Shown: piece by piece, positions 1 to 64,000 of the stretch | Position numbering within the stretch: position 1 is the first letter of the stretch | How the letters are laid out: every line of letters begins with the position of its first letter | DNA from: Aestuariivita sp. | Lineage (GTDB): Bacteria; Pseudomonadota; Alphaproteobacteria; Rhodobacterales; Rhodobacteraceae | Assembly: GCF_021404545.1 (NCBI RefSeq) | Contig: NZ_JAAWWD010000007.1 | Location: forward strand, 1 to 64,000 | Length of the DNA stretch: 64,000 nt | Reading direction: 5' to 3' | Notes under the pieces: generated by a model | What the model was told of the DNA's origin: nothing | The model's database searches: none | What the model saw: the letters and a program-made list of their open reading frames with translations, nothing else | Made by a program: the position numbers and the translations under genes

Positions 1-16
1 GGGGGTGTGAGGGGTC

Positions 17-232
17 TCATGGGACGTGGGATGTGGAGATAAGGCGGCCCTGGCCGCGGGGGCCGCCCTGCGGCGCAGCCCGGGCCTGTCCCGTGCGCCG
101 GATCGCAAGACCCCAACGCGCTCCGGTGGCGGGTGAAAGCTTCAACCGCAATGCCGCCGCACGCCCGCTTAACCCTTCTTCAACCAACTTCTGAAACCGC
201 GCTCGCAGCGCATCCGGCAAAGGTGCTGACAT
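17..232 (-). pseudogene. IS630-type transposase N-terminal fragment (truncated or frameshifted)
   Basis: MSAPLPDALRARFQKLVEEGLSGRAAALRLKLSPATGARW resembles the N-terminal helix-turn-helix of IS630 transposases; the reading frame stops soon after the GGPRGQGRL linker with no catalytic domain. Confidence 0.6.
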
Positions 233-328
233 AATCCATCCTCCCAAACAGGATGAATCACAAATCAGCATTCATGGGAATCCCAACGATTCAGGTTTTC
301 GGCCGGACGCTTTAAAAGCGCGCCTTTG

Positions 329-384
329 GCTTCTTCTGGCCACAAGTATTCCCGGGGGAGGCCGAAGGCCGGGGGCAGCGCCCC
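329..384 (-). repeat. 3'-end-associated structured repeat (copy 1)
   Basis: Minus-strand sense GGGGCGCTGCCCC..GGCCTTCGGCC..CCCGGGAATACTTGTGGCCAGAAGAAGC; downstream of the 518..3016 gene. Confidence 0.7.
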
Positions 385-517
385 AAATGCCACTCGGCCA
401 GATGCGTCGACCAACATCGGTCGCGCACCGGTTCACATCGCACAGGGCCCCATCAAAGCGGACCATGCCAGCCGGATGAGTCTTTTCTCATCTGGCCCAA
501 TGGTGGCCGACACACCG

Positions 518-3016
518 TCATCCGTCCTTGCGGATGACCTCGTTTTTCGGGTCATAGGGGCTGTCCTCTACCACTTCGGCATCCCAGAGCTGATTGAGGA
601 TCTTGACCTTCAGCAGCTTGCCCGGCACCGCCAGATCCGGTGTGACATACCCCATCCCAATAGATTTTCCGAACGCCACCGAATAGCCGCCGGATGTCAG
701 GCGACCCACCCGGCGATCGCCGTAATAAAGCGCCTCGCGTCCCCAGGGATCAGCATCTTCCGGCCCATCAATAAGCAATGTACAGCACTTCACCCGAACG
801 CCAGTTTTTTCCATCGCCGCCTTGCCGAGAAACTCTTTCGACAGATCCACAAAGCGCGGCAGATCGGCCTCCAGAGGGGTGGCGTCCCGCCCCAGCTCGG
901 TGCCGAATGCACGATAGGATTTCTCCTGCCGCAGCCAGTTTTGCGCGCGGGCGCCGACAAGTTTCATGCCATGCGCCTCACCTGCAGTAAGCAATTGATC
1001 CCAGAGGTAATTCTGCATCTCGATGGGGTGATGCAACTCCCAACCCAGCTCACCGGTATAGGCCACGCGAATGGCACGGACCGGGCACATCCCCAACTCG
1101 ATCTCGCGCATGCTCAACCACGGGAAGCGCTGATTCGACAAGACAGTCGCGGGATCGGCATCCCTGACGATGTCACGCAGCACATCGCGGGATTTCGGAC
1201 CGGCAATGGCAAAAACACCCCATTGCGTGCTCACATCCTGGATCTCGATATAGCCAAACTCCGGCACTTTATCTTCCGCTGCCTTGCGCAGGTAATCCGC
1301 GTCATAGGCCGTCCATGCCCCGGCGGAGACAAGATAGTATTCGTCCTGTCCCAGCCGCACGATCGTGTATTCCGTGCGTGTGGTCCCCTGGTTGGTCAGC
1401 GCATATGTGAGGTTGATCCGTCCGACCTTGGGCAACCTGTTGCAGGTAAACCAATCCAGAAACGCCGTCGCCCCCGGACCCTTGACGACATGTTTGGTAA
1501 AGGCCGTGGCATCGATCAACCCGACACTCTTGCGCACCGCCTCAGCCTCCGCCTTGGCATAGTCCGACCAACCGCCACGCCGGAATGACCGCGCGTCATG
1601 GTCGAAACTGTCCTGTGCATCCAAAGGCCCATAGTAATTGGGCCTTTCCCAACCGTTCACCGCACCAAACTGGGCACCAAGCGCCTTTTGGCGGTCATAG
1701 GCCGGTGCCGTCCGCAGCGGCCTGCACGCGGGTCGCTCCTCGTCAGGATGGTGCAGCACATAGACGTGATCATAGGCCTCTTCATTCTTGCGCGCCGCAT
1801 ATTCCGTCGTCATCCACGACCCGTACCGCCTGGGATCAAGCGACGCCATGTCGATCTCGGCCTCTCCCTCGACCATCAACTGTGCAAGATAGTGGCCCGT
1901 GCCGCCGGCGGCGGTAATGCCAAAGGAAAACCCTTCGGCCAGCCACATGTTGCGCAACCCCGGCGCGGGCCCCAACAGCGGGTTGCCATCCGGCGTGTAA
2001 CAAATCGGCCCGTTATAGTCATCCTTCAGCCCCACCTCTTCGGAGGAGGGAATGCGATGGATCATCGCCATATACTCGTCCTCGATCCGCTCCAGATCCA
2101 GCGGGAACAGATCCGCGCGAAAACTCTCTGGTACATCATACAGGAACCGCGCGGGGGCATTCTTCTCATAAGGCCCCAGGATCCAGCCGCCGCGCTCCTC
2201 ACGCACATACCATTTGGCATCCGCATCACGCAGCACAGGGTGTTCGCCGTTCTCCTTGCGCCAGGCCAGCAGAGCCGGGTCGGGTTCGGTCACGATGTAC
2301 TGATGCTCAACCGGAATGGCAGGGATCTTGATCCCCAACAGCCGTGCCGTGCGCTGCGCGTGATTACCGGTGGCGGTCACCACATGCTCGGCGTGGATAA
2401 CGGTTTGCTCCTCCGAAGCCACCAGACTGCCGCCCTTTTCCACCATCCGCGTGCAGGTCACATCCCAATGATCACCGGTCCAATGATACCCGTCCACCTG
2501 CCATTTCCGCTCGATTGTCACACCGCGCTGGCGTGCGCCCTTGGCCATCGCCATCGTCACATCGGCGGGGTTTATGTACCCATCGGTGGGATGGAAGATC
2601 GCGCCCACCAGATCCTCGGTCCGCACCAGCGGATAGCGCGCCTTGATCTGCGCAGGGCTCAGCCACTCATAGGGCACCCCACAGGTCTCGGCCGTCGAGG
2701 CATAGAGCATATACTCGTCCATCCGCGCCTGGCTTTGCGCCATGCGCAGGTTGCCCACCACCGAAAAGCCCGCGTTCAGCCCGGTCTCGTCTTCCAGCGT
2801 CTTGTAGAACTTGATCGAATAGTCGTGAATATGCGTGGTCGCATAAGACATGTTGAAATAGGGCAGCAACCCCGCCGCATGCCAGGTCGAGCCGGAGGTC
2901 AACTCATCGCGCTCCAGCAACATGACATCGTCCCAGCCAAACCGCGCCAGGTGATACGCAATCGACGTGCCAACGGCGCCGCCACCTACAACCAGAGCTT
3001 TGACATGGGTTTTCAT
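518..3016 (-). CDS. FAD-dependent oxidoreductase with GcvT (aminomethyltransferase) domain, dimethylglycine/sarcosine dehydrogenase-like
   Basis: MKTHVKALVVGGGAVGTSIAYHLARFG Rossmann motif, SGSTWHAAGL flavinylation-type motif, C-terminal GcvT fold (YTGELGWELH). Confidence 0.9.
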   Translation of the reverse strand: MKTHVKALVVGGGAVGTSIAYHLARFGWDDVMLLERDELTSGSTWHAAGLLPYFNMSYATTHIHDYSIKFYKTLEDETGLNAGFSVVGNLRMAQSQARMDEYMLYASTAETCGVPYEWLSPAQIKARYPLVRTEDLVGAIFHPTDGYINPADVTMAMAKGARQRGVTIERKWQVDGYHWTGDHWDVTCTRMVEKGGSLVASEEQTVIHAEHVVTATGNHAQRTARLLGIKIPAIPVEHQYIVTEPDPALLAWRKENGEHPVLRDADAKWYVREERGGWILGPYEKNAPARFLYDVPESFRADLFPLDLERIEDEYMAMIHRIPSSEEVGLKDDYNGPICYTPDGNPLLGPAPGLRNMWLAEGFSFGITAAGGTGHYLAQLMVEGEAEIDMASLDPRRYGSWMTTEYAARKNEEAYDHVYVLHHPDEERPACRPLRTAPAYDRQKALGAQFGAVNGWERPNYYGPLDAQDSFDHDARSFRRGGWSDYAKAEAEAVRKSVGLIDATAFTKHVVKGPGATAFLDWFTCNRLPKVGRINLTYALTNQGTTRTEYTIVRLGQDEYYLVSAGAWTAYDADYLRKAAEDKVPEFGYIEIQDVSTQWGVFAIAGPKSRDVLRDIVRDADPATVLSNQRFPWLSMREIELGMCPVRAIRVAYTGELGWELHHPIEMQNYLWDQLLTAGEAHGMKLVGARAQNWLRQEKSYRAFGTELGRDATPLEADLPRFVDLSKEFLGKAAMEKTGVRVKCCTLLIDGPEDADPWGREALYYGDRRVGRLTSGGYSVAFGKSIGMGYVTPDLAVPGKLLKVKILNQLWDAEVVEDSPYDPKNEVIRKDG

Positions 3017-3135
3017 CGGACGACTCCCCTGAACCTGAATTGCTTCCGTTTTAGGCCGAAACCGCCAGGCCCGCCAAAGCCAGCCGACCTGCCATCGCCC
3101 AAATGCGACGCCCGCAGGGCAACTGGTGCACCCTG

Positions 3136-3160
3136 CCCCTTCTTCTTGCTGAAAATACGC
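3136..3160 (-). repeat. 3'-end-associated structured repeat (degenerate copy)
   Basis: Minus-strand GCGTATTTTCAGCAAGAAGAAGGGG, matching the conserved tail; downstream of the 3244..4647 gene. Confidence 0.45.
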
Positions 3161-3243
3161 AACACCGCCGCCAACCCCATGGCGCACCGCACGCGCATCG
3201 CACCAATCCGGTATCGTGTCACGCCGCAGGCGTGTCCTTTGGA

Positions 3244-4647
3244 TCAGACCGCGACGATCTTACCGGGGTTGAGGATATTGTGCGGATCCATCGCGCGTTT
3301 GATCGCCCGCATCGTCACGGTCGCGGGGCCCAGCTCCTTTTCCAGATAGGGCATCTTGCCTTGCCCGATCCCGTGCTCGCCCGTGCAGGTCCCGTCCATT
3401 GAGATCGCAAGATCCGCCAGCCAACCGGTAAACGCATCCGCGCGGGCACGCTCCTGCGCGTCGTCCATATCGACCAGCAGTGCGGTATGGAAATTGCCAT
3501 CCCCCACATGTCCCGCGATGGGGCCGATCAACTCCAACTCGGCCAGCTTGGCCTGGCTCGCCGTGACGCATTCCGCCAAACGGGAGATCGGAACACACAC
3601 ATCCGTGGCAAAGGCCTGGGTGCCGGGCCGCAGCGTCTGCATCGCCCAATAGGCATCGTGCCGCGCCTGCCACAGACGGTTGCGCTCCTCAGTTGTCGCC
3701 GCGGCCCGATAGCCGCTGCCGCCAACCTCTTCGACGATTGCGCGAAACGTCTCTGCCTGCTCGGCCACACTGGCTTCCGAGCCGTGGAACTCCAGCAACA
3801 GAAGCGGTTCTTCCGGCAGATCCAGTTTGGAATAGGTGTTGATCGCGCGAACCGAGAGGACATCCAGCAATTCGATGCGCGCCACCGGCAGCCCGTATTG
3901 AATGGCCATCATCGTCGCCTGACAGGCCGCGTCAACGGATGGGAAGGAGCAGCGCGCCGCCGAGATCGCCTCCGGGATGCCTTGCAGGCGCAAGGTGATC
4001 TCCGTGATCAGGCCCAGCGTACCTTCGGAGCCCACCATGAGCCGTGTCAGATCATACCCGGCCGAGGATTTCTTGGCCCGGTTGGCGGTGCGCATCACCG
4101 TGCCGTCGGCGGTAACCACCTCAAGCCCGATCACATTGTCCTTCATCGTGCCATAGCGCACCGCATTGGTGCCCGAGGCGCGCGTCGCCGCCATCCCGCC
4201 AATCGAAGCATTCGCACCCGGATCAATCGGAAAAAAGAGCCCCCGATCGCGCAGATGGGTATTGAGATCCTCCCGCGTGACACCGGGCTGGACCACCACG
4301 TCCAGATCCTCCGCATGCACCGCCAGGATCCGGTTCATCTCCGACAGATCGACCGAGATGCCGCCGGCGGGCGCGTTGACATGCCCCTCCAGCGAGGTGC
4401 CTGTGCCGAACGGGATCACCGGCACCTTATGCGCGGCGCAGATCCTGACGATCTGCGAGACGTCGTCGGTGTCTTGCGGATAGACCACGCCGTCAGGGGC
4501 CTGATTGACGATCCAGGTGGTGGTGTGCCCATGCTGCTCGCGGATCGACTGGCCGGTCTGGAATTTCTCCCCGAACCTTTGCTTGAGAATACCCAGCACC
4601 GTCTCGATCCCGGTTTCATTGCGCGGCAACGCGGTCGTGTGCACCAT
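3244..4647 (-). CDS. FAD-binding oxidoreductase (GlcD / D-lactate dehydrogenase family)
   Basis: VIPFGTGTSLEGHVNAPAGGISVDLSEMNRIL FAD-binding motif; C-terminal GEHGIGQGK; ATG at 4647 preceded by GGGAGG. Confidence 0.9.
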   Translation of the reverse strand: MVHTTALPRNETGIETVLGILKQRFGEKFQTGQSIREQHGHTTTWIVNQAPDGVVYPQDTDDVSQIVRICAAHKVPVIPFGTGTSLEGHVNAPAGGISVDLSEMNRILAVHAEDLDVVVQPGVTREDLNTHLRDRGLFFPIDPGANASIGGMAATRASGTNAVRYGTMKDNVIGLEVVTADGTVMRTANRAKKSSAGYDLTRLMVGSEGTLGLITEITLRLQGIPEAISAARCSFPSVDAACQATMMAIQYGLPVARIELLDVLSVRAINTYSKLDLPEEPLLLLEFHGSEASVAEQAETFRAIVEEVGGSGYRAAATTEERNRLWQARHDAYWAMQTLRPGTQAFATDVCVPISRLAECVTASQAKLAELELIGPIAGHVGDGNFHTALLVDMDDAQERARADAFTGWLADLAISMDGTCTGEHGIGQGKMPYLEKELGPATVTMRAIKRAMDPHNILNPGKIVAV

Positions 4648-4725
4648 CTTCTCAATCCTCCCAAAGGCATTGGTCACAAAGACTGCCCTATCGCCCGATC
4701 CACGGCAAGCACCTTGAGGCGCCGA

Positions 4726-6519
4726 TCACTCGCCCAGCGCAATCCCTTCGCGGCGCGGATCAGCGGCGCCTTTCAGGCCCTCGCCGATCTCGATGGCATG
4801 CAGACCCGATGTCAGCGCCCGCACCGCGACCTCGTATCCCAACTCCTCCAGCGCGGGCGCCAGCGTCTCCGCCCCGGTGCCCTCCTCCAGATCGAAGGTG
4901 CCGAACCGGTTGACCGCATGGGGCAGTGACACGGCCTCCTGAATATTCAGCCCCCAATCGGCCCAGGCGATGATGGTCTTGGCCACATAGCCGATGATCC
5001 GACTACCGCCCGGGGAACCGATGGCCAGAACCGGCGCACCATCGCGCATCACAATCGTGGGCGCCATCGACGAGCGCGGGCGTTTGCCCGGCTCCAGCCG
5101 ATTGGCGATCGGCACGCCGTCGCGATGCGTGCGAAAGGAGAAATCCGTCAGCTCGTTGTTCAGCAGGAACCCCCGCACCAACAGCCGCGACCCAAAGGCG
5201 TTCTCGATGGTCGTCGTCATCGACAGCACATTGCCCGCGCCGTCCACAATCGAGATATGCGAGGTCGACGGAAACTCGATGGAGGCATCATCCGCCCAAA
5301 GCTGCGCATGATCCCAGTCCGGAGTGCCGGGGCTGACCTCGGGCAGCGCATCCCCGCCCGCCAAAAGCGCGCCGCGTTGCGCCAGGTATTCGGGCGCCAC
5401 CAGCCCTTGGGTCGGCATCGGCACGAAATCGCTGTCGGCCATGTACCGGCCCCGATCCGCAAAGGCGAGCCGCGAGGCGTCGCCGATCAGCCTCCAGGCC
5501 TCGGCACTTTGGGGGCCAAGTGCGGCCAGATCGTACCCATCGAGCATGCCCAGGATCTGGCCAACGGTCAGCGCCCCCGATGAGGGCGGCCCCATCCCGC
5601 AAACCTCATGCACGCGATACGTCGCACAAACCGCTGGCCGCTCGCGCACCTGATAAAGCGCCAGATCAATGGCCGACAGCATGCCGGGATTGCCCTCGGC
5701 CCCGGTCACGGTGCGCACGATATCGGCGGCAATCGGGCCGGAGTAAAACGCATCCGCGCCGCCATTGGCCAATGCGCGCAGCGTCGCAGCATAAGCCGGG
5801 TTACGCAGAATCGCGCCTTCGGCGACCGGCTGCCCACCGGGCAGGAAATAAGCGGCGGTCTCAGCAAACCGGCCCAGCCGCTCGGCATCGCGCGCCACCA
5901 GACCCGCAAGCCGGGGCGAGACGGCAAAGCCCTCTTCCGCCACCGCGATCCCGGCCTCGAAAAGATCGGGCCAGGGCGTGCGCCCCCAGCGTCGATGCAC
6001 CTCGGCCAAAAGCGCGGGCGTGCCGGGCGCGCCAACAGACCGCCCCCCAACAACCGCGTCAAAAAAGCCCAGAGGTTCGCCGTTTTCGTCCTGAAAAAGC
6101 GTCGGTGTGGCCGCAAGCGGCGCGGTTTCACGCGCATCAAGCGTGGTCAACTCCCCCGACGCCGCATCGTACCAGATCAGAAACGCGCCCCCACCCAGGC
6201 CCGAGGATTGCGGCTCCACAAGCCCCAGCATCACCTGTACGGCCACCATCGCATCCGCGGCACTGCCGCCCTGGCGCAAAACCTCGGCCCCCGCGGTGAC
6301 CGCCAGCGGGTTGGCGGCCGACACCATCCACCGCTGTGCCTCAACCGGTTGTCCTGCGTCCCGTGCCCCATAGGCTGCGATAACATCCTCCGACAGCGCC
6401 ATTGCGGCACGCGCTGTCGGCGCCTCCGGCGCCACGGCATCGGTCACCTGCTGAGCCTGGGTCAGGCCCGCCCATCCCATCAAGAGGGCGATCAATGCAC
6501 CGCTCAATCCATATCTCAT
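4726..6519 (-). CDS. ggt: gamma-glutamyltransferase
   Basis: Signal peptide; PQSSGLGGGAFLIWYD; catalytic region TSHISIVDGAGNVLSMT; GSPGGSRI. Confidence 0.92.
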   Translation of the reverse strand: MRYGLSGALIALLMGWAGLTQAQQVTDAVAPEAPTARAAMALSEDVIAAYGARDAGQPVEAQRWMVSAANPLAVTAGAEVLRQGGSAADAMVAVQVMLGLVEPQSSGLGGGAFLIWYDAASGELTTLDARETAPLAATPTLFQDENGEPLGFFDAVVGGRSVGAPGTPALLAEVHRRWGRTPWPDLFEAGIAVAEEGFAVSPRLAGLVARDAERLGRFAETAAYFLPGGQPVAEGAILRNPAYAATLRALANGGADAFYSGPIAADIVRTVTGAEGNPGMLSAIDLALYQVRERPAVCATYRVHEVCGMGPPSSGALTVGQILGMLDGYDLAALGPQSAEAWRLIGDASRLAFADRGRYMADSDFVPMPTQGLVAPEYLAQRGALLAGGDALPEVSPGTPDWDHAQLWADDASIEFPSTSHISIVDGAGNVLSMTTTIENAFGSRLLVRGFLLNNELTDFSFRTHRDGVPIANRLEPGKRPRSSMAPTIVMRDGAPVLAIGSPGGSRIIGYVAKTIIAWADWGLNIQEAVSLPHAVNRFGTFDLEEGTGAETLAPALEELGYEVAVRALTSGLHAIEIGEGLKGAADPRREGIALGE

Positions 6520-6555
6520 GTCAGCTCCTCACGCAGTGCACCGACCATCGGTGGG

Positions 6556-7542
6556 CTATAGCATGGATGGGACCACCTGATCGGGCGGGCGGTGGCCATC
6601 CTCGAACGTCTTGATATTGATGATGACTTTTTCGCCCATTTCGATCCGCCCCTCGATCGTGGCCGACCCCATATGCGGCAAGAGCACCACATTGGGCAAT
6701 TCACGCAGGCGTGGATTGATGTTGGTGCCATGCTCGTAAACATCGAGACCGGCGCCCGCGATCTCGCCCGCGCGCAGCATTCGGGTCAGAGCGTTTTCGT
6801 CGATCACCTCGCCGCGCGATGTGTTCACGATCACAGCATCCGGCTTCATCAGCTTGAGCCGCCGCGCATTCATCAAATGAAAGGTCGAGGGCGTCGACGG
6901 GCAGTTGACACTGATCACATCCATCCGCGCCACCATCTGATCGAGGCTGTCCCAATAGCTGGCTTCAAACGCCTCTTCGATTTCGGGGCGCAGGCGGCGG
7001 CGGTTGTGATAGTGGATCTGCATGCCAAAGGCAGCAGCCCGGCGCGCAACGGCCTGGCCGATCCGGCCCATGCCCAGAATACCCAGCCGCCGACCCGCAA
7101 TCCGCCCACCCAAAAGCGCAGTGGGCGCCCAACCATCCCATTCACCCTTTTGCATCAGGTTCAGCCCCTCCGGCAGCCTGCGGGTGACGGCCAGGATCAG
7201 ACCCATGGTCATGTCGGCGGTATCGTCGGTCAGCACACCGGGCGTGTTGGAGACCAGCACGCCACGCTGGCGGGCAGTGGCCACGTCGATGTGATCAACT
7301 CCCGCACCGTAATTCGCGATCAGCTTGAGCCTGTCGCCCGCCCGCGCAATCAGTCCCGCGTCAATCTCATCGGTCACCGTGGGCACCAGCACATCAGCCG
7401 TCTGAAGGGCGGCCGCCAACTCATCGCGCGACATAGGGGCGTCGTCTTCGCGCAGAGCTACATCAAATAGTTCCTTGAGCCGGGTCTCTACCGCATCGGG
7501 TAACCGTCGCGTCACGACAACACTCAGACGTTCTCTGGGCAC
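6556..7542 (-). CDS. D-isomer-specific 2-hydroxyacid dehydrogenase
   Basis: NAD-binding LGILGMGRIGQAVARRAAAFGM and catalytic region LLPHMGSAT. Confidence 0.9.
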   Translation of the reverse strand: MPRERLSVVVTRRLPDAVETRLKELFDVALREDDAPMSRDELAAALQTADVLVPTVTDEIDAGLIARAGDRLKLIANYGAGVDHIDVATARQRGVLVSNTPGVLTDDTADMTMGLILAVTRRLPEGLNLMQKGEWDGWAPTALLGGRIAGRRLGILGMGRIGQAVARRAAAFGMQIHYHNRRRLRPEIEEAFEASYWDSLDQMVARMDVISVNCPSTPSTFHLMNARRLKLMKPDAVIVNTSRGEVIDENALTRMLRAGEIAGAGLDVYEHGTNINPRLRELPNVVLLPHMGSATIEGRIEMGEKVIINIKTFEDGHRPPDQVVPSML

Positions 7543-7659
7543 AGATTATCCCCCCGCGCTTTTCAAACCGTTCCATTGCATGGCATGGTGGCCCAGTCCG
7601 TGACGGGGCACAAGAACCCCCGCGGCAAAAAGAGCAGAGCAGACGAACCGAGGCAGACA

Positions 7660-8175
7660 GTGATCACGCGACTTTTGGGATTTACACGCGCCCTGGCGGC
7701 TCTTTTGGTGGTAGCTGTCGCGGGCAGTGCCGTGGCCCAGGAGGTGGCACGCGGCCCGGTCACCAACCTGCCCCTGCCACGTTATGTGTCGATGAAGGCG
7801 TCAGAGGGCAATGTCCGTCGTGGCCCGTCGCTTAGCCACCGCATTGACTGGGTGTTCAAGCGCCGCGACATGCCGCTGCAGATCACCGCCGAACATGGCC
7901 ATTGGCGCCGGGTCCAGGATCGTGACGGGCAGGGCGGCTGGGTCCACTATGCGCTCCTGTCCGGCGCAAGAACTGTCCTGGTCGAGCAGGATATGCTCAC
8001 AATCCACGCGCGCCCCGAGACCGCAGCGGCGGTCGTGGCCGCATTCGAGAACGGTGTTGTCGCACGGCTGGGCAAATGCGAGCCGGAGTGGTGCCGCGTC
8101 TCGTCTGGCGGGTTTCGCGGCTGGGCACGCAAGTCCGCGCTCTGGGGTGTGGCCCCGGACGAGCTGCGCGACTGA
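7660..8175 (+). CDS. SH3-domain periplasmic protein
   Basis: Signal peptide VITRLLGFTRALAALLVVAVAGSAVAQ followed by YVSMKASEGNVRRGPSLSHRIDWVF bacterial SH3 motif; start uncertain (GTG 7660 chosen). Confidence 0.8.
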   Translation: MITRLLGFTRALAALLVVAVAGSAVAQEVARGPVTNLPLPRYVSMKASEGNVRRGPSLSHRIDWVFKRRDMPLQITAEHGHWRRVQDRDGQGGWVHYALLSGARTVLVEQDMLTIHARPETAAAVVAAFENGVVARLGKCEPEWCRVSSGGFRGWARKSALWGVAPDELRD

Positions 8176-8195
8176 GACCATCGGGTGTTCCTTTC

Positions 8196-8252
8196 GGGGG
8201 CTCTGCCCCCGCGCTACGCGCTCCCCCGGGAATATTTAGGGCCAGAAGAAGC
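8196..8252 (+). repeat. 3'-end-associated structured repeat (copy 2a)
   Basis: GGGGGCTCTGCCCCC-GCGCTACGCGC-TCCCCCGGGAATATTTAGGGCCAGAAGAAGC, 21 nt after the 8175 stop. Confidence 0.85.
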
Positions 8253-8265
8253 AGGGGCGCCAATG

Positions 8266-8312
8266 GCTTCTTCTGGCCCAAAATATCCCCGGAGCGCGAG
8301 GCAGAGCCTCGC
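8266..8312 (-). repeat. 3'-end-associated structured repeat (copy 2b, inverted relative to 2a)
   Basis: Minus-strand GCGAGGCTCTGCCTCGC..TCCGGGGATATTTTGGGCCAGAAGAAGC, 19 nt after the stop of 8331..9239. Confidence 0.85.
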
Positions 8313-8330
8313 ATATCGCCCCCTCGCCGT

Positions 8331-9239
8331 TCAGCGCGTCGCCGAGATGAATGCAGTGATCAAGGCCGCAAGCTCGGGCCCCACATCCTCCTGAAGGAAA
8401 TGCCCGGCCTCCGGCAGGATGGTATGCGGCTGACCTGCAGCCCCAGGGATCATCTTTTGGAACACCCGGTCGATGCCCGCCATGACTTTGTCATCCGCGC
8501 CAAAGGCGGTGAGCCAGGGTTTGTCGAAGCCGCGCAACACCTCCCAAGCCGCGCGATTGGGCGCGGATGCCGGGTCGTCGGGCGTCGAGGGGACAAGCAT
8601 CGGAAACTGCCGCGCGCCCGCTTTGTAACGCTCATCCGGGTAGGGCGCATCATACGCGGCAATCTCTTCCCCGTCGATCTTGGACGTCGTGCCGCCATAG
8701 ATGATGCGACCCGCGGGAAAGATCTCGACCTCCTGGGAAAAAGCGCGCCAGGCCTCAAACGCCTCCCCCATCGGCTGATCGCCTATTGGGAGCGCTGTAT
8801 TCGCCGTCACCACCCGGTCAAACCGATCGGGCATGGCCGCCACCAGGCGCAGTCCGATCAACCCGCCCCAGTCCTGACAAACCAGAGTTATCCGGTGCAG
8901 GTCGAGGCCGGTCAGCCACTCGGTCATCCAATCCACATGCCGCTGGTAGGTGTAGTCGCTCCGCTCGGTCGGTTTGTCGGATTTTCCGAATCCGATCAGG
9001 TCGGGCGCCAACACGCGGTGCCCGGCTTTTGTGAAGACAGGTATCATGTGGCGATAGAGATACGACCACGACGGCTCCCCATGCAGGCACAAGACCGCAG
9101 GCGCGTCCGATGGTCCCTCATCGAGATAGTGCATCCGCAGACTGCCCCCGTCGCCGTCGGCTAGCGCGACATAGTGCGGCGCGAATGGATAATCCTTGAG
9201 GCCTTCAAAGCGGCTGTCGGGGGTGCGCAGATACTGCAT
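8331..9239 (-). CDS. haloalkane dehalogenase-like alpha/beta hydrolase
   Basis: Nucleophile region LVCQDWGGLIGLR, HGEPSWSYLYR oxyanion region, AGHFLQED histidine; ATG at 9239 preceded by AAGGAAGTGAG. Confidence 0.82.
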   Translation of the reverse strand: MQYLRTPDSRFEGLKDYPFAPHYVALADGDGGSLRMHYLDEGPSDAPAVLCLHGEPSWSYLYRHMIPVFTKAGHRVLAPDLIGFGKSDKPTERSDYTYQRHVDWMTEWLTGLDLHRITLVCQDWGGLIGLRLVAAMPDRFDRVVTANTALPIGDQPMGEAFEAWRAFSQEVEIFPAGRIIYGGTTSKIDGEEIAAYDAPYPDERYKAGARQFPMLVPSTPDDPASAPNRAAWEVLRGFDKPWLTAFGADDKVMAGIDRVFQKMIPGAAGQPHTILPEAGHFLQEDVGPELAALITAFISATR

Positions 9240-9331
9240 CTCACTTCCTTTCCTTGTCCTGGCCATGCTACCCCGGTCTCGCTACTGGGCCAGAGGGAAC
9301 GTGGCGGCATGACAACAGGAAGGAAATCCAG

Positions 9332-10327
9332 ATGCAGGCCATGATCTATCGCGCATTCGGCGCCGCACGGGATGTCTTGCACCTCGAAGAGGTTGCCAGG
9401 CAAACACCTGAGCCGGGCGAGGTGCGCGTGGCGCTGCGCTGGTCCGGGGTCAACCCGTCGGACGTCAAAGCGCGGGCGGGCGCGCGCGCAGGAGTGACCG
9501 AACTTCCTTTCCCCGCCATCATTCCGCACAGCGACGGCGCAGGCGTGATTGCCGATGTCGGCGCAGACGTGGACCCTGCCCGCTTAGGTGAACCTGTCTG
9601 GATCTGGAACGGTCAGTGGCGACGCGCCTTCGGCACGGCGGCATCCGAAATCACCCTGCCTGCCGAACAGGCCGTTGCCCTGCCACGCGATATCGATCTG
9701 CAAACCGGCGCGATCCTTGGCATTCCGGGCCTAACTGCGGTTCACACGGTCTTTAACGGTGGGCCGGTCGCAGGCAAAACCGTCCTGGTCCAAGGGGCCG
9801 CAGGCACGGTGGGGCTTCTGGCCGTGCAACTGGCCAAATGGGGCGGTGCGCAGGTGATCGCCACCGCACGCGGTGCGGGGCTGGAGCGGGTCGCAGCCCT
9901 TGGTGCCGATGCCGTTTTCGATTTCACCCGGCCCGATCTGGCGCAGGCCATCCTGGCGGCCAGTGACGGCGCACCTATTGACCGGATCGTTGAGGTCGAG
10001 TTCGGCCTCAACGCCGCAACCGATACCGCCGTCATCGCCGAGAACGGGACGATCTGCGCCTATGGCTCGGCTCAGTCGATGGCGCCCGTGTTGCCGTTCT
10101 ATCCACTGATGTTCAAGGCCGTGACCTTGGAAATGGCACTGATCTATCTGCTGACCCCAAGCCAGCGCGCAGCCGCCATCGACCATTTGAACGCGGCGCT
10201 CATTGCCGGAGCACTGACTTGCCCGGTCGCCGAAACCTTTGCGCTGGCCGACACCGCAGCCGCGCATGAAGCTGTCGAGGCGGGCAATCGCGCCGGAGCC
10301 ATTCTGGTTCGGACCGGGCGGGATTGA
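9332..10327 (+). CDS. NADPH:quinone reductase / zeta-crystallin-type MDR alcohol dehydrogenase
   Basis: VLVQGAAGTVGLLAVQLAKWGGAQVIATA nucleotide-binding motif; SGVNPSDVKARAG. Confidence 0.9.
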   Translation: MQAMIYRAFGAARDVLHLEEVARQTPEPGEVRVALRWSGVNPSDVKARAGARAGVTELPFPAIIPHSDGAGVIADVGADVDPARLGEPVWIWNGQWRRAFGTAASEITLPAEQAVALPRDIDLQTGAILGIPGLTAVHTVFNGGPVAGKTVLVQGAAGTVGLLAVQLAKWGGAQVIATARGAGLERVAALGADAVFDFTRPDLAQAILAASDGAPIDRIVEVEFGLNAATDTAVIAENGTICAYGSAQSMAPVLPFYPLMFKAVTLEMALIYLLTPSQRAAAIDHLNAALIAGALTCPVAETFALADTAAAHEAVEAGNRAGAILVRTGRD

Positions 10328-10403
10328 TCACAGCGCGATCCCCATTGCCTGAGGCGCAAGGCAGGTTAAGCTGGGTGGACCCATTTCGAGACGGATCCAT
10401 TTC

Positions 10404-11732
10404 ATGATGCGCTTGCTTGTCGCCTGCCTGTTTTGCCTGCTGCTGCCCCTGCCCGGCCATGCCCAAGACGAAAGCCAGCCAACCGGCACCATCGCAGTGG
10501 AAGACAGCGCGGTCCAGGATGCCGCCATCGCGGTACGCATCCGCGATATCCTGACCGAGCTGGGAGGCTACAGCGATGTCACGGTCACGGTCACCTCGGG
10601 CATCGTCACCTTTCGGGGCACGACACTCGACACCGCATCTGCCGCACGGCTGAATGAGCTGGCAGGCCGTGTCGAGGGGGTGGTCGCGATCGAGAACGAC
10701 GTGACCGAGACCACGGATGTGGTTGAACGCCTTAACCCTGCGATGGACAGGTTTCGCGCCCGCCTGGCCCAATTCGTGGCCTTCTTGCCGCTGGCTGCGG
10801 TGGCTGTGGCGGCCTTTCTGCTGGTGGTTTTTGCAGGCCTTGTCATCGCGCGGATGCGTCAACCCTGGGACCGGTTGGCGCCCAACGCCTTTATCGCCGA
10901 TATCTACCGCCAGATCCTGAGACTGGCCTTTATGATCGGCGGTCTGGTCGTTGCGCTCGATATTCTTGGGGCGACCGCGCTGCTCTCGACCATTCTCGGG
11001 GCGGCCGGTATTGTCGGGCTGGCCATCGGCTTTGCCGTGCGTGACACGGTTGAAAACTTTATCGCGTCGATCATGCTGTCGATCCGCCAGCCCTTTGCCC
11101 CCAATGACACGGTCGAAATCGAAGGCGATATCGGCAAGGTGATCCGCCTGACCAGCCGTGCCACGATCCTGCTGAGCTTTGACGGCAATCACATCCGCAT
11201 CCCCAACGCGACCGTCTTCAAAAGCCGGATCGTGAACTATTCCCGCAATGATGAGCGGCGGTTCCTGATTGACCTGGGCGTGGCCTATGACACCGATCTG
11301 GCGGCGGCTCAGGCGCTGGCGCTGGACACTGTCAAGGCCCTGCCCTTTACGCTTGAAAGCCCCGAACCCTCGGTCTGGATCGAGGAACTGGGCGACAGTG
11401 CCGTCATTATCAAGGTCGCAGGCTGGATCGCGCAGCACGAAACGAGCTATCTCAAAGCGCGCAGCGAGGCCTGGCGCATGTGCATGGCGGCCTTCGACAC
11501 CGAGGGAATCGTAATGCCGGAAACCACGCTGCGTGTGCTGGGTGTCGGGTCCTATGGCACGGATCAGGAGACCGCTTTTCCTGTGCCCCCTGCCCCGCAA
11601 GCAGAGCCCGACCTGCGACCCCAGGATGTTCAGGCCAGCGACGAAGCGGCCCTTGAACGCATTGTGAATGCCGAGCGCGAAGAACTGAGCGAGGACGATC
11701 TTCTGAACCGTGAAACGCTGCGTCAGGAATAG
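10404..11732 (+). CDS. BON/MscS-type mechanosensitive ion channel protein
   Basis: N-terminal BON-like domain and MscS core GAAGIVGLAIGFAVRDTVENFIASIMLSIRQPF. Confidence 0.9.
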   Translation: MMRLLVACLFCLLLPLPGHAQDESQPTGTIAVEDSAVQDAAIAVRIRDILTELGGYSDVTVTVTSGIVTFRGTTLDTASAARLNELAGRVEGVVAIENDVTETTDVVERLNPAMDRFRARLAQFVAFLPLAAVAVAAFLLVVFAGLVIARMRQPWDRLAPNAFIADIYRQILRLAFMIGGLVVALDILGATALLSTILGAAGIVGLAIGFAVRDTVENFIASIMLSIRQPFAPNDTVEIEGDIGKVIRLTSRATILLSFDGNHIRIPNATVFKSRIVNYSRNDERRFLIDLGVAYDTDLAAAQALALDTVKALPFTLESPEPSVWIEELGDSAVIIKVAGWIAQHETSYLKARSEAWRMCMAAFDTEGIVMPETTLRVLGVGSYGTDQETAFPVPPAPQAEPDLRPQDVQASDEAALERIVNAEREELSEDDLLNRETLRQE

Positions 11733-11810
11733 CGTGAAAATTTGAAGCCCGTTTTCCTCAAAATTGGTCTTGAACAGCACGCCAGAGCGGCGTAATTAGC
11801 CGGTCACTGT

Positions 11811-11885
11811 TGGGATGTAGCCAAGTGGTAAGGCAACTGTTTTTGGTACAGTGTATCGTAGGTTCGAATCCTACCATCCCAGCCA
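11811..11885 (+). tRNA. tRNA-Gln (anticodon TTG), CCA encoded
   Basis: TGGGATG/CATCCCA acceptor stem, anticodon stem ACTGT/ACAGT with loop TTTTGGT, T-arm GGTTCGAATCC, terminal GCCA. Confidence 0.96.
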
Positions 11886-12280
11886 TTTAATTTTACCCAT
11901 AAAATCAAGAACTTAGGCGCCCGGATTTGTTGCACGAGAAGCAATTCTGTGTTACACATCTGCCGCACTCGCCTGGCCGTTTGTGCTGTGAGCATAGCTG
12001 GGGATTCCGATGAGAAAGCAGACTGGCGCATTGCCGCGCCCGCCAGCCAAGCTCCATGCGGCCTCCGCAAAGACAAGCTCCTCGAAATCATCAACTTTTG
12101 AGTGAGTTGAGCCCTGAAAATCGGACACTGACGTAAGCTGCGATTTGTTGTCTGCTGGTCTTCGACGAAAAGGAGATCACAGATCTCGAAACGGAAGACC
12201 CATTCGTCTGAGTTCGGGACCGCCTTGAGACCGGGACGCCACCAGCGCCGTGCGGCCCACGTCATGCCTCGAAAGCTTGC

Positions 12281-12300
12281 AACCCCCTGAACAGGGGGTT
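12281..12300. promoter_or_regulatory. Inverted repeat AACCCCCTGAACAGGGGGTT upstream of the histidine kinase gene
   Basis: Perfect 7-bp arms around TGAACA; no clear T-tract. Confidence 0.5.
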
Positions 12301-12391
12301 TGCAGCTCTCCCGTTGCATTGCATCTGGAAGTGGACTGTGATGGCAACAATGCGTCCTGCGGTCACATGAAATTCAAAAAAAGGCTATTCG

Positions 12392-14293
12392 TTGTTTAGG
12401 TCCCTGCACACGCCCGCCGCCCGTCTTTCCGTTCTCTTTGCTGTTGCTGCGACAGCGATGCTGGTGGTGTGTGGACTGACAATCTATGGGCAGGACCGGC
12501 AACAGAATGTCAGCGGTCTGAGCGCGCTTTGGCAGCAGGATTTCAGGTTCTGGGTGCAAATCCTGACGGGTATGGGTGCATTTTTGATCGCCGCGTGGAT
12601 CTGGGCTTTGAAGCCGCGCAACCCTGATGTGACGCTGTTTGCGCTCAGTGGCTTGGCCACGATGACGTTCACTTTTGCTTACGCGCCGCTTGGGGGTGTT
12701 GGTGTGGTCATGCCGGCCGAGGTTTTGGTGCCACTCTACCGGGTCAACGCGTTGGGGGCATCGCTGTTTGGAATCGTCATGACGGTGCTGTTGCTGCGCT
12801 ATCCCGTGCGCCTGCCCTTTCACCAGGTTTTGACGGCCGCCGCAGTCGTGGGATTTGGTGGCTGGACCGTCGCCGCGCTGCTCGGCCCGGTCGAGGGGCT
12901 GATGATCATACATACCATCACCTTTCTTGAGATGTTATGTATGATCACAGCTGTGATCGGTCAGTACTTCGCCACCCGGCGCTTTCCCAAGGAACGTGCC
13001 ATCGCGATTTGGCTGGGCATTTCCATCATAGTGGGATCTGGCATTTTCATCGCACTGGTGGCCGCACCCATTGCGCTGGGCCTTGCGCCACTGGTGGATG
13101 AGCGGTTCGCCTTCTCATCGTTTCTGCTGGTCTACATTGGGATGGCCGTTGGCTTGACCCGGTACAGGGTGTTCGAGCTTGGCGAATGGGCGTTTTACGT
13201 CCTTTTCTATGTCGCGGGTGCGATCCTGTTGATTACCATAGATATTGCGCTGATCTTTCTTCTGTCATGGGATGCACGCGCCTCGCTCGGGTTGTCGTTA
13301 TTGCTGGTTGCGCTGGTCTATCTGCCGACGCGAGATGTGTTCTGGCGATCGCTGTTCCAGCGCAAACGCATGCAAGAGCATGAGCTGTTTCAGTCCATCT
13401 TCGATGTTGCGTTTGAGCCCGATCGCGACAATCGCAATCTGCGATGGGGGGAGCTGTTCAACACCCTGTTCGAACCGCTTGAGCTGGTTATGGCGGAGAA
13501 TGCCGATCCCCGGCCTGTGATCCGCGATGATGGTGTCACGCTGTTTGTCCCCGCAACCGCGGCGATGCCTGCAATGGTGCTGCGCCACCCCTGGCGTGGC
13601 AGGGGACTGTTCGGACCGCGTCACCTGCGGACAGCGCAGCACCTGGTCGATATCATGTCACGTGCGGAGGAAGGGCGCCGCGCCTATGATCTGGGCGTCG
13701 CAGAAGAGCGGACACGGATCGCGCGCGACATGCACGACAATATCGGCGCCCAGTTGATGAGCGCGCTGCACAGTCCCGCGCTTGAACGCAAGGACTTGAT
13801 GATCGGGCAAACCCTGAGCGATCTAAGAGACATCATCCGTAACGCCACGCGCCCCGGCCTTCCGGTTGAAGAAGCTCTTGCGGATCTGCGTGCCGAAACA
13901 GCCGAGCGGTTCGAACCGACGGGGATCACTTTGAACTGGGAAGCGCAGGGACAGCCAGACACCGCGCTGGCACCTGATCCGGCACACGCATTGCGGTCAC
14001 TGGTGCGTGAGGGGGTGAGCAACATTATCCGCCATTCCTCGGCCAGATCCGCAAGTGTTCACATCGATTACCGCCCGGATCAGATCACTGTTCAAATGAC
14101 CGATGACGGGCGCGGTCTGAGTGAAAACAGCACCGGCACAGGATCGGGATTACAAAGCATGCATGACCGTGTGCGCGCCTTGGATGGCACATTTGAGATC
14201 CGCGATCAGGGAACCGGCACATCCATCACAGCCACATTTCCGCTATCGGGGCAGGTTGCGTCCGGGATCATTGCTGGGCAAGCCGCCGACTAA
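12392..14293 (+). CDS. Membrane sensor histidine kinase (HisKA_3 / NarX-DegS type)
   Basis: Multiple N-terminal TM helices; ERTRIARDMHDNIGAQLMSALHS H-box; HATPase motif DDGRGLSENSTGTGSGLQSMHDRV; TTG start with AAAGG upstream. Confidence 0.88.
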   Translation: MFRSLHTPAARLSVLFAVAATAMLVVCGLTIYGQDRQQNVSGLSALWQQDFRFWVQILTGMGAFLIAAWIWALKPRNPDVTLFALSGLATMTFTFAYAPLGGVGVVMPAEVLVPLYRVNALGASLFGIVMTVLLLRYPVRLPFHQVLTAAAVVGFGGWTVAALLGPVEGLMIIHTITFLEMLCMITAVIGQYFATRRFPKERAIAIWLGISIIVGSGIFIALVAAPIALGLAPLVDERFAFSSFLLVYIGMAVGLTRYRVFELGEWAFYVLFYVAGAILLITIDIALIFLLSWDARASLGLSLLLVALVYLPTRDVFWRSLFQRKRMQEHELFQSIFDVAFEPDRDNRNLRWGELFNTLFEPLELVMAENADPRPVIRDDGVTLFVPATAAMPAMVLRHPWRGRGLFGPRHLRTAQHLVDIMSRAEEGRRAYDLGVAEERTRIARDMHDNIGAQLMSALHSPALERKDLMIGQTLSDLRDIIRNATRPGLPVEEALADLRAETAERFEPTGITLNWEAQGQPDTALAPDPAHALRSLVREGVSNIIRHSSARSASVHIDYRPDQITVQMTDDGRGLSENSTGTGSGLQSMHDRVRALDGTFEIRDQGTGTSITATFPLSGQVASGIIAGQAAD

Positions 14294-14299
14294 ATCCAG

Positions 14300-14956
14300 C
14301 TATGACGGCGTTCCTGGATCCTTCGCCGTCAGCCCCATCTGCGTTGCGTGCCATGACGCCTCGGCCCTGGATGAAATACCCAGCTTGCGGTATATCCCCT
14401 TGATATAGCCAGCAATGGTGCTTTCGGCCAAATCCAATTCATCGGCGACTTCGGCATTTCGCAGACCGCGTGCAATCAGCGACAGCACATCCGTCTCGCG
14501 CTGTGTTAACTGGTGTTCGTTACGGCTGACCGGGCCTGTCAGGCGGAAATGCTGCATAATGCGCCGGGCGATGGGAGGGGACAACGCCGGAATGCCAGCG
14601 CCAATCTGACTGAGCTGCCGGGCCAACACATCTGAGGGGTTTTCTTTCAATAGGTACCCATCTGCCCCCGCAGACAAGGCCGCAACCACGGTTGCATCAT
14701 CGCTCATCACTGTGGTGACCACACAGATGGTCGGCGCACCATGCCCGCGCAGAATGCGCAGAACATCGACGCCCGAACCATCGGGCAGGCCGATATCGAT
14801 GAGCGCGAGATCATAGACTTTTTCCTCCAACATCGCGCGCGCGTCCCGCAGAAATGGGGCGCAATCTATCTGTGCCTCAGGGTATGCAACGACAGCAATG
14901 TCATGCAGCCAGAGCCGGGTCTCTGCGATGTCTTCCACAATCAGGATGTGCTTCAT
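14300..14956 (-). CDS. NarL/FixJ-family response regulator
   Basis: MKHILIVEDIAETRLWL receiver domain, DLALIDIGLPDGSG phospho-acceptor site, LTQRETDVLSLIARGLRNAEVADEL LuxR HTH. Confidence 0.93.
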   Translation of the reverse strand: MKHILIVEDIAETRLWLHDIAVVAYPEAQIDCAPFLRDARAMLEEKVYDLALIDIGLPDGSGVDVLRILRGHGAPTICVVTTVMSDDATVVAALSAGADGYLLKENPSDVLARQLSQIGAGIPALSPPIARRIMQHFRLTGPVSRNEHQLTQRETDVLSLIARGLRNAEVADELDLAESTIAGYIKGIYRKLGISSRAEASWHATQMGLTAKDPGTPS

Positions 14957-15161
14957 AACCGCGCCCGCCTCATGATGTCTGCGCATGTGTCACCGGGTGG
15001 CCGTTCGATAAGAACATGCGATGCGACTCTCGATGAGATGACGGGGTCACACAGACACATTGGTTTCTTACACTCTCGATTTGACGGCCGTGGGCAAGGG
15101 CTTCGGGTTGGGTGCCGCCGCCCCATGGCAAAACACCATAATCAAAATTACTGTCCCGTGG

Positions 15162-15178
15162 CCCCCCTGAACGGGGGG
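15162..15178. promoter_or_regulatory. Inverted repeat CCCCCCTGAACGGGGGG upstream of the surface lipoprotein
   Basis: 6-bp arms around TGAAC; same core as 12281..12300. Confidence 0.5.
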
Positions 15179-15251
15179 CAGACATCTTGGCGAGCAGCTG
15201 AAATACCTTTCTTTCATAACGGGTTAGAAGCCCGCAGGAAAGGGGATTACT

Positions 15252-15962
15252 TTGAAAAAGTCTGCGATTTTGAATATGGGTGTAGTGCTGATTGCCACCA
15301 CTGCACTGTCTGGCTGCCTGGGATCTGACAGCAACGGAGGCGGTGCCACCGCGGCAAGCGGCGGCGGGGGCGGATCATCCGGCGGCGGCACTGTGACATT
15401 TGCCAATTACCAAAGCGAGTTTGATCGTGTGAGCATGACGATCCCGACATCTGACATGCCGACGACACTGAAAGGCAATTATGTTGGCGCGATGCAAGCG
15501 CAAGTCGGAGATGCCTCCGGCAATATTGCGGGCTCACTCGTGGCTGATGTGAACCTTGCCATTGACTGGACCGAAGGGGCGACACCCAACCCGTTTTCCG
15601 GCGGCGCGTCGAATTTCCGCGGCACGACGGATGGCGGCACGACTGTCGAAGCGATCTCGGGCTCGCTCAGCGTCGATCCGAACCTGCCGAGTGCCATCAT
15701 CCGCAACTCAAACACGCTGAACACCGTGGCCGGTCAGGTCACAGTGGACGCAGGGTCGATGACCGTGCCGCTGGCCGGTGATCTGACACTGAACGGTCAA
15801 ACCGCCGAGGCAAACGTTCTATTGGGTGGCGGCTTTTTCGGTTCGGGCGGCACCGCCGCGGCAGGCACCGCTGTGGGTGGATTCAGAGCTGCTGGTACAG
15901 CGCCTTTGTCAGGGATATTCGACGGCTCTATCTCGGGCACCTATTACGTGGAACGGCAATAA
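15252..15962 (+). CDS. TbpB-like (Slam-cargo-type) surface lipoprotein
   Basis: Lipobox TALSGC, Gly/Ser-rich linker, C-terminal barrel-type GGGFFGSGGTAAAGTAVGGFRAAG; next to a DUF560-type barrel gene. Confidence 0.75.
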   Translation: MKKSAILNMGVVLIATTALSGCLGSDSNGGGATAASGGGGGSSGGGTVTFANYQSEFDRVSMTIPTSDMPTTLKGNYVGAMQAQVGDASGNIAGSLVADVNLAIDWTEGATPNPFSGGASNFRGTTDGGTTVEAISGSLSVDPNLPSAIIRNSNTLNTVAGQVTVDAGSMTVPLAGDLTLNGQTAEANVLLGGGFFGSGGTAAAGTAVGGFRAAGTAPLSGIFDGSISGTYYVERQ

Positions 15963-16055
15963 ACCCGCGCATTTCATTACCTAATCTATTGATTGGCCTC
16001 TGCCCACGGACAACCGATCCCGATTGGTGGTCCGTGGGACATTGACAAAGGTATC

Positions 16056-17342
16056 GTGACCATTTCCCGGATCTTGATCGTCCTGCTATGCTTTTTCTGG
16101 TCTTCTACGGCCTGGGCGAGCCCGCTTAACACGGCAGAAGCGCTGATCGAACATCAAGACACCCAGCAAGCCATCGCTCTCTTGGAAGATTATACACCTG
16201 CCAGCGTCGCTGAGCAGGAACGTCGGCTTTGGGCATTGGCTGTGGCTTACGGTCGAGAGCAGCGCCCGCGAAAGGCGCTTCCGGTTCTGGAAAAGCTGGT
16301 GTCGCTTAATCCACGCAGTGCCACCTACAGGCTGGAACTGGCCTCGGCATTGATGGCTGCCGAACAGGATGACCGCGCGCATTACCATTTCAGCCTGTTG
16401 CGCGGATCCGTCGACGATCCCGAGACAGCCGCAGCGCTGGACGCACGGCTTGAGACGCTGAACCGGCGTAAATCCTGGCAGGGTTTTTTCAGCTTTGCTC
16501 TGACACCCGAAACCAATGCGGCGCGGCGCACGGCCGCGGACTCCATCGTGATCGGTGGCCTGCCCATTCTCATCGACCCGGCCGCGCGTGAGCAATCCGC
16601 AACCGGCGTGCGCGTCATACTGGGTGGCGCATTGCTGCCCCGGCTCGGCAAGGACACCCGCGCGCGCATCGGCCTGTCTTTCGACGGGCGGTTCTTCGGG
16701 TCCGACAAAGCGTTCGACGATGTCACAGTGACCGGCCGCCTCGGCCTTGTGACGTTCGGGGACCGGGCACGCCAGATCAGTGCAACCCTTCATACGGCAC
16801 AGCGGTGGATTGATGGAAACCGCTATTCGCTCACCTCGGGCCTGACCCTGCGCTACGGTCAGCTTATCGGACAATCCGGAGCGCTTCTGATGAGCGCGCG
16901 CCTTCAACAGATCGACTATGACCGTCCAGGTCTGCGAACAGCCCGGGAAACTCGGTTGCAGATGCGCTATGCGCATAACCTGTCGCCTCGGTTTCAGCTG
17001 TATGGCAGTGGCTATGTCGAGGACAGATCAACACCAAGTGCCGCCGATGCCGGATCTACTTTGGGTCTCACCGTCGGCACGCAATACCTGTTCACAGGCG
17101 GCTTGCAAATCGGGCTTGAGGTGGAGCGAAGCCGTTTGAGCCGCGATGGTCCCCATCCGTTGTTAGGGATCCGGCGACAGGATGAGAGGTTTTACACAAC
17201 ACTGCGCGTGAGCAATCGCAACTGGCAGGCGCGCGGTTTCACGCCTTTGCTGGAACTCGGATTTGAACGCCAGAACTCGTCGCTAGCCCTCTATGAATAT
17301 GACAACACACGGCTGTCGATTGGCCTCACCCGGGCGTTCTGA
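16056..17342 (+). CDS. Slam-like surface lipoprotein assembly modifier (DUF560: N-terminal TPR, C-terminal outer-membrane beta-barrel)
   Basis: Signal peptide VTISRILIVLLCFFWSSTAWA, TPR-like ALPVLEKLVSLNPRSATYRLELASAL, C-terminal SSLALYEYDNTRLSIGLTRAF ending in an aromatic residue. Confidence 0.82.
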   Translation: MTISRILIVLLCFFWSSTAWASPLNTAEALIEHQDTQQAIALLEDYTPASVAEQERRLWALAVAYGREQRPRKALPVLEKLVSLNPRSATYRLELASALMAAEQDDRAHYHFSLLRGSVDDPETAAALDARLETLNRRKSWQGFFSFALTPETNAARRTAADSIVIGGLPILIDPAAREQSATGVRVILGGALLPRLGKDTRARIGLSFDGRFFGSDKAFDDVTVTGRLGLVTFGDRARQISATLHTAQRWIDGNRYSLTSGLTLRYGQLIGQSGALLMSARLQQIDYDRPGLRTARETRLQMRYAHNLSPRFQLYGSGYVEDRSTPSAADAGSTLGLTVGTQYLFTGGLQIGLEVERSRLSRDGPHPLLGIRRQDERFYTTLRVSNRNWQARGFTPLLELGFERQNSSLALYEYDNTRLSIGLTRAF

Positions 17343-17397
17343 CATTGCCGAGTTTTCGCAGGCGTGCCGGGTTAGGCTTGCATGGCTGCGGGTCAAC

Positions 17398-17764
17398 TCA
17401 CGGCCCAAGAAGTCCGGTTACGGCGAGTGTGCTGGCGGACAGGAAGATTTTTGGGCCTCTGCCATATCGGCTTGCGACGGTGAGGTCATGAACGCCGTCT
17501 GTCTGACAGAAGGGTCGACCCCAATCCTTAAGCCTGTCGAGCATTATCTCGATGCGTTTGCGCCTTTCGCAGCGGCGACTGTCTTACTTCACCGGCGTCT
17601 TGCGCGGCTTTCGACCAGGGCTGCGGGCGCAGACGCGGCGTCTCCAAGAACCATTGCGCGACAGCCGCTATATCGGTCCGCGCCGGGATCATTCCCTCGA
17701 TCGAGCGCGAAGCGACGAGCAGGCTGAGTTCAGGCCCCGCACCAAAGAGATCGCAGAAACGCAC
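17398..17764 (-). pseudogene. IS5-family transposase C-terminal remnant
   Basis: Conceptual minus-strand translation RKPRKTPVK*DSRRCERRKRIEIMLDRLKDWGR..VASRYGRGPKIFLSASTLAVTGLLGP* resembles the IS5 C-terminus RRNRIEIMFGRLKDWRRVATRYDRCPxxFLSAIALA, with an in-frame stop and indel. Confidence 0.75.
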
Positions 17765-18074
17765 GCGGCCTGGGTTTCGGAGCGGGCTCAGACGAGGCGG
17801 TTCAAGATGACAAACCCAAACGCCACATTGCGCGCTCCAATCGGTGATCCGTGAAAGGTTGCAACATCAAAGAATTCTGTAAATTCTTGAATTTAGATGC
17901 TTTTAAGCCAGACTGACATCACGCCACGCACGCATCGACACCCTGAGTGACAAGCGCGCACAGCGCGGTGAACAGACGTGTTTTGAAACCCGCCCCCCAA
18001 GCCCTCATGTGAGCGTCATCGATCCAAACCCGCCCCCGACAGGGCGACCCACACCGAAGACAAGGATATCTCCG

Positions 18075-18329
18075 ATGACACGTTTCGCAATGCCTGCCGC
18101 CGCCCTTCTGATCGCAACCCTCAGCGCCGGCGCCGCCGCTGCCAGCAGCTTCCATTCGGATCGTGGATATGACGACGCACGCAGCTATGCTGTCTCCCAG
18201 TCGGTCGGCGCGGTTGCCAAAGCCGCCACCACCCTCGATCAGCGTGCCGACACATCCAAAGGATCTTTCAAAGGGTTCAACAAGAAATTCGGCTCACCGG
18301 ACCGCAATTTCGAATCCGGCCGTCGCTGA
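18075..18329 (+). CDS. Small secreted hypothetical protein
   Basis: Signal peptide MTRFAMPAAALLIATLSAGAAAA and short hydrophilic mature part. Confidence 0.6.
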   Translation: MTRFAMPAAALLIATLSAGAAAASSFHSDRGYDDARSYAVSQSVGAVAKAATTLDQRADTSKGSFKGFNKKFGSPDRNFESGRR

Positions 18330-18694
18330 TCGCGCAACATCCCCACTCACCGGACAGTTACCCGCGTGCCCGTCCCACGGGCGCGCGGTTTTACGTTGCG
18401 GCAGGGCGGCGGACTTGCCGGTGTTGCTTGCCTGCTCGCCCTGGCAAAGCCTTTGCCGACAGCCATCGCGAACCGAGCCGCCCGGGCAGCAGAGGCGCGG
18501 CGCAACGATCGTGAAAGATTGAGTTTTCCGATCGTCGCGCACCTTGTCCGCCTATGCGATACTGTGGACGGATCAAACCCATCGCATCTCAGCGCAGGAT
18601 CGCGCCCCGTGATCGCGCATGCAGCGCGAAAGCCAAAGACCTGTTCGGCCCGGATCGCATGCCTGTGGCATGGACAGCCGGTCAGGCCACCCGA

Positions 18695-19792
18695 TCATGT
18701 GTTGAACAGGAAATGCAGCACGTCGCCATCCTGCACCACATAGGCTTTGCCCTCGGCCCGCATCTTGCCCGCCTCCTTGGCCGGTTGCTCGCCCCCCAGC
18801 GTGACGTAATCGTCATAGGCAATCGTTTCGGCCCGGATGAAGCCTTTCTCGAAATCGCCATGGATCACGCCGGCGGCTTGTGGTGCGGTGGCGCCAGCCG
18901 GGATCGTCCAGGCCCGCGCCTCTTTCGGTCCGGCCGTGAAATAGGTTTGCAGATCCAAAAGCGCATAGCCTGCCCGGATCAAGCGGTCGAGCCCCGGCTC
19001 GGCCAGTCCCATTTCCTCCAGAAACATCGCTGCCTCATCCGGTTCAAGCTGCGCCAGCTCTTCCTCGATCTGCGCGCTGATGATGACATGGGCATTGCCC
19101 TCGGCCGCGGCCATCTCGGCCACTGCGGCGGAATGCGCATTGCCTTGCGCGGCCTCTGCCTCCGAGACGTTGCAGACATAAAGCACTGGCTTGGTGGTCA
19201 GAAGCTGGAGCAGGCCCCAGGCCTTGGCATCCTCGGGATCCACTTCCACGGTGCGCGCGGGCTTGCCGTCTTCCAGCGCGGTCTTGGCGGCTTCCATCAA
19301 GCGCTGTTGCTGGACGGCCTCCTTGTCGCCACCGCGCACCTTGCGCACGATGTTCTGGAGGCGTTTTTCGATGGATTCCAGATCGGCCAGCATCAACTCG
19401 GTCTCGATCGTTTCGGCATCGGCCACCGGATCGACCCGCCCCTCGACATGCGTGACGTCGCCATCCTCGAAACAGCGCAGCACATGGGCAACGGCATCCA
19501 CCTCGCGGATATTGGCCAGAAACTGGTTGCCCAGCCCCTCCCCTTTGGAGGCGCCTTTGACCAGCCCGGCAATATCGACAAAGGTCATCCGCGTGGGAAT
19601 GATCTGCTTGGATCCCGCGATCTCCGCCAGCCGGTCCAGCCGGTGGTCGGGCACGGACACCTCGCCCACATTGGGCTCGATCGTGCAGAACGGGAAATTC
19701 GCGGCCTGTGCCGCGGCGGTCCGTGTCAGCGCATTGAACAAGGTGGACTTGCCCACATTGGGCAGCCCGACAATCCCCATCTTGAAACCCAT
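18695..19792 (-). CDS. ychF: Redox-regulated ATPase YchF (Obg-like)
   Basis: [55 protein letters not shown] domain end [10 protein letters not shown]. Confidence 0.97.
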
Positions 19793-19867
19793 TCGCAGCC
19801 CTTTCGCTCTGATCCGATCCGCGACGCGCTTCTATCAGCCCTGCGGCGGGGCGCAAGCCGGGCCATC

Positions 19868-19886
19868 CACCCCCTGGATCGGGGTG
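19868..19886. promoter_or_regulatory. Inverted repeat CACCCCCTGGATCGGGGTG upstream of the PagL-like gene
   Basis: 6-bp arms CACCCC/GGGGTG; related to the TGAAC-centred repeats. Confidence 0.4.
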
Positions 19887-19943
19887 TTGCACCTCGCCAT
19901 CCAAGGGACCATACTGACCCTCTTTGGATGATCGACCGCTATT

Positions 19944-20498
19944 ATGAAACGACACTCATTTACCCGCTCCGTTCTGCTCGTCTGCCTGCTTGCGACACCT
20001 GCCGCCTCTCAAGAAATGATGCTGGGGGTGGGCCATGCCGACTATGCCCGTCAGGGCACCGATACCGGGATCCTCAGCGCGACCTACCGGCACACCCCGT
20101 TCTACCAGGGCGACAAGCTGGCCCTGTCGTTTGGCGCCCATGTCAGCGTCACCGGCGAGAGCGACGTTTATGTGGCCGCAGGGCTCTACGGGCGCTGGGC
20201 CTGGCCCTCGGGATGGTTTGTCGATCTCAGCCTGATGCCCGGGCTCTACGATGCGGCCTCACCCGGCAACGATCTGGGCACAACACTCAATTTCCGCTCG
20301 CTCTTGGGTGTCGGCTATCGGTTCGAAAACGAGCGGATCCTTTCGGTGGCCGTTTCTCACAAGTCAAATGCGGGCATTGATACGTTCAACCCCGGTGTCG
20401 ATGCGCTGCTGGTCCGGTATCATGTCCCACTCAAACACGCCCGTCGGACCCGGGCGCGGCGCCAAAAAATCACCAGGCCCTGGCCGAAGTCGCATTGA
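19944..20498 (+). CDS. PagL-like lipid A 3-O-deacylase / acyloxyacyl hydrolase family outer-membrane protein
   Basis: Signal peptide; C-terminal SVAVSHKSNAGIDTFNPGVDALLVRY resembling the PagL HxSNAG...NxG active-site region. Confidence 0.72.
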   Translation: MKRHSFTRSVLLVCLLATPAASQEMMLGVGHADYARQGTDTGILSATYRHTPFYQGDKLALSFGAHVSVTGESDVYVAAGLYGRWAWPSGWFVDLSLMPGLYDAASPGNDLGTTLNFRSLLGVGYRFENERILSVAVSHKSNAGIDTFNPGVDALLVRYHVPLKHARRTRARRQKITRPWPKSH

Positions 20499-20552
20499 TT
20501 TCCCCCCGACCATTTGGCAGGACGGCACGATCCCATCAGGACGAGGCCGCCC

Positions 20553-21344
20553 ATGACCCGCATCGACACCAAATTCGCTGATCTCAAGGCACGCAACAAA
20601 AAGGCCTTTGTCGCCTATGTCATGGCGGGCGACCCCGACCTGGCTACCTCGCTGGAGCTGGTCAAAGGCCTGCCAGAGGCCGGTGTCGACATTATCGAAC
20701 TTGGCCTGCCTTTCACAGACCCCATGGCCGACGGACCCACGATCCAGCGCGCGGGCCAACGCGCCCTCGAAGGCGGTATGACCCTTGCCAAGACGCTGGA
20801 AATGGTGCGCGATTTCCGCCAGAGCGATGACAGCACGCCCATCGTATTGATGGGCTATTACAACCCGATCTACAGCCGCGGCGTCGACCGCTTTCTGGCC
20901 GAAGCGAAAAAGGCCGGGATCGACGGGTTGATCATCGTCGACCTGCCCCCCGAAGAAGATGCCGAGCTGTGTCTTCCCGCGCAGGAGGCAGGCCTCAATT
21001 TCATCCGCTTGGCCACGCCGACTACCGACGACAAGCGCCTGCCCCGGGTGCTGCAAAACACCTCCGGCTTTGTCTACTATGTCTCGATCACCGGCATCAC
21101 GGGTGCTGCCGAAGCGCAAGCCACCGATGTCGGCCCCGAAGTGGCACGCATCAAATCGCAAACCGATCTGCCGGTCATCGTGGGCTTTGGTATCACCACG
21201 CCCGAGCGCGCCAGAACCATCGCCCAGGTCGCCGATGGCGCCGTTGTGGGCTCGGCCATTGTGGCACAGATCGGCGCAGGCAAGCCGGTGAGCGATGTGC
21301 TGAACTTCGTGCGCGACCTCGCAAACGGTGCTCATACTGCCTGA
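20553..21344 (+). CDS. trpA: Tryptophan synthase alpha chain
   Basis: [49 protein letters not shown]. Confidence 0.97.
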
Positions 21345-21781
21345 CGGCGCCGGAGCATATGGGTGGCCCGGTATGAGGCCACAAGTACATCGTCCTGATT
21401 GACGGTATCATATTGCAGCTCGACAAAGCCCCGGTCGGGTTTGGAGCGAGACGCGCGGGCGTCCACGACCTCGGCCCGCACGTGGATCGTATCGCCCGCA
21501 TAGACCGGCTTGATCCAGCGGACAGTCTCCATGCCCGGCGACCCCATCGAGCTTTGCGACCAATCGCTCGCTTCAAGTGTGAGGTTGAATGCGGTCAGGA
21601 TCGTATGGAACCCGCTGGCAATCAGCCCAACATAAGGCGAGGCGCGCGCCGCCGCCTCATCCAGGTGAAAGGGTTGCGCATCCCACTCCTGCGCAAAGAC
21701 CTTGATCGCGTTGGCCGTAAGCGTCCGCGCACCTGTCTCAAAGCGAAACCCAACCGGCAAATCGTCAAAGAACATGCACAT
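21332..21781 (-). CDS. MaoC-family dehydratase
   Basis: Hotdog fold: [32 protein letters not shown]; overlaps the trpA 3' end. Confidence 0.88.
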
Positions 21782-21788
21782 CCCCCCT

Positions 21789-21812
21789 GCTTCTTCTCGC
21801 TCTTAAATACGA
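21789..21812 (-). repeat. 3'-end-associated structured repeat (degenerate copy)
   Basis: Minus-strand GTATTTAAGAGCGAGAAGAAGC; downstream of the MarR gene. Confidence 0.5.
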
Positions 21813-21929
21813 AAAACTCCACCGCACACCAGATGCGCGGAACCACGAGAAACGCCACAGACCGGACCAGAGCGCCCATCGCACGGAATGTGCAAAAAAC
21901 AAGGCATGCGCGGCACGCGCTCTGCGGGA

Positions 21930-22421
21930 TCATCTCGCGTTGCGAAACTCGCGGTCGCGCGGGCCTTCTGCGTTGCGATGGGCATCCAGAAACACCCGCA
22001 TGTCCGTCAGAACGGGCAGAATACCCAACACCCGTTCCAGATCCATGCCTGCCACCAGCTGTTGAAAATCCGGCTCCAGATCCGCAATCGTCCGATCGCG
22101 CAAGGTACGGCCCGCCTCGGTGATCCACACACATTTGCTGCGCCCGTCGTTCGGGTTGGGACGCACCTGGACCAATCCATGCTTTTGCAGGCCCGATACG
22201 GTATGCGTCATCGAGGTCTTGGGCACCTGAAACGCCCGCGCCAGCTCGACCGGTGTGCGCCCATCGGCCACCCGGATCAGATGATTGAGCACCGAGAAAT
22301 GGGGCGCGATCAGCCCTTTGGGCAACCGCGCCTCCAGCAGGGTCCGGCTGAGCTGTTCGATGATCCCGATTTCGTTGAACACCTGAAACAACGCTGTCGG
22401 GTCCCCCGGGCTGTCAGACAA
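21930..22421 (-). CDS. MarR-family transcriptional regulator
   Basis: FSVLNHLIRVADGRTPVELARAFQVPKTSMTHTVSGLQKHGLVQVRPNPNDGRSKCVWIT; TTG start overlaps the upstream stop with GGAGG spacing. Confidence 0.9.
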   Translation of the reverse strand: MSDSPGDPTALFQVFNEIGIIEQLSRTLLEARLPKGLIAPHFSVLNHLIRVADGRTPVELARAFQVPKTSMTHTVSGLQKHGLVQVRPNPNDGRSKCVWITEAGRTLRDRTIADLEPDFQQLVAGMDLERVLGILPVLTDMRVFLDAHRNAEGPRDREFRNAR

Positions 22422-23550
22422 TCTTTTCCTCCAAAGGCCAACGCGGACTTGCCCCCACTTGGGGGCCATATCCTATCCGTGCGAACATTTGCACGATCCC
22501 GCCCTCGGGCGCCAGCCTGCCGTGGATCTGGTCATAAAGCACCGCCATCTCCGGGTACTCCTGCAATGCCTGGCTCAGCGGTTGTATCCCCAGCCCCTCA
22601 GCCGTGGCCGCAAGATTCAACCGGACCCAATCGCGCCCTGCGGAGATCTGATCGGCGCGGGTGTTGCTGGTGGTCACCTGCCACAGATGTCCCATCGCCG
22701 TTTCAGCATTCGCATAGACCGCCTTGAGCCCCTCGGTATAGGCCATGCTCTCACGGTTCAATGCGGCCTCGCGAGTAAAGGTGCGGGTCAGGGCCATCGC
22801 CTCGAACATCGGGCCCGAAAAGTCGATGCCGTCTGGGTTCGCGTTCACCTCCCGGCGCCCGATGCGAAACAGATCCACACTCTCCTTATAGGTTCGCGGT
22901 GTCTCGATCTCGATCCGCAGCGCTTCGCGGCTCAGCTCCCGCAATGCACCGATATCCTGTGGGTCCACAGTTCCCGCGACCTGCGTCGCGCGTGCCGCAG
23001 CCAGGACCCGGTCCAGCACCGAGCGGTCAACCGGGCGCGCGACGTCGAAGGGCTCTTTCAGCGTCCGGCGATGCGGAACCTGCGCAAACAGCGGATCGCG
23101 CGCCGCCTCGGTCTCAACGAACCGGCACAGCGCCACGGGCCGCGCATCGAGCCGGTCCGGGGCGGATCCTTCGGGGAAAACCACCGTCTCGACCGCCAGA
23201 CCCTCTTCGAGGGCCGCCATCCGCATCACTTCCAGAAAACACCCCAGCCCGATTACGATCTGACGGCTGAAGGGATCCGTATGTGGCAAAAGCCTGTCGC
23301 CGTCGACATAGAGGGCAACCTCACCCGGGGTCGCGATATCGACCTTCCAGGGTTGCCGGTTGTGCGGGTTCGGCGCCAGGATCGCAAAGCTCAGCGCGCG
23401 CAAGCGTGGGTCGTCATAACCGCCCGCCAGGCTCCAGGGCGCAATTGCGGCCTGCGGTGTGCGGGTGACGGCGATCGCGGCCGCAGAGGTTGCAGCCAGG
23501 ATCGTGCCCCCGCCGATCAGGGCGAGGGTCTTGCGACGGGACAGCGTCAT
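22414..23550 (-). CDS. Nitroreductase-fold oxidoreductase with Tat-like signal
   Basis: MTLSRRKTLALIGGG leader; SFAILAPNPHNRQPWKVDI flavin-binding nitroreductase motif. Confidence 0.8.
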   Translation of the reverse strand: MTLSRRKTLALIGGGTILAATSAAAIAVTRTPQAAIAPWSLAGGYDDPRLRALSFAILAPNPHNRQPWKVDIATPGEVALYVDGDRLLPHTDPFSRQIVIGLGCFLEVMRMAALEEGLAVETVVFPEGSAPDRLDARPVALCRFVETEAARDPLFAQVPHRRTLKEPFDVARPVDRSVLDRVLAAARATQVAGTVDPQDIGALRELSREALRIEIETPRTYKESVDLFRIGRREVNANPDGIDFSGPMFEAMALTRTFTREAALNRESMAYTEGLKAVYANAETAMGHLWQVTTSNTRADQISAGRDWVRLNLAATAEGLGIQPLSQALQEYPEMAVLYDQIHGRLAPEGGIVQMFARIGYGPQVGASPRWPLEEKIV

Positions 23551-23686
23551 GAGTGTGCTCCATTATAAAATACGATATCGAACTATCTAGCGTGATATTG
23601 GATTTCTTTCAAGTGGGGAAAATGTGCCCCATTGAGAATCCGGGCCGACATTGGTAACCCAGCCTGACCAAAGGGAAGGGACCGAC

Positions 23687-24853
23687 ATGGCTGTCATCAC
23701 CACCATCGAAGATCTGCGCCGTCTTTATGAACGCCGTGTCCCCCGGATGTTCTACGATTACGCTGAAAGTGGCAGCTGGACCGAGCAGACCTTCCGCGAC
23801 AACAGTTCCGATTTCGACGCGATCCGCCTGCGCCAGCGCGTTGCGGTCGATATGTCGGGCCGGTCCACCAAGACCCAGATGATCGGTGAGGATGTGGCCA
23901 TGCCCGTTGCCCTCGCCCCCGTGGGCCTGACCGGCATGCAGCATGCCGATGGCGAGATGAAGGCCGCGCGTGCCGCCGAAAAGTTTGGCGTGCCCTTTAC
24001 GCTGTCGACCATGTCAATCAACTCGATCGAGGACGTGGCGGGATTTACCTCCAGACCCTTCTGGTTCCAGCTCTATACGATGAAAGACGAAGACTACGTC
24101 CGCCGCCTGATCCAGCGCGCCAAGGACGCAGGCTGTTCGGCGCTGGTGATCACACTCGATCTGCAAATCCTCGGTCAGCGGCACAAGGATCTCAAGAACG
24201 GCCTTTCTGCTCCGCCGAAACTCACGCCCAAGACGATTGCCAATCTGATGACCAAATGGACCTGGGGCATCGAAATGCTCAGCGCCAAGCGCCGCGAATT
24301 CGGCAATATCGTGGGCCATGTGGATGGCATCTCCGACGCGTCCTCGCTGGGCGCGTGGACCGCCGAACAGTTCGATCTGACGCTGGATTGGAACAAGGTC
24401 GGAAAACTGATTGAGATGTGGGGCGGCAAGGTCATCCTCAAGGGCATTCTGGATGCCGAGGATGCCAAAATGGCCGCCAAGCTGGGCGCCGATGCGATTG
24501 TGGTCTCAAACCATGGCGGGCGCCAGCTCGATGGGGCGCTCTCGTCAATCCGTATGTTGCCGCAGATCCTCGATGCAGTTGGCGACAGTGTCGAGGTGCA
24601 TCTCGACAGTGGCATCCGGTCGGGCCAGGATGTGCTCAAGGCCGTGGCGATGGGCGCCAAGGGCACCTATATCGGGCGCGCCTTTGTTTATGGGCTGGGC
24701 GCGATGGGTCAAAAAGGCGTCACCACAGCGCTTGAGGTCATCCACAAAGAGCTCGACATCACCATGGCGCTTTGCGGAGAGCGGTCAGTGCAGGATCTGG
24801 GTCGCCATAACCTTCTGGTGCCACAGGATTTCGAAGGTCAATGGCAACAGTGA
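23687..24853 (+). CDS. lldD: FMN-dependent L-lactate dehydrogenase / alpha-hydroxy-acid oxidase
   Basis: FYDYAESGSWTEQTFRDNSSDFDAIRLRQR; active site VSNHGGRQLDGA; DSGIRSGQDVLKA. Confidence 0.93.
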   Translation: MAVITTIEDLRRLYERRVPRMFYDYAESGSWTEQTFRDNSSDFDAIRLRQRVAVDMSGRSTKTQMIGEDVAMPVALAPVGLTGMQHADGEMKAARAAEKFGVPFTLSTMSINSIEDVAGFTSRPFWFQLYTMKDEDYVRRLIQRAKDAGCSALVITLDLQILGQRHKDLKNGLSAPPKLTPKTIANLMTKWTWGIEMLSAKRREFGNIVGHVDGISDASSLGAWTAEQFDLTLDWNKVGKLIEMWGGKVILKGILDAEDAKMAAKLGADAIVVSNHGGRQLDGALSSIRMLPQILDAVGDSVEVHLDSGIRSGQDVLKAVAMGAKGTYIGRAFVYGLGAMGQKGVTTALEVIHKELDITMALCGERSVQDLGRHNLLVPQDFEGQWQQ

Positions 24854-24875
24854 GCCGATTGACCGGGACCGGCCC

Positions 24876-25502
24876 ATGTTGATTTTCTCGCGCCAGAACC
24901 TTGCCTATTTCGCGGTCCCGAAAACCGGGAGCACAGCGGTAGAACTGGCCCTGAAACCCAAGGCTGACATCATCTTTGCCAAGGGCCGAAAGCACACGCC
25001 GTTGATGCGGTTTGATGCCAAGATCGCGCCGTTTCTGGATGACGCGTTCGATCTGCGACCAGAGCGCGTGGCGGTGATTCGCGACCCGGTAGAGCAGCTT
25101 TCCAGCTGGTATCGTTATCGGACCCAGGCGGCGCTGCGCGGCTCGGACAACAGCACCGCCCATCTCAGTTTTGATCAATTCATTGCCGATGTGATCTCGG
25201 ACGACCCACCACCCCATGCGGGCGTCGGCAGCCAGTTCCGCTTTCTGACCGCCAGCACAGGCGAGGTTCTGGTTCACAGGCTGTTTGCCTATGAACGCCA
25301 ACCCGCCTTTCGCGGCTTTTTGGAAGAGCGGTTTGAGCAGGCGCTTGATTTCAAGTCGAAAAACGTCTCGCCCCAGACAGATACTCCGCTGGAGCCTGCC
25401 ACCCGCACGAAACTGCGCGCAGCCCGCGCAGCGGAGTTTGCACTTTATGACCGGCTGATGGCCGCCGACGGCATGCTCACCTTTACCCCCGGTGCCTCAT
25501 AG
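24876..25502 (+). CDS. Sulfotransferase-family-like protein
   Basis: LAYFAVPKTGSTAVELAL (5'-PSB-like) and VAVIRDPVEQLSSWYRYR (3'-PB-like). Confidence 0.7.
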   Translation: MLIFSRQNLAYFAVPKTGSTAVELALKPKADIIFAKGRKHTPLMRFDAKIAPFLDDAFDLRPERVAVIRDPVEQLSSWYRYRTQAALRGSDNSTAHLSFDQFIADVISDDPPPHAGVGSQFRFLTASTGEVLVHRLFAYERQPAFRGFLEERFEQALDFKSKNVSPQTDTPLEPATRTKLRAARAAEFALYDRLMAADGMLTFTPGAS

Positions 25503-26636
25503 CTGCCGCGCTAAGAGCGGTATCAGGAAGACGGCCACCCCGACCATTACAACGCCCACCAACAGAAACGAGGCCGAGAGCGATGCCACTTCGGCCACGC
25601 CGCCCATGATGGCAGGTCCGAAAACAAAGGCGGCATATCCAATGGCCGAAGCGCGGGCCAAGGCTGTCACCCGCTGACGCGGCGGCACGCTGCGCCCGAC
25701 GATCCCCATCGCCAGCGGCAGCACCAGGGAAATCCCGAGCCCCATAATCCCGAATCCGGCTTGTGCGACCAAAGGCGTGCCCGCCAGCGCCGCCAATACG
25801 GATCCTATGGCCGCAGTCAGACAGGCCACGATGATCAGCGTGGTATCCCGGAAGTAACGCGCCAGTTGATGCCCAAAGAGCCGCCCGATACCCATGGTCA
25901 ATCCCAGGATCGCAGGTCCCATCGCCCCGGCGGTGGCATTGCCGCCCAGCTCCCGCTCGATATGAAGCGCGGACCACCCTTCCACCGCCGATTCGGTGAA
26001 AAACGCCGCCAGCACCACCAGACCGCCAATTAAAACCAGGCCCGTGGGGACGGCAGCATCGGTTTTGCCCACCTCTCCGCTTAGGTCGGCCTGGGGCGCG
26101 CGCATGAAAACACACATTGCAAGGATTATCATTGCCACCACGCCAAAGACCGTCAGCGGGCTGAACCCGGCTTCGCGCGCAAGACCGGTGGCCAGCGCTG
26201 TGCCGGCATAGGCAAACGAGAAGATCGCGTGATTGAGGCTCATGAGCGAGCGTCGTTCTGCCGCCTCCACCTCGGATGTACGGGCGTTCATCACGATATC
26301 CGATACGCCCGAAATCGCAGACAAGACCAAGAACACAAGAACAAAGCTGACAACCCCCGGTGAGATCGCCAAGAACAAGAACGACACCCCCAGGAGCGCC
26401 GAAGTAACCGAAACCGATTGCGCACCCAGCCACCGGTCCACCACGGGCGCGATCCAGACCGAGGCGATCGCACCCAGCGAGGCCAGCAGGAACACCACCC
26501 CGAACACCGCGTCCGACGCGCCGATCTGGGTTTTGATCACTGGCACTTGTGCAGCGAAACTGGCCCAGACCATGCCTTGTGCGACAAAGGCCAGCGCGGG
26601 CGCGCGCAATCCGGGAATGGGGGTCAGGAACGGCAT
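25497..26636 (-). CDS. MFS transporter
   Basis: About 12 hydrophobic segments; VWIAPVVDRWLGAQ. Confidence 0.87.
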   Translation of the reverse strand: MPFLTPIPGLRAPALAFVAQGMVWASFAAQVPVIKTQIGASDAVFGVVFLLASLGAIASVWIAPVVDRWLGAQSVSVTSALLGVSFLFLAISPGVVSFVLVFLVLSAISGVSDIVMNARTSEVEAAERRSLMSLNHAIFSFAYAGTALATGLAREAGFSPLTVFGVVAMIILAMCVFMRAPQADLSGEVGKTDAAVPTGLVLIGGLVVLAAFFTESAVEGWSALHIERELGGNATAGAMGPAILGLTMGIGRLFGHQLARYFRDTTLIIVACLTAAIGSVLAALAGTPLVAQAGFGIMGLGISLVLPLAMGIVGRSVPPRQRVTALARASAIGYAAFVFGPAIMGGVAEVASLSASFLLVGVVMVGVAVFLIPLLARQL

Positions 26637-26730
26637 CCGTCAGCCCATGACACAAGGGTCGAGTGCGGCGCAAGAGGGGCTGCAAAAAATCCCTTGACCT
26701 CAACCGGGCTTGAGCAATTAGGCAAGGAGC

Positions 26731-28170
26731 ATGACCTCAGATCTCTCCTCAGATGACCACATCAGCTGGTCTGAATTCCTTGGCGCGGTGCATGTCCCCT
26801 CGCTGCTGCTGGTGTGTCTTGCCGTTTGGCTGCATGCCGCCGACAGCCTGATGGTCGCCACCATGCTGCCGTCAATCGTGGACGAGATCGGCGGGGCCGC
26901 TTTGGTGGGCTGGTCGATTGCCCTTTATGAGTTGGGCTCGATCGTTACCGGGGCGGCCTCGGCTCTCCTGGTGATGCGCCACGGGTTTCGTGCACCGATG
27001 ACCGTCGCCGCGCTGATCTTTGGCACGGGCTGTCTGCTTTCGGCGCTCAGCCCGACGATGCCCTTGATGCTGAGTGGGCGCCTGCTCCAGGGCCTGGGCG
27101 GTGGCGGGTTGGTCGCCATGGGCTTTGTCGCCGTGTCGGTCCTGTTTCCCCCCCGCTATACCGCTCGGGCCATGGCTGCGATTTCCGCGCTTTGGGGCAT
27201 GTCGGCCTTTACCGGCCCGTTGATCGGCGGATTGTTTGTCGAGTTCGCAAGCTGGCGCTGGGGGTTCGTCTTCTTCGGCGCACAGGCTTTTGGCCTGGCC
27301 ATTTGGATCCTTCTGCGCGCACCCGTCGGTGGGCGGTCTGCGGACGCCGGGCACGCCGGTTTTCCGGCTTTACGTCTGGTCTTGCTGTTGGCGGCGGTGT
27401 TGTTCGTGGCCATTGCGGGAATCGACGTTCAGCCGTTTCAGACCACCCTTCTGATCCTTGCGGGCCTTGCGGCGTTCCTTCTGTTCCTGCATCAGGACAG
27501 CCAGGCATCGCGCGACACGCGGCTTTTGCCTGCGGCCCCGTTCGATCCCCGACGCCCCGCCGGAGCGACCCTGTCGATGATCCTGGCGCTGTCGGTCGCC
27601 ACCATCGCGATCACCGCCTTCGGACCGCTGATGATGACAGCCATTCATGGCGCATCGGCCCTGATCGTTGGCTATATCGTGGCATGTTCTTCAATTGGCT
27701 GGACAGTCACGGCGCTGCTGGTCTCATCGGCGCCTGAACGGCGCGACCCGGTCTTGATCACAGCGGGCATCGCGCTTGTCGTACTGTCGATCCCTGCGTT
27801 TCTGTATGCCGTGCCCAACGGTCCGCTGTGGCTGATCGCGGTTTGCGCATTCGTGGAAGGTGGCGGCTTTGGCATGGCCTGGACCTTTATCCTGCGCCGC
27901 ACAACGGCTTTGTCTCCACCCGAGGAAGCGCAACGTATCGCGGGCGCTCTGCCCACAGTTCAGCGGTTCGGTTATGCGTTGGGAGCGGCCTATATCGGCA
28001 TCGTCGCCAATGCGGCCGGTTTTTTTGAGATGTCCACGCCAGAGGAGGCGCGTGATGTGGCCCAGGTCGTTTTTCTCGCCTGCCTGCCGCCCGCGCTTCT
28101 GGCCTTGCCCGGCCTGTGGGGTCTGGTGCGCGCGCGCCCCGAGCGTCTGGCGTATTCGCACTTGCAATAG
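26731..28170 (+). CDS. MFS transporter (DHA2-like)
   Basis: MLPSIVDEIGGAALVGWSIALYELGS; GRLLQGLGGGGLVAMGFV; GPLIGGLFVEFASWRWGF. Confidence 0.88.
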   Translation: MTSDLSSDDHISWSEFLGAVHVPSLLLVCLAVWLHAADSLMVATMLPSIVDEIGGAALVGWSIALYELGSIVTGAASALLVMRHGFRAPMTVAALIFGTGCLLSALSPTMPLMLSGRLLQGLGGGGLVAMGFVAVSVLFPPRYTARAMAAISALWGMSAFTGPLIGGLFVEFASWRWGFVFFGAQAFGLAIWILLRAPVGGRSADAGHAGFPALRLVLLLAAVLFVAIAGIDVQPFQTTLLILAGLAAFLLFLHQDSQASRDTRLLPAAPFDPRRPAGATLSMILALSVATIAITAFGPLMMTAIHGASALIVGYIVACSSIGWTVTALLVSSAPERRDPVLITAGIALVVLSIPAFLYAVPNGPLWLIAVCAFVEGGGFGMAWTFILRRTTALSPPEEAQRIAGALPTVQRFGYALGAAYIGIVANAAGFFEMSTPEEARDVAQVVFLACLPPALLALPGLWGLVRARPERLAYSHLQ

Positions 28171-28251
28171 GGCCGTTTCCGGTCTAGACGCGCGGCTTCA
28201 TGCGGGGTGACAGCCTTGGAGGCACCCTGCCCTTATATATTGGAGAACATT

Positions 28252-28896
28252 ATGGCTGGTGAGATTCCTGATCTCGTAGCCCTGGAACGGACGGGGACAG
28301 GCAAGGGCGCCGCTCGTCAGGCCCGCCGCGCGGGGCTGGTTCCGGGGATTGTTTTTGGCGGCGATACCGATCCGCTGCCGATCAGCATTCCGTTTAACGA
28401 GCTGTTCAAACGGCTGAAAGACGGGCGATTCAAGTCGACCCTGTTTAACATGAAGATCGACGGGCATGACGATGTCCGCGTGATCTGCCGCGATGTGCAG
28501 CGTGACGTGGTCAAGGACCTGCCGACCCACGTGGATTTCATCCGCCTGCGCCGGACCACGAAGATCAACCTCTTCATTCCGGTTGAGTTCGAAAACGAAG
28601 GCGCAGCACCCGGCCTGAAAAAAGGCGGCGTGCTGACTGTCGTGCGCCCCGAGGTTGAGCTGGTGGTGACCGCTGGCGATATCCCCGAAAAGCTGACCGT
28701 GGATCTGAGCGGGCTGGAGATCGGCGACACGATCACCATCTCCTCGATCACCTTGCCGGCCGGCTCCAAGCCGACAATCGACCGGGACTTCGTGATCGCG
28801 AACATCCAGGCACCGTCTGGCCTGCGCTCGTCCGAGAACGAAGAGGATGATGAGGCCGACACCGAGGCGGATGAAACCGCGACTGCCGAAGAGTAA
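28252..28896 (+). CDS. rplY: 50S ribosomal protein L25/Ctc
   Basis: [37 protein letters not shown] and L25 C-terminal domain. Confidence 0.96.
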
Positions 28897-28923
28897 GTCC
28901 CTCACACCGGTATTCGGACAAAA

Positions 28924-28947
28924 GGGGGCCTCCGTGGCCCCCTTTTT
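28924..28947 (+). terminator. Rho-independent terminator of rplY
   Basis: GGGGGCC-TCCGT-GGCCCCC-TTTTT. Confidence 0.92.
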
Positions 28948-29006
28948 CGATCCCCGGCTCGCACACCTCGATAAATGAGCGGCTGCGCCGCATTCTTTTT
29001 TTACTT

Positions 29007-29072
29007 GTGCGCGGCCGCACGGGCCTTGGGACGCTGTCCCAATCCCTGGGAATATTTAAAGCCAGAAGAAGC
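29007..29072 (+). repeat. 3'-end-associated structured repeat (copy 3)
   Basis: GTGCG-CGGC-CGCAC, TTGGGAC-GCT-GTCCCAA, CCCTGGGAATATTTAAAGCCAGAAGAAGC. Confidence 0.75.
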
Positions 29073-29191
29073 ACGGAACGGTGCTGTGGCGGCTTGCCGG
29101 AAAACCGCCTCAAAAGCCTGGCATGAGGTGGCAACAGAGCCTGCCCGGCGAAGGGGCACGATGATGTGCCGCGGCGCCCGCGGGCAGGTCT

Positions 29192-29503
29192 TCAGATCAG
29201 TTCCTGGACTGTTTCAAAGATCTCCAATGCTGGGGGCTCCAGATAGAGATCCCGGCTGCCGCCTGCGTCCTTATGGGCGGCGCGGAACGCCTCGGATTTG
29301 GTCCAGCCCTGAAAATCCGCTTCACTTTGCCAGGCTGTGTGCGAGGCATAAAGGACATGATCGTCGGCTTCGGGCCCACGCATCAGATGAAACGAGAGAA
29401 AGCCCGGCACGTCTTTGAGGTGGCTGTCGCGCTTGAGCCACAGCGCCTCGAACGCGTCAGCGGCATCGGGACGGACTTTGAACCGGTTCATTGTCAGATA
29501 CAT
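29192..29503 (-). CDS. Antibiotic biosynthesis monooxygenase (ABM) domain protein
   Basis: MYLTMNRFKVRPDAADAFEALWLKRDSHLKDVPGFLSFHLMRG. Confidence 0.9.
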   Translation of the reverse strand: MYLTMNRFKVRPDAADAFEALWLKRDSHLKDVPGFLSFHLMRGPEADDHVLYASHTAWQSEADFQGWTKSEAFRAAHKDAGGSRDLYLEPPALEIFETVQELI

Positions 29504-29574
29504 TGTGGCCTCTCTGGAGTTTCGCTCGGTTTCAGGGCATATCGGAACCATCTGAGTAAAGCACAAGGCAGGCC

Positions 29575-30249
29575 ATGCAAATCTTTGTCGGACTTGGCAA
29601 TCCAGGGCCAAAATATGCGGCCAACCGGCACAATATCGGGTTCATGGCTTTGGATCGGATCGCGCGCGATCACGGGTTTGGCCCGTGGCGTGGCAAGTTT
29701 CAGGGTCAGGTTGCAGAAGGGCGGCTGGGCGATGAGAAGGTGATGCTTCTCAAGCCCGAGACCTTCATGAACCTGTCCGGTCAATCGGTGGGCGAGGCGA
29801 TGCGGTTTTATAAGCTGGAGCCTGACGACATCACTGTGTTCCATGACGAATTGGACCTTGCCCCCGGAAAGGTGCGCGTCAAGACAGGCGGCGGGCATGC
29901 GGGCCATAACGGGCTTAGATCCCTCCATGGCCATGTCGGAGAGGCCTACAGGCGTGTGCGGCTGGGGATCGGTCATCCCGGGCAGAAGGATCTTGTCTCG
30001 CATTACGTGTTGCATGATTTCGGCAAAGCCGATCAGGCCTGGCTGGACGATGTCCTGGATGGCCTCTCGGACGGGGCGGTGCATCTGGCGGCGGGAGACA
30101 GCGGCAGGTTTCTCAATGCGGTATCGCTGCGCACGGCTCCGGCCCGGTCCAGTATGTCGGCGCAGAAACACAAAGCCCCCGCCGCGCCCGACCCCGCGCC
30201 ACAAGAGAGCCGCAGCCCGATGCAGCGTCTGATCGACAAGTTCCGGTGA
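29575..30249 (+). CDS. pth: Peptidyl-tRNA hydrolase
   Basis: [43 protein letters not shown]. Confidence 0.97.
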
Positions 30250-30344
30250 GCCCAAACGTGCGACAGGGGCGAACACGGTCGGAACGGTGAGGCTGACGGC
30301 ACGTCGGCATTGCGGGGTCGGCTCAAGAGCTTACGCTGTGAGAA

Positions 30345-31532
30345 ATGGGCTGGAGGATGCGGAAGATGCGCAAATTTGGGAAATGGTTGGGCCGGATCCT
30401 TTTTATGCTGGTTTTGGCAGGCGGCGTTGTTGCGGTCTGGAAATGGGAAGAGATCCAGCGCCTCCATTTCGTGACAACGATCTTCGATGCCGACCGGATC
30501 GTCCATAACTTCAGCAATATGGAAGAGGCGTTTCTGACCGTACCGGTGCTACGGGGCGACGGGCCTGTCATCCCATTGCCCGATGGGCCGCCGATGACCC
30601 TGCCCCCGGCTGTCGCGAACTGGGTTGTGGAGGCGGACCTGACCTCTCTTTTGGTGCTCAAGCGCGGCGACGTGGTGTTTGAGGACTATTACCGCGGCAC
30701 CACGGCTGAGGATCGCCGTATCTCGTGGTCGTTGGCCAAGAGCTATGTTTCGGCCCTGTTCGGGATCTTGCTGACCGAGGGCGCAATCGGATCGCTGGGC
30801 GATCCCGTCACGCAATATGTGCCCGCATTGGTGGGCAGCGCCTATGAGGGGGTGAGCATTCGCAATGTCCTGCAGATGTCGAGCGGAGTGGTCTTTGACG
30901 AGGACTATCTCGATCAGTCCTCCGACATACGGCGTATGGGCCGGGTTCTGGCCCTGGGCGGGCTGATGGATGACTTCACGGCCAGTTTTACCGAACGCTC
31001 CGGCCCGCCGGGTGAGACATGGCGCTATGTCTCGCTTGACACCCATGTGATTGGCATGGTGATCCGAGGGGCGACGGGACGGTCGGTTGCCGATCTGATG
31101 GGAGAAAAGATCATGACCCCGCTTGGGCTGGAAGGCGCGCCCAGCTTTGCCAGCGATGGGGCCGGTGTCGCGATCGTTCTGGGGGGGCTCATCATGACCA
31201 CGCGCGACTACGCGCGGTTCGGGCAGATGATCGCACAGAACGGCACATGGAATGGACGGCAGATCGTGCCGGAGGAGTGGATCGCGGCCTCGACCCGGGC
31301 AAGCGCGCCGACAGACCCGGATCGCGTCGGGTATGGCTATCAGTGGTGGATCCCGATCGGAGCGGAGCCGGGAGAGTTTTTCGGGCGTGGCATCTATGGG
31401 CAATACATCTATATCGATCAGCAAAGAGATGTTGTGATCGTCACCACCGCCGCCGATCTTGAGTTCCGTCAACCAGGCGTACATCGCGGCAATATCGAGC
31501 GGATGCGCGAGATTGCCGCAGCCACGCAGTAG
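30345..31532 (+). CDS. Serine hydrolase (beta-lactamase / class C-like)
   Basis: SWSLAKSYVSALFGILL (SxxK), YVSLDTHVIGMV (YxN-like position). Confidence 0.88.
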   Translation: MGWRMRKMRKFGKWLGRILFMLVLAGGVVAVWKWEEIQRLHFVTTIFDADRIVHNFSNMEEAFLTVPVLRGDGPVIPLPDGPPMTLPPAVANWVVEADLTSLLVLKRGDVVFEDYYRGTTAEDRRISWSLAKSYVSALFGILLTEGAIGSLGDPVTQYVPALVGSAYEGVSIRNVLQMSSGVVFDEDYLDQSSDIRRMGRVLALGGLMDDFTASFTERSGPPGETWRYVSLDTHVIGMVIRGATGRSVADLMGEKIMTPLGLEGAPSFASDGAGVAIVLGGLIMTTRDYARFGQMIAQNGTWNGRQIVPEEWIAASTRASAPTDPDRVGYGYQWWIPIGAEPGEFFGRGIYGQYIYIDQQRDVVIVTTAADLEFRQPGVHRGNIERMREIAAATQ

Positions 31533-31545
31533 AAAAGGACCGGCC

Positions 31546-31920
31546 ATGGAACCCGATGAGAGCGTCAATGTCTTGGGCGGCGCACTGGAGCTTTGCTCTA
31601 CTTCGCCGATGACTGGGTTCTTCCGAGATGGCCATTGCAACACCTGTGCCAGCGATCATGGCAGCCATACTGTATGCGCGGTCATGACTGCGGAGTTTTT
31701 GGCCTTTTCCAAATATGTCGGGAACGACCTGAGCACGCCGCGCCCGGAATTCGGATTTGGCGGGCTCAAGCCCGGCGATCAATGGTGCCTTTGCGCCGGA
31801 CGGTTTCTTCAGGCTGCTGAAGAAGGTTGCGCACCACGGGTGCGATTGGGCTCGACCCATGCGCGCGCACTCGAGGTGGTGCCATTGGATATGTTGAGAT
31901 CCTATGGGCTCGACGGGTGA
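31546..31920 (+). CDS. DUF2237 family protein
   Basis: NVLGGALELCSTSPMTGFFRDGHCNTCASDHGSHTVCAVMTAEFLAFSK...PGDQWCLCAGRF. Confidence 0.88.
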   Translation: MEPDESVNVLGGALELCSTSPMTGFFRDGHCNTCASDHGSHTVCAVMTAEFLAFSKYVGNDLSTPRPEFGFGGLKPGDQWCLCAGRFLQAAEEGCAPRVRLGSTHARALEVVPLDMLRSYGLDG

Positions 31921-31923
31921 GGT

Positions 31924-31970
31924 GGGCAGAAAATGACACATTTTCTGCCCAGAATTTGTGTCAAATTCTG
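31924..31970 (+). promoter_or_regulatory. Tandem overlapping hairpins with mutually exclusive pairing potential
   Basis: GGGCAGAAAAT-GACAC-ATTTTCTGCCC followed by CAGAATTTG-TGT-CAAATTCTG. Confidence 0.65.
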
Positions 31971-32372
31971 GCGCGGAGCCGGAATGCCGCTTCGTCTGAA
32001 ATCCCGGATCCCGTATCGGCACATGTCGCTGCATTGACCTGAAATTTCTGAGAACCGGCCAAAATCTGCGGTCATGCCCTTTCTATCCGTTTTACATCGG
32101 TGCGCATCGATCCAAACCGACTGCGACGTTCTGAGCAGGACGCTCCTGGGGCCCCTCAAAGGGGCATAGGCAGATGCGCACGTCCTGCAGCGTGACGCCA
32201 TCGGCCTGGCAAGAGCTTGTTAGAGCCGGATCTCCCCCGGCGCGGATTGCTCGGGTCAAATCCCCGGACAACGCGCTCAATCCTGCGATACGGCAACGGC
32301 TTTGAACGCGGCGGAGGGCGCTGCGCTTGAACATTCAATGAGAACCGGGCCAGACCGCTCCGTCACTGTCCC

Positions 32373-32633
32373 TCAACTGTCATCGTCTTCGTCCTCGCCA
32401 TCCTCTTCGTCCTCTTCTCCTCCGTCGCCCTCATCGTCTTCGCTCTCGTCACCGCTTGCCCCGTCAGCGTCGCTCATCGCAAAGATCAGGTCCGAGGCGG
32501 CGCGGTCCATATCTCCGGAAAGGGAGGTCACCATATTCGGGGGCCGTTCAATGGTCAGAGGAACGGACATACCCGCAAAGGCTGCGCTCCCCATCAGGAG
32601 AGTCACTGCGGAGAGGGTCAAAGTCGTTTTCAT
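32373..32633 (-). CDS. Small exported protein with poly-acidic C-terminal tail
   Basis: Signal peptide MKTTLTLSAVTLLMGSAAFA and DESEDDEGDGGEEDEEDGEDEDDDS tail. Confidence 0.65.
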   Translation of the reverse strand: MKTTLTLSAVTLLMGSAAFAGMSVPLTIERPPNMVTSLSGDMDRAASDLIFAMSDADGASGDESEDDEGDGGEEDEEDGEDEDDDS

Positions 32634-33082
32634 CGTATCCAGTCCTTTCATTCTTCAGGCCCGTCCTGGCCCACTCCGGGCAGGAACGGAACAGTCCAAA
32701 CCTGCGCGCCTCGTGGATCGCAAGGAGCCTCCAACTGCTAACAAAGATAGGGGGTTGGAGATCACACAGAAGGGGTCCGATGCCAGACGGCGGGAAACGG
32801 CTGATCTAGGTCCAGAGTGGCCTTGGTTTATCAAAGATGGGGCAGGTTTTTCCAGACAGCCGGCTCAATGAACCATGCCGACGCCGATCCTGAGGGACTG
32901 ACCGCGTGACGTCTGCAAGAAGTCCGAAGGCGCTCTGACCCCGTCAGGCGGGCGGTCCCGCTCCAACAACCGGCGTGCTGCAGACATGACGCGCAAAATC
33001 CGCCGCAGATCCCCAGACTGCCCGAGGCCAGCCAGGCTCACCCCCGGATCGGCGGAGTGTCGCGCCGCTCAGGCCAGTCACC

Positions 33083-34312
33083 TCAGTACTTGTCGGCCAT
33101 CTCAAAGCCCAACGCGCGGGCGACGGTGAAGATATCCTTGTCCCCTCGTCCACACATATTCATGCAGATCAAGTGATCAGTGGGCAGCTTGGGCGCGATC
33201 TTCATCACATGGGCCAACGCGTGGCTGGGCTCGAGAGCCGGAATGATGCCCTCTTTCTCGCAACACAGCTGAAAGGCCTCCAATGCCTCCACATCAGTGA
33301 TCGACACATATTCGGCGCGACCGATGTCATGCAGCCAGGCATGTTCCGGCCCGATGCCCGGATAGTCGAGCCCTGCGGAGATCGAGAACCCTTCCAGGAT
33401 CTGTCCATCGTCATCCTGTAACAGATAGGTCCGGTTGCCATGGAGCACACCGGGACGCCCGCCAGTGAGGGAGGCGCAATGCTCCATCTTGTCGTTCACA
33501 CCCTTGCCGCCAGCCTCGACCCCGATGATGGCGACTTCGGTATCGTCAAGGAATGGATAAAAAAGACCCATCGCGTTCGAGCCGCCCCCGATGGCGGCGA
33601 TCAGCGTATCTGGCAATCGCCCTTCGGCGGCCATCATCTGTTCCTTGGTTTCCTTGCCGATGATCGCCTGAAAATCGCGCACCATGGCCGGATAGGGGTG
33701 GGGACCGGCGACCGTGCCGATGCAGTAGAACGTATCCCGGACATTCGTGACCCAGTCGCGCAACGCGTCATTCATCGCGTCTTTCAGCGTACCCCGGCCC
33801 GAAGTGACGGGGATTACCTCGGCGCCCAATAGCTTCATGCGAAAGACGTTGGGCGCCTGCCGTTCAACGTCATGGGCGCCCATGTAAACAATGCATTTCA
33901 GACCGAATTTGGCGCAGACAGTGGCGGTGGCCACGCCGTGCTGGCCCGCGCCGGTTTCTGCAATGATGCGGCTTTTACCCATGCGGCGCGCCAGAATGAT
34001 CTGGCCCAGCACGTTGTTGATCTTGTGGGCGCCGGTATGGTTCAGCTCATCGCGCTTGAGATAGATCTTCGCGCCGCCCAGATGCGTGGTCAGCCGTTCG
34101 GCATAATAAAGCGGGCTGGGTCGGCCCACGTAATGGGTCCAAAGATCCTGCATCTCGGACCAGAAGCTGTCATCGGTCTTGGCGCGCTCGTATTGCTCTT
34201 CCAACTCCAGGATCAGCGGCATGAGCGTCTCCGAGACGAACCGCCCGCCAAAATCGCCGAACCGGCCGTTCTCGTCCGGTCCCCTCATGAAAGAGTTGAA
34301 AAGATCATTCAT
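33083..34312 (-). CDS. trpB: Tryptophan synthase beta chain
   Basis: [38 protein letters not shown]. Confidence 0.98.
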
Positions 34313-34370
34313 AGCGACATTCCCCGTATCGTTGTCAGCGGTTTAGCGAGACCGGGCGCAAGGGTAAAGC

Positions 34371-34386
34371 GATCCTTCGAAGGATC
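34371..34386. repeat. 16-bp perfect palindrome GATCCTTCGAAGGATC
   Basis: Direct reading. Confidence 0.9.
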
Positions 34387-34400
34387 ACTGACAGGGGTGG

Positions 34401-34420
34401 GCGAATTTTCGAAAATTCGC
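34401..34420. repeat. 20-bp perfect palindrome GCGAATTTTCGAAAATTCGC
   Basis: Direct reading. Confidence 0.9.
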
Positions 34421-34650
34421 TACTCTAGGGGATAGATCGGCGCGCGGTTGCAAAACACCACGAAATGGCCGTTGTTCTCAATCGCCCGAAAGCCGCGCCG
34501 CCGCACCTCTCGGCAAAAGAGTTCCCGTCCCGCGATGCGCTCGACGTCCCGCACCCGGCGTCGGACAACGCCGCCGGTTTGCGCGGCCTTCGCGCTGAAA
34601 ACGTGGTCAAGCCAGATCTGCGGGTCGAGGAATTCGGGCATGCTGCTCAT
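34420..34650 (-). CDS. Conserved hypothetical protein between trpF and trpB
   Basis: MSSMPEFLDPQIWLDHVFSAKAAQTGGVVRRRVRDVERIAG; intact ORF in the operon. Confidence 0.65.
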   Translation of the reverse strand: MSSMPEFLDPQIWLDHVFSAKAAQTGGVVRRRVRDVERIAGRELFCREVRRRGFRAIENNGHFVVFCNRAPIYPLE

Positions 34651-34674
34651 GCCCCGAAGCTGCCCCAAACAGAG

Positions 34675-35367
34675 TTACTTTTGGGTTAACTCCTGGTCTG
34701 CGGGACCGAACGCCGCCGCCGACGCGGTCGCGGCGCGCACGAAATCCCGGATCAGGCCCACATCCTTGATCCCCGGCGCGCGTTCGACGCCCGAGGCCAC
34801 ATCGACCTGGCGCGCGCCCGTCATCCGTATCGCCTCGCCCACGTTCTCGGGCGTGAGCCCCCCCGCCAGCATCCACGGCAGTTTCCAGTGCTTGCGCCCG
34901 GCCAGCAGACGCCAGTCAAAGATCAGGCCGTTGCCGCCGGGCAAAACGGCATCACGCGGCGGTTTGGCATCGATCAAGAGCTGATCGGCGACATCCGAAA
35001 AAGCATCGATCGCCGCCAGATCGCCCGCATCCGCGATACCGATGACCTTCATCACCGGCAAGCCAAACAGTGTTTTGATCTCACGCACCCGCTCTGGGGT
35101 CTCTGCCCCGTGCAGTTGCAAAACATCCAGCGGAACCTGCGTCAGCAGATCCTCAAGCTCGGCATCGGTCGCGTTCACTGTCAGGCCCACCGTGGCCACG
35201 CCAACGGGCACGGCTGTGGCCAGGTGGGCCGCCTTGACCGGATCGACATACCGCGGCGATTTGGCAAAAAAGTTAAAGCCCAGATATCGCGCGCCTGCTG
35301 CCGCAGCCGCGCTCACTTGGTCCACCGTGGTCAGCCCACAGATTTTGACGGATACATCAGATGGCAT
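34675..35367 (-). CDS. trpF: Phosphoribosylanthranilate isomerase
   Basis: [49 protein letters not shown]. Confidence 0.96.
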
Positions 35368-35379
35368 AGTGCCGGAGCT

Positions 35380-35730
35380 TTAGCTTGCTTCGTCCAGAAG
35401 CGCCAGAACCTCATCCTTCTGCCCGGCTTTCTCGCCTTTGAGCCGGGTCACCTCGCGTTCCAGCTGCTTGGCTTCGCGTGACTTCACGCTTGCCAGGCGC
35501 CGGTGCTTGTATTCCCGCATCCATTCCCAGACAAAGCCGATCACCAGCCCCGACACGATCCCGCCAAACACGACGACAAAGAGCGGCAACTCGATCTGCC
35601 AGTTCAAACCAAAGAGCTCGGACAGCCCGCCCGGCAGAAGCTGCAATGTCACCTCGCCCCGATTGGCCATCGCAATCGACACGAGCACGATCGCCAGTAC
35701 CGCCAGAAACGCATAGCGAATGTAACGCAT
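35380..35730 (-). CDS. LapA (DUF1049)-like membrane protein
   Basis: Two TM segments, then basic/coiled cytoplasmic tail; position next to ihfB. Confidence 0.8.
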   Translation of the reverse strand: MRYIRYAFLAVLAIVLVSIAMANRGEVTLQLLPGGLSELFGLNWQIELPLFVVVFGGIVSGLVIGFVWEWMREYKHRRLASVKSREAKQLEREVTRLKGEKAGQKDEVLALLDEAS

Positions 35731-35736
35731 GTGATC

Positions 35737-36018
35737 CTATTTCCCGTTCAACCTGTCGCGCAGTAACTTGCCCGTCTTAAAAAACGGGACATGTTTTTCT
35801 TCGACCGCAACCGTTTCGCCCGTGCGCGGATTGCGCCCAATACGCGCATCCCGCTTCTTGACCGAAAACGCCCCAAAACCGCGCAGCTCGACCCGGTCGC
35901 CACGTGCCATCGCATTGGTCACCTCTTCGAACACGGTGTTGACGATCCGTTCCACATCGCGCTGATATAGATGCGGGTTCTCTTCGGCAATCTTCTGGAT
36001 CAATTCGGACCGTATCAT
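35737..36018 (-). CDS. ihfB: Integration host factor subunit beta
   Basis: [68 protein letters not shown]. Confidence 0.96.
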
Positions 36019-36221
36019 TGTGTGGTCTCTCCCCCGTCGTTTTTTAAAACTATAGGCTCAATCGTCCATCACGGAAATGGGAGTTGCGACACCGAATTGA
36101 GATAAATCCCCGTTTCTGCGGGGATTTGCTGATCGACCGCCTTCGAATCGAACCTATTTCGCCGACACGGTCGCATACGGGACAAGAGGCCATCGCGCCG
36201 AGGGCGGCTTGATTCGGATGC

Positions 36222-36250
36222 AAAACGGCCCCGCCTCATCAGGCGGGGCC
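36222..36250 (-). terminator. Rho-independent terminator of rpsA
   Basis: GGCCCCGCCT-GATG-AGGCGGGGCC then GTTTTG on the minus strand. Confidence 0.88.
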
Positions 36251-36286
36251 GCAGCGTCTTGTAACAGGGCGCAGAGCGCGCCGGGA

Positions 36287-37966
36287 TCAGTCGTCGCCTT
36301 TCAGCGCCGCACCCAGGATATCGCCCAGCGATGCACCCGAATCAGACGAGCCATACTGTTGCACGGCCTCTTTCTCTTCGGCGATCTCGCGTGCCTTGAT
36401 CGACAGGCCAAGACGGCGGGTCTTGCTGTCGACATTGGTCACGCGCACATCGACCTTATCGCCGACCGAGAACCGCTCGGGGCGCTGTTCGGACCGATCC
36501 CGGCTGAGATCGGAGCGACGGATGAAGGATTTCATGCCTTCATACTCCACCTCGATACCGCCATCCTCGATCGCGGTCACAGCGACCGTGACGATGGAGC
36601 CGCGCTTAACGCCGCCGACCGCTTCGGCGAACTTGTCACCGCCCAGCGCCTTGATCGAAAGCGAGATCCGCTCTTTCTCCACATCGGTTTCCGACACAAC
36701 CGCCTGCACCATATCGCCCTTGCGATAGTTCTGGATCGCGTCTTCGCCGCGCTCGTCCCAGCTGAGGTCCGAAAGGTGCACCATCCCGTCGATATCGCCA
36801 TCGAGACCGATGAACAGACCGAACTCGGTGATGTTCTTGACCTCGCCCTCGACTTCGGTGCCCTCGGGATGGGTTTCGGCGAACACTTCCCAGGGGTTGC
36901 GCATGGTCTGTTTCAGACCCAGCGAAACCCGGCGTTTGGTCTGGTCGATTTCCAGAACCATGACGTCAACTTCCTGGCTGGTCGAAACGATCTTGCCGGG
37001 ATGCACGTTTTTCTTGGTCCAGGACATCTCCGAGACGTGGACCAGACCTTCGACACCCGGCTCCAGCTCAACAAAGGCACCGTAATCGGTGATGTTGGTC
37101 ACGCGGCCCTTGTGGACCGAGCTGAGCGGATATTTGGCGCCGACCAGATCCCACGGATCTTCCTGGAGCTGCTTCATGCCCAGGGAGATACGGTGAGTTT
37201 CCTTGTTGATCTTGATGACCTGCACCTTGATCGTCTCGCCGATATTGAGGATCTCCGAGGGGTGGTTCACACGGCGCCATGCCATGTCGGTGACGTGCAG
37301 CAGCCCGTCAACACCGCCCAGATCGACGAAGGCACCGTATTCGGTGATGTTTTTGACCACACCGTCGACGTTCTGACCTTCGGCCAGGTTGCCGATGACC
37401 TCTGCGCGCTGTTCGGCGCGGCTTTCTTCCAGGATCGCACGGCGCGACACAACGATGTTGCCCCGGCGGCGGTCCATTTTCAGGATCTGGAAGGGTTGCT
37501 TGAGGCCCATCAGCGGGCCAGCATCGCGCACGGGACGCACATCGACCTGGCTGCCGGGCAGGAACGCAACCGCACCGCCCAGATCGACGGTAAAGCCACC
37601 CTTGACACGGCTGAAGATAGCGCCTTCGACGCGCTGGTCGTCGGCATAGGCTTTTTCCAGGCGATCCCAGGCTTCCTCGCGGCGCGCCATTTCCCGGCTG
37701 ATCACGGCCTCGCCACGGGCGTTCTCCGCCGAGCGCAGGTACACCTCAACCTCATCGCCAACAGCGATTTCAGGGGCTTCACCAGGGTTCGCAAATTCTT
37801 TGAGATCGACACGGCCTTCCATTTTGTAGCCGACGTCGATGATGGCTTGTCCCGCCTCGATGGCGATGACCTTGCCTTTGACAACAGTCCCTTCATCGGG
37901 CGTGTCCATCTCGAAGCTTTCGTTCAGGAGGGCTTCGAATTCCTCCATAGATGCGTTTTGAGCCAT
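36287..37966 (-). CDS. rpsA: 30S ribosomal protein S1
   Basis: MAQNASMEEFEALLNESFEM with repeated S1 domains (GAFVDLGGVDGLLHVTDMAW etc.). Confidence 0.98.
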   Translation of the reverse strand: MAQNASMEEFEALLNESFEMDTPDEGTVVKGKVIAIEAGQAIIDVGYKMEGRVDLKEFANPGEAPEIAVGDEVEVYLRSAENARGEAVISREMARREEAWDRLEKAYADDQRVEGAIFSRVKGGFTVDLGGAVAFLPGSQVDVRPVRDAGPLMGLKQPFQILKMDRRRGNIVVSRRAILEESRAEQRAEVIGNLAEGQNVDGVVKNITEYGAFVDLGGVDGLLHVTDMAWRRVNHPSEILNIGETIKVQVIKINKETHRISLGMKQLQEDPWDLVGAKYPLSSVHKGRVTNITDYGAFVELEPGVEGLVHVSEMSWTKKNVHPGKIVSTSQEVDVMVLEIDQTKRRVSLGLKQTMRNPWEVFAETHPEGTEVEGEVKNITEFGLFIGLDGDIDGMVHLSDLSWDERGEDAIQNYRKGDMVQAVVSETDVEKERISLSIKALGGDKFAEAVGGVKRGSIVTVAVTAIEDGGIEVEYEGMKSFIRRSDLSRDRSEQRPERFSVGDKVDVRVTNVDSKTRRLGLSIKAREIAEEKEAVQQYGSSDSGASLGDILGAALKGDD

Positions 37967-39319
37967 AAGGTCTCGGTTTCCTTTACATAACGATCTTTCG
38001 GGCCATGCGGTTGTCTCCGCCGGTCTTTGGGTTGGGTTGGTCCGGGGCCGGGCATGCGCCGGGATACAAAAACGAAGGGCCGGTGCGTCACCGACCCTGC
38101 TCAAGTCCCAGTCGCACGGCTGTCCCGCCGCTTCGACCAGCGCGCTATAGCGGGTATCGGGCAAGGGATCAAGCGCGGTTTGACGCTCAGGCCAGGGTGG
38201 GCGGTCATGCGCCGTGGTGCGATCTGGCTGATGGGGCCGAGGCATCAGCAACCGGTCCACGGGTCGGCGCAGGCATCCACACTTCAGCAAATTGGGAGGT
38301 GGGCGCTTGGCCCTGAGGGAGTAACTGTAATGACATACCGGCGAGGTGATGAAAACAGAGCATGGCGGAGCGCCCGGCACTCTTGCGGTATGTCAGCCGT
38401 TCAGGGACCAGCCTCTGCCGCGCCCACAGGTGGCCCATCCAACCACTCGTTGGGAGGCTATCGACCCATGCCGCCCGGGCGCGGCGGCGATCCTGAATGC
38501 ACGCCAGGTTTTGCGCGCACTGCCTGCTGGCGCCCGAAGGGTGTCCTGTCTCACGCAAGAACGGGTCTGCTGCCGTGGACCTGGCTCTGGCCCTGTCTCC
38601 GGTACACGCTATAACTCGAGCCAGGACGCGTAACGTGGCACAAGGACCGTCTGCTTGGAACCAACACTGAAAACCGCGCCCTCCCAGGATGGCATGGCCG
38701 CCGCTGTCTCAAGGCAGAGGCCAAAGCCTGCAAGACCGATATGCGCGAAATCGGGATCCTGCCCGCCCCCGATCCCCGCGACAAGGATGGGGTCGATGGC
38801 TGCCGCCCACCGGTGCAACGATCCCTTTCCTGCCTGTGCCAAGGCGATACGGGCCGGCAAGCCTGGTCCCGGCATTGTCCCCGACCCGCGCGCGAAGGCG
38901 AAGCACCGCCCTCACAGCTTCCCGGCACAGAGACCGGCAAGATGTCAGCTGGCGGCCACACCTTCGTGCAAACCCGCTGAAAAGGATGCCACGCAGCTTT
39001 GGATCAGCACAGGTCTGCACGCCAATCCGGCAAACCATTGCAGACCGTTCAACACCGTCACCAATCAAAACCCGGGCCAGTGCGCGATCCTTTTGGCGGT
39101 CGTTACCGGCCATGGCTCGGGCGGCAATGCCGTGCGTATGAAAAAACCACTCACAGGCCATAGAGTGCCCGCCACCTCCCCCGTGCAGTCAGCGTTCAGA
39201 ACCACCCCCACACACAGCGCGCGACCGGACTGCCCTTCTTGGCAAGCCACCTCTGGCCAGCGCCGGGACCACATCATGGTTCACAAACATCCCGCTTCAA
39301 CCCCGCAGGCCGGCCCCGC

Positions 39320-40237
39320 ATGAGGTATGGCCTCTGGCTTGGCCTGATCCTGATGCTCGCAGGCTGCGCGCAACAGGCCGCGCCGCCTACACCGCAGGCC
39401 GATCCGCTCCTCTACCGGCCCGAAAAAATCGCCGCGACCGACCGGCTGGTCATCTTTATACCCGGTGCCCTCACATCCGTGCGCATGTTTGCGCCCGCGC
39501 GCGGCTGGACGCAAAGCGGCTTTGCCCCGGTCTTCTACCGATTTCCCGGGCTGGACGGCCGCCCGCTCACCGGCCCTCTGGATATCGGTGCGGCCGCGGA
39601 TGAGATCGCAGCATTCGCCAATGCGCATCCCGAAAAGGATGTGGCCCTGGTCGGCTATTCTTCGGGTGCGCCGATCGCGATCCTGGCCGCTGCGCGCATC
39701 ACCGGCGACCGGATCGTTCCGGTGGCGGCAATCTCTCCGGCGGTCGAACGATCCGGCGGACTGCCAACCCTGGCACGCGGCGCGGGCGATATCCTAAGAG
39801 CGGCGGCACGCGCAGGCACGCTCGAGCGCCTGCCGATCTGGGTCGAATACTGGCAAATCCTACTCTACGGGCGCAATGCCACCCCGGACCCACAGTTCCG
39901 CCAGCGCATCATCAGCCGTGCCCACACCCATAGCGGCGAACGCAGCCTGGGTCCCCCCGATCCCAACCTCGCCCGCTCCCATGCCAGCAGACTGGCCCGG
40001 TGGGAGCTGCCCCCGAAGCTCGATCTGACCCATGTCCGGCTGCGCCTCTATGCCGGGCTGGAGGATCCGGTATTTTCCACTGCGCAGACCCTAAGGTTCG
40101 CCCGCAAACTGGGGCAGGACCGGATCTATGGCTATCCCGGCGAAGGACACCTTTTGTACCTCACCCAATCGGACGTGTTCGACACCGCGCGCCAATTCGC
40201 CGACACCGTTCTGGACCCACAAACCGATCGGCAATAA
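39320..40237 (+). CDS. Alpha/beta hydrolase lipoprotein
   Basis: Lipobox MLAGC; VALVGYSSGAPIAILAAARI nucleophile elbow (GYSSG); GEGHLLYL histidine. Confidence 0.78.
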   Translation: MRYGLWLGLILMLAGCAQQAAPPTPQADPLLYRPEKIAATDRLVIFIPGALTSVRMFAPARGWTQSGFAPVFYRFPGLDGRPLTGPLDIGAAADEIAAFANAHPEKDVALVGYSSGAPIAILAAARITGDRIVPVAAISPAVERSGGLPTLARGAGDILRAAARAGTLERLPIWVEYWQILLYGRNATPDPQFRQRIISRAHTHSGERSLGPPDPNLARSHASRLARWELPPKLDLTHVRLRLYAGLEDPVFSTAQTLRFARKLGQDRIYGYPGEGHLLYLTQSDVFDTARQFADTVLDPQTDRQ

Positions 40238-40244
40238 TGCCGCT

Positions 40245-40301
40245 GCTTCTTCTGGCCGGAAATATTCCCGGGGGAGCGCGCAGCGCGGGGGCAGAGCCCC
40301 C
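40245..40301 (-). repeat. 3'-end-associated structured repeat (copy 4)
   Basis: Minus-strand GGGGGCTCTGCCCCC-GCGCTGCGCGC-TCCCCCGGGAATATTTCCGGCCAGAAGAAGC; nearly identical to copy 2a. Confidence 0.88.
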
Positions 40302-40320
40302 ATTCGGACAGGCCCGAAAG

Positions 40321-40878
40321 CTAAAGCTCCTGGCCCCGGTTCAAAAGCTCCTCGAAGAGCTCGCGATAGATATCGTTGCTGTCGCCACCGCCAAAGACTT
40401 GCGCGCCGCCCGAATAGGTCTGACCGTAGGTGCGCGCCAGGTTGATCGTCTGCACCAGGCCCGAAATCAGCTGCTCGCGCTCCAGAGGCGACAGCGGGTG
40501 AATGAACACCCCCCAAAGCCGCCCCCGCGCCACCGCATAGCGCGCGTCGAGCGCGCTGTCGAAATTGGCCTGCATCAGGCGCATCAACTCATCAGGCTCC
40601 AACCCGTCGGCCGACCGGATGGGCACCATCGCGCGCATCCGGTCCGATCGGGGATCGGTGATCACGATGACCGGAATATCGGCCAGCGTAAGTTGAAAGG
40701 ACGCCCCGTCCTGACGCGCATCGGGATCAAGCGCGGCCAGAATACCTCCCATCCGATCCAGCGTCATCGCCGGTTCGGAAGGCTCCGGCACGGCAGGCGG
40801 ATCTTCTGCCTGGGCCAGCGCTGGCATCGCCCCGAACAGGGTTACCGCCAAAGCACAGGTCAACAATGTTGCGCGCAT
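40321..40878 (-). CDS. YbjN-like exported protein
   Basis: Signal peptide MRATLLTCALAVTLFGAMPALAQ; ANFDSALDARYAVARGRLWGVFIHPLSPLEREQLISGL. Confidence 0.65.
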   Translation of the reverse strand: MRATLLTCALAVTLFGAMPALAQAEDPPAVPEPSEPAMTLDRMGGILAALDPDARQDGASFQLTLADIPVIVITDPRSDRMRAMVPIRSADGLEPDELMRLMQANFDSALDARYAVARGRLWGVFIHPLSPLEREQLISGLVQTINLARTYGQTYSGGAQVFGGGDSNDIYRELFEELLNRGQEL

Positions 40879-40971
40879 GTCCAATCCTCCGTGTTGCGTC
40901 GCGTCAGCCTAACGGGCGGGCCGACAAGGGCGCAAAACAGGATTTCGTGACGGCCACCACCGGCACCCGTC

Positions 40972-41667
40972 CTATCCGGCCGGCAGCGTCAGCCCGAACA
41001 CCAGACCGGCAACACCCAGAGCGCCCAGAATCACCTCCCAGACATCATCCTCATCATCGTCCCCGACCACCCGGTCCTCCTCCACTTCAGGCGGCAGATC
41101 TGCAGGCACGCCCAGCAAGGTCGGCGCATCCGAAACCGCGGGCGTGTCGACAGGCAGCAGGATCTGATCGACCACCTGGACGGTACCGCCCGGCACCGCG
41201 ATATCGGCAGAGATGACATCTGCATCCTGACAATCGGGATCACCATCGACGACGGTTCCGCCCGTCAGCTCGACACGCGCGCCGTCAAGCAATGTTGGAA
41301 CAGGACCCTCGGCGTTCAGCTCATCAAGATCGGCCTCTTCGGGTGAGACGTGATAGAGCAGGATGTCCGTCAAGAGCGGGATAGGATCGTCGTCGGGCGA
41401 CAACTGCGTCAACGCCCCGGCGATTGAGCCGAAAACCGCATCCGCATCGGACGGATCGCCTTCGAACCCAAGATTTTACGCAAGCCCGGCAAAGGCCGCG
41501 TCTGTCGGCGCAAAGAGCGTGAAATCCTCCAACCCCTGCACCGCTTCGGTCAGGTCTGCGGCCTCCAGGGCCAGGCCCAGAACCTCGAAATCATCCGCGG
41601 GCGACCACGTGCCCCCCATAACCGGCAAAGGTGACGTGATTGTCGGAAACAACGCCTCAAGTGACAT
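40972..41667 (-). pseudogene. Fasciclin-domain protein interrupted by one in-frame TAA
   Basis: MSLEALFPTI...AVQGLEDFTLFAPTDAAFAGLA*NLGFEGDPSDADAVFGSIAGALTQLSPDDDPIPLLTDILLYHVSP...; stop codon at 41476..41478, frame otherwise continuous. Confidence 0.85.
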
Positions 41668-41747
41668 ATCATACCCCCCAGTAGATGTCCGCTATACGGA
41701 TCACTCGGGGGAAGCGGTTCACATTTTCAGAAAATTTCCGCCGATTT

Positions 41748-42368
41748 TTACGGACGAGCCACGCTGACCCGCGCCTCAATCGCGGCGATCGCGGCGGCAA
41801 CCGCTGCCTCGACAGACATCTCCGATGTATCGATGATCACCGCATCCTCGGCGGGGCGCAGCGGCGCCTCGGCGCGCTCCATATCACGCGCGTCTCGGCC
41901 GCGGACGTCGTCCAGAACCTGCTCATATGCGGTCTCGATGCCCCGGCCGATCAGCTCATCATAGCGGCGCCTGGCGCGCACCTCGGCGCTGGCGGTGACA
42001 TAGAGCTTGGCCCCGGCATCCGGGCAGATCACCGTCCCGATATCGCGCCCGTCCAGAACCGCGCCCGCCGCACGGCGGGCAAAGGCGCGTTGAAAATCCA
42101 CCAGGGCCGCGCGGACCTCAGCAATCACCGCGACCTTGCTGGCGGCCTGGGCCACGTCAGGTCTGCGCAGATCGGCGTTCTCCAGCACCTTGGCATTTAG
42201 TGTCCGGGCCGCTTCAACCGGATCGGCGCCGTGCAGGACCGCATGGGCCACCGCACGATAGAGGAGCCCGGTGTCGAGATGCGCAAAACCGAAATGCGCG
42301 GCCACCGCACGGGAGATTGTGCCCTTACCCGCCGCAGCCGGACCGTCAATGGCGACCGCGAAACTCAT
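41748..42368 (-). CDS. cmk: Cytidylate kinase
   Basis: [56 protein letters not shown]. Confidence 0.96.
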
Positions 42369-43717
42369 TCCTGGACCTGCGCAACATCTGCACCCAGAGC
42401 CGCCATCAACGGCTCGAACATCGGAAATGACGTGGCGATTGGCCCTCCGTCATCGACCGAGACAGGGGATTGCGCGGCCATGCCGAGAATCAGAAAGGAC
42501 ATGGCAATCCGGTGATCGAGATGGCTGGCACAGCGGGCGCCTCCCGCGACACCGCCTGGACCCGCGCCTGTCACGATCCACCAATCGGGGCCGTCTTCGA
42601 CCGCCACACCATTGGCGCGCAGGCCGCTGGCCATCGCCTCGATCCGGTCACTTTCTTTCACGCGCAGCTCCTTGACCCCGCGCATCACGGTCTGTCCTTT
42701 TGCGTTGGCGGCCACGACCGACAGGATGGGGTATTCGTCGATCATGCTGGCGGCACGCGCGGGCGGCACCTGGGTCCCGCGCATGTGGGGCGAAAAGCGC
42801 GCGCGCAGATCGGCCACCGGCTCGCCCCCCTCCTCGCGTTCGTTTTCGTAGGTCAGATCGGCGCCCATCTCCTGCAAGGTCGCAAAAAGCCCCGCCCGCG
42901 TGGGGTTGAGCCCGATGCCCGGCACCAGCACGTCCGAGCCGGGCACGATCAGCGCGGCACAGACCGGAAACGCGGCAGAGGACGGATCGCGCGGCACGGC
43001 GATCTCTTGCGCGCTGAGTTCGGGCTGCCCGGTCAGGGTGATCACGCGGCCCTCGCCGGTCTCCTCCACCGCGATCTGGGCGCCAAAGCCTGCCAGCATG
43101 CGTTCGGTATGATCGCGGGTCGCCTCGCGTTCGATCACGACAGTCTGGCCCGGAGCGTTGAGCCCCGCAAGCAGCACCGCCGATTTGACCTGCGCCGAGG
43201 GCACCGGGACCGCATAGCGCACCGGGACCGGGTCTGCCGCCCCGACGAGGGTCATCGGCAACCGCCCGCCCGCGCGCCCCACCGCCCGCGCCCCGAACAG
43301 CGCCAGCGGATCCGTCACCCGCGCCATGGGGCGCCCGTTCAGGCTCGCATCCCCGGTGAAGGTGGCGCTGATGGGCGAGGTGGCCATCGCCCCCATGATC
43401 AGCCGGACGCCGGTGCCGGAATTGCCGCAATCGATCACCTGATCGGGCTCGGCAAAGCCGCCCACGCCCACGCCCCGCACCGACCATGCCCCGCCGCCGT
43501 GATCGGTCACCTCAGCCCCAAAGGCGCGCATCGCCCGCGCGGTATCGAGCACGTCCTGACCCTCCAACAGACCGGTGATCCGTGTCTCACCGACTGACAA
43601 AGCGCCCAGGATCAGCGCCCGGTGCGATATCGACTTGTCCCCGGGCACCTCGGCCACACCGCTCAGCGGGCCGCAGGGGCGGGACATCATCGCCTGGGGC
43701 GTACCGTGACCGGACAT
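42365..43717 (-). CDS. aroA: 3-phosphoshikimate 1-carboxyvinyltransferase
   Basis: [63 protein letters not shown]. Confidence 0.97.
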
Positions 43718-43837
43718 ATCGGGGACCTTTCCTTTGCAAAGCCCCCCGGCCTTACCCAATCCGCGCCAGCCGGTCCAGCGTCAATGGCGCGGTGCCAAGC
43801 GGTCGGCAGGCCCGGTCCCTGCGCGGGGCTCGATCTC

Positions 43838-44917
43838 TCAGCTCTCGCCCAACCAGCGACGCGGGTTGTCGTGGGCGATGGCGTGGAAATCCTCCTCGCC
43901 CAGCGCATCGCGCAACTTGATCGAGACGGCTTTCTCCGACAAGGCCTCCTGCCGGGTCATGTAGAAATCCGACCCAAAAAGGACCCTCTCGCGCAGACGC
44001 GAATCCTTGAGATACATCCGCAACAGCGAAATGTGATTGTCGAACTTGAAAATCGTATAGCTGATATCGGTATAGAGGTTGGGGTAATTGCCGCTCCTGA
44101 TCATCTCCTCGATCACCGACACCCAGTTTTTGTCACGCGCCTGCGGGTCATCGGGATCGAACCCGTCCCGCAAGAGCGAGATCCAGTCCTGATCGCCGCC
44201 GAAATGCGCAAGGCACAGACGCAGATCGGGAAAGCGGTTGAGCACCGTCTCATAGGCGCGCGGCTCGGTTACCTGATCCTGGCGGTATTGCAGCCAGCCC
44301 TTGTGATAGACGCCGCCACGCGAACAATGGCTCATCACCGGAATGTTGCGTTCGACGCAGAAGGGATAGACCTCCTCCATCAACACCGGATGATCGGGCG
44401 CAAAGCCCAGTTTGGTATAGATCTTGAGCCCGCGAAAACCCAGCTCGTCGACACAGCGGCGCACCTCCTCGGCCGCACCAGGGCGGTCGGGATAGATGGT
44501 GGCAAAGGGAATCACCTGCGGGCCGTAATCGGGATCGGCGGCCAGCCGCGCCAGCCCGTCATGCTGGGCAAAGATATCCTCGTTGACCGGGCCATGGCCG
44601 ATCAGCTCCATATCCATCGGCAGCACCACAAAGCGCGTGTCCTTGGGATAGTAATGCAACAGCTCACGAAAGACCGCGCGCTGGCTGGATCTGGAGCCGG
44701 TGCGGTGAAACGCTTCCATCCGGGCCAGGAAATCGGTGACCTTGTCGTAAGGTGTGAAAGACGAAAGCCAACGGAAGAACCGTGCCAGCCCGGGCACATA
44801 GCGAAAGATCGCAACCGGCCAGGCCGGAAAGTAGAGCGGCGTATGATCGGTGGTAAAGGTGTGAACGTGACAGTTCACCATCTGTGTTTTCGGCGGGTCG
44901 GCGGGTGTGTCGGGCAT
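43838..44917 (-). CDS. Amidohydrolase (TIM-barrel metal-dependent hydrolase)
   Basis: NCHVHTFTTDH, GFRGLKIYTKLGFAPDHP, VLFGSDFYMTR. Confidence 0.87.
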   Translation of the reverse strand: MPDTPADPPKTQMVNCHVHTFTTDHTPLYFPAWPVAIFRYVPGLARFFRWLSSFTPYDKVTDFLARMEAFHRTGSRSSQRAVFRELLHYYPKDTRFVVLPMDMELIGHGPVNEDIFAQHDGLARLAADPDYGPQVIPFATIYPDRPGAAEEVRRCVDELGFRGLKIYTKLGFAPDHPVLMEEVYPFCVERNIPVMSHCSRGGVYHKGWLQYRQDQVTEPRAYETVLNRFPDLRLCLAHFGGDQDWISLLRDGFDPDDPQARDKNWVSVIEEMIRSGNYPNLYTDISYTIFKFDNHISLLRMYLKDSRLRERVLFGSDFYMTRQEALSEKAVSIKLRDALGEEDFHAIAHDNPRRWLGES

Positions 44918-44997
44918 GGGCTAAACGGATCCGGCAAAATGGCATGACATCAGGCAATGCCCCAACCCTAGCACGAAAATACAGCGGGACATACCCG

Positions 44998-45702
44998 CTA
45001 GCCGTGCCGCCGGAACGTCAGGTAGTGCGGCACCCGCCCTTCACGCAGCGCCTTTTGCTCGTACCGGGTCGATATCCAGTCGTCCCACGGTAAACGCCAA
45101 TCGGCAGGCCGCTCTGCCAGCCAGTCGAACCCGGCGCGCGGCACCTCCTCAAGCGTCTGGCGCACATAGTCAGGGATGTCGGTCGCCACACGCAGGATTG
45201 CTCCGGGCTTCATGATGCGCGCCAATGGTCCCAAGTGTTCGGCCGTGACGAACCGGCGCCTGTGGTGGCGTGCCTTGGGCCAAGGATCGGGATAGAGCAG
45301 GAAGGCGCGCGCGATCGAAGCCCCGGGCAGCACATCCATCAGATCGCGCGCATCACCGGGATGAACCGCCAGATTGTCCACGCCCGCCCGCCGGATCTTG
45401 CCCAGCAGCATCGCAACGCCGTTGACATAGGGTTCCGCGCCGACGATCCCGACGCCGGGGTTTTCAGAGGCCTGGTGCACCAGATGCTCGCCGCCGCCAA
45501 ACCCGATCTCAAGCCAGACATCGCGGTCCCCAAAAAGCTGCCGGAGGTCGAGCGGATGGCGTGCAGGGTTCTCATCCCAGCTCACAGGTCCGGGCGAGAG
45601 GGCGGTGAGATCCTCGTCTAGATAGGCCTTTTGGCTTTTCTTCAGCGCCTTGCCTTTGAGGCGGCCATAGAAGTTGCGATGGGGTCGGATGGGGTGTGTC
45701 AT
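44998..45702 (-). CDS. trmB: tRNA (guanine-N7-)-methyltransferase
   Basis: VWLEIGFGGGEHLVHQA; ARAFLLYPDPWPKARHHRRRFV. Confidence 0.96.
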   Translation of the reverse strand: MTHPIRPHRNFYGRLKGKALKKSQKAYLDEDLTALSPGPVSWDENPARHPLDLRQLFGDRDVWLEIGFGGGEHLVHQASENPGVGIVGAEPYVNGVAMLLGKIRRAGVDNLAVHPGDARDLMDVLPGASIARAFLLYPDPWPKARHHRRRFVTAEHLGPLARIMKPGAILRVATDIPDYVRQTLEEVPRAGFDWLAERPADWRLPWDDWISTRYEQKALREGRVPHYLTFRRHG

Positions 45703-45750
45703 GGCGCCGGGCTTTAACGCCAGTTGCCGGAGGGAGCAACGGCGCGTGTT

Positions 45751-46341
45751 TCAGGCTCCGGCTTGCCATTCCGGGCGGGTGATCTCGAACCAGCAGACAT
45801 CGTCATAACCATAAGCGCGTTTGCGACCCAGGGGGCGCAACCCGCATTTCCCCAAAACTGCCTGAGATTTTGCGTTACCGGGGTCTGTGGTGGCAACCAC
45901 CTCCGCCAGTGCGGTCTGCTCGAATGCAAAGCGCAGGAGGCGCGCGCAGATCTCGGTGGCGAACCCCTGCCCCCAGGCCGAGGGGATCAGCAGATATCCG
46001 ACCTCGATCTGCGCATCGGGATAGGCGCCCGGCACAACCCGGTCCCATTCGATGTCGGGCGCATCGATGGGCACCGGGGTCAGCACGGCGTCGCCGATCT
46101 TTTGTCCCGTCTCTTTCAGCGTGACGCACCAGATCCCGATGCGCCCGCCTGCACCGCGTTTGACGGCATCGGACATATGCGCCCGAACCGCCTGCGGCGT
46201 CATCGGATCATCGACATAGCGCATCACCGCCGGATCGCAGAGCAGCGCACAGGCGATGTCCTCGTCCTGAGGCGCCAAAGGTGTGAGGCGCAGCCGCTCC
46301 GTCTCCAGCACCAGCGCATCGGCGGATAGCGGGTCGATCAC
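45751..46341 (-). CDS. GNAT-family acetyltransferase (RimJ-like)
   Basis: LETERLRLTPLAPQDEDIA; EVGYLLIPSAWGQGFATEICARLLRFAFEQTAL; GTG start overlaps the upstream stop. Confidence 0.88.
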   Translation of the reverse strand: MIDPLSADALVLETERLRLTPLAPQDEDIACALLCDPAVMRYVDDPMTPQAVRAHMSDAVKRGAGGRIGIWCVTLKETGQKIGDAVLTPVPIDAPDIEWDRVVPGAYPDAQIEVGYLLIPSAWGQGFATEICARLLRFAFEQTALAEVVATTDPGNAKSQAVLGKCGLRPLGRKRAYGYDDVCWFEITRPEWQAGA

Positions 46342-47117
46342 GCGGGTTTCCTTGCGCGGATATGGTGGGGGCAATGCTCCCCCGATTGCAGGACCGGAAC
46401 CATCGCGGTCCAGATCTCGATTTGATGGTCGATGAAGGCCGGATCATGGTCCGCACGCCAGCGGTCGCGGTTGGCGCCCGACAGCTCTTCCAGCTCCTGC
46501 GCCGCGACCCCGGCATACCAGGGCGCGCGGTTGACCAGTTCGACCTCGGTGAAGCCCGCCTCTGTCATGGCCTGCTCATAGCGGTCCGGAGAGGCCATGG
46601 CGAACTCCAGCGCCTCCATCTTAAGGTAATGCGCCATCTGGGGCGAGGGTTCTCCGTCATGTGACATCAACCAGTCCGAAGCGGCAAAACGACCCTGGGG
46701 TTTCAGCACGCGGAACGACTCTGCCGCGAGGTTGGATTTATCCGGAATGTGGATGATGGAATCCTTGGAAAAGACCACATCGAAGGTGACATCGGGGAAT
46801 GGGAACGGACCCGGCACGACCTTGGTGATGCTGACACGCTCGGCGAGTCCCGCCTGCCCCACCCGGGCGCGGGCTGCGGTACAGACCGGATCCTCAACAT
46901 CGATACCGGTAACCCGGGCCGCTCCATAATCCTGCGCCATCAGGACCGCAATCGCGCCGGACCCACAGCCGATATCCAGTACATGCTTGCCCGCAAGATC
47001 GACACCGTCGAGCACACGTGCCACCTCATCCGGGCCACCGGGCGACAGGAACCCGTCCCCCCAAAGGTCTTCGAGAAACCGGATATGATCCGTATCATAA
47101 AGATCCTCGTCGCTCAT
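46338..47117 (-). CDS. Class I SAM-dependent methyltransferase (phosphoethanolamine N-methyltransferase-like)
   Basis: GKHVLDIGCGSGAIAVLMAQDYGAARVTGID; FDVVFSKDSIIHIPDKSNLAAESFRVLKPQGRFAASDWL. Confidence 0.85.
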   Translation of the reverse strand: MSDEDLYDTDHIRFLEDLWGDGFLSPGGPDEVARVLDGVDLAGKHVLDIGCGSGAIAVLMAQDYGAARVTGIDVEDPVCTAARARVGQAGLAERVSITKVVPGPFPFPDVTFDVVFSKDSIIHIPDKSNLAAESFRVLKPQGRFAASDWLMSHDGEPSPQMAHYLKMEALEFAMASPDRYEQAMTEAGFTEVELVNRAPWYAGVAAQELEELSGANRDRWRADHDPAFIDHQIEIWTAMVPVLQSGEHCPHHIRARKPA

Positions 47118-47125
47118 GGTTCCCC

Positions 47126-47151
47126 CTCGATTGAACAGCCATTCAATCGAG
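47126..47151. promoter_or_regulatory. Candidate TetR-type operator (site 1)
   Basis: CTCGATTGAA-CAGCCA-TTCAATCGAG, perfect 10-bp arms. Confidence 0.7.
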
Positions 47152-47222
47152 TTTTTCGCGAATCTGCCCAGTTCACAAGCCTTTTTGTCTTGCGGCGTGC
47201 AGGATTACCACTCACCGCCCAT

Positions 47223-47236
47223 TGAATGATCATTCA
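47223..47236. promoter_or_regulatory. Candidate TetR-type operator (site 2)
   Basis: TGAATGATCATTCA perfect palindrome; shares ATTGAA-N5-ATTCA(A/G)TCGA with site 1. Confidence 0.7.
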
Positions 47237-47304
47237 GTCGATTGCAAATGCCGGGTCCAGTTGCTAACGATCACGAATAGCCCTTTTCAACCGGAGCTTC
47301 TGAC

Positions 47305-49764
47305 ATGCCCGATACGCTGCCCAGCCATGCCCAGACCGTCATTATCGGCGGCGGCTCCATTGGGACCAACACCGCTTATCATCTGACCAAGCTGGGCCAC
47401 CGCGATGTGGTGGTTCTGGAACAGGGCCAGCTGACCTCCGGCACCACTTGGCATGCGGCGGGGCTGATCGTGGCCGGACTGCTGAAATCGGAGGCCGAGT
47501 GCGAGATCTATACCCATGGGCGCGATCTCTATGCCCGGCTTGAGGCAGAGACGGGCCTGCCCACGGGTTTTCGGGATGTGGGATACCTCCAGATCGCCAA
47601 TAATGACGAGCGGATGCATGAGATGCGGCGCGTGGCCCCCTTCATGCGCCGGTTCGGGATCAATTGTTACGAAATCTCTCCGCGTGAGGCGCAGGAGATG
47701 TTTCCCATTGGCGACCTCTCCGACGTCAGGGGCGCGTTCTATATCCCCGAGGATGGGCGCGCCAATCCGGTGGATCTGACGATGTCGCTGGCCAAGGGCG
47801 CGCGCATGGGCGGCGCGCGGATTTTCGAAGGCGTGCGCGTCACCGAGATTATGGCCCAGGGCGCCACCGCAACCGGCGTGCGCACCCAAAGCGGCCAGAC
47901 GATCACAGCTGAAAACGTGGTGATCTGCGGGGGCATGTGGTCGCGCCAGCTGGGCGAGCGGCACGGGATCACCCTGCCCCTGCAAGCGGCCGAGCATTAC
48001 TATCTGATCACCGAAACGATCCCCGATCTGCCGCGCGATCTGCCGGTGCTCGAAGATCCGTCGACCTATACCTATTACCGCGAGGAAGTGGGCGGGCTGA
48101 TGCTGGGCCTTTTCGAGCCCGGAGCCGCGGCCTGGAAACTGGGCGGTATCCCCGACGATTTCCAGTTTGGCGAGATCGAACCGGATTGGGACCGCGTCGG
48201 CCCGGATCTGGAAAAAGCCTATTCCCGCGTGCCCGAGACGATGAAATACGGGGTCAAGAAACTCTTTTGCGGGCCCGAAAGCTTTACCCCGGATCTGGCC
48301 CCGCTGGTGGGGCCGACGCCCGCGCTCAGGAATTGCTGGGTGGCCTGCGGGATGAACTCCCTGGGTATTCTCAACGGGGCGGGCACCGGCATGGTGCTGG
48401 CCCATTGGATCGTAGACGGGCTGCCGCCCATCGACGTCACGGGCATCAACGTCAACCGTTTCCAGCGGTCGGAGGCCACACCCGCCTTTCGCCGCGACCG
48501 CACCCCTGAGCTTTTGGGCAAGCTTTTCGGTCAGCACTTTCACAACGAAAGCCCCCGGACCGCCCGAAATGTCAAACGCTCGGTCCTTTATGACCGGCTC
48601 ACGGCGGCGGGTGCCTATTTCGGCGAGGGCAACGGCTGGGAACAGCCCGACTGGTTCGCGCCGACACCGGAACAGGCAAAGATCGACAGCTATAGCTGGT
48701 TCCGCCAGACCTGGTTCGATTGGCATGCCGAAGAACATCGCGCCGCGCGCGAGGATGTGGTGCTGATGGACATGACGTCGATGTCGTGTTTCCTGGTTCA
48801 GGGACGTGATGCCTGCGCGTTGCTGTCGCGTCTGTCGTGCAACGAGGTCGACGTGGCGCCGGGCCGCGTGGTCTATACCGCCTGGGTCAACGAACGTGGC
48901 GGGTTCGAGGCGGATCTGACCGTGACGCGGCTGGATACCGACAGGTTCATGGTCGTGGTGGGCGAAAACTCCCACGGGCATACCGAGATGCGCATGCGCC
49001 GCCATATCGGCGCAGGGGAATTCGTGACTATCACCGATGTCACCGCCGGGCGGACGCAAATCAACGTGCATGGCCCCAAGGCGCGGGAGCTGATGCAGCG
49101 CGTCTCGGGCGCGGATCTGAGCAATGAGGGCTTCCCTTTCATGACCGCCCGCGAGATCGACGTGGGCTATGCCTGGGTTCTGGCCTACCGCGTGACCTTC
49201 ATCGGTGAACTGGGCTGGGAGCTGCATGTGCCCGCAACCCAGGCGGTGCAAACCTATGATCTGTTGATGGAGGCCGGGCGCGATCTGGGGCTGAGGAACG
49301 CAGGGATGCAGACGCTGAACTCGCTGCGACTGGAGAAGGCTTACCGCGATTTCGGGATTGATGTGGACAATACCGACAACCCGATCGAGGCGGGCCTTGG
49401 CTTTGCCGTCAAGCTCGACAAACCGGGCGGCTTCATCGGGCGCGACGCGCTGGCGGCGATCAGGGCGCAGGGCGTGCCCAAGACGCGGATGCTGCAATTC
49501 CTGCTCAAGGACCCCGAGCCGCTGATGTATGGCAACGAGATGATCTATCTCGGCGACCGGCAGGTGGGCTACATCCAGGTGGGCGGCTATGGCCATTCGC
49601 TGGGCGGGGCGGTCGGCATCGGCTTTGCCGAGCTGGATGAGCCGCTGACAGCCCAGATCGTGGCGGATGGTGACTGGTCCATCGAGATCGCGGGGGAGCG
49701 GATTGCAGCCACCGCCTCGCTCAAACCGCTCTATGATCCGGGGATGGCAAAGATCAGGTGCTGA
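47305..49764 (+). CDS. Dimethylglycine/sarcosine dehydrogenase-like FAD-GcvT protein
   Basis: VIIGGGSIGTNTAYHLTKLGHRDVVVLEQGQLTSGTTWHAAGL; C-terminal GcvT (VTFIGELGWELHVP). Confidence 0.92.
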   Translation: MPDTLPSHAQTVIIGGGSIGTNTAYHLTKLGHRDVVVLEQGQLTSGTTWHAAGLIVAGLLKSEAECEIYTHGRDLYARLEAETGLPTGFRDVGYLQIANNDERMHEMRRVAPFMRRFGINCYEISPREAQEMFPIGDLSDVRGAFYIPEDGRANPVDLTMSLAKGARMGGARIFEGVRVTEIMAQGATATGVRTQSGQTITAENVVICGGMWSRQLGERHGITLPLQAAEHYYLITETIPDLPRDLPVLEDPSTYTYYREEVGGLMLGLFEPGAAAWKLGGIPDDFQFGEIEPDWDRVGPDLEKAYSRVPETMKYGVKKLFCGPESFTPDLAPLVGPTPALRNCWVACGMNSLGILNGAGTGMVLAHWIVDGLPPIDVTGINVNRFQRSEATPAFRRDRTPELLGKLFGQHFHNESPRTARNVKRSVLYDRLTAAGAYFGEGNGWEQPDWFAPTPEQAKIDSYSWFRQTWFDWHAEEHRAAREDVVLMDMTSMSCFLVQGRDACALLSRLSCNEVDVAPGRVVYTAWVNERGGFEADLTVTRLDTDRFMVVVGENSHGHTEMRMRRHIGAGEFVTITDVTAGRTQINVHGPKARELMQRVSGADLSNEGFPFMTAREIDVGYAWVLAYRVTFIGELGWELHVPATQAVQTYDLLMEAGRDLGLRNAGMQTLNSLRLEKAYRDFGIDVDNTDNPIEAGLGFAVKLDKPGGFIGRDALAAIRAQGVPKTRMLQFLLKDPEPLMYGNEMIYLGDRQVGYIQVGGYGHSLGGAVGIGFAELDEPLTAQIVADGDWSIEIAGERIAATASLKPLYDPGMAKIRC

Positions 49765-49821
49765 TCTTCGCGGCGCAGGGTGGCGCACACCAAAAAGCTG
49801 GGACTGAGGCCCGCACCGCCT

Positions 49822-49863
49822 GCTTCTTCTTGCCCAAAATACCGCCGGGAAGCCCGAAGGGCT
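49822..49863 (-). repeat. Structured repeat (copy 5, opposite orientation to the upstream gene)
   Basis: Minus-strand AGCCCTTCGGGCT-TCCCGGCGGTATTTTGGGCAAGAAGAAGC. Confidence 0.6.
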
Positions 49864-50005
49864 GGCCCCTCGCTCCTGCCATCAGCCGCCCGCGCAGGAC
49901 CTATGGCCACAAAGATGCCGGACAGACACCGATCTGACTTGACCCTCCCAAGGGCGCGCATAAAGCTGCCGCGCGCATGGCCCCGGTGCGGGGCGCAACG
50001 CTTGG

Positions 50006-52204
50006 ATGGTACCGATGGATCGCGCCCAGATCGTACATGAGAATTTCCTGCGGCGCACCGCAGAGGCCGACCTGCCCCCCGGTCCCGGCCCGACCGGTGT
50101 CTTGAAAAACGCCCAAGCCGTGCGCCTTTTTCGCGCCCAGGTGCTCAGCCGCCAGCTCGACCGGATCAGCCGCGAGATGCAAAAGGCAGGCGAGGGGTTT
50201 TATACCATCGGCTCGTCGGGCCATGAGGGGATGGCAGCGGTCGCCCACGCCCTGCGGCCCACCGATATCGCCTTTCTGCATTACCGCGACGCCGCCTTTC
50301 AGATCGCGCGCGCCGATCAGGTGCCGGGCCAGAACATGGCCTGGGACATGCTGCTCTCCTTTGCCTGCGCGTCACAGGACCCGATCAGCGGCGGGCGGCA
50401 CAAGGTTCTGGGCTCGCGCGCGCTGATGATCCCGCCGCAGACCTCGACCATCGCTAGTCACCTGCCCAAGGCTGTGGGGGCCGCGTTCTCCATCGGAGCG
50501 TGCAGACGCCGCGCGCCCGAACATCAGATGCTGCCGACTGACGCCATCGCGATGTGCAGCTTTGGCGATGCCTCGCTCAACCACTCCACAGCACAAGGCG
50601 CGATCAACACCGCGGGCTGGACGGCGGTGCAGGCGACGCCCTTGCCCCTGCTGTTTGTCTGCGAGGATAACGGCATCGGGATCTCGACCAAAACGCCCAC
50701 CGGCTGGGTCGAGGCCTCGATGCGCCACCGCGCGGGTCTGCGGTATTTCCGGGCCAACGGGCTCGATCTTTACGACACATACGCCGTGGCGCAGGAGGCC
50801 GCGCACTATGTCCGCACGCAGCGCAAGCCCGCCTTCCTGCATCTGGGCGCGGTGCGCCTTTATGGTCATGCGGGCGCGGATGTGGCGACCTCCTACCTGC
50901 CCAAGGCAGAGGTCGAGGCCGACGAGGCCAACGATCCGCTGCTGCATTCCGCGCGCCTGCTGGCAGAGGCGGGCGCGCTGACGCCCGAGGCCGCCCGCAG
51001 GGTCTATGAAGAGACCGGCGCGCGGCTGACCCGGCTGAGGGCCGAGGTCGTCACTTGCCCGCATCTGAAAACCGCGTGCGACGTGATGGCGAGCCTCATT
51101 CCCTCCAAACGCCCCTGCCGGCCCACAAACGGCCCCACGCCAGCGGCGCGCGGGCAGGCCTTCGGCGCCGATCTCAAAGCGATGGAGCAGCCACAACCGA
51201 TGTCGCGGCTGATCAACTGGGCGCTCACAGATCTGATGCTGACCCACCCCGAGATCACGCTCATGGGCGAGGATGTGGGGCTCAAGGGCGGGGTCTATGG
51301 TGTGACGCAAAAGTTGCAAACCCGGTTCGGCAAGGATCGGGTGATCGACACGCTGCTGGATGAACAATCTATCCTGGGTCTGGCCATCGGCATGGGTCAG
51401 AACGGGTTCATCCCCATCCCCGAAATCCAGTTTCTGGCCTATCTGCACAATGCCGAGGATCAATTGCGCGGGGAGGCCGCGACGCTGCCGTTTTTCTCCA
51501 ACGGGCAATTCACCAACCCGATGGTGCTGCGCATTGCCGGGCTGGGATACCAAAAGGGGTTCGGCGGGCATTTTCACAACGACAATTCGCTCGCCGTTCT
51601 GCGCGATATTCCCGGGGTGATCATCGCCTGCCCGTCCCATGGCGCGGATGCCGCCTGCATGCTGCGCGAATGCGTGCGGCTGGCGCGCGAGGAGCAGCGC
51701 GTGGTGGTCTTTATCGAACCCATTGCCCTGTATCCGATGCGCGATCTGCACCACGACAAGGACGGCGCCTGGATGCGGACCTATCCCGCGCCCGACCGCT
51801 CCATCCCGCTGGGTGAGGTCGGAGTGACCGGCGATGGCACCGATCTGGCCATCGTGACCTATGGCAACGGCCATTACCTGTCACAGCAAGCGCACCACCG
51901 ACTGGAGGCCAACGGCATCAAATCCCGCGTCATCGACATGCGCTGGCTGGCGCCCCTGCCCGGCGACGCGCTGCTCAAGGCCACGGCAGGCTGCGGCCAG
52001 ATCCTGATCGTGGATGAATGTCGGCGCACCGGCAGCCAGTCCGAAGCGCTGATGGCGTTCTTTGTCGAGGCCGGGCGCGGCCCCGCCATCCGCATCGCGG
52101 CCGAGGACAGCTTCATCGCAACGGGGCCGGCCTATGCCGCGCCCCTGCCATCGGCCGATCAGATCGTGGCCACGGCCTGCGCGATGACAGGGCATGCGCC
52201 ATGA
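50006..52204 (+). CDS. Fused E1-alpha/E1-beta thiamine-diphosphate-dependent 2-oxoacid dehydrogenase
   Basis: E1-alpha GDASLNHSTAQGAINTA...LLFVCEDNGIGIST; E1-beta ITLMGEDVGLKGGVYGVTQKLQTRFGKDRVIDTLLDEQSILGLAIG. Confidence 0.9.
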   Translation: MVPMDRAQIVHENFLRRTAEADLPPGPGPTGVLKNAQAVRLFRAQVLSRQLDRISREMQKAGEGFYTIGSSGHEGMAAVAHALRPTDIAFLHYRDAAFQIARADQVPGQNMAWDMLLSFACASQDPISGGRHKVLGSRALMIPPQTSTIASHLPKAVGAAFSIGACRRRAPEHQMLPTDAIAMCSFGDASLNHSTAQGAINTAGWTAVQATPLPLLFVCEDNGIGISTKTPTGWVEASMRHRAGLRYFRANGLDLYDTYAVAQEAAHYVRTQRKPAFLHLGAVRLYGHAGADVATSYLPKAEVEADEANDPLLHSARLLAEAGALTPEAARRVYEETGARLTRLRAEVVTCPHLKTACDVMASLIPSKRPCRPTNGPTPAARGQAFGADLKAMEQPQPMSRLINWALTDLMLTHPEITLMGEDVGLKGGVYGVTQKLQTRFGKDRVIDTLLDEQSILGLAIGMGQNGFIPIPEIQFLAYLHNAEDQLRGEAATLPFFSNGQFTNPMVLRIAGLGYQKGFGGHFHNDNSLAVLRDIPGVIIACPSHGADAACMLRECVRLAREEQRVVVFIEPIALYPMRDLHHDKDGAWMRTYPAPDRSIPLGEVGVTGDGTDLAIVTYGNGHYLSQQAHHRLEANGIKSRVIDMRWLAPLPGDALLKATAGCGQILIVDECRRTGSQSEALMAFFVEAGRGPAIRIAAEDSFIATGPAYAAPLPSADQIVATACAMTGHAP

Positions 52205-53238
52205 CCCGCACCGCCGTTCTGATCTGCCCCGGGCGGGGCACCTACAACAAGCCCGAGCTGGGCTACCTCGCCCGCCACCATGCAGACCGGGCCGAGATGC
52301 TGGCCGAGTTCGACGCGATCCGTGCCGAGACCGGGCAGGAAGCCGTGACCGCTCTGGACAGGGCCGCGCGGTTTGCAACAGCGCTGCACACACGCGGCGA
52401 TATCGCCTCCCCGCTGATCTATGCGGCCTCTCTGGGCGATGCACTGGCGGTGGATCCCGACATCGAGATCGTGGCCGTCACCGGCAATTCGATGGGCTGG
52501 TATACCGCGCTGGCCGCAGCCGGTGCGCTGTCGCCCGAACACGGGTTCCGGCTGGTCAACACCATGGGCGCGCTGATGCAGGAAAGCCTGATCGGCGGGC
52601 AGATAATCTATCCCTTTGTCGGCGAAGACTGGCGCGACGATCCCACCCGCAAGGCCGAGCTGTTTCAGATCGTGGCCGATATCGACGCGCGCGCAGGAAA
52701 CAGCCTGGCGCTTTCGATAGATCTCGGCGGCTTGCTGGTGCTGGCGGGCGACGAGATGGGGCTTGCGGCGTTCGAGGCGGCAGTGCCTGCGGTGCAGGGG
52801 CGCTTTCCCCTGCGCCTGCCCAATCATGCGGGCTTTCATACCGCGTTGCAGGCGCCTGTCGCCGAACGGGGGCGCGCCGCCCTGCCACCCGCGATGTTCG
52901 GCCAGCCCCGGCGCCCGCTGATCGACGGGCGGGGGGAGATCTGGTGGCCCCATGCCACCGATACGCAGGCGCTCTGGGACTATACGCTGGGCCATCAGGT
53001 GACGCAGGCTTATGATTTCACCCGCGTGATCCGCGCCGCAGCCGAGGGGTTCGCACCGGATCTCTTCATCCTCACCGGTCCGGGCAGCACGCTGGGCGGG
53101 GCCGTCGCCCAATCGCTGATCCTGGCGGGATGGGCGGGGATGCGCTCCAAGACCGATTTCCAGGCCCGGCAGGCCGCAGACCCGCTCCTGCTGTCGATGG
53201 GACTGGCGGACCAGCGCCCTCTGGCCACCGGCGCCTAA
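52201..53238 (+). CDS. ACP S-malonyltransferase-like acyltransferase
   Basis: AVTGNSMGWYTALAAAGALS nucleophile elbow (variant GNSMGW); PNHAGFHTALQAP catalytic-His region; 4-nt overlap with upstream CDS. Confidence 0.78.
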   Translation: MTRTAVLICPGRGTYNKPELGYLARHHADRAEMLAEFDAIRAETGQEAVTALDRAARFATALHTRGDIASPLIYAASLGDALAVDPDIEIVAVTGNSMGWYTALAAAGALSPEHGFRLVNTMGALMQESLIGGQIIYPFVGEDWRDDPTRKAELFQIVADIDARAGNSLALSIDLGGLLVLAGDEMGLAAFEAAVPAVQGRFPLRLPNHAGFHTALQAPVAERGRAALPPAMFGQPRRPLIDGRGEIWWPHATDTQALWDYTLGHQVTQAYDFTRVIRAAAEGFAPDLFILTGPGSTLGGAVAQSLILAGWAGMRSKTDFQARQAADPLLLSMGLADQRPLATGA

Positions 53239-53254
53239 CGACAGGAGACCTGCC

Positions 53255-54466
53255 ATGAGCCAGACCTATGCCAGACCGGAGGCCGCGCGCTACGATGTGG
53301 TGATCGTGGGGGGCGGCATCTATGGCGCGGCGATCTCGTGGTTTCTGAGCCGGGATCGCGGCTTTGACGGCACCATCCTGGTGGTGGAGAAAGACCCCAG
53401 CTATGCCAAGGCCGCGACCTCGCACACCAATAGCTGCATCCGGCAACAGTTTTCGACCGCGATCAATGTGGAGATTTCGCGCTTTGGTGCCGCATTCATC
53501 AAAGGGTTCCGCGACCATCTGGGCGACGCGCGGGTCCCAAAGATCGTTCTTCAGCCCTTCGGGTATCTCTTTCTGGCAGATACCGAAACGGCGCTGGCCA
53601 ATCTCAAGGACCAATACACCGTGCAACAGGCCGCCGGGGCCGCGACGATGCATCTCACCCGCGACGAGATCGCCGAACGCTATCCGTTCTATGCGCTCGA
53701 CGATATTCTGGGCGGCAATCACAACCTCCTCGACGAGGGCTATTTCGACGGCAACACCATGTTTGACTGGTGGAAACGGCTGAGCCGCGAAAACGGTGTG
53801 ACCTGGCTGACCAATGAGGCGGTGGAGCTGAAACTGTCGGCAAATGGCACCCGGGTGGAGGGCGTCACCTTTCAGACCGGAGAGACCGTCGCCTGCGGCA
53901 CGCTGGTCAATTCGGGCGGCACATGGGGCGTGCGCACCGCGCGGATGGCGGGGCTGGACCTGCCGATTGAGCCGCGCAAACGCTATACTTACATATTTGA
54001 CGCGGCCCAACCGCTCGACCGCGATCTGCCGCTGACGATCGACCCGTCGGGCGTGCATGTGCGCACCGATGGCCGGTACTATATGGTGGGCAGCGCGGGG
54101 CATGACGATCCCCCCGTCGATCCCGATGACTTTGCCGCCGATCACGGTCTGTGGGAGGACAAGGTCTGGCCCGCGCTGGCCAGCCGCATCCCGCAATTCG
54201 AGGCGGTCAAGCTGATCAATTTCTGGGTCGGCCACTACGATTACAACCGGATCGATCAGAACGCCATCGTGGGCCCCGACCCGCGCGTGACGAATTTCAT
54301 CTATGCCAACGGGTTCTCGGGACACGGGCTGCAACAATCGCCCGCCCTGGCACGTGGCATCGCCGAATGGATCGCGCATGGCGCCTACCGGACGCTCGAC
54401 CTTTCGCCTTTGGGGATCGCGCGGCTGACCCAGCCCCGGAGCGCGCGCGAACAGGCGGTGATCTGA
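53255..54466 (+). CDS. FAD-dependent oxidoreductase (DAO family)
   Basis: YDVVIVGGGIYGAAISWFLSRDRGFDGTILVVEKD; FIYANGFSGHGLQQSPALARGIAEWI. Confidence 0.92.
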   Translation: MSQTYARPEAARYDVVIVGGGIYGAAISWFLSRDRGFDGTILVVEKDPSYAKAATSHTNSCIRQQFSTAINVEISRFGAAFIKGFRDHLGDARVPKIVLQPFGYLFLADTETALANLKDQYTVQQAAGAATMHLTRDEIAERYPFYALDDILGGNHNLLDEGYFDGNTMFDWWKRLSRENGVTWLTNEAVELKLSANGTRVEGVTFQTGETVACGTLVNSGGTWGVRTARMAGLDLPIEPRKRYTYIFDAAQPLDRDLPLTIDPSGVHVRTDGRYYMVGSAGHDDPPVDPDDFAADHGLWEDKVWPALASRIPQFEAVKLINFWVGHYDYNRIDQNAIVGPDPRVTNFIYANGFSGHGLQQSPALARGIAEWIAHGAYRTLDLSPLGIARLTQPRSAREQAVI

Positions 54467-54552
54467 ACCGGCAGATCTCCGCTTGGCGCTTTGCTTGGCG
54501 GGTGGATCACGCTAGGCTGGGCGCAAAGAAAAACGCATCGAGCAGGCGGCAC

Positions 54553-55701
54553 ATGACCCTTAAACGACGATCTTTCGGATTGGGCCTTGCGGCCCTCACC
54601 CTTTCGGCCTGCGGCAGCCGCGCGCCGAGCCTTGCCACCGCGCGCCCCGCCCAAGGTCTGCCCGACGACCTGCGCCCAGAGCCCAACGGCGCCTATGACG
54701 CCTGGGTCGCGGCATTCCGGCCACGGGCGGCGGCGCAGGGTATTTCGGACGCGACGCTAAGTGCTGCGTTTCGCGGCACCGGCTATCTGCCCGGCGTGGT
54801 GCGGCGCGACCGCAACCAGACCGAATTCAAGCGCAGTCTGGAGGATTACCTGGCCATCGCCGCCTCGGACGAGCGGATTGAAAAGGGTCGCGCGGCCTTT
54901 GCGCGCCATGAACGCGTCCTGCGCGCGCTTGAGACGCAGTACGGCGTTGACGCGCGCATCATCACCGCGATCTGGGGGCTGGAGAGCTTTTACGGAGAGC
55001 GGAAGGGCGATGTGCCGGTGATCTCGGCCACCTCGACGCTGGCCTTTGACGGGCGGCGCGGGGCGTTTTTCGAGCGTCAGCTTCTGGCCGCGCTCGAGAT
55101 CCTGCAAAACGGCGATATCACACCCGCCCGGATGACCGGCAGCTGGGCCGGGGCGATGGGGCATACGCAGTTCATCCCGACCTCCTATCAGGCGTTTGCG
55201 GTGGATTTCACCGGCGACGGGCGGCGCGATATCTGGTCGGACGATCCGTCCGACGCGCTGGCCTCCACCGCCGCCTATCTGGAGCGCAATGGCTGGACGC
55301 GCGGCCTGCGCTGGGGTGCGGAGGTAGGGGCGGGCGCGCCGCAGGGCGATGTCATTGAGCCGCAGCCGGGCGGGCCGCGGTTTGTGGTTACGCGGAATTT
55401 CGGGGTCATCAAGCGCTATAACAACTCGGACGCCTATGCGATCGGCGTGGGTCACCTGGCCGACCGGATCGGCGGCGCGGGGCCGCTGCGCGCGCCCTTC
55501 CCGCCCGATGAATACGGGCTGACCAAGGATGACCGCGTGGCGCTGCAAACCCGGCTGACCGCGCGCGGGTTCGACACGCAAGGCGCCGACGGGGTGATAG
55601 GCCCGAACTCCCGCGCCGCGATCAGCGCCTATCAGCAGGCCCACGGGTTGCCAGTCACAGGCGATCCGTCGCCCGCGCTCTTGCAGCGGCTCGGGGGCTG
55701 A
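54553..55701 (+). CDS. Lytic murein transglycosylase (MltB-like) with C-terminal peptidoglycan-binding domain
   Basis: Lipobox LSACG; AIWGLESFYGERKGDVPVISATSTLAFDGRRGAFFERQ; GADGVIGPNSRAAISAYQQAHGLPVTG. Confidence 0.94.
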   Translation: MTLKRRSFGLGLAALTLSACGSRAPSLATARPAQGLPDDLRPEPNGAYDAWVAAFRPRAAAQGISDATLSAAFRGTGYLPGVVRRDRNQTEFKRSLEDYLAIAASDERIEKGRAAFARHERVLRALETQYGVDARIITAIWGLESFYGERKGDVPVISATSTLAFDGRRGAFFERQLLAALEILQNGDITPARMTGSWAGAMGHTQFIPTSYQAFAVDFTGDGRRDIWSDDPSDALASTAAYLERNGWTRGLRWGAEVGAGAPQGDVIEPQPGGPRFVVTRNFGVIKRYNNSDAYAIGVGHLADRIGGAGPLRAPFPPDEYGLTKDDRVALQTRLTARGFDTQGADGVIGPNSRAAISAYQQAHGLPVTGDPSPALLQRLGG

Positions 55702-55810
55702 GGGGTGTGCGCACCCCGCACCCGAGCGCGGGGTCAAGGCCGCAGGCCGCCGTGCTATCGCCGCCCCGCGGTCCGGCAACAACGCGGCTGCGGTCCCAGA
55801 AATGCAGCCC

Positions 55811-57478
55811 CTACAAGATCCCCGGCAGGTTTAACCCATGCGCCCGCGCGCAGTCGCGCGCGATGTCATAGCCCGCATCGGCATGGCGCATGACCCCGGT
55901 CGCGGGATCGTTCCACAAGACACGCTCAAGCCGCGCATCCGCGGCCTCGGTGCCGTCGCACAGGATCACCATGCCCGAATGCTGCGAAAACCCCATACCG
56001 ACCCCGCCGCCGTGATGCAGCGAGACCCAGGTAGCGCCGGATGCCGTGTTCAAAAGCGCATTCAGAAGCGGCCAGTCGCTGACCGCATCACTGCCATCCT
56101 TCATCGCCTCGGTCTCGCGATTGGGACTGGCCACGGAGCCTGAATCCAGGTGATCGCGCCCGATCACCACCGGGGCTTTCAACTCTCCATTGCGCACCAT
56201 CTCGTTGAACGCCAGCCCCGCGCGGTGCCGATCGCCCAGCCCGATCCAGCAGATGCGCGCGGGCAGCCCCTGAAACGCGATCCGGTCCCGCGCCATATCG
56301 AGCCATTGGTGCAGATGGGTGTCATCGGGAAAGAGTTCCTTCATCCGGGCGTCGGTCTTGTAGATATCCTCGGGATCACCCGAGAGCGCACACCAGCGAA
56401 ACGGCCCGATGCCCTTGCAGAACAAGGGCCGGATATAGGCGGGCACGAAACCGGGAAAGGCAAAGGCATTCTCCAGCCCCTCGTCCAGCGCCACCTGCCT
56501 GATATTGTTTCCGTAATCCAGCGTGGGCACGCCGGCGTTCCAGAACGCCACCATCGCCTCGACCTGGGTCTTCATAGAAGCGCGCGCGGCCTTCTCGACC
56601 GCTTTGGGATCGGTCTCGCGCCGGGCTTTCCATTCACCCACGCTCCAGCCCTGCGGCAGATAGCCGTTCACGGGGTCATGGGCGCTCGTTTGATCGGTGA
56701 CGATATCGGGGTGGATGCCGCGTCGCACCAGTTCGGGAAAGACATCCGCCGCATTGCCCAGAAGACCCACGGATTTCGCCTCTCCGGCCTTGGTCCAGCG
56801 GTCGATCATCTCAAGCGCCTGATCGAGCGAGGTCGCCTTTTCGTCGAGGTACTTCGTGCGGATGCGGAAATCGATCCGGCTCTCGTCGCATTCCACCGCC
56901 AGACATGAGGCCCCGGCGAATACGGCGGCCAGCGGCTGCGCGCCCCCCATGCCGCCCAGCCCCCCTGTCAGGATCCAGCGACCGGTGAGATCGCCGTCGT
57001 AATGCTGGCGCCCGGCCTCGGCAAAGGTCTCATAGGTGCCCTGCACGATCCCTTGCGTCCCGATATAGATCCAGGACCCGGCGGTCATCTGGCCGTACAT
57101 CATCAGCCCCTTGCGATCGAGTTCGGAGAAATGATCCCAGTTGGCCCAATGGGGCACGAGGTTGGAATTGGCGATCAGCACGCGCGGCGCGTTCTCATGG
57201 GTACGGAAAATGCCCACCGGTTTGCCGGACTGGACCAGGAGCGTCTCGTCCTCCTCCAGCGTCTTCAGGCTGGCGACGATGCGGTCGAAATCGTCCCAGG
57301 TGCGCGCGGCGCGCCCGATGCCGCCATAGACCACCAGCTCATGCGGATTTTCAGCCACATCGGGGTGCAGGTTGTTCATCAGCATCCGCATCGGCGCTTC
57401 GGTCGCCCAGCTCTTGGTGCTGATCTCGGGCCCTGTGGGGGGAAAGATATCGCGGGTGTTATGGCGGGGATCGGTCAT
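55811..57478 (-). CDS. hutU: Urocanate hydratase
   Basis: [56 protein letters not shown]. Confidence 0.97.
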
Positions 57479-58260
57479 GCGGGTCTCCATCGGGCGAGGG
57501 ATGTCAGGATGTCCTTGAGCGGGATGCGCAGCGCTTCTGCCTTGGCGGTGTCATAGGTCCAGGGCGGCGCCTCGGCCGCCAGATAGCAGCGCTGCGCCAG
57601 TTCCATCTGGATCGCGTGCCAGCCCTGATCGGGGCGTCCGTAATGGCGCGTGGTCCAGCCCCCTTTGAATCGGCCATTCAGCGCTGTGGAAAAGCCGGAT
57701 ACGGCGCGGCAGGTCTTATCCACAAGCGCCTCGATACTGGGATCGCATGTTGTGGATAGGTTGGTTCCGATATTGAAATCAGGCAGTTGCCCATCAAAAA
57801 GGAACGGGATCTCTGCGCGGATCGAATGGCAATCATAAAGGATCGCCCAGCCGTGCCGATCCGCGATGCGGGTCATCTCCGCCTCAAGAGCGGCGTGATA
57901 GGGCGCGTGAAACGCCCCGCGCCGCGCCGCAATCTCGGCCTGCGACGGCGGATCGCGCCAGATCGGCGCGCCGTCGAAATCGGTCAGCGGCACAAGCCCG
58001 GTGGTGTTCTGCCCCGGATAGAGGCTGATCCCTTCGGGATCACGATTGGCGTCGATAAGATAGCGGTGGAACGTGGCCCGCACGGTCGTGACACCGGGGC
58101 AGAGATCGTCATAGAGCCGGTCGATATGCCAATCGGTATCGCTCAGCGCGCGGCCCCGGGTGTTGAGCCGGACCAGCAACGCCTCCGGCAGCCAGGTGCC
58201 GGTATGGGGCAGGCCCAGAACCAGCGGCCCCTCGCCCTGACAGACCTCAACCGGGGTCAC
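57475..58260 (-). CDS. hutG: N-formylglutamate deformylase
   Basis: [52 protein letters not shown] start overlaps the hutH stop. Confidence 0.92.
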
Positions 58261-59783
58261 GGCGCCAACTCCACCCCGGCGGCAAGGGCCAGATCGCCCG
58301 CCGCCACCAGGCCCGAGGCTGCGCTTATATCGGGAGCCAGGAAACGGTCCTGGCCGATCGGCGCGACGCTTGCGCGCAGGCAGGCCGCCGCGCGCTGCAA
58401 TGGCGCGCTGGTGGTCAGCGGCGCGCGAAACTCGATGCCTTGCACGGCGCACATCGCCTCGACCCCCAGAATGGTGTTGAGGTTGCGGTTCATCCGCGCC
58501 AGACGCCGCGCGGCATGGGCGGCCATGCTGACGTGATCCTCCTGATTGGCAGAGGTCGGCGTACTGTCGGTGGTGCAGGGATTGGCCAGATGCTTGTTCT
58601 CGCTCATCAGCGCGGCGGTCGTCACCTCCGCGATCATCAGGCCGGAATTCAGCCCCGGATCGGGGGTGAGAAACGGCGGCAGATCGAAGCTGAGCGTCGG
58701 ATCCACCATAAGCGCCACGCGGCGTTGCGCAATGGCTCCGATTTCCGACACTGCCATGGCGATCTGATCGGCGGCAAAGCCCACCGGCTCGGCATGGAAA
58801 TTCCCGCCCGAAACGATGCGCCCGTCCTCCACCAGCACGAGCGGGTTGTCGGTGACCGCGTTGGCCTCGACCTCCAGCGTATGCGCGGCAAAGCGCAGGA
58901 TATCCATTGTCGCGCCCATCACCTGGGGCTGACAGCGGATGCAATAGGGGTCCTGCACGCGGGTGTCACCGTCGCGGTGGCTCTCGCGGATCTCCGAGCC
59001 ATCGAGCAGCGCGCGTTGTGCGGCGGCAAAGTCGATCTGCCCGCGATGACCGCGCAGGGCGTGGATCGCGGGCACCAGCGGCGCGGTCGAGCCCATGATC
59101 GCATCCGTGGACAGCGCGCCCGTGACCACCGCGGCCTCAAGGTTGCGCCACGCGCCCCACAGTCCCACCAGCGCGCAAGCGGTGGAAAACTGCGTGCCGT
59201 TGATCAGCGCCAGCCCCTCCTTGGGGCCCAGGACAATCGGCGCCAGTCCGACTGTGTTCAGCGCCTCCTGAGCGGGCATACTGACGCCATCCAGCTCGGC
59301 CTCCCCCGCCCCGATCATCGCGGCGGCCATATGGGCAAGCGGCGCCAGATCCCCCGACGCCCCGACCGAGCCCTGATCGGGCACCACCGGGGTCACACCC
59401 GCCGCCAGCATGCCTTCGATCAGCGCCACGGTCTGCCAGCGCACGCCGCTGGCGCCGCGCCCAAGTGACAGCAGTTTCAGCGCCATCATCAGCCGGGTGG
59501 TGGCCGGGTCCAACGCCTCCCCCACGCCGCAGCAATGCGACAGGATCAGGTTGCGTTGCAGCGCCTCAGTGTCATCTGCTGCGATCTTGACGCTGGCGAG
59601 CTTGCCAAAGCCGGTATTGACACCGTAGACGGCCTGCCCGCCCGCCGCAGCCTCGGCCACCATGCGGGCGGCGGCCTCCACCGGCGCGCGGGCGGCGGGA
59701 TCGAGGCGCGCGGCCCCCTGCCGGTGCCAGATCCGTTCGAGATCGGCAAGCGGCGTGGCCCCGGGTGTCAGAACCTGGCTCAT
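58257..59783 (-). CDS. hutH: Histidine ammonia-lyase
   Basis: [23 protein letters not shown] (MIO Ala-Ser-Gly); [15 protein letters not shown]. Confidence 0.97.
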
Positions 59784-60976
59784 CCCCGCCCCCCATGGAT
59801 CCGCGCAGAAAGCGGGTTGTACCCGATGCGATAGGCCAGCTCCGACGGGTGTTCCACATCCCAGATCGCGAGATCCGCACGCTGACCGGCGGCGATCCTG
59901 CCCCGGTCGGTCAGACCCAGCGCCCGCGCGGCATGGGTGGTGACACCGGCCAGCGCCTCCTCCGGCGTGAGACGAAAGAGCGTGCAGCCCATGTTCATCG
60001 TCATGAGCAGTGACACCAACGGAGACGACCCCGGATTGCAATCGCTGGCCAGCGCCATCGGCACCCCGTGACGGCGAAACGCCGCCACCGGGGGCGGTTG
60101 CGTCTCGTGCAGGGTATAGAATGCGCCGGGCAGCAGCACCGCGACAGAGCCTGCCCGCGCCAGCGCCCGTGCATCCGTCTCGGTCGCGTATTCGACGTGA
60201 TCGGCAGACAGCGCGCCATACTCGGCGGCCAGCGCCGTGCCGCCCAGATGGCTGAGCTGTTCGGCATGCAGCTTTGTGGCCAAGCCCAGCACGCGGGCCT
60301 CATCAAAGACGCGGGCGATCTGTGATGCGTCAAAAGCGATGCCCTCGCAAAACCCGTCTACCGCATCGACCAGCCCTTCGGCATGGGCGGCGCGCAGCGC
60401 AGGCAGGGCAACGGTGCCGATATACCCGTCCGCATCGCCGTGAAACTCCGGCGGCACCGCATGGGCGCCCAGGAAACTGGTGCGCACCGTGACATCGCGA
60501 TGGGTCGGGATCGCACGGGCCACGCGCAGCATGCGCAGCTCGGTCTCGATATCCAAGCCATAGCCCGATTTCACCTCGATTACCGTGACCCCTTCGGCCA
60601 GCATCGCATCGACCCGGCGCAGCGCACCGTGCAGCAGTTCCTCCTCCGAGGCCGCCCGCGTGGCCGCCACGGTGGAAACAATGCCGCCACCCGCCCGCGC
60701 GATCTCCTCGTAACTGGCGCCGTCGAGCCGCATCTCGAATTCCCGCGCACGGTGACCGCCAAAGACCAGATGGGTGTGGCAATCGATCAGACCGGGGGTC
60801 ACCAGCCGCCCCTCCAGATCGCGCATCTCACAGCTGTCGCGAAAGCGCCCTGGCAGCTCTGCCATCGGCCCAGCCCAGAGGATCCGATCCCCATCGCAGG
60901 CAACCGCGCCATCCTCGATCAGCCCATAGCGGGCGGAGGTGGCAAAGCTCGCCAGCCGAGCATGGGTCAAAAGCAT
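59780..60976 (-). CDS. hutI: Imidazolonepropionase
   Basis: [56 protein letters not shown]. Confidence 0.97.
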
Positions 60977-61011
60977 GACGGTTCCCGCTTGATTCCGAGG
61001 TACAATCCCTG

Positions 61012-61027
61012 TTTATGTCTGCACATA
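61012..61027. promoter_or_regulatory. Candidate HutC operator between hutI and hutF
   Basis: TTATGTCTGCACATAA. Confidence 0.6.
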
Positions 61028-61053
61028 ATAACCTGTCAATACGGAGCCATGAG

Positions 61054-62415
61054 ATGCAGGTGATTTGGGCCCGGAACGCACTGATCGCAGGGCAATGGCA
61101 ACACGACGTGCGGATCGACCTTGACGCAGGGAGGATCGCCCGCTGCCGCCCCGGAGCCGCGCCCGCCGGAACGCGGGTCGATCTGGTCCTCCCCGCGCCC
61201 GCCAACAGCCACAGCCATGCGTTTCAACGCGCCATGGCCGGTCTGACCGAACGGCGCGGCCCGCAGGAGGGCGACAGTTTCTGGACCTGGCGGCAGCTGA
61301 TGTTCCGCTTTCTCGATCAACTTACCCCGGACCAGGTGCAGGCCATCGCCGCATTCGTGCAGATGGAGATGCTGGAGGCGGGGTTCGGCGCCTCGGTCGA
61401 GTTTCATTATCTGCATCATCAGCCGGGCGGCGCGGCTTATGACGATCTGGCCGAGATGTCTGGGCGCATCGCAGCGGCCGCCGAGCAGAGCGGGATCGGC
61501 CTCACGCTCCTGCCGGTTCACTATCGGTTCGGCGGCTGCGACAGGCGCGCCCTCGGCCCCGGCCAGATGCGGTTCGGCACAACGCCCGAGAGCTACGCGC
61601 GCCTTTTGGAACATGCGGAGCGCGCAGTGCGCTGCCTGCCAGAGGATGCGGTTCTGGGCGTCGCCCCCCACTCTCTGCGCGCGGTGTCCCGCGAGACATT
61701 GCGCGAGATGGCGGCCCTGCGCCCCAATGCACCGGTGCATATGCATCTGGCTGAACAACAGGCCGAGGTGGACGAAGTTCAAGCCTATTGGGGCGCGCGC
61801 CCCGTGCAATGGGCGCGGGACAACTTGCCGCTGGATCCGCGATGGTGCCTCATCCATTGCACGCAGATGACCCCCGAAGAGACCGTGTCGCTGGCGCGCA
61901 CGGGCACGGTGGCGGGCCTGTGCCCGCTGACGGAGGCGAGCCTGGGCGATGGCATCTTCGACGGGCTGCGCTGGGTCGGCGCTCGGGGGGCGCTCTCCAT
62001 CGGGTCGGACAGCAATATCCGGATCTCTCTTGCTGAAGAGCTCCGCCAGCTCGAGACCTCGCAACGGTTGCGCGACCATAGCCGGGCGGCGTTTGCCACG
62101 CCTGAACGCTCCACCGGCCGACGGCTGATGGAGGATGCGGCCATCGGGGGAGCGCAAGCAGCAGGGCGGGGATCGGGAGGGATCGAGACCGGAGCCTGGG
62201 CCGATCTTCTGGCATTGGACACGGCGCATCCAGACCTTGAGGGGCTGGCCCCTGATACGGCCCTCGACAGCTTTGTCTTTACTGGCGACAACCGCATGGT
62301 GGCCGATGTCTGGTCCGCCGGGCGCCATCTGGTGCGCGCAGGGCGCCACATCGCGCGCGAAGAGATCACGTGCGGTTACCGCGCGGCCGTCAAGGCGTTG
62401 CGCGCCACTGTTTAG
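61054..62415 (+). CDS. hutF: Formimidoylglutamate deiminase
   Basis: LPAPANSHSHAFQRAMAGLTERRG; SVEFHYLHHQPGG; SIGSDSNIRISLAEELRQLE. Confidence 0.94.
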   Translation: MQVIWARNALIAGQWQHDVRIDLDAGRIARCRPGAAPAGTRVDLVLPAPANSHSHAFQRAMAGLTERRGPQEGDSFWTWRQLMFRFLDQLTPDQVQAIAAFVQMEMLEAGFGASVEFHYLHHQPGGAAYDDLAEMSGRIAAAAEQSGIGLTLLPVHYRFGGCDRRALGPGQMRFGTTPESYARLLEHAERAVRCLPEDAVLGVAPHSLRAVSRETLREMAALRPNAPVHMHLAEQQAEVDEVQAYWGARPVQWARDNLPLDPRWCLIHCTQMTPEETVSLARTGTVAGLCPLTEASLGDGIFDGLRWVGARGALSIGSDSNIRISLAEELRQLETSQRLRDHSRAAFATPERSTGRRLMEDAAIGGAQAAGRGSGGIETGAWADLLALDTAHPDLEGLAPDTALDSFVFTGDNRMVADVWSAGRHLVRAGRHIAREEITCGYRAAVKALRATV

Positions 62416-63158
62416 TACCGCGTCGTCATGCGGTGGCCCCGGCGAAAGACCATCCGCACATAAGTGACAGGTGCCGCTTCGAGCCAGGTCGAGCGTTCCC
62501 CCTGAAAGAGTGGATCGCCCACTGCGCAAGACAGCTCCTGTGCCAACCGTGCATCTGCTGCGGTGGCCGAAAAGCTGATATCGACATCCGTAAAGGGTAT
62601 GGCGCCGATCAACCACTCATTCGGACCAAGCTTGGTGAAATCCACATCACGCGCCCGCGGAAGGGTCACCAGATTGATCCAACGATCCTCAACCTGATAG
62701 GGCGTGTCCCCGGCATGATGCAGGCAGCGCAGATGCAGCACCTGAACTGGCGCGGCCAACCCCATCCGCGCACAAAGCCAACCGGGCGCTTGTGTCTCCG
62801 CGCGTTCCAAGAGTCGATAGCGGTACGGCTCTCCCAACGCCTCGATCTCTCCGCGCACGAGGGGAATATCGAACCGGGCCTGACGCAGCGGCGAGGCACG
62901 AACCCGGGTGCCGGACTTGCGCTTGCGCTCCAACAGCCCCTCTTCGGCCAATTCCCGCAAGGCCCGGTTCACCGTGGCGCGCGCACAGCCGTATTGCGCC
63001 GCGATCTCATGCTCGGTCGGCAATTCGTGCCCCGGGCGCCATACGCCGCCGCGCACCTTGTCCCGGACTTCGTCCTTGATCTCGCGATATGTCGCCTGGC
63101 CCATCGCCTGACCCGCCTCCCGCCTGTCCTGCTTGGGTGGAGCATAGGAAAACGCCAT
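62412..63158 (-). CDS. hutC: GntR-family histidine-utilisation repressor
   Basis: YREIKDEVRDKVRGGVWRPGHELPTEHEIAAQYGCARATVNRALRELAEEGLLERKRKSGTRV; UTRA domain; hut cluster. Confidence 0.92.
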   Translation of the reverse strand: MAFSYAPPKQDRREAGQAMGQATYREIKDEVRDKVRGGVWRPGHELPTEHEIAAQYGCARATVNRALRELAEEGLLERKRKSGTRVRASPLRQARFDIPLVRGEIEALGEPYRYRLLERAETQAPGWLCARMGLAAPVQVLHLRCLHHAGDTPYQVEDRWINLVTLPRARDVDFTKLGPNEWLIGAIPFTDVDISFSATAADARLAQELSCAVGDPLFQGERSTWLEAAPVTYVRMVFRRGHRMTTRY

Positions 63159-63160
63159 CT

Positions 63161-63176
63161 ATTTGCCTAGACATAA
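63161..63176. promoter_or_regulatory. Candidate HutC operator upstream of hutC
   Basis: ATTTGCCTAGACATAA, 2 nt upstream of the hutC start; related to 61012..61027. Confidence 0.55.
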
Positions 63177-63284
63177 GATCGGCAAAACATCCTGCGGAAC
63201 GAGCGCCACCCTGCCGGGGATCCGCCCCACTAGTGCCCGTTTTCGCGGCAGTGGAACGCCCTTGACACGCACCGCATCCGCTTT

Positions 63285-63310
63285 AATTGCAACTCACTCG
63301 CAATTGCATT
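63285..63310. promoter_or_regulatory. Candidate Mur/Fur-family metal-responsive operator overlapping a promoter
   Basis: AATTGCAACTCACTCGCAATTGCATT next to TTGACA (63309) - 17 nt - TTAGCA. Confidence 0.5.
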
Positions 63311-63373
63311 GACAGCGGCGATCAAACTGCATTAGCACTGCTCAAAACAACCCAACCCACAAGGAGAGACGGG

Positions 63374-64000
63374 ATGTTCACCACATTGACCAAACTGGCC
63401 GGGGTGGCCGCTTTGGCCACTGGCTTTGCAACTCAGGCACTGGCCGAGGACAAGATGAAGGTTGTCACGACCTTTACCGTGATCGCGGATATGGCACAGA
63501 ACGTGGCCGGCGACGCGGCAGAGGTTGTGTCGGTCACCAAACCGGGCGCTGAGATCCACGGGTATGAACCCACACCCCAGGATATCGTACGCGCATCGGA
63601 TGCAGACCTGATCCTGTGGAACGGAATGAACCTGGAACTGTGGTTCGAGCAATTTCTGGCCAATCTCGACGGTGTGCCGTCGGCCACGCTGACCGACGGG
63701 ATCGACCCGATCTCGATCGGGTCGGGATCCTATGAGGGCAAGCCCAATCCGCATGCCTGGATGGGATTGGATAACGCACTGATCTATATCGACAATATCA
63801 CTGCCGCCTTTGTCGAACAGGATCCTGACAACGCCGAAATCTATATGGCGAATGCCGACGCGTACAAAGACGAGCTGCGCGACACGATCGAGCCACTGCG
63901 CGCCGCTATCGCGGAGATCCCGGAGGATCAGCGCTGGCTGGTGACCTGCGAGGGCGCGTTCAGCTATCTGGCGCGGGATTTCGGGTTGCGGGAGCTCTAT
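63374..64000 (+). CDS. Metal (Mn/Zn/Fe) ABC transporter substrate-binding protein, 3' end outside the window
   Basis: Signal peptide; VVTTFTVIADMAQNVAGDAAEVVSVTKPGAEIHGYEPTPQDI; NPHAWMGLDNALIYIDNI (cluster A-1/SitA-ZnuA). Confidence 0.92.
   Translation, partial: MFTTLTKLAGVAALATGFATQALAEDKMKVVTTFTVIADMAQNVAGDAAEVVSVTKPGAEIHGYEPTPQDIVRASDADLILWNGMNLELWFEQFLANLDGVPSATLTDGIDPISIGSGSYEGKPNPHAWMGLDNALIYIDNITAAFVEQDPDNAEIYMANADAYKDELRDTIEPLRAAIAEIPEDQRWLVTCEGAFSYLARDFGLRELY

Follow-up and report, generated by a model that had tools for sequence, protein, structure and literature searches.

Background

Slam1 has been described as an outer-membrane translocon, with Skp as the holdase and no requirement for ATP (PMC9090332). 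For the families considered here, Grossman et al. 2025 (PMC12282271) described T11SS proteins and placed those of Rhodobacteraceae and Roseobacteraceae, including predicted barrel-bearing cargo lipoproteins, in 'cluster 3'. In the main text of that paper, the cluster-3 locus is given with a flavin-dependent thymidylate synthase (ThyX), a glyoxalase, and DUF1194, and the cargo as proteins of 282–375 aa with N-terminal and pedestal domains and a C-terminal eight-strand barrel. Marine cluster-3 T11SS proteins seldom adjoin recognisable cargo there, and targeting was left open. The main text contains none of the terms 'kinase', 'response regulator', and 'LuxR'.

The locus compared with these systems lies in a 64,000-nucleotide stretch of an Aestuariivita sp. 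contig (NZ_JAAWWD010000007.1, positions 1 to 64,000), hereafter the window (Table 1). It resembles the Slam1-TbpB and Slam2-HpuA pairs of Neisseria (T11SS cluster 1A) in having a PF04575 protein with TPR helices and a 14-strand barrel next to a lipoprotein with a predicted TbpB-type barrel; unlike those pairs, it has a one-barrel cargo with no handle, no TonB-dependent receptor partner, and an attached two-component system with a predicted operator. With cluster 3, as presented in the main text of PMC12282271, it shares the host families, the SlipAM protein, and a predicted lipoprotein cargo with a C-terminal barrel, whereas its cargo of 236 aa is a single barrel and its neighbours are a kinase and a regulator. 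The 'Disordered N-terminus 1' T11SS cargo of the same paper can be set beside it by description (an unstructured N-terminus, then a C-terminal barrel), although the disordered part here is only about 25 residues of Gly/Ser.

The T11SS family is thus not new, and the preliminary description of this locus as an 'undescribed surface-display system' was too strong, because T11SS proteins and barrel cargo of Rhodobacteraceae and Roseobacteraceae were already in PMC12282271. That description also missed the most informative part, namely the adjacent kinase and regulator that are conserved with the pair, and the operator-like palindromes. Apparently new here is the predicted regulation of a T11SS pair by a kinase, a regulator, and an operator, a description of which was not found in the main text of PMC12282271.

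Table 1. Coordinates of the module in the window
Feature	Position	Strand	Remarks
Second predicted operator copy, CCCCCTGAACAGGGGG	12283..12298	+	~95 bp upstream of kinase start
Sensor histidine kinase	12392..14293	+	Multi-TM, HisKA_3 + HATPase_c; module member
NarL/LuxR-type response regulator	14300..14986	-	Response_reg + GerE; module member
Predicted operator at cargo promoter, CCCCCTGAACGGGGGG	15163..15178	+	One mismatch to consensus core, then CAGAC
-10-like box, AAATAC	15200..15206	+	At conserved distance from palindrome
Lipoprotein (predicted cargo)	15252..15962	+	TTG start, 236 aa; SPII signal (Cys22), Gly/Ser tether ~25–48, single TbpB_B_D-type beta-barrel domain (predicted)
T11SS/Slam-family (SlipAM, PF04575) outer-membrane protein	16056..17342	+	Signal peptide, then TPR helices and a 14-strand barrel; TTG at 15993 as alternative start

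The Slam-family protein

The GTG start of the downstream gene, which gives 428 residues, is likelier than the TTG of the longest open reading frame. The protein has the signal peptide MTISRILIVLLCFFWSSTAWA and ends in ...YEYDNTRLSIGLTRAF at 17342. It is a T11SS/Slam-family (SlipAM) outer-membrane protein: PF04575 was matched at 60.7 bits (cut-off 22; residues 203–449), which bears out the earlier assignment to Slam/DUF560, and TPR_19 and TPR_14 were above their cut-offs. PF24575 (TPR_Slam) was under its cut-off in this protein (22.8 vs 35.2). PF04575 was likewise matched by all 16 SlipAM homologues tested.

The window proteins were modelled with AlphaFold, with relatives aligned as input. The SlipAM model has TPR-like helices at residues 23–138 and 14 barrel strands at 141–427 (mean pLDDT 89), which is the Slam fold that had been proposed. 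Its Foldseek matches include BcsC-type TPR barrels, PelBC, and the 14-strand OmpG, the last with a TM-score (target) of 0.63–0.68. The gene is single-copy in the 4.82 Mb assembly (99.96% complete). The protein probably moves the neighbouring lipoprotein to the cell surface, and we infer that the cargo is translocated and exposed through it.

The lipoprotein

The lipoprotein gene is preceded by the ribosome site AGGAAAGGGG, and the signal region of its product reads MKKSAILNMGVVLIATTALSGC followed by L, with the lipobox LSGC; lipid attachment is predicted at Cys22. A Gly/Ser tract and the motif GGGFFGSGG...VGGF follow. Both genes are real and had been described correctly, from the lipobox, the Gly/Ser tract, and the GGFFGSGG...VGGF motif to the downstream barrel gene with its signal peptide. 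In the AlphaFold model, residues up to 45 are disordered and are followed by a confident, ordered beta-barrel domain of nine strand segments (pLDDT >90 over most of residues 46–236).

Direct searches gave no Pfam, NCBIfam, or PADLOC assignment for the window lipoprotein, and the cut-off of PF01298 (TbpB_B_D) was not passed. This model matched 3 of 19 lipoprotein homologues weakly (best E 0.0033) and had no match in the search of the organism's own genome or in the control genomes, so that this blank is uninformative by itself. Foldseek found no solved structure for the lipoprotein model at E<=1e-3, and its 50 best matches include neither TbpB nor fHbp nor haemophilin. The PDB sequence search with the cargo profile returned mainly Gly-linker artefacts, with LbpB chains at E ~0.03 only.

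The cargo profile, an alignment of the 19 homologues, was also compared by hhalign with a profile from an independent alignment of Pfam-verified alphaproteobacterial TbpB_B_D domains. The match had a probability of 95 and an E-value of ~2e-8, against 0.24 or worse for the reversed and eight column-shuffled controls. A bridge protein (L070), encoded beside a SlipAM gene in a Defluviicoccus MAG, has a 59-bit TbpB_B_D domain at residues 608–733, and the cargo profile aligns to its residues 602–736, coinciding with that domain. Because of the profile–profile match and this bridge, the lipoprotein is classed, at the level of sequence, as a distant single-barrel relative of TbpB_B_D domains. The earlier label 'TbpB-like' therefore stands for the ancestry of the barrel and not for the handle domains or for PF01298 membership. 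The two lobes with handle domains and the TonB-receptor partner of a whole TbpB are absent; the protein is a single barrel on a Gly-rich leash, with no TbpB handle or effector domain.

As had been stated, no TbpA/HpuB partner is present: no TonB receptor gene is adjacent, and the only two PF00593 matches of the genome are on other contigs, for which reason the lipoprotein is unlikely to serve in iron piracy together with a TonB partner.

The four-gene module and its conservation

The kinase and regulator domains were all above their cut-offs, HisKA_3 barely (24.2 vs 24). The window kinase is without the N-terminal extracytoplasmic segment of its relatives (a recognisable PDZ domain in one of them) and is inverted in orientation relative to them.

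Homologues of the lipoprotein were found in 21 of 397 family genomes. Since 16 of these 21 have a same-strand SlipAM homologue immediately downstream, the adjacency is not due to chance. Contigs were scanned for Slam loci with a 7-member Slam alignment, the 16-member alignment being too diverse, and in the named Rhodobacteraceae records found with the Slam alignment, an equivalent kinase and LuxR-type regulator flank the pair. In the larger locus set, the four genes remain together in divergent, co-directional, and convergent orders, and about 20 Rhodobacteraceae species have kept the module through this gene shuffling. The exact four-gene block also occurs on large plasmids of Sagittula stellata E-37 (typed as conjugative), Sulfitobacter pontiacus, and Ponticoccus alexandrii, where the flanks are unrelated on both sides.

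The membrane/sensor region of the kinase gave 25 strong matches in the 397 genomes, of which 17 adjoin SlipAM, one a decayed SlipAM, one three tandem cargo-type genes, and six neither. Three of the 17 belong with a distant second SlipAM clade that has other lipoproteins. This second clade, linked to the same kinase/regulator family, was seen at L163, L166, and L167; the intervening gene at L167 encodes a Gly-rich lipoprotein of 423 codons. The three tandem cargo-type barrel lipoproteins lie beside the kinase and regulator at L158 (genome G255), with no SlipAM within the 14 kb examined.

Some loci depart from the pairing. In G062 (L109), the cargo and the operator are intact, whereas an in-frame TAG interrupts the kinase gene and just a short piece of SlipAM is left, an apparent joint decay of sensor and translocon. 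In G393 and G123 (L111, L112), a lone cargo-type lipoprotein gene lies between edd and eda, with no adjacent SlipAM gene and no operator match. G275 matched the lipoprotein profile only weakly, and the match in G157 was rejected as an OmpA/Pal-type lipoprotein that had been matched through its signal peptide and Gly tract. The cassette is also present in a record deposited as the actinobacterium Enemella evansiae (L062), of which the name looks wrong, as its contig matches in length that of G003 from the window's own family.

In the surroundings of the window module, a tRNA-Gln (ttg) gene lies at 11811–11885, some 400 bp ahead of the predicted operator copy at 12283, and is a possible insertion point of the module. 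A PagL-type lipid A 3-O-deacylase gene (19944–20498) lies close downstream, after an opposite-strand gene for a YchF-like GTPase.

The pair might also be an ordinary one of the published Rhodobacteraceae cluster-3 kind, with the kinase and regulator beside it by ancestry only, and the T11SS proteins with predicted barrel-cargo lipoproteins published for these families (PMC12282271, main text) speak for this. We regard it as unlikely. The linkage is kept across the changed gene orders and on the plasmids with unrelated flanks, and within the genome the predicted operator is nearly confined to the promoters of cargo and kinase. DUF1194, the hallmark neighbour in cluster 3, is absent from the module; contigs C36 and C92 carry the two copies of the genome. 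The few DUF1194-linked Slams fall within a small clade to which the window Slam does not belong, its own clade consisting of Slams with a linked kinase and regulator.

The predicted palindromic operator

Nearly every module locus has the palindrome CCCCCTGAACAGGGGG, with GAGAC after it, upstream of its cargo gene. Of the 21 promoters, all have GAC behind the palindrome and 12 share a single fixed distance to a -10-like ATA core, any other offset being found at most once. Such a spacing would be expected of an activator site that abuts the -35 region. The window has two palindrome sites against 0.07 expected, and none of 100 shuffles had two. In the organism's own 4.8 Mb genome there are three near-matches, two of them in the module, upstream of the kinase and lipoprotein genes; the third (C57:103218) was set aside, as it is within overlapping long open frames and does not have the extended C/G arms.

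The exact palindrome was found in none of 13 sampled genomes without the module and once each, at the cargo promoter, in G003, G062, G077, G209, and G343. It was not found printed in a bacterial context in the literature searched. Loci in which the kinase gene stands apart from the cargo gene, such as that of the window, have one copy for each, and the sister branch L089 has a compensated palindrome, TCCCCCGAACGGGGGA. On contig C2 of G380 (L162/L200), the kinase and regulator were observed with no cargo or SlipAM nearby, and the same contig has eight operator-like sites around genes of other predicted secreted or periplasmic proteins. The regulator of G380 seems to have a different, larger regulon. 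Because these sites are kept with no cargo or SlipAM, the palindrome follows the regulator rather than the cargo, and with six genomes that have the kinase but neither cargo nor SlipAM beside it, the regulator is not tied to T11SS everywhere.

GC-rich palindromes are able to act as RNA stems, and in L158 a copy follows shortly after the stop codon of a cargo gene. That the palindrome is a leader or terminator hairpin, or that it serves an unlinked regulator, is nonetheless quite improbable. The palindrome is upstream of the -10-like box with its fixed spacing and should therefore not be transcribed from the cargo promoter; its exact form is absent from the module-free genomes scanned, its change in L089 is compensated, and the separated kinase and cargo each keep their own copy. 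Judged from their sequence and placement, the palindromes at the cargo and kinase promoters look like the operator of the module's kinase and regulator.

Proposed mechanism

The locus is best read as a signal-gated, self-regulated T11SS cassette that displays a minimal-barrel lipoprotein, to which we give a probability of roughly 0.7. The membrane kinase would phosphorylate the LuxR-type regulator, which would bind the palindrome directly upstream of the cargo promoter and also upstream of the kinase gene, and the bound regulator would activate the lipoprotein and translocator genes together. The lipoprotein would be exported by its SPII signal, lipidated at Cys22, kept from folding on its way across the periplasm by a Skp-like holdase, as TbpB is, and passed through the 14-strand SlipAM barrel. 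Outside, it would fold into a single eight-strand TbpB-type barrel tethered by the flexible Gly/Ser linker. Since handle and effector domains are both missing, the barrel may itself be the translocation signal as well as the functional part, probably ligand- or surface-binding, a role that is a guess. Several observations count against the reading as a whole: the blank PF01298 and Foldseek searches for the window lipoprotein, the six genomes with the kinase and regulator but no cargo or SlipAM, among them G380 with its operator-like sites at other genes, the missing N-terminal segment of the window kinase, and the lone lipoprotein genes between edd and eda in two species.

It is very improbable that SlipAM is instead a TPR-barrel polysaccharide exporter of the BcsC/PgaA/PelB type with the lipoprotein as a periplasm-facing helper: BcsC and PelBC are among the best Foldseek matches of the barrel model and the TPR region matches PgaA weakly, but PF04575 is far above its cut-off in all members, the modelled barrel has 14 strands, the PgaA and BcsC models score far under their cut-offs, the partner has a T11SS-cargo barrel, and the four-gene cassette includes no glycosyltransferase or synthase.

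For the signal-gated display cassette, a broader claim can be made that we consider evenly balanced: that this T11SS lineage travels as a self-contained unit of kinase, regulator, private operator, minimal-barrel cargo, and translocon, that the regulon here is essentially the cassette itself, and that the lone TbpB-type barrel serves as translocation signal and surface effector.

Implications

In a marine-type bacterium, the cassette would link Slam-type secretion to a dedicated regulator composed of a sensor kinase, a response regulator, and a DNA switch. In the Rhodobacteraceae clade, Slam and cargo are paired one to one, the cargo, a single barrel, is as small as is plausible, and the switch is built in. 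Here it can be tested directly whether the barrel by itself acts as the translocation signal. The defined sensor and predicted operator provide a route to the natural signal. For free-living bacteria, the cassette would connect lipoprotein display with the sensing of the environment, a connection that can be tested.

Follow-up and report, generated by a model that had tools for sequence, protein, structure and literature searches.

The locus at 40245-40301 raises the question of what a short hairpin-bearing element, repeated within the window (the whole 64,000-nt stretch of Aestuariivita sp. DNA that was analysed), does at the ends of genes. An earlier note had described eight copies and proposed an RNA element acting at mRNA 3' ends. 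All eight were present at their positions, and the stems quoted for them were found in the window sequence; for the second-hairpin stem, written GCGC-TAC/TGC-GCGC, both the TAC and the TGC loops were present. Seven of the eight lie downstream of a same-strand gene when read in the GAAGAAG sense (the R sense), the exception being the copy at 49823. The proposed tail, GGGAATATTT..GCCAGAAGAAGC, exists but is exact in just three copies. Two hairpins, given as a common feature, are found in many copies, but those at 3139 and 21790 are without a clear pair and that at 49823 is a weak variant. The invariant part in the R sense is a core, TATTT-N3/4-GC[CAG]AGAAGAAG, and the hairpins are variable and sometimes missing. 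The base after GC sets the class of the core (C, A or G).

In the noted copy, the core (TATTTCCGGCCAGAAGAAG, 40246-40264, minus strand) is of the C class, and the hairpins GGGGGC-TCT-GCCCCC and GCGC-TGC-GCGC, a third C run and GGGAA occupy 40265-40301 (minus). Downstream of the gene at 518-3016, a core with one change (TACTT) is located at 330-348 (minus), 170 nt past the stop codon at 518, with the hairpins GGGGC-GCT-GCCCC and GGCC-TTC-GGCC at 349-384 (minus). The A-class core (GCAAGAAGAAG) at 3139-3157 (minus) is kept at the orthologous site of the sister species. Two C-class units with convergent genes on either side form an inverted pair. Unit 1 comprises the hairpins GGGGGC-TCT-GCCCCC and GCGC-TAC-GCGC (8196-8232, plus) and a core (8233-8251, plus); after a spacer at 8252-8266, unit 2 comprises a core (8267-8285, minus) and the hairpin GCGAGGC-TCT-GCCTCGC with GCTCCGGGGA (8286-8312, minus). 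The core at 21790-21809 (minus) is of the G class with N4 spacing and is hairpin-poor, and the next gene starts 15 nt on. After rplY, a dispersed 97-bp cassette of three hairpins and a core was recognised by own-genome matches at 28977-29073 (plus), with the core as its right end at 29053-29071 (plus); at 28897-29073, this cassette starts with GCGGCTGCGCCGC and ATTCTTTTTTT, an ordinary-looking terminator ahead of the core. The exceptional copy has an A-class core at 49823-49841 (minus) and a weak hairpin region, AGCCC-TTC-GGGCT, at 49842-49872 (minus). The genes at 518-3016 and 47305-49764 are paralogous DAO/GCV_T genes (sarcosine/dimethylglycine dehydrogenase-like) with an element near each 3' end; at 47305-49764 it is in the opposite sense, unlike that of the 518-3016 paralogue.

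The exact core occurs 95 times (47 forward and 48 reverse) in the whole 4.82-Mb genome, and a reversed control gave no match. With up to two mismatches allowed, 128 matches were obtained, compared to 4 for the control, and 100 shuffles gave none. In a 1.07-Mb sample of the genome, 94 cores were perfect, 8 had one mismatch and 6 had two, beyond which matches were at background level. The 16 fixed core positions are nearly invariant, and decaying copies are very few. The C class has 70 copies of the form GGGAA-TATTT-NNR-GCCAGAAGAAGC, usually with hairpins of which GGGGGC-TCT-GCCCCC, GCGC-TGC-GCGC, GGCC-TTC-GGCC and GCGAGGC-TCT-GCCTCGC are examples. The A class (18 copies) and the G class (14 copies) both have ..CG before TATTT; their flanks are mostly unique, and a notable hairpin is often absent. 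An additional wording, CCG(G)-TATTT-NNN-AAGAGAAGAA, was found in 13 copies in the 1.07-Mb sample.

The position of the core relative to genes was studied in the same sample, which was taken around known copies, with gene calls from a purpose-written simple codon model. Only 1 of 102 cores was inside a gene. Unpaired cores were found in 23 convergent gaps and 4 divergent gaps (P = 5e-6 against gap length), and in tandem gaps 32 were oriented along the gene sense and 14 against it. Among the pattern matches listed for six relatives, 43 tandem copies had the same sense and 25 the opposite, giving 75 and 39 for all seven genomes combined (P = 0.001). The 3'-end and orientation bias suggested in the earlier note was thus found genome-wide and in the relatives, with about one-third of the tandem copies in the "wrong" orientation. 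The same-strand stop codon is at least 14 nt upstream of TATTT, with a median of roughly 50 to 60 nt, and in both the genome under study and the sister species the hairpin side is never closer than 14 to 15 nt to a stop codon. The AGAAGAAG end is often 1 to 15 nt from the next open reading frame, whichever its direction, with a cluster 15 nt before the start codon. This asymmetry would be compatible with a process running in the R sense for which the upstream RNA must be clear of ribosomes and the downstream side has no requirement. Promoter function in either sense was rejected, as there is no conserved -35/-10 spacing and the element is located in convergent gaps.

Of 61 core-bearing gene ends, 9 had a called ordinary terminator (a hairpin and a T tract), as did 36 of 540 other gene ends; overall, such terminators were called at only about 6 to 8% of gene ends. 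At the nine core-bearing ends, the called terminator shared its downstream region with the core, and several were clearly upstream of it; the core may therefore act as a further barrier behind a first terminator. Folding of the 50 nt ahead of the core scored weakly (median z about -0.9), since shuffled GC-rich sequence folds well too.

The core is confined to the Rhodobacteraceae/Roseobacteraceae, and in about 285 other alphaproteobacterial genomes it was detected at background level only. Within the family it is written in lineage dialects, including GCCAGATGAAG (G019), GCAAGATGAA, GCCAGAAAAAG and CAGAGTGAAAG, for which reversed controls were zero or near zero; some tested genomes showed no dialect. 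The sister species has 25 copies of GCAAGAAGAAG, and G032 has GCGAGATGAAG. Two dialects occur together in G069 (GCCAGAAAAAG and ACGAGAAGAAG) and in G011 (GCAAGATGAA and AACAGAAGAAG). G076 had no match with the first wording; its dialect was predicted from a single hairpin in a 314-kb sample and then counted, giving 48 copies of CTTTCACTCTG-N3-AAATA and no control matches. TATTT and the spacing of three are fixed in nearly all dialects. Which four bases precede TATTT is tied to the dialect that follows: in G011, GAGG/AAGG preceded all 13 copies with GCAAGATGAA and GGAG/AGAG all 8 with AACAGAAGAAG, and in the genome under study the CCG-type flank accompanied AAGAGAAGAA in 13 of 13 copies. This suggests that both parts may belong to a single recognition site, bipartite and about 22 bp long. 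In G069, one flank is common to both dialects, so the link is not universal.

Twelve orthologous places, picked by the presence of the core in the sister species, were compared with the genome under study (coding identity around 80%). The core was kept at 8 of these 12 places with diverged flanks, 3 had no core in the genome under study and 1 had changed to the AAGAGAAGAA wording. Among the eight kept cores, one switched from the A to the C class (L172/L089). Single core copies appear to be under selection, since 16 fixed positions would not be expected to survive such divergence in neutral relics.

The hairpins behaved differently from the core: copies across genomes and at orthologous sites indicate that they are dispensable and the core is not. 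About 190 nt upstream of rplY, Ruegeria and its close relatives have an inverted pair, and in 15 orthologues from this group, read in the R sense, 91.8% of the cells were paired, compared to 49 to 56% for slid partners. Five of the seven pairs of the second helix (H2) changed on both sides, and the first helix hardly varied. Between the sister species and the genome under study, covarying base pairs were found in one orthologue (L176/L044); at one orthologous site, GGCCC/GGGCC in the second hairpin had become GGTCC/GGACC. The apparent compensatory changes of the earlier note are therefore real for H2 at the orthologous Ruegeria site, but many of the stem differences between paralogues are those of different repeat modules and do not count as covariation. 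The triloops have a strong single-strand preference, TNC in the GAAGAAG sense and GNA on the other strand: among distinct R-sense triloop hairpins, which are not fully independent through shared ancestry, 29 were TNC and 2 GNA, whereas the window as a whole gave 26 and 20. G-U and A-C wobbles in the stems were about equal (18 and 17); therefore, the stems do not mark the R-sense RNA as the selected form. Upstream of TATTT in many copies (e.g., 40265-40301 and 8286-8312), the second arm of the hairpin and a third run form a mirror repeat, as in CCCCTCACACTCCCC, CTCCCCCAGACCCCCTC, GCCTCGCGCTCCG and GTCCCAAACCCTG. The own-arm mirror match was 0.82, compared to 0.72 in 2,000 permutations, none of which was as high, a significance inflated by related copies; the direct-repeat match for the same arms was 0.69, compared to 0.65. 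The geometry of this mirror repeat is that of a C+.G-C/T.A-T triple strand.

The reading of these results that we favour, tentatively and at a little under an even chance, is that the element is a gene-end transcription boundary which would be read by a lineage-specific trans-acting factor and of which one class is mobile. The strictly conserved core consists of about 4 bp, TATTT, N3 and about 11 bp; it usually has one to three hairpins ahead and is placed just past a same-strand stop codon and directly before the next open reading frame. A putative sequence-specific factor, more probably a DNA-binding protein than an RNA, would bind the site, and transcription in the GAAGAAG sense would stop at or near TATTT, assisted by upstream RNA hairpins where these are present. 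The next gene, whether convergent, tandem or exposed to antisense transcription, would be shielded from read-through, and the dialects would reflect co-evolution with the putative factor. Counted in favour of this reading are the number and sharpness of the copies, their placement after same-strand genes, the cores kept at orthologous places, the H2 changes, the dialects with their near-empty reversed controls, the linkage of flank and dialect and the loop asymmetry. Counted against this are the hairpin-poor copies, which cannot be intrinsic terminators alone, the wrong-way tandem copies, the lack of an RNA-strand wobble signal and the ordinary terminators that are sometimes upstream. A more specific version, in which a dedicated, fast-evolving factor family with paralogues for the several dialects of one genome ends or blocks transcription at the 22-bp site and hairpin cassettes spread that site, is unlikely; if true, it would give bacteria their own equivalent of roadblock termination.

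The earlier proposal, an mRNA 3'-end RNA element acting as a stabiliser, a processing site or an sRNA/Hfq target through the AGAAGAAG tail, accounts for the 3' location with its sense bias, the covariation in H2 and the loop preference. It is nevertheless improbable, considering that wobbles of both kinds are equally frequent, hairpins can be lost and wrong-way copies exist. Base pairing of the tail to an sRNA in particular is disfavoured: the flanks on the two sides of TATTT vary jointly from lineage to lineage but TATTT itself does not, and such a pattern, with N3 free to vary, is not what pairing to an RNA looks like. The AGAAGAAG tail can also be read as ARN triplets. Ordinary intrinsic terminators, alike only through recent copying and with a core that has no partner, would explain the hairpin clusters followed by AATATTT at gene ends; this also seems improbable, as the T tract is merely TATTT, some copies have no hairpin and the 11 bases conserved after the T tract are not needed for intrinsic termination. 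Very improbable is a DNA uptake sequence or another sequence recognised over the whole chromosome. Dialects, inverted pairs and perfect copies far more numerous than near-perfect ones would be in its favour, but there is about one exact copy per 50 kb, a gene contained just 1 of the 102 sampled copies, and the orientation follows the genes.

The main rival to the boundary element is a REPIN-like repeat without 3'-end function, i.e., a REP/BIME/REPIN-like selfish repeat in which the core and hairpins are the terminal site of a putative transposase, each dialect would descend from its own master element and insertions would simply be tolerated at gene ends. We consider this somewhat less likely than the boundary element, and it stays the main rival because the wobble test showed no RNA-strand signal. 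The GGGAATATTT..GGCCAGAAGAAGC class has spread both as a cassette and in the form of inverted pairs, with the core as the right terminus. The 97-bp cassette, in the order GGAGCGGCTGCGCCGC, T-rich stretch, GTGCGCGGCCGCAC, TTGGGACGCTGTCCCAA, ACCCTGGGAATATTT..AGAAGAAGC, has around 20 near-full copies in the genome under study and one or two diverged ones in the sister species; its ends are sharp, and the right end coincides exactly with the end of the core, at AGAAGAAGC. In the sample, 20 of 102 copies were in inverted pairs with spacers of 16 to 20 nt. At the Ruegeria site (L208-L272, about 9760-9890), the inverted pair comes and goes as one block of about 120 bp, which about 15 genomes have and about 5 lack, and a selfish repeat would also fit the occurrence of several dialects within one genome. 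The C class thus acts like a mobile repeat, with the evidence for mobility limited to this class and the pairs. Against a selfish repeat, cores persist at orthologous places where flanks are non-repetitive and diverged, which is unexpected for relic insertions; many copies have no hairpin or repeat beyond the core; and tandem gaps have an orientation bias. Two genes for 152-aa IS200-like Y1 transposases are present in the genome (G000:C95:161336-161692 and G000:C18:12513-12869; L191 and L192), neither locus with a core near the Y1_Tnp gene, and an IS200/RAYT origin was rejected on this ground. The boundary reading was preferred, only moderately, over a pure REPIN on the grounds that cores are kept at orthologous sites and that some copies have no hairpin.

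Further observations concern the pairs and the distribution of the C class. The Ruegeria pair has a gene on one side and the rplY promoter region on the other; its spacer contains GGATCC, and in several genomes both units have the same wording before TATTT. Inverted pairs at L037, L039, L046, L056 and L075 join two dialects, with GCCAGAAGAAG facing AAAGAGAAGAA. A phage link was rejected, as the C-class pattern had no matches in viral contigs.

If the boundary reading is true, a major marine and model bacterial family would have an undescribed gene-end signal with species dialects. The dialects would imply a co-evolving trans-acting partner that is now directly searchable, and the signal would help to explain how closely packed genes are kept separate despite few ordinary terminators. 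Even if selfish, the element would be an intergenic repeat family missing from Rfam and undescribed in the open literature searched. The earlier note had left room for an already described Rfam family, and none matched the element at the gathering threshold; the only gathering-level match in the window was a tRNA, and low-score matches on the inverted pair were mostly to microRNA models, well below threshold. In the parts of the open-licence literature that the search covered, no described Rhodobacteraceae gene-end repeat or Term-seq motif was found.

REP/BIME/REPIN elements of E. coli and Pseudomonas (e.g., PMC3116915) are extragenic and palindromic, often near gene 3' ends, with inverted doublets separated by a short spacer, lineage-specific families and presence or absence as blocks. 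The present element shares these features, and its C class and pairs are mobile units. Unlike in REP/REPIN, conservation lies in a non-palindromic core that is not part of the hairpin, the hairpins are variable or absent, the core is kept at orthologous sites and no RAYT-type gene adjoins it at the two Y1_Tnp genes examined. The DNA uptake sequences of the Neisseriaceae and Pasteurellaceae have species dialects and inverted pairs associated with terminators, and their copies, many of them within coding sequence, number in the hundreds to thousands. The element shares the dialects and inverted pairs but is much rarer, almost absent from coding sequence and oriented with the genes. Rho-independent terminators, including hairpin clusters (PMC8355165), have hairpins downstream of stop codons. 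The element likewise has hairpins past stop codons followed by an A/T-rich TATTT, but it differs in that 11 fixed bp follow the T tract, the wording varies by dialect and some copies lack a hairpin; hairpins are found in many but not all copies, and the T tract is TATTT. As in structured cis-acting RNAs, there are covarying pairs (in H2), but no strand-specific G-U excess was found. The element is thus REP/REPIN-like in part and uptake sequence-like in its dialects, and it departs from each in a defining feature; we place it with the terminator-associated interspersed elements, possibly with a new kind of factor behind it.
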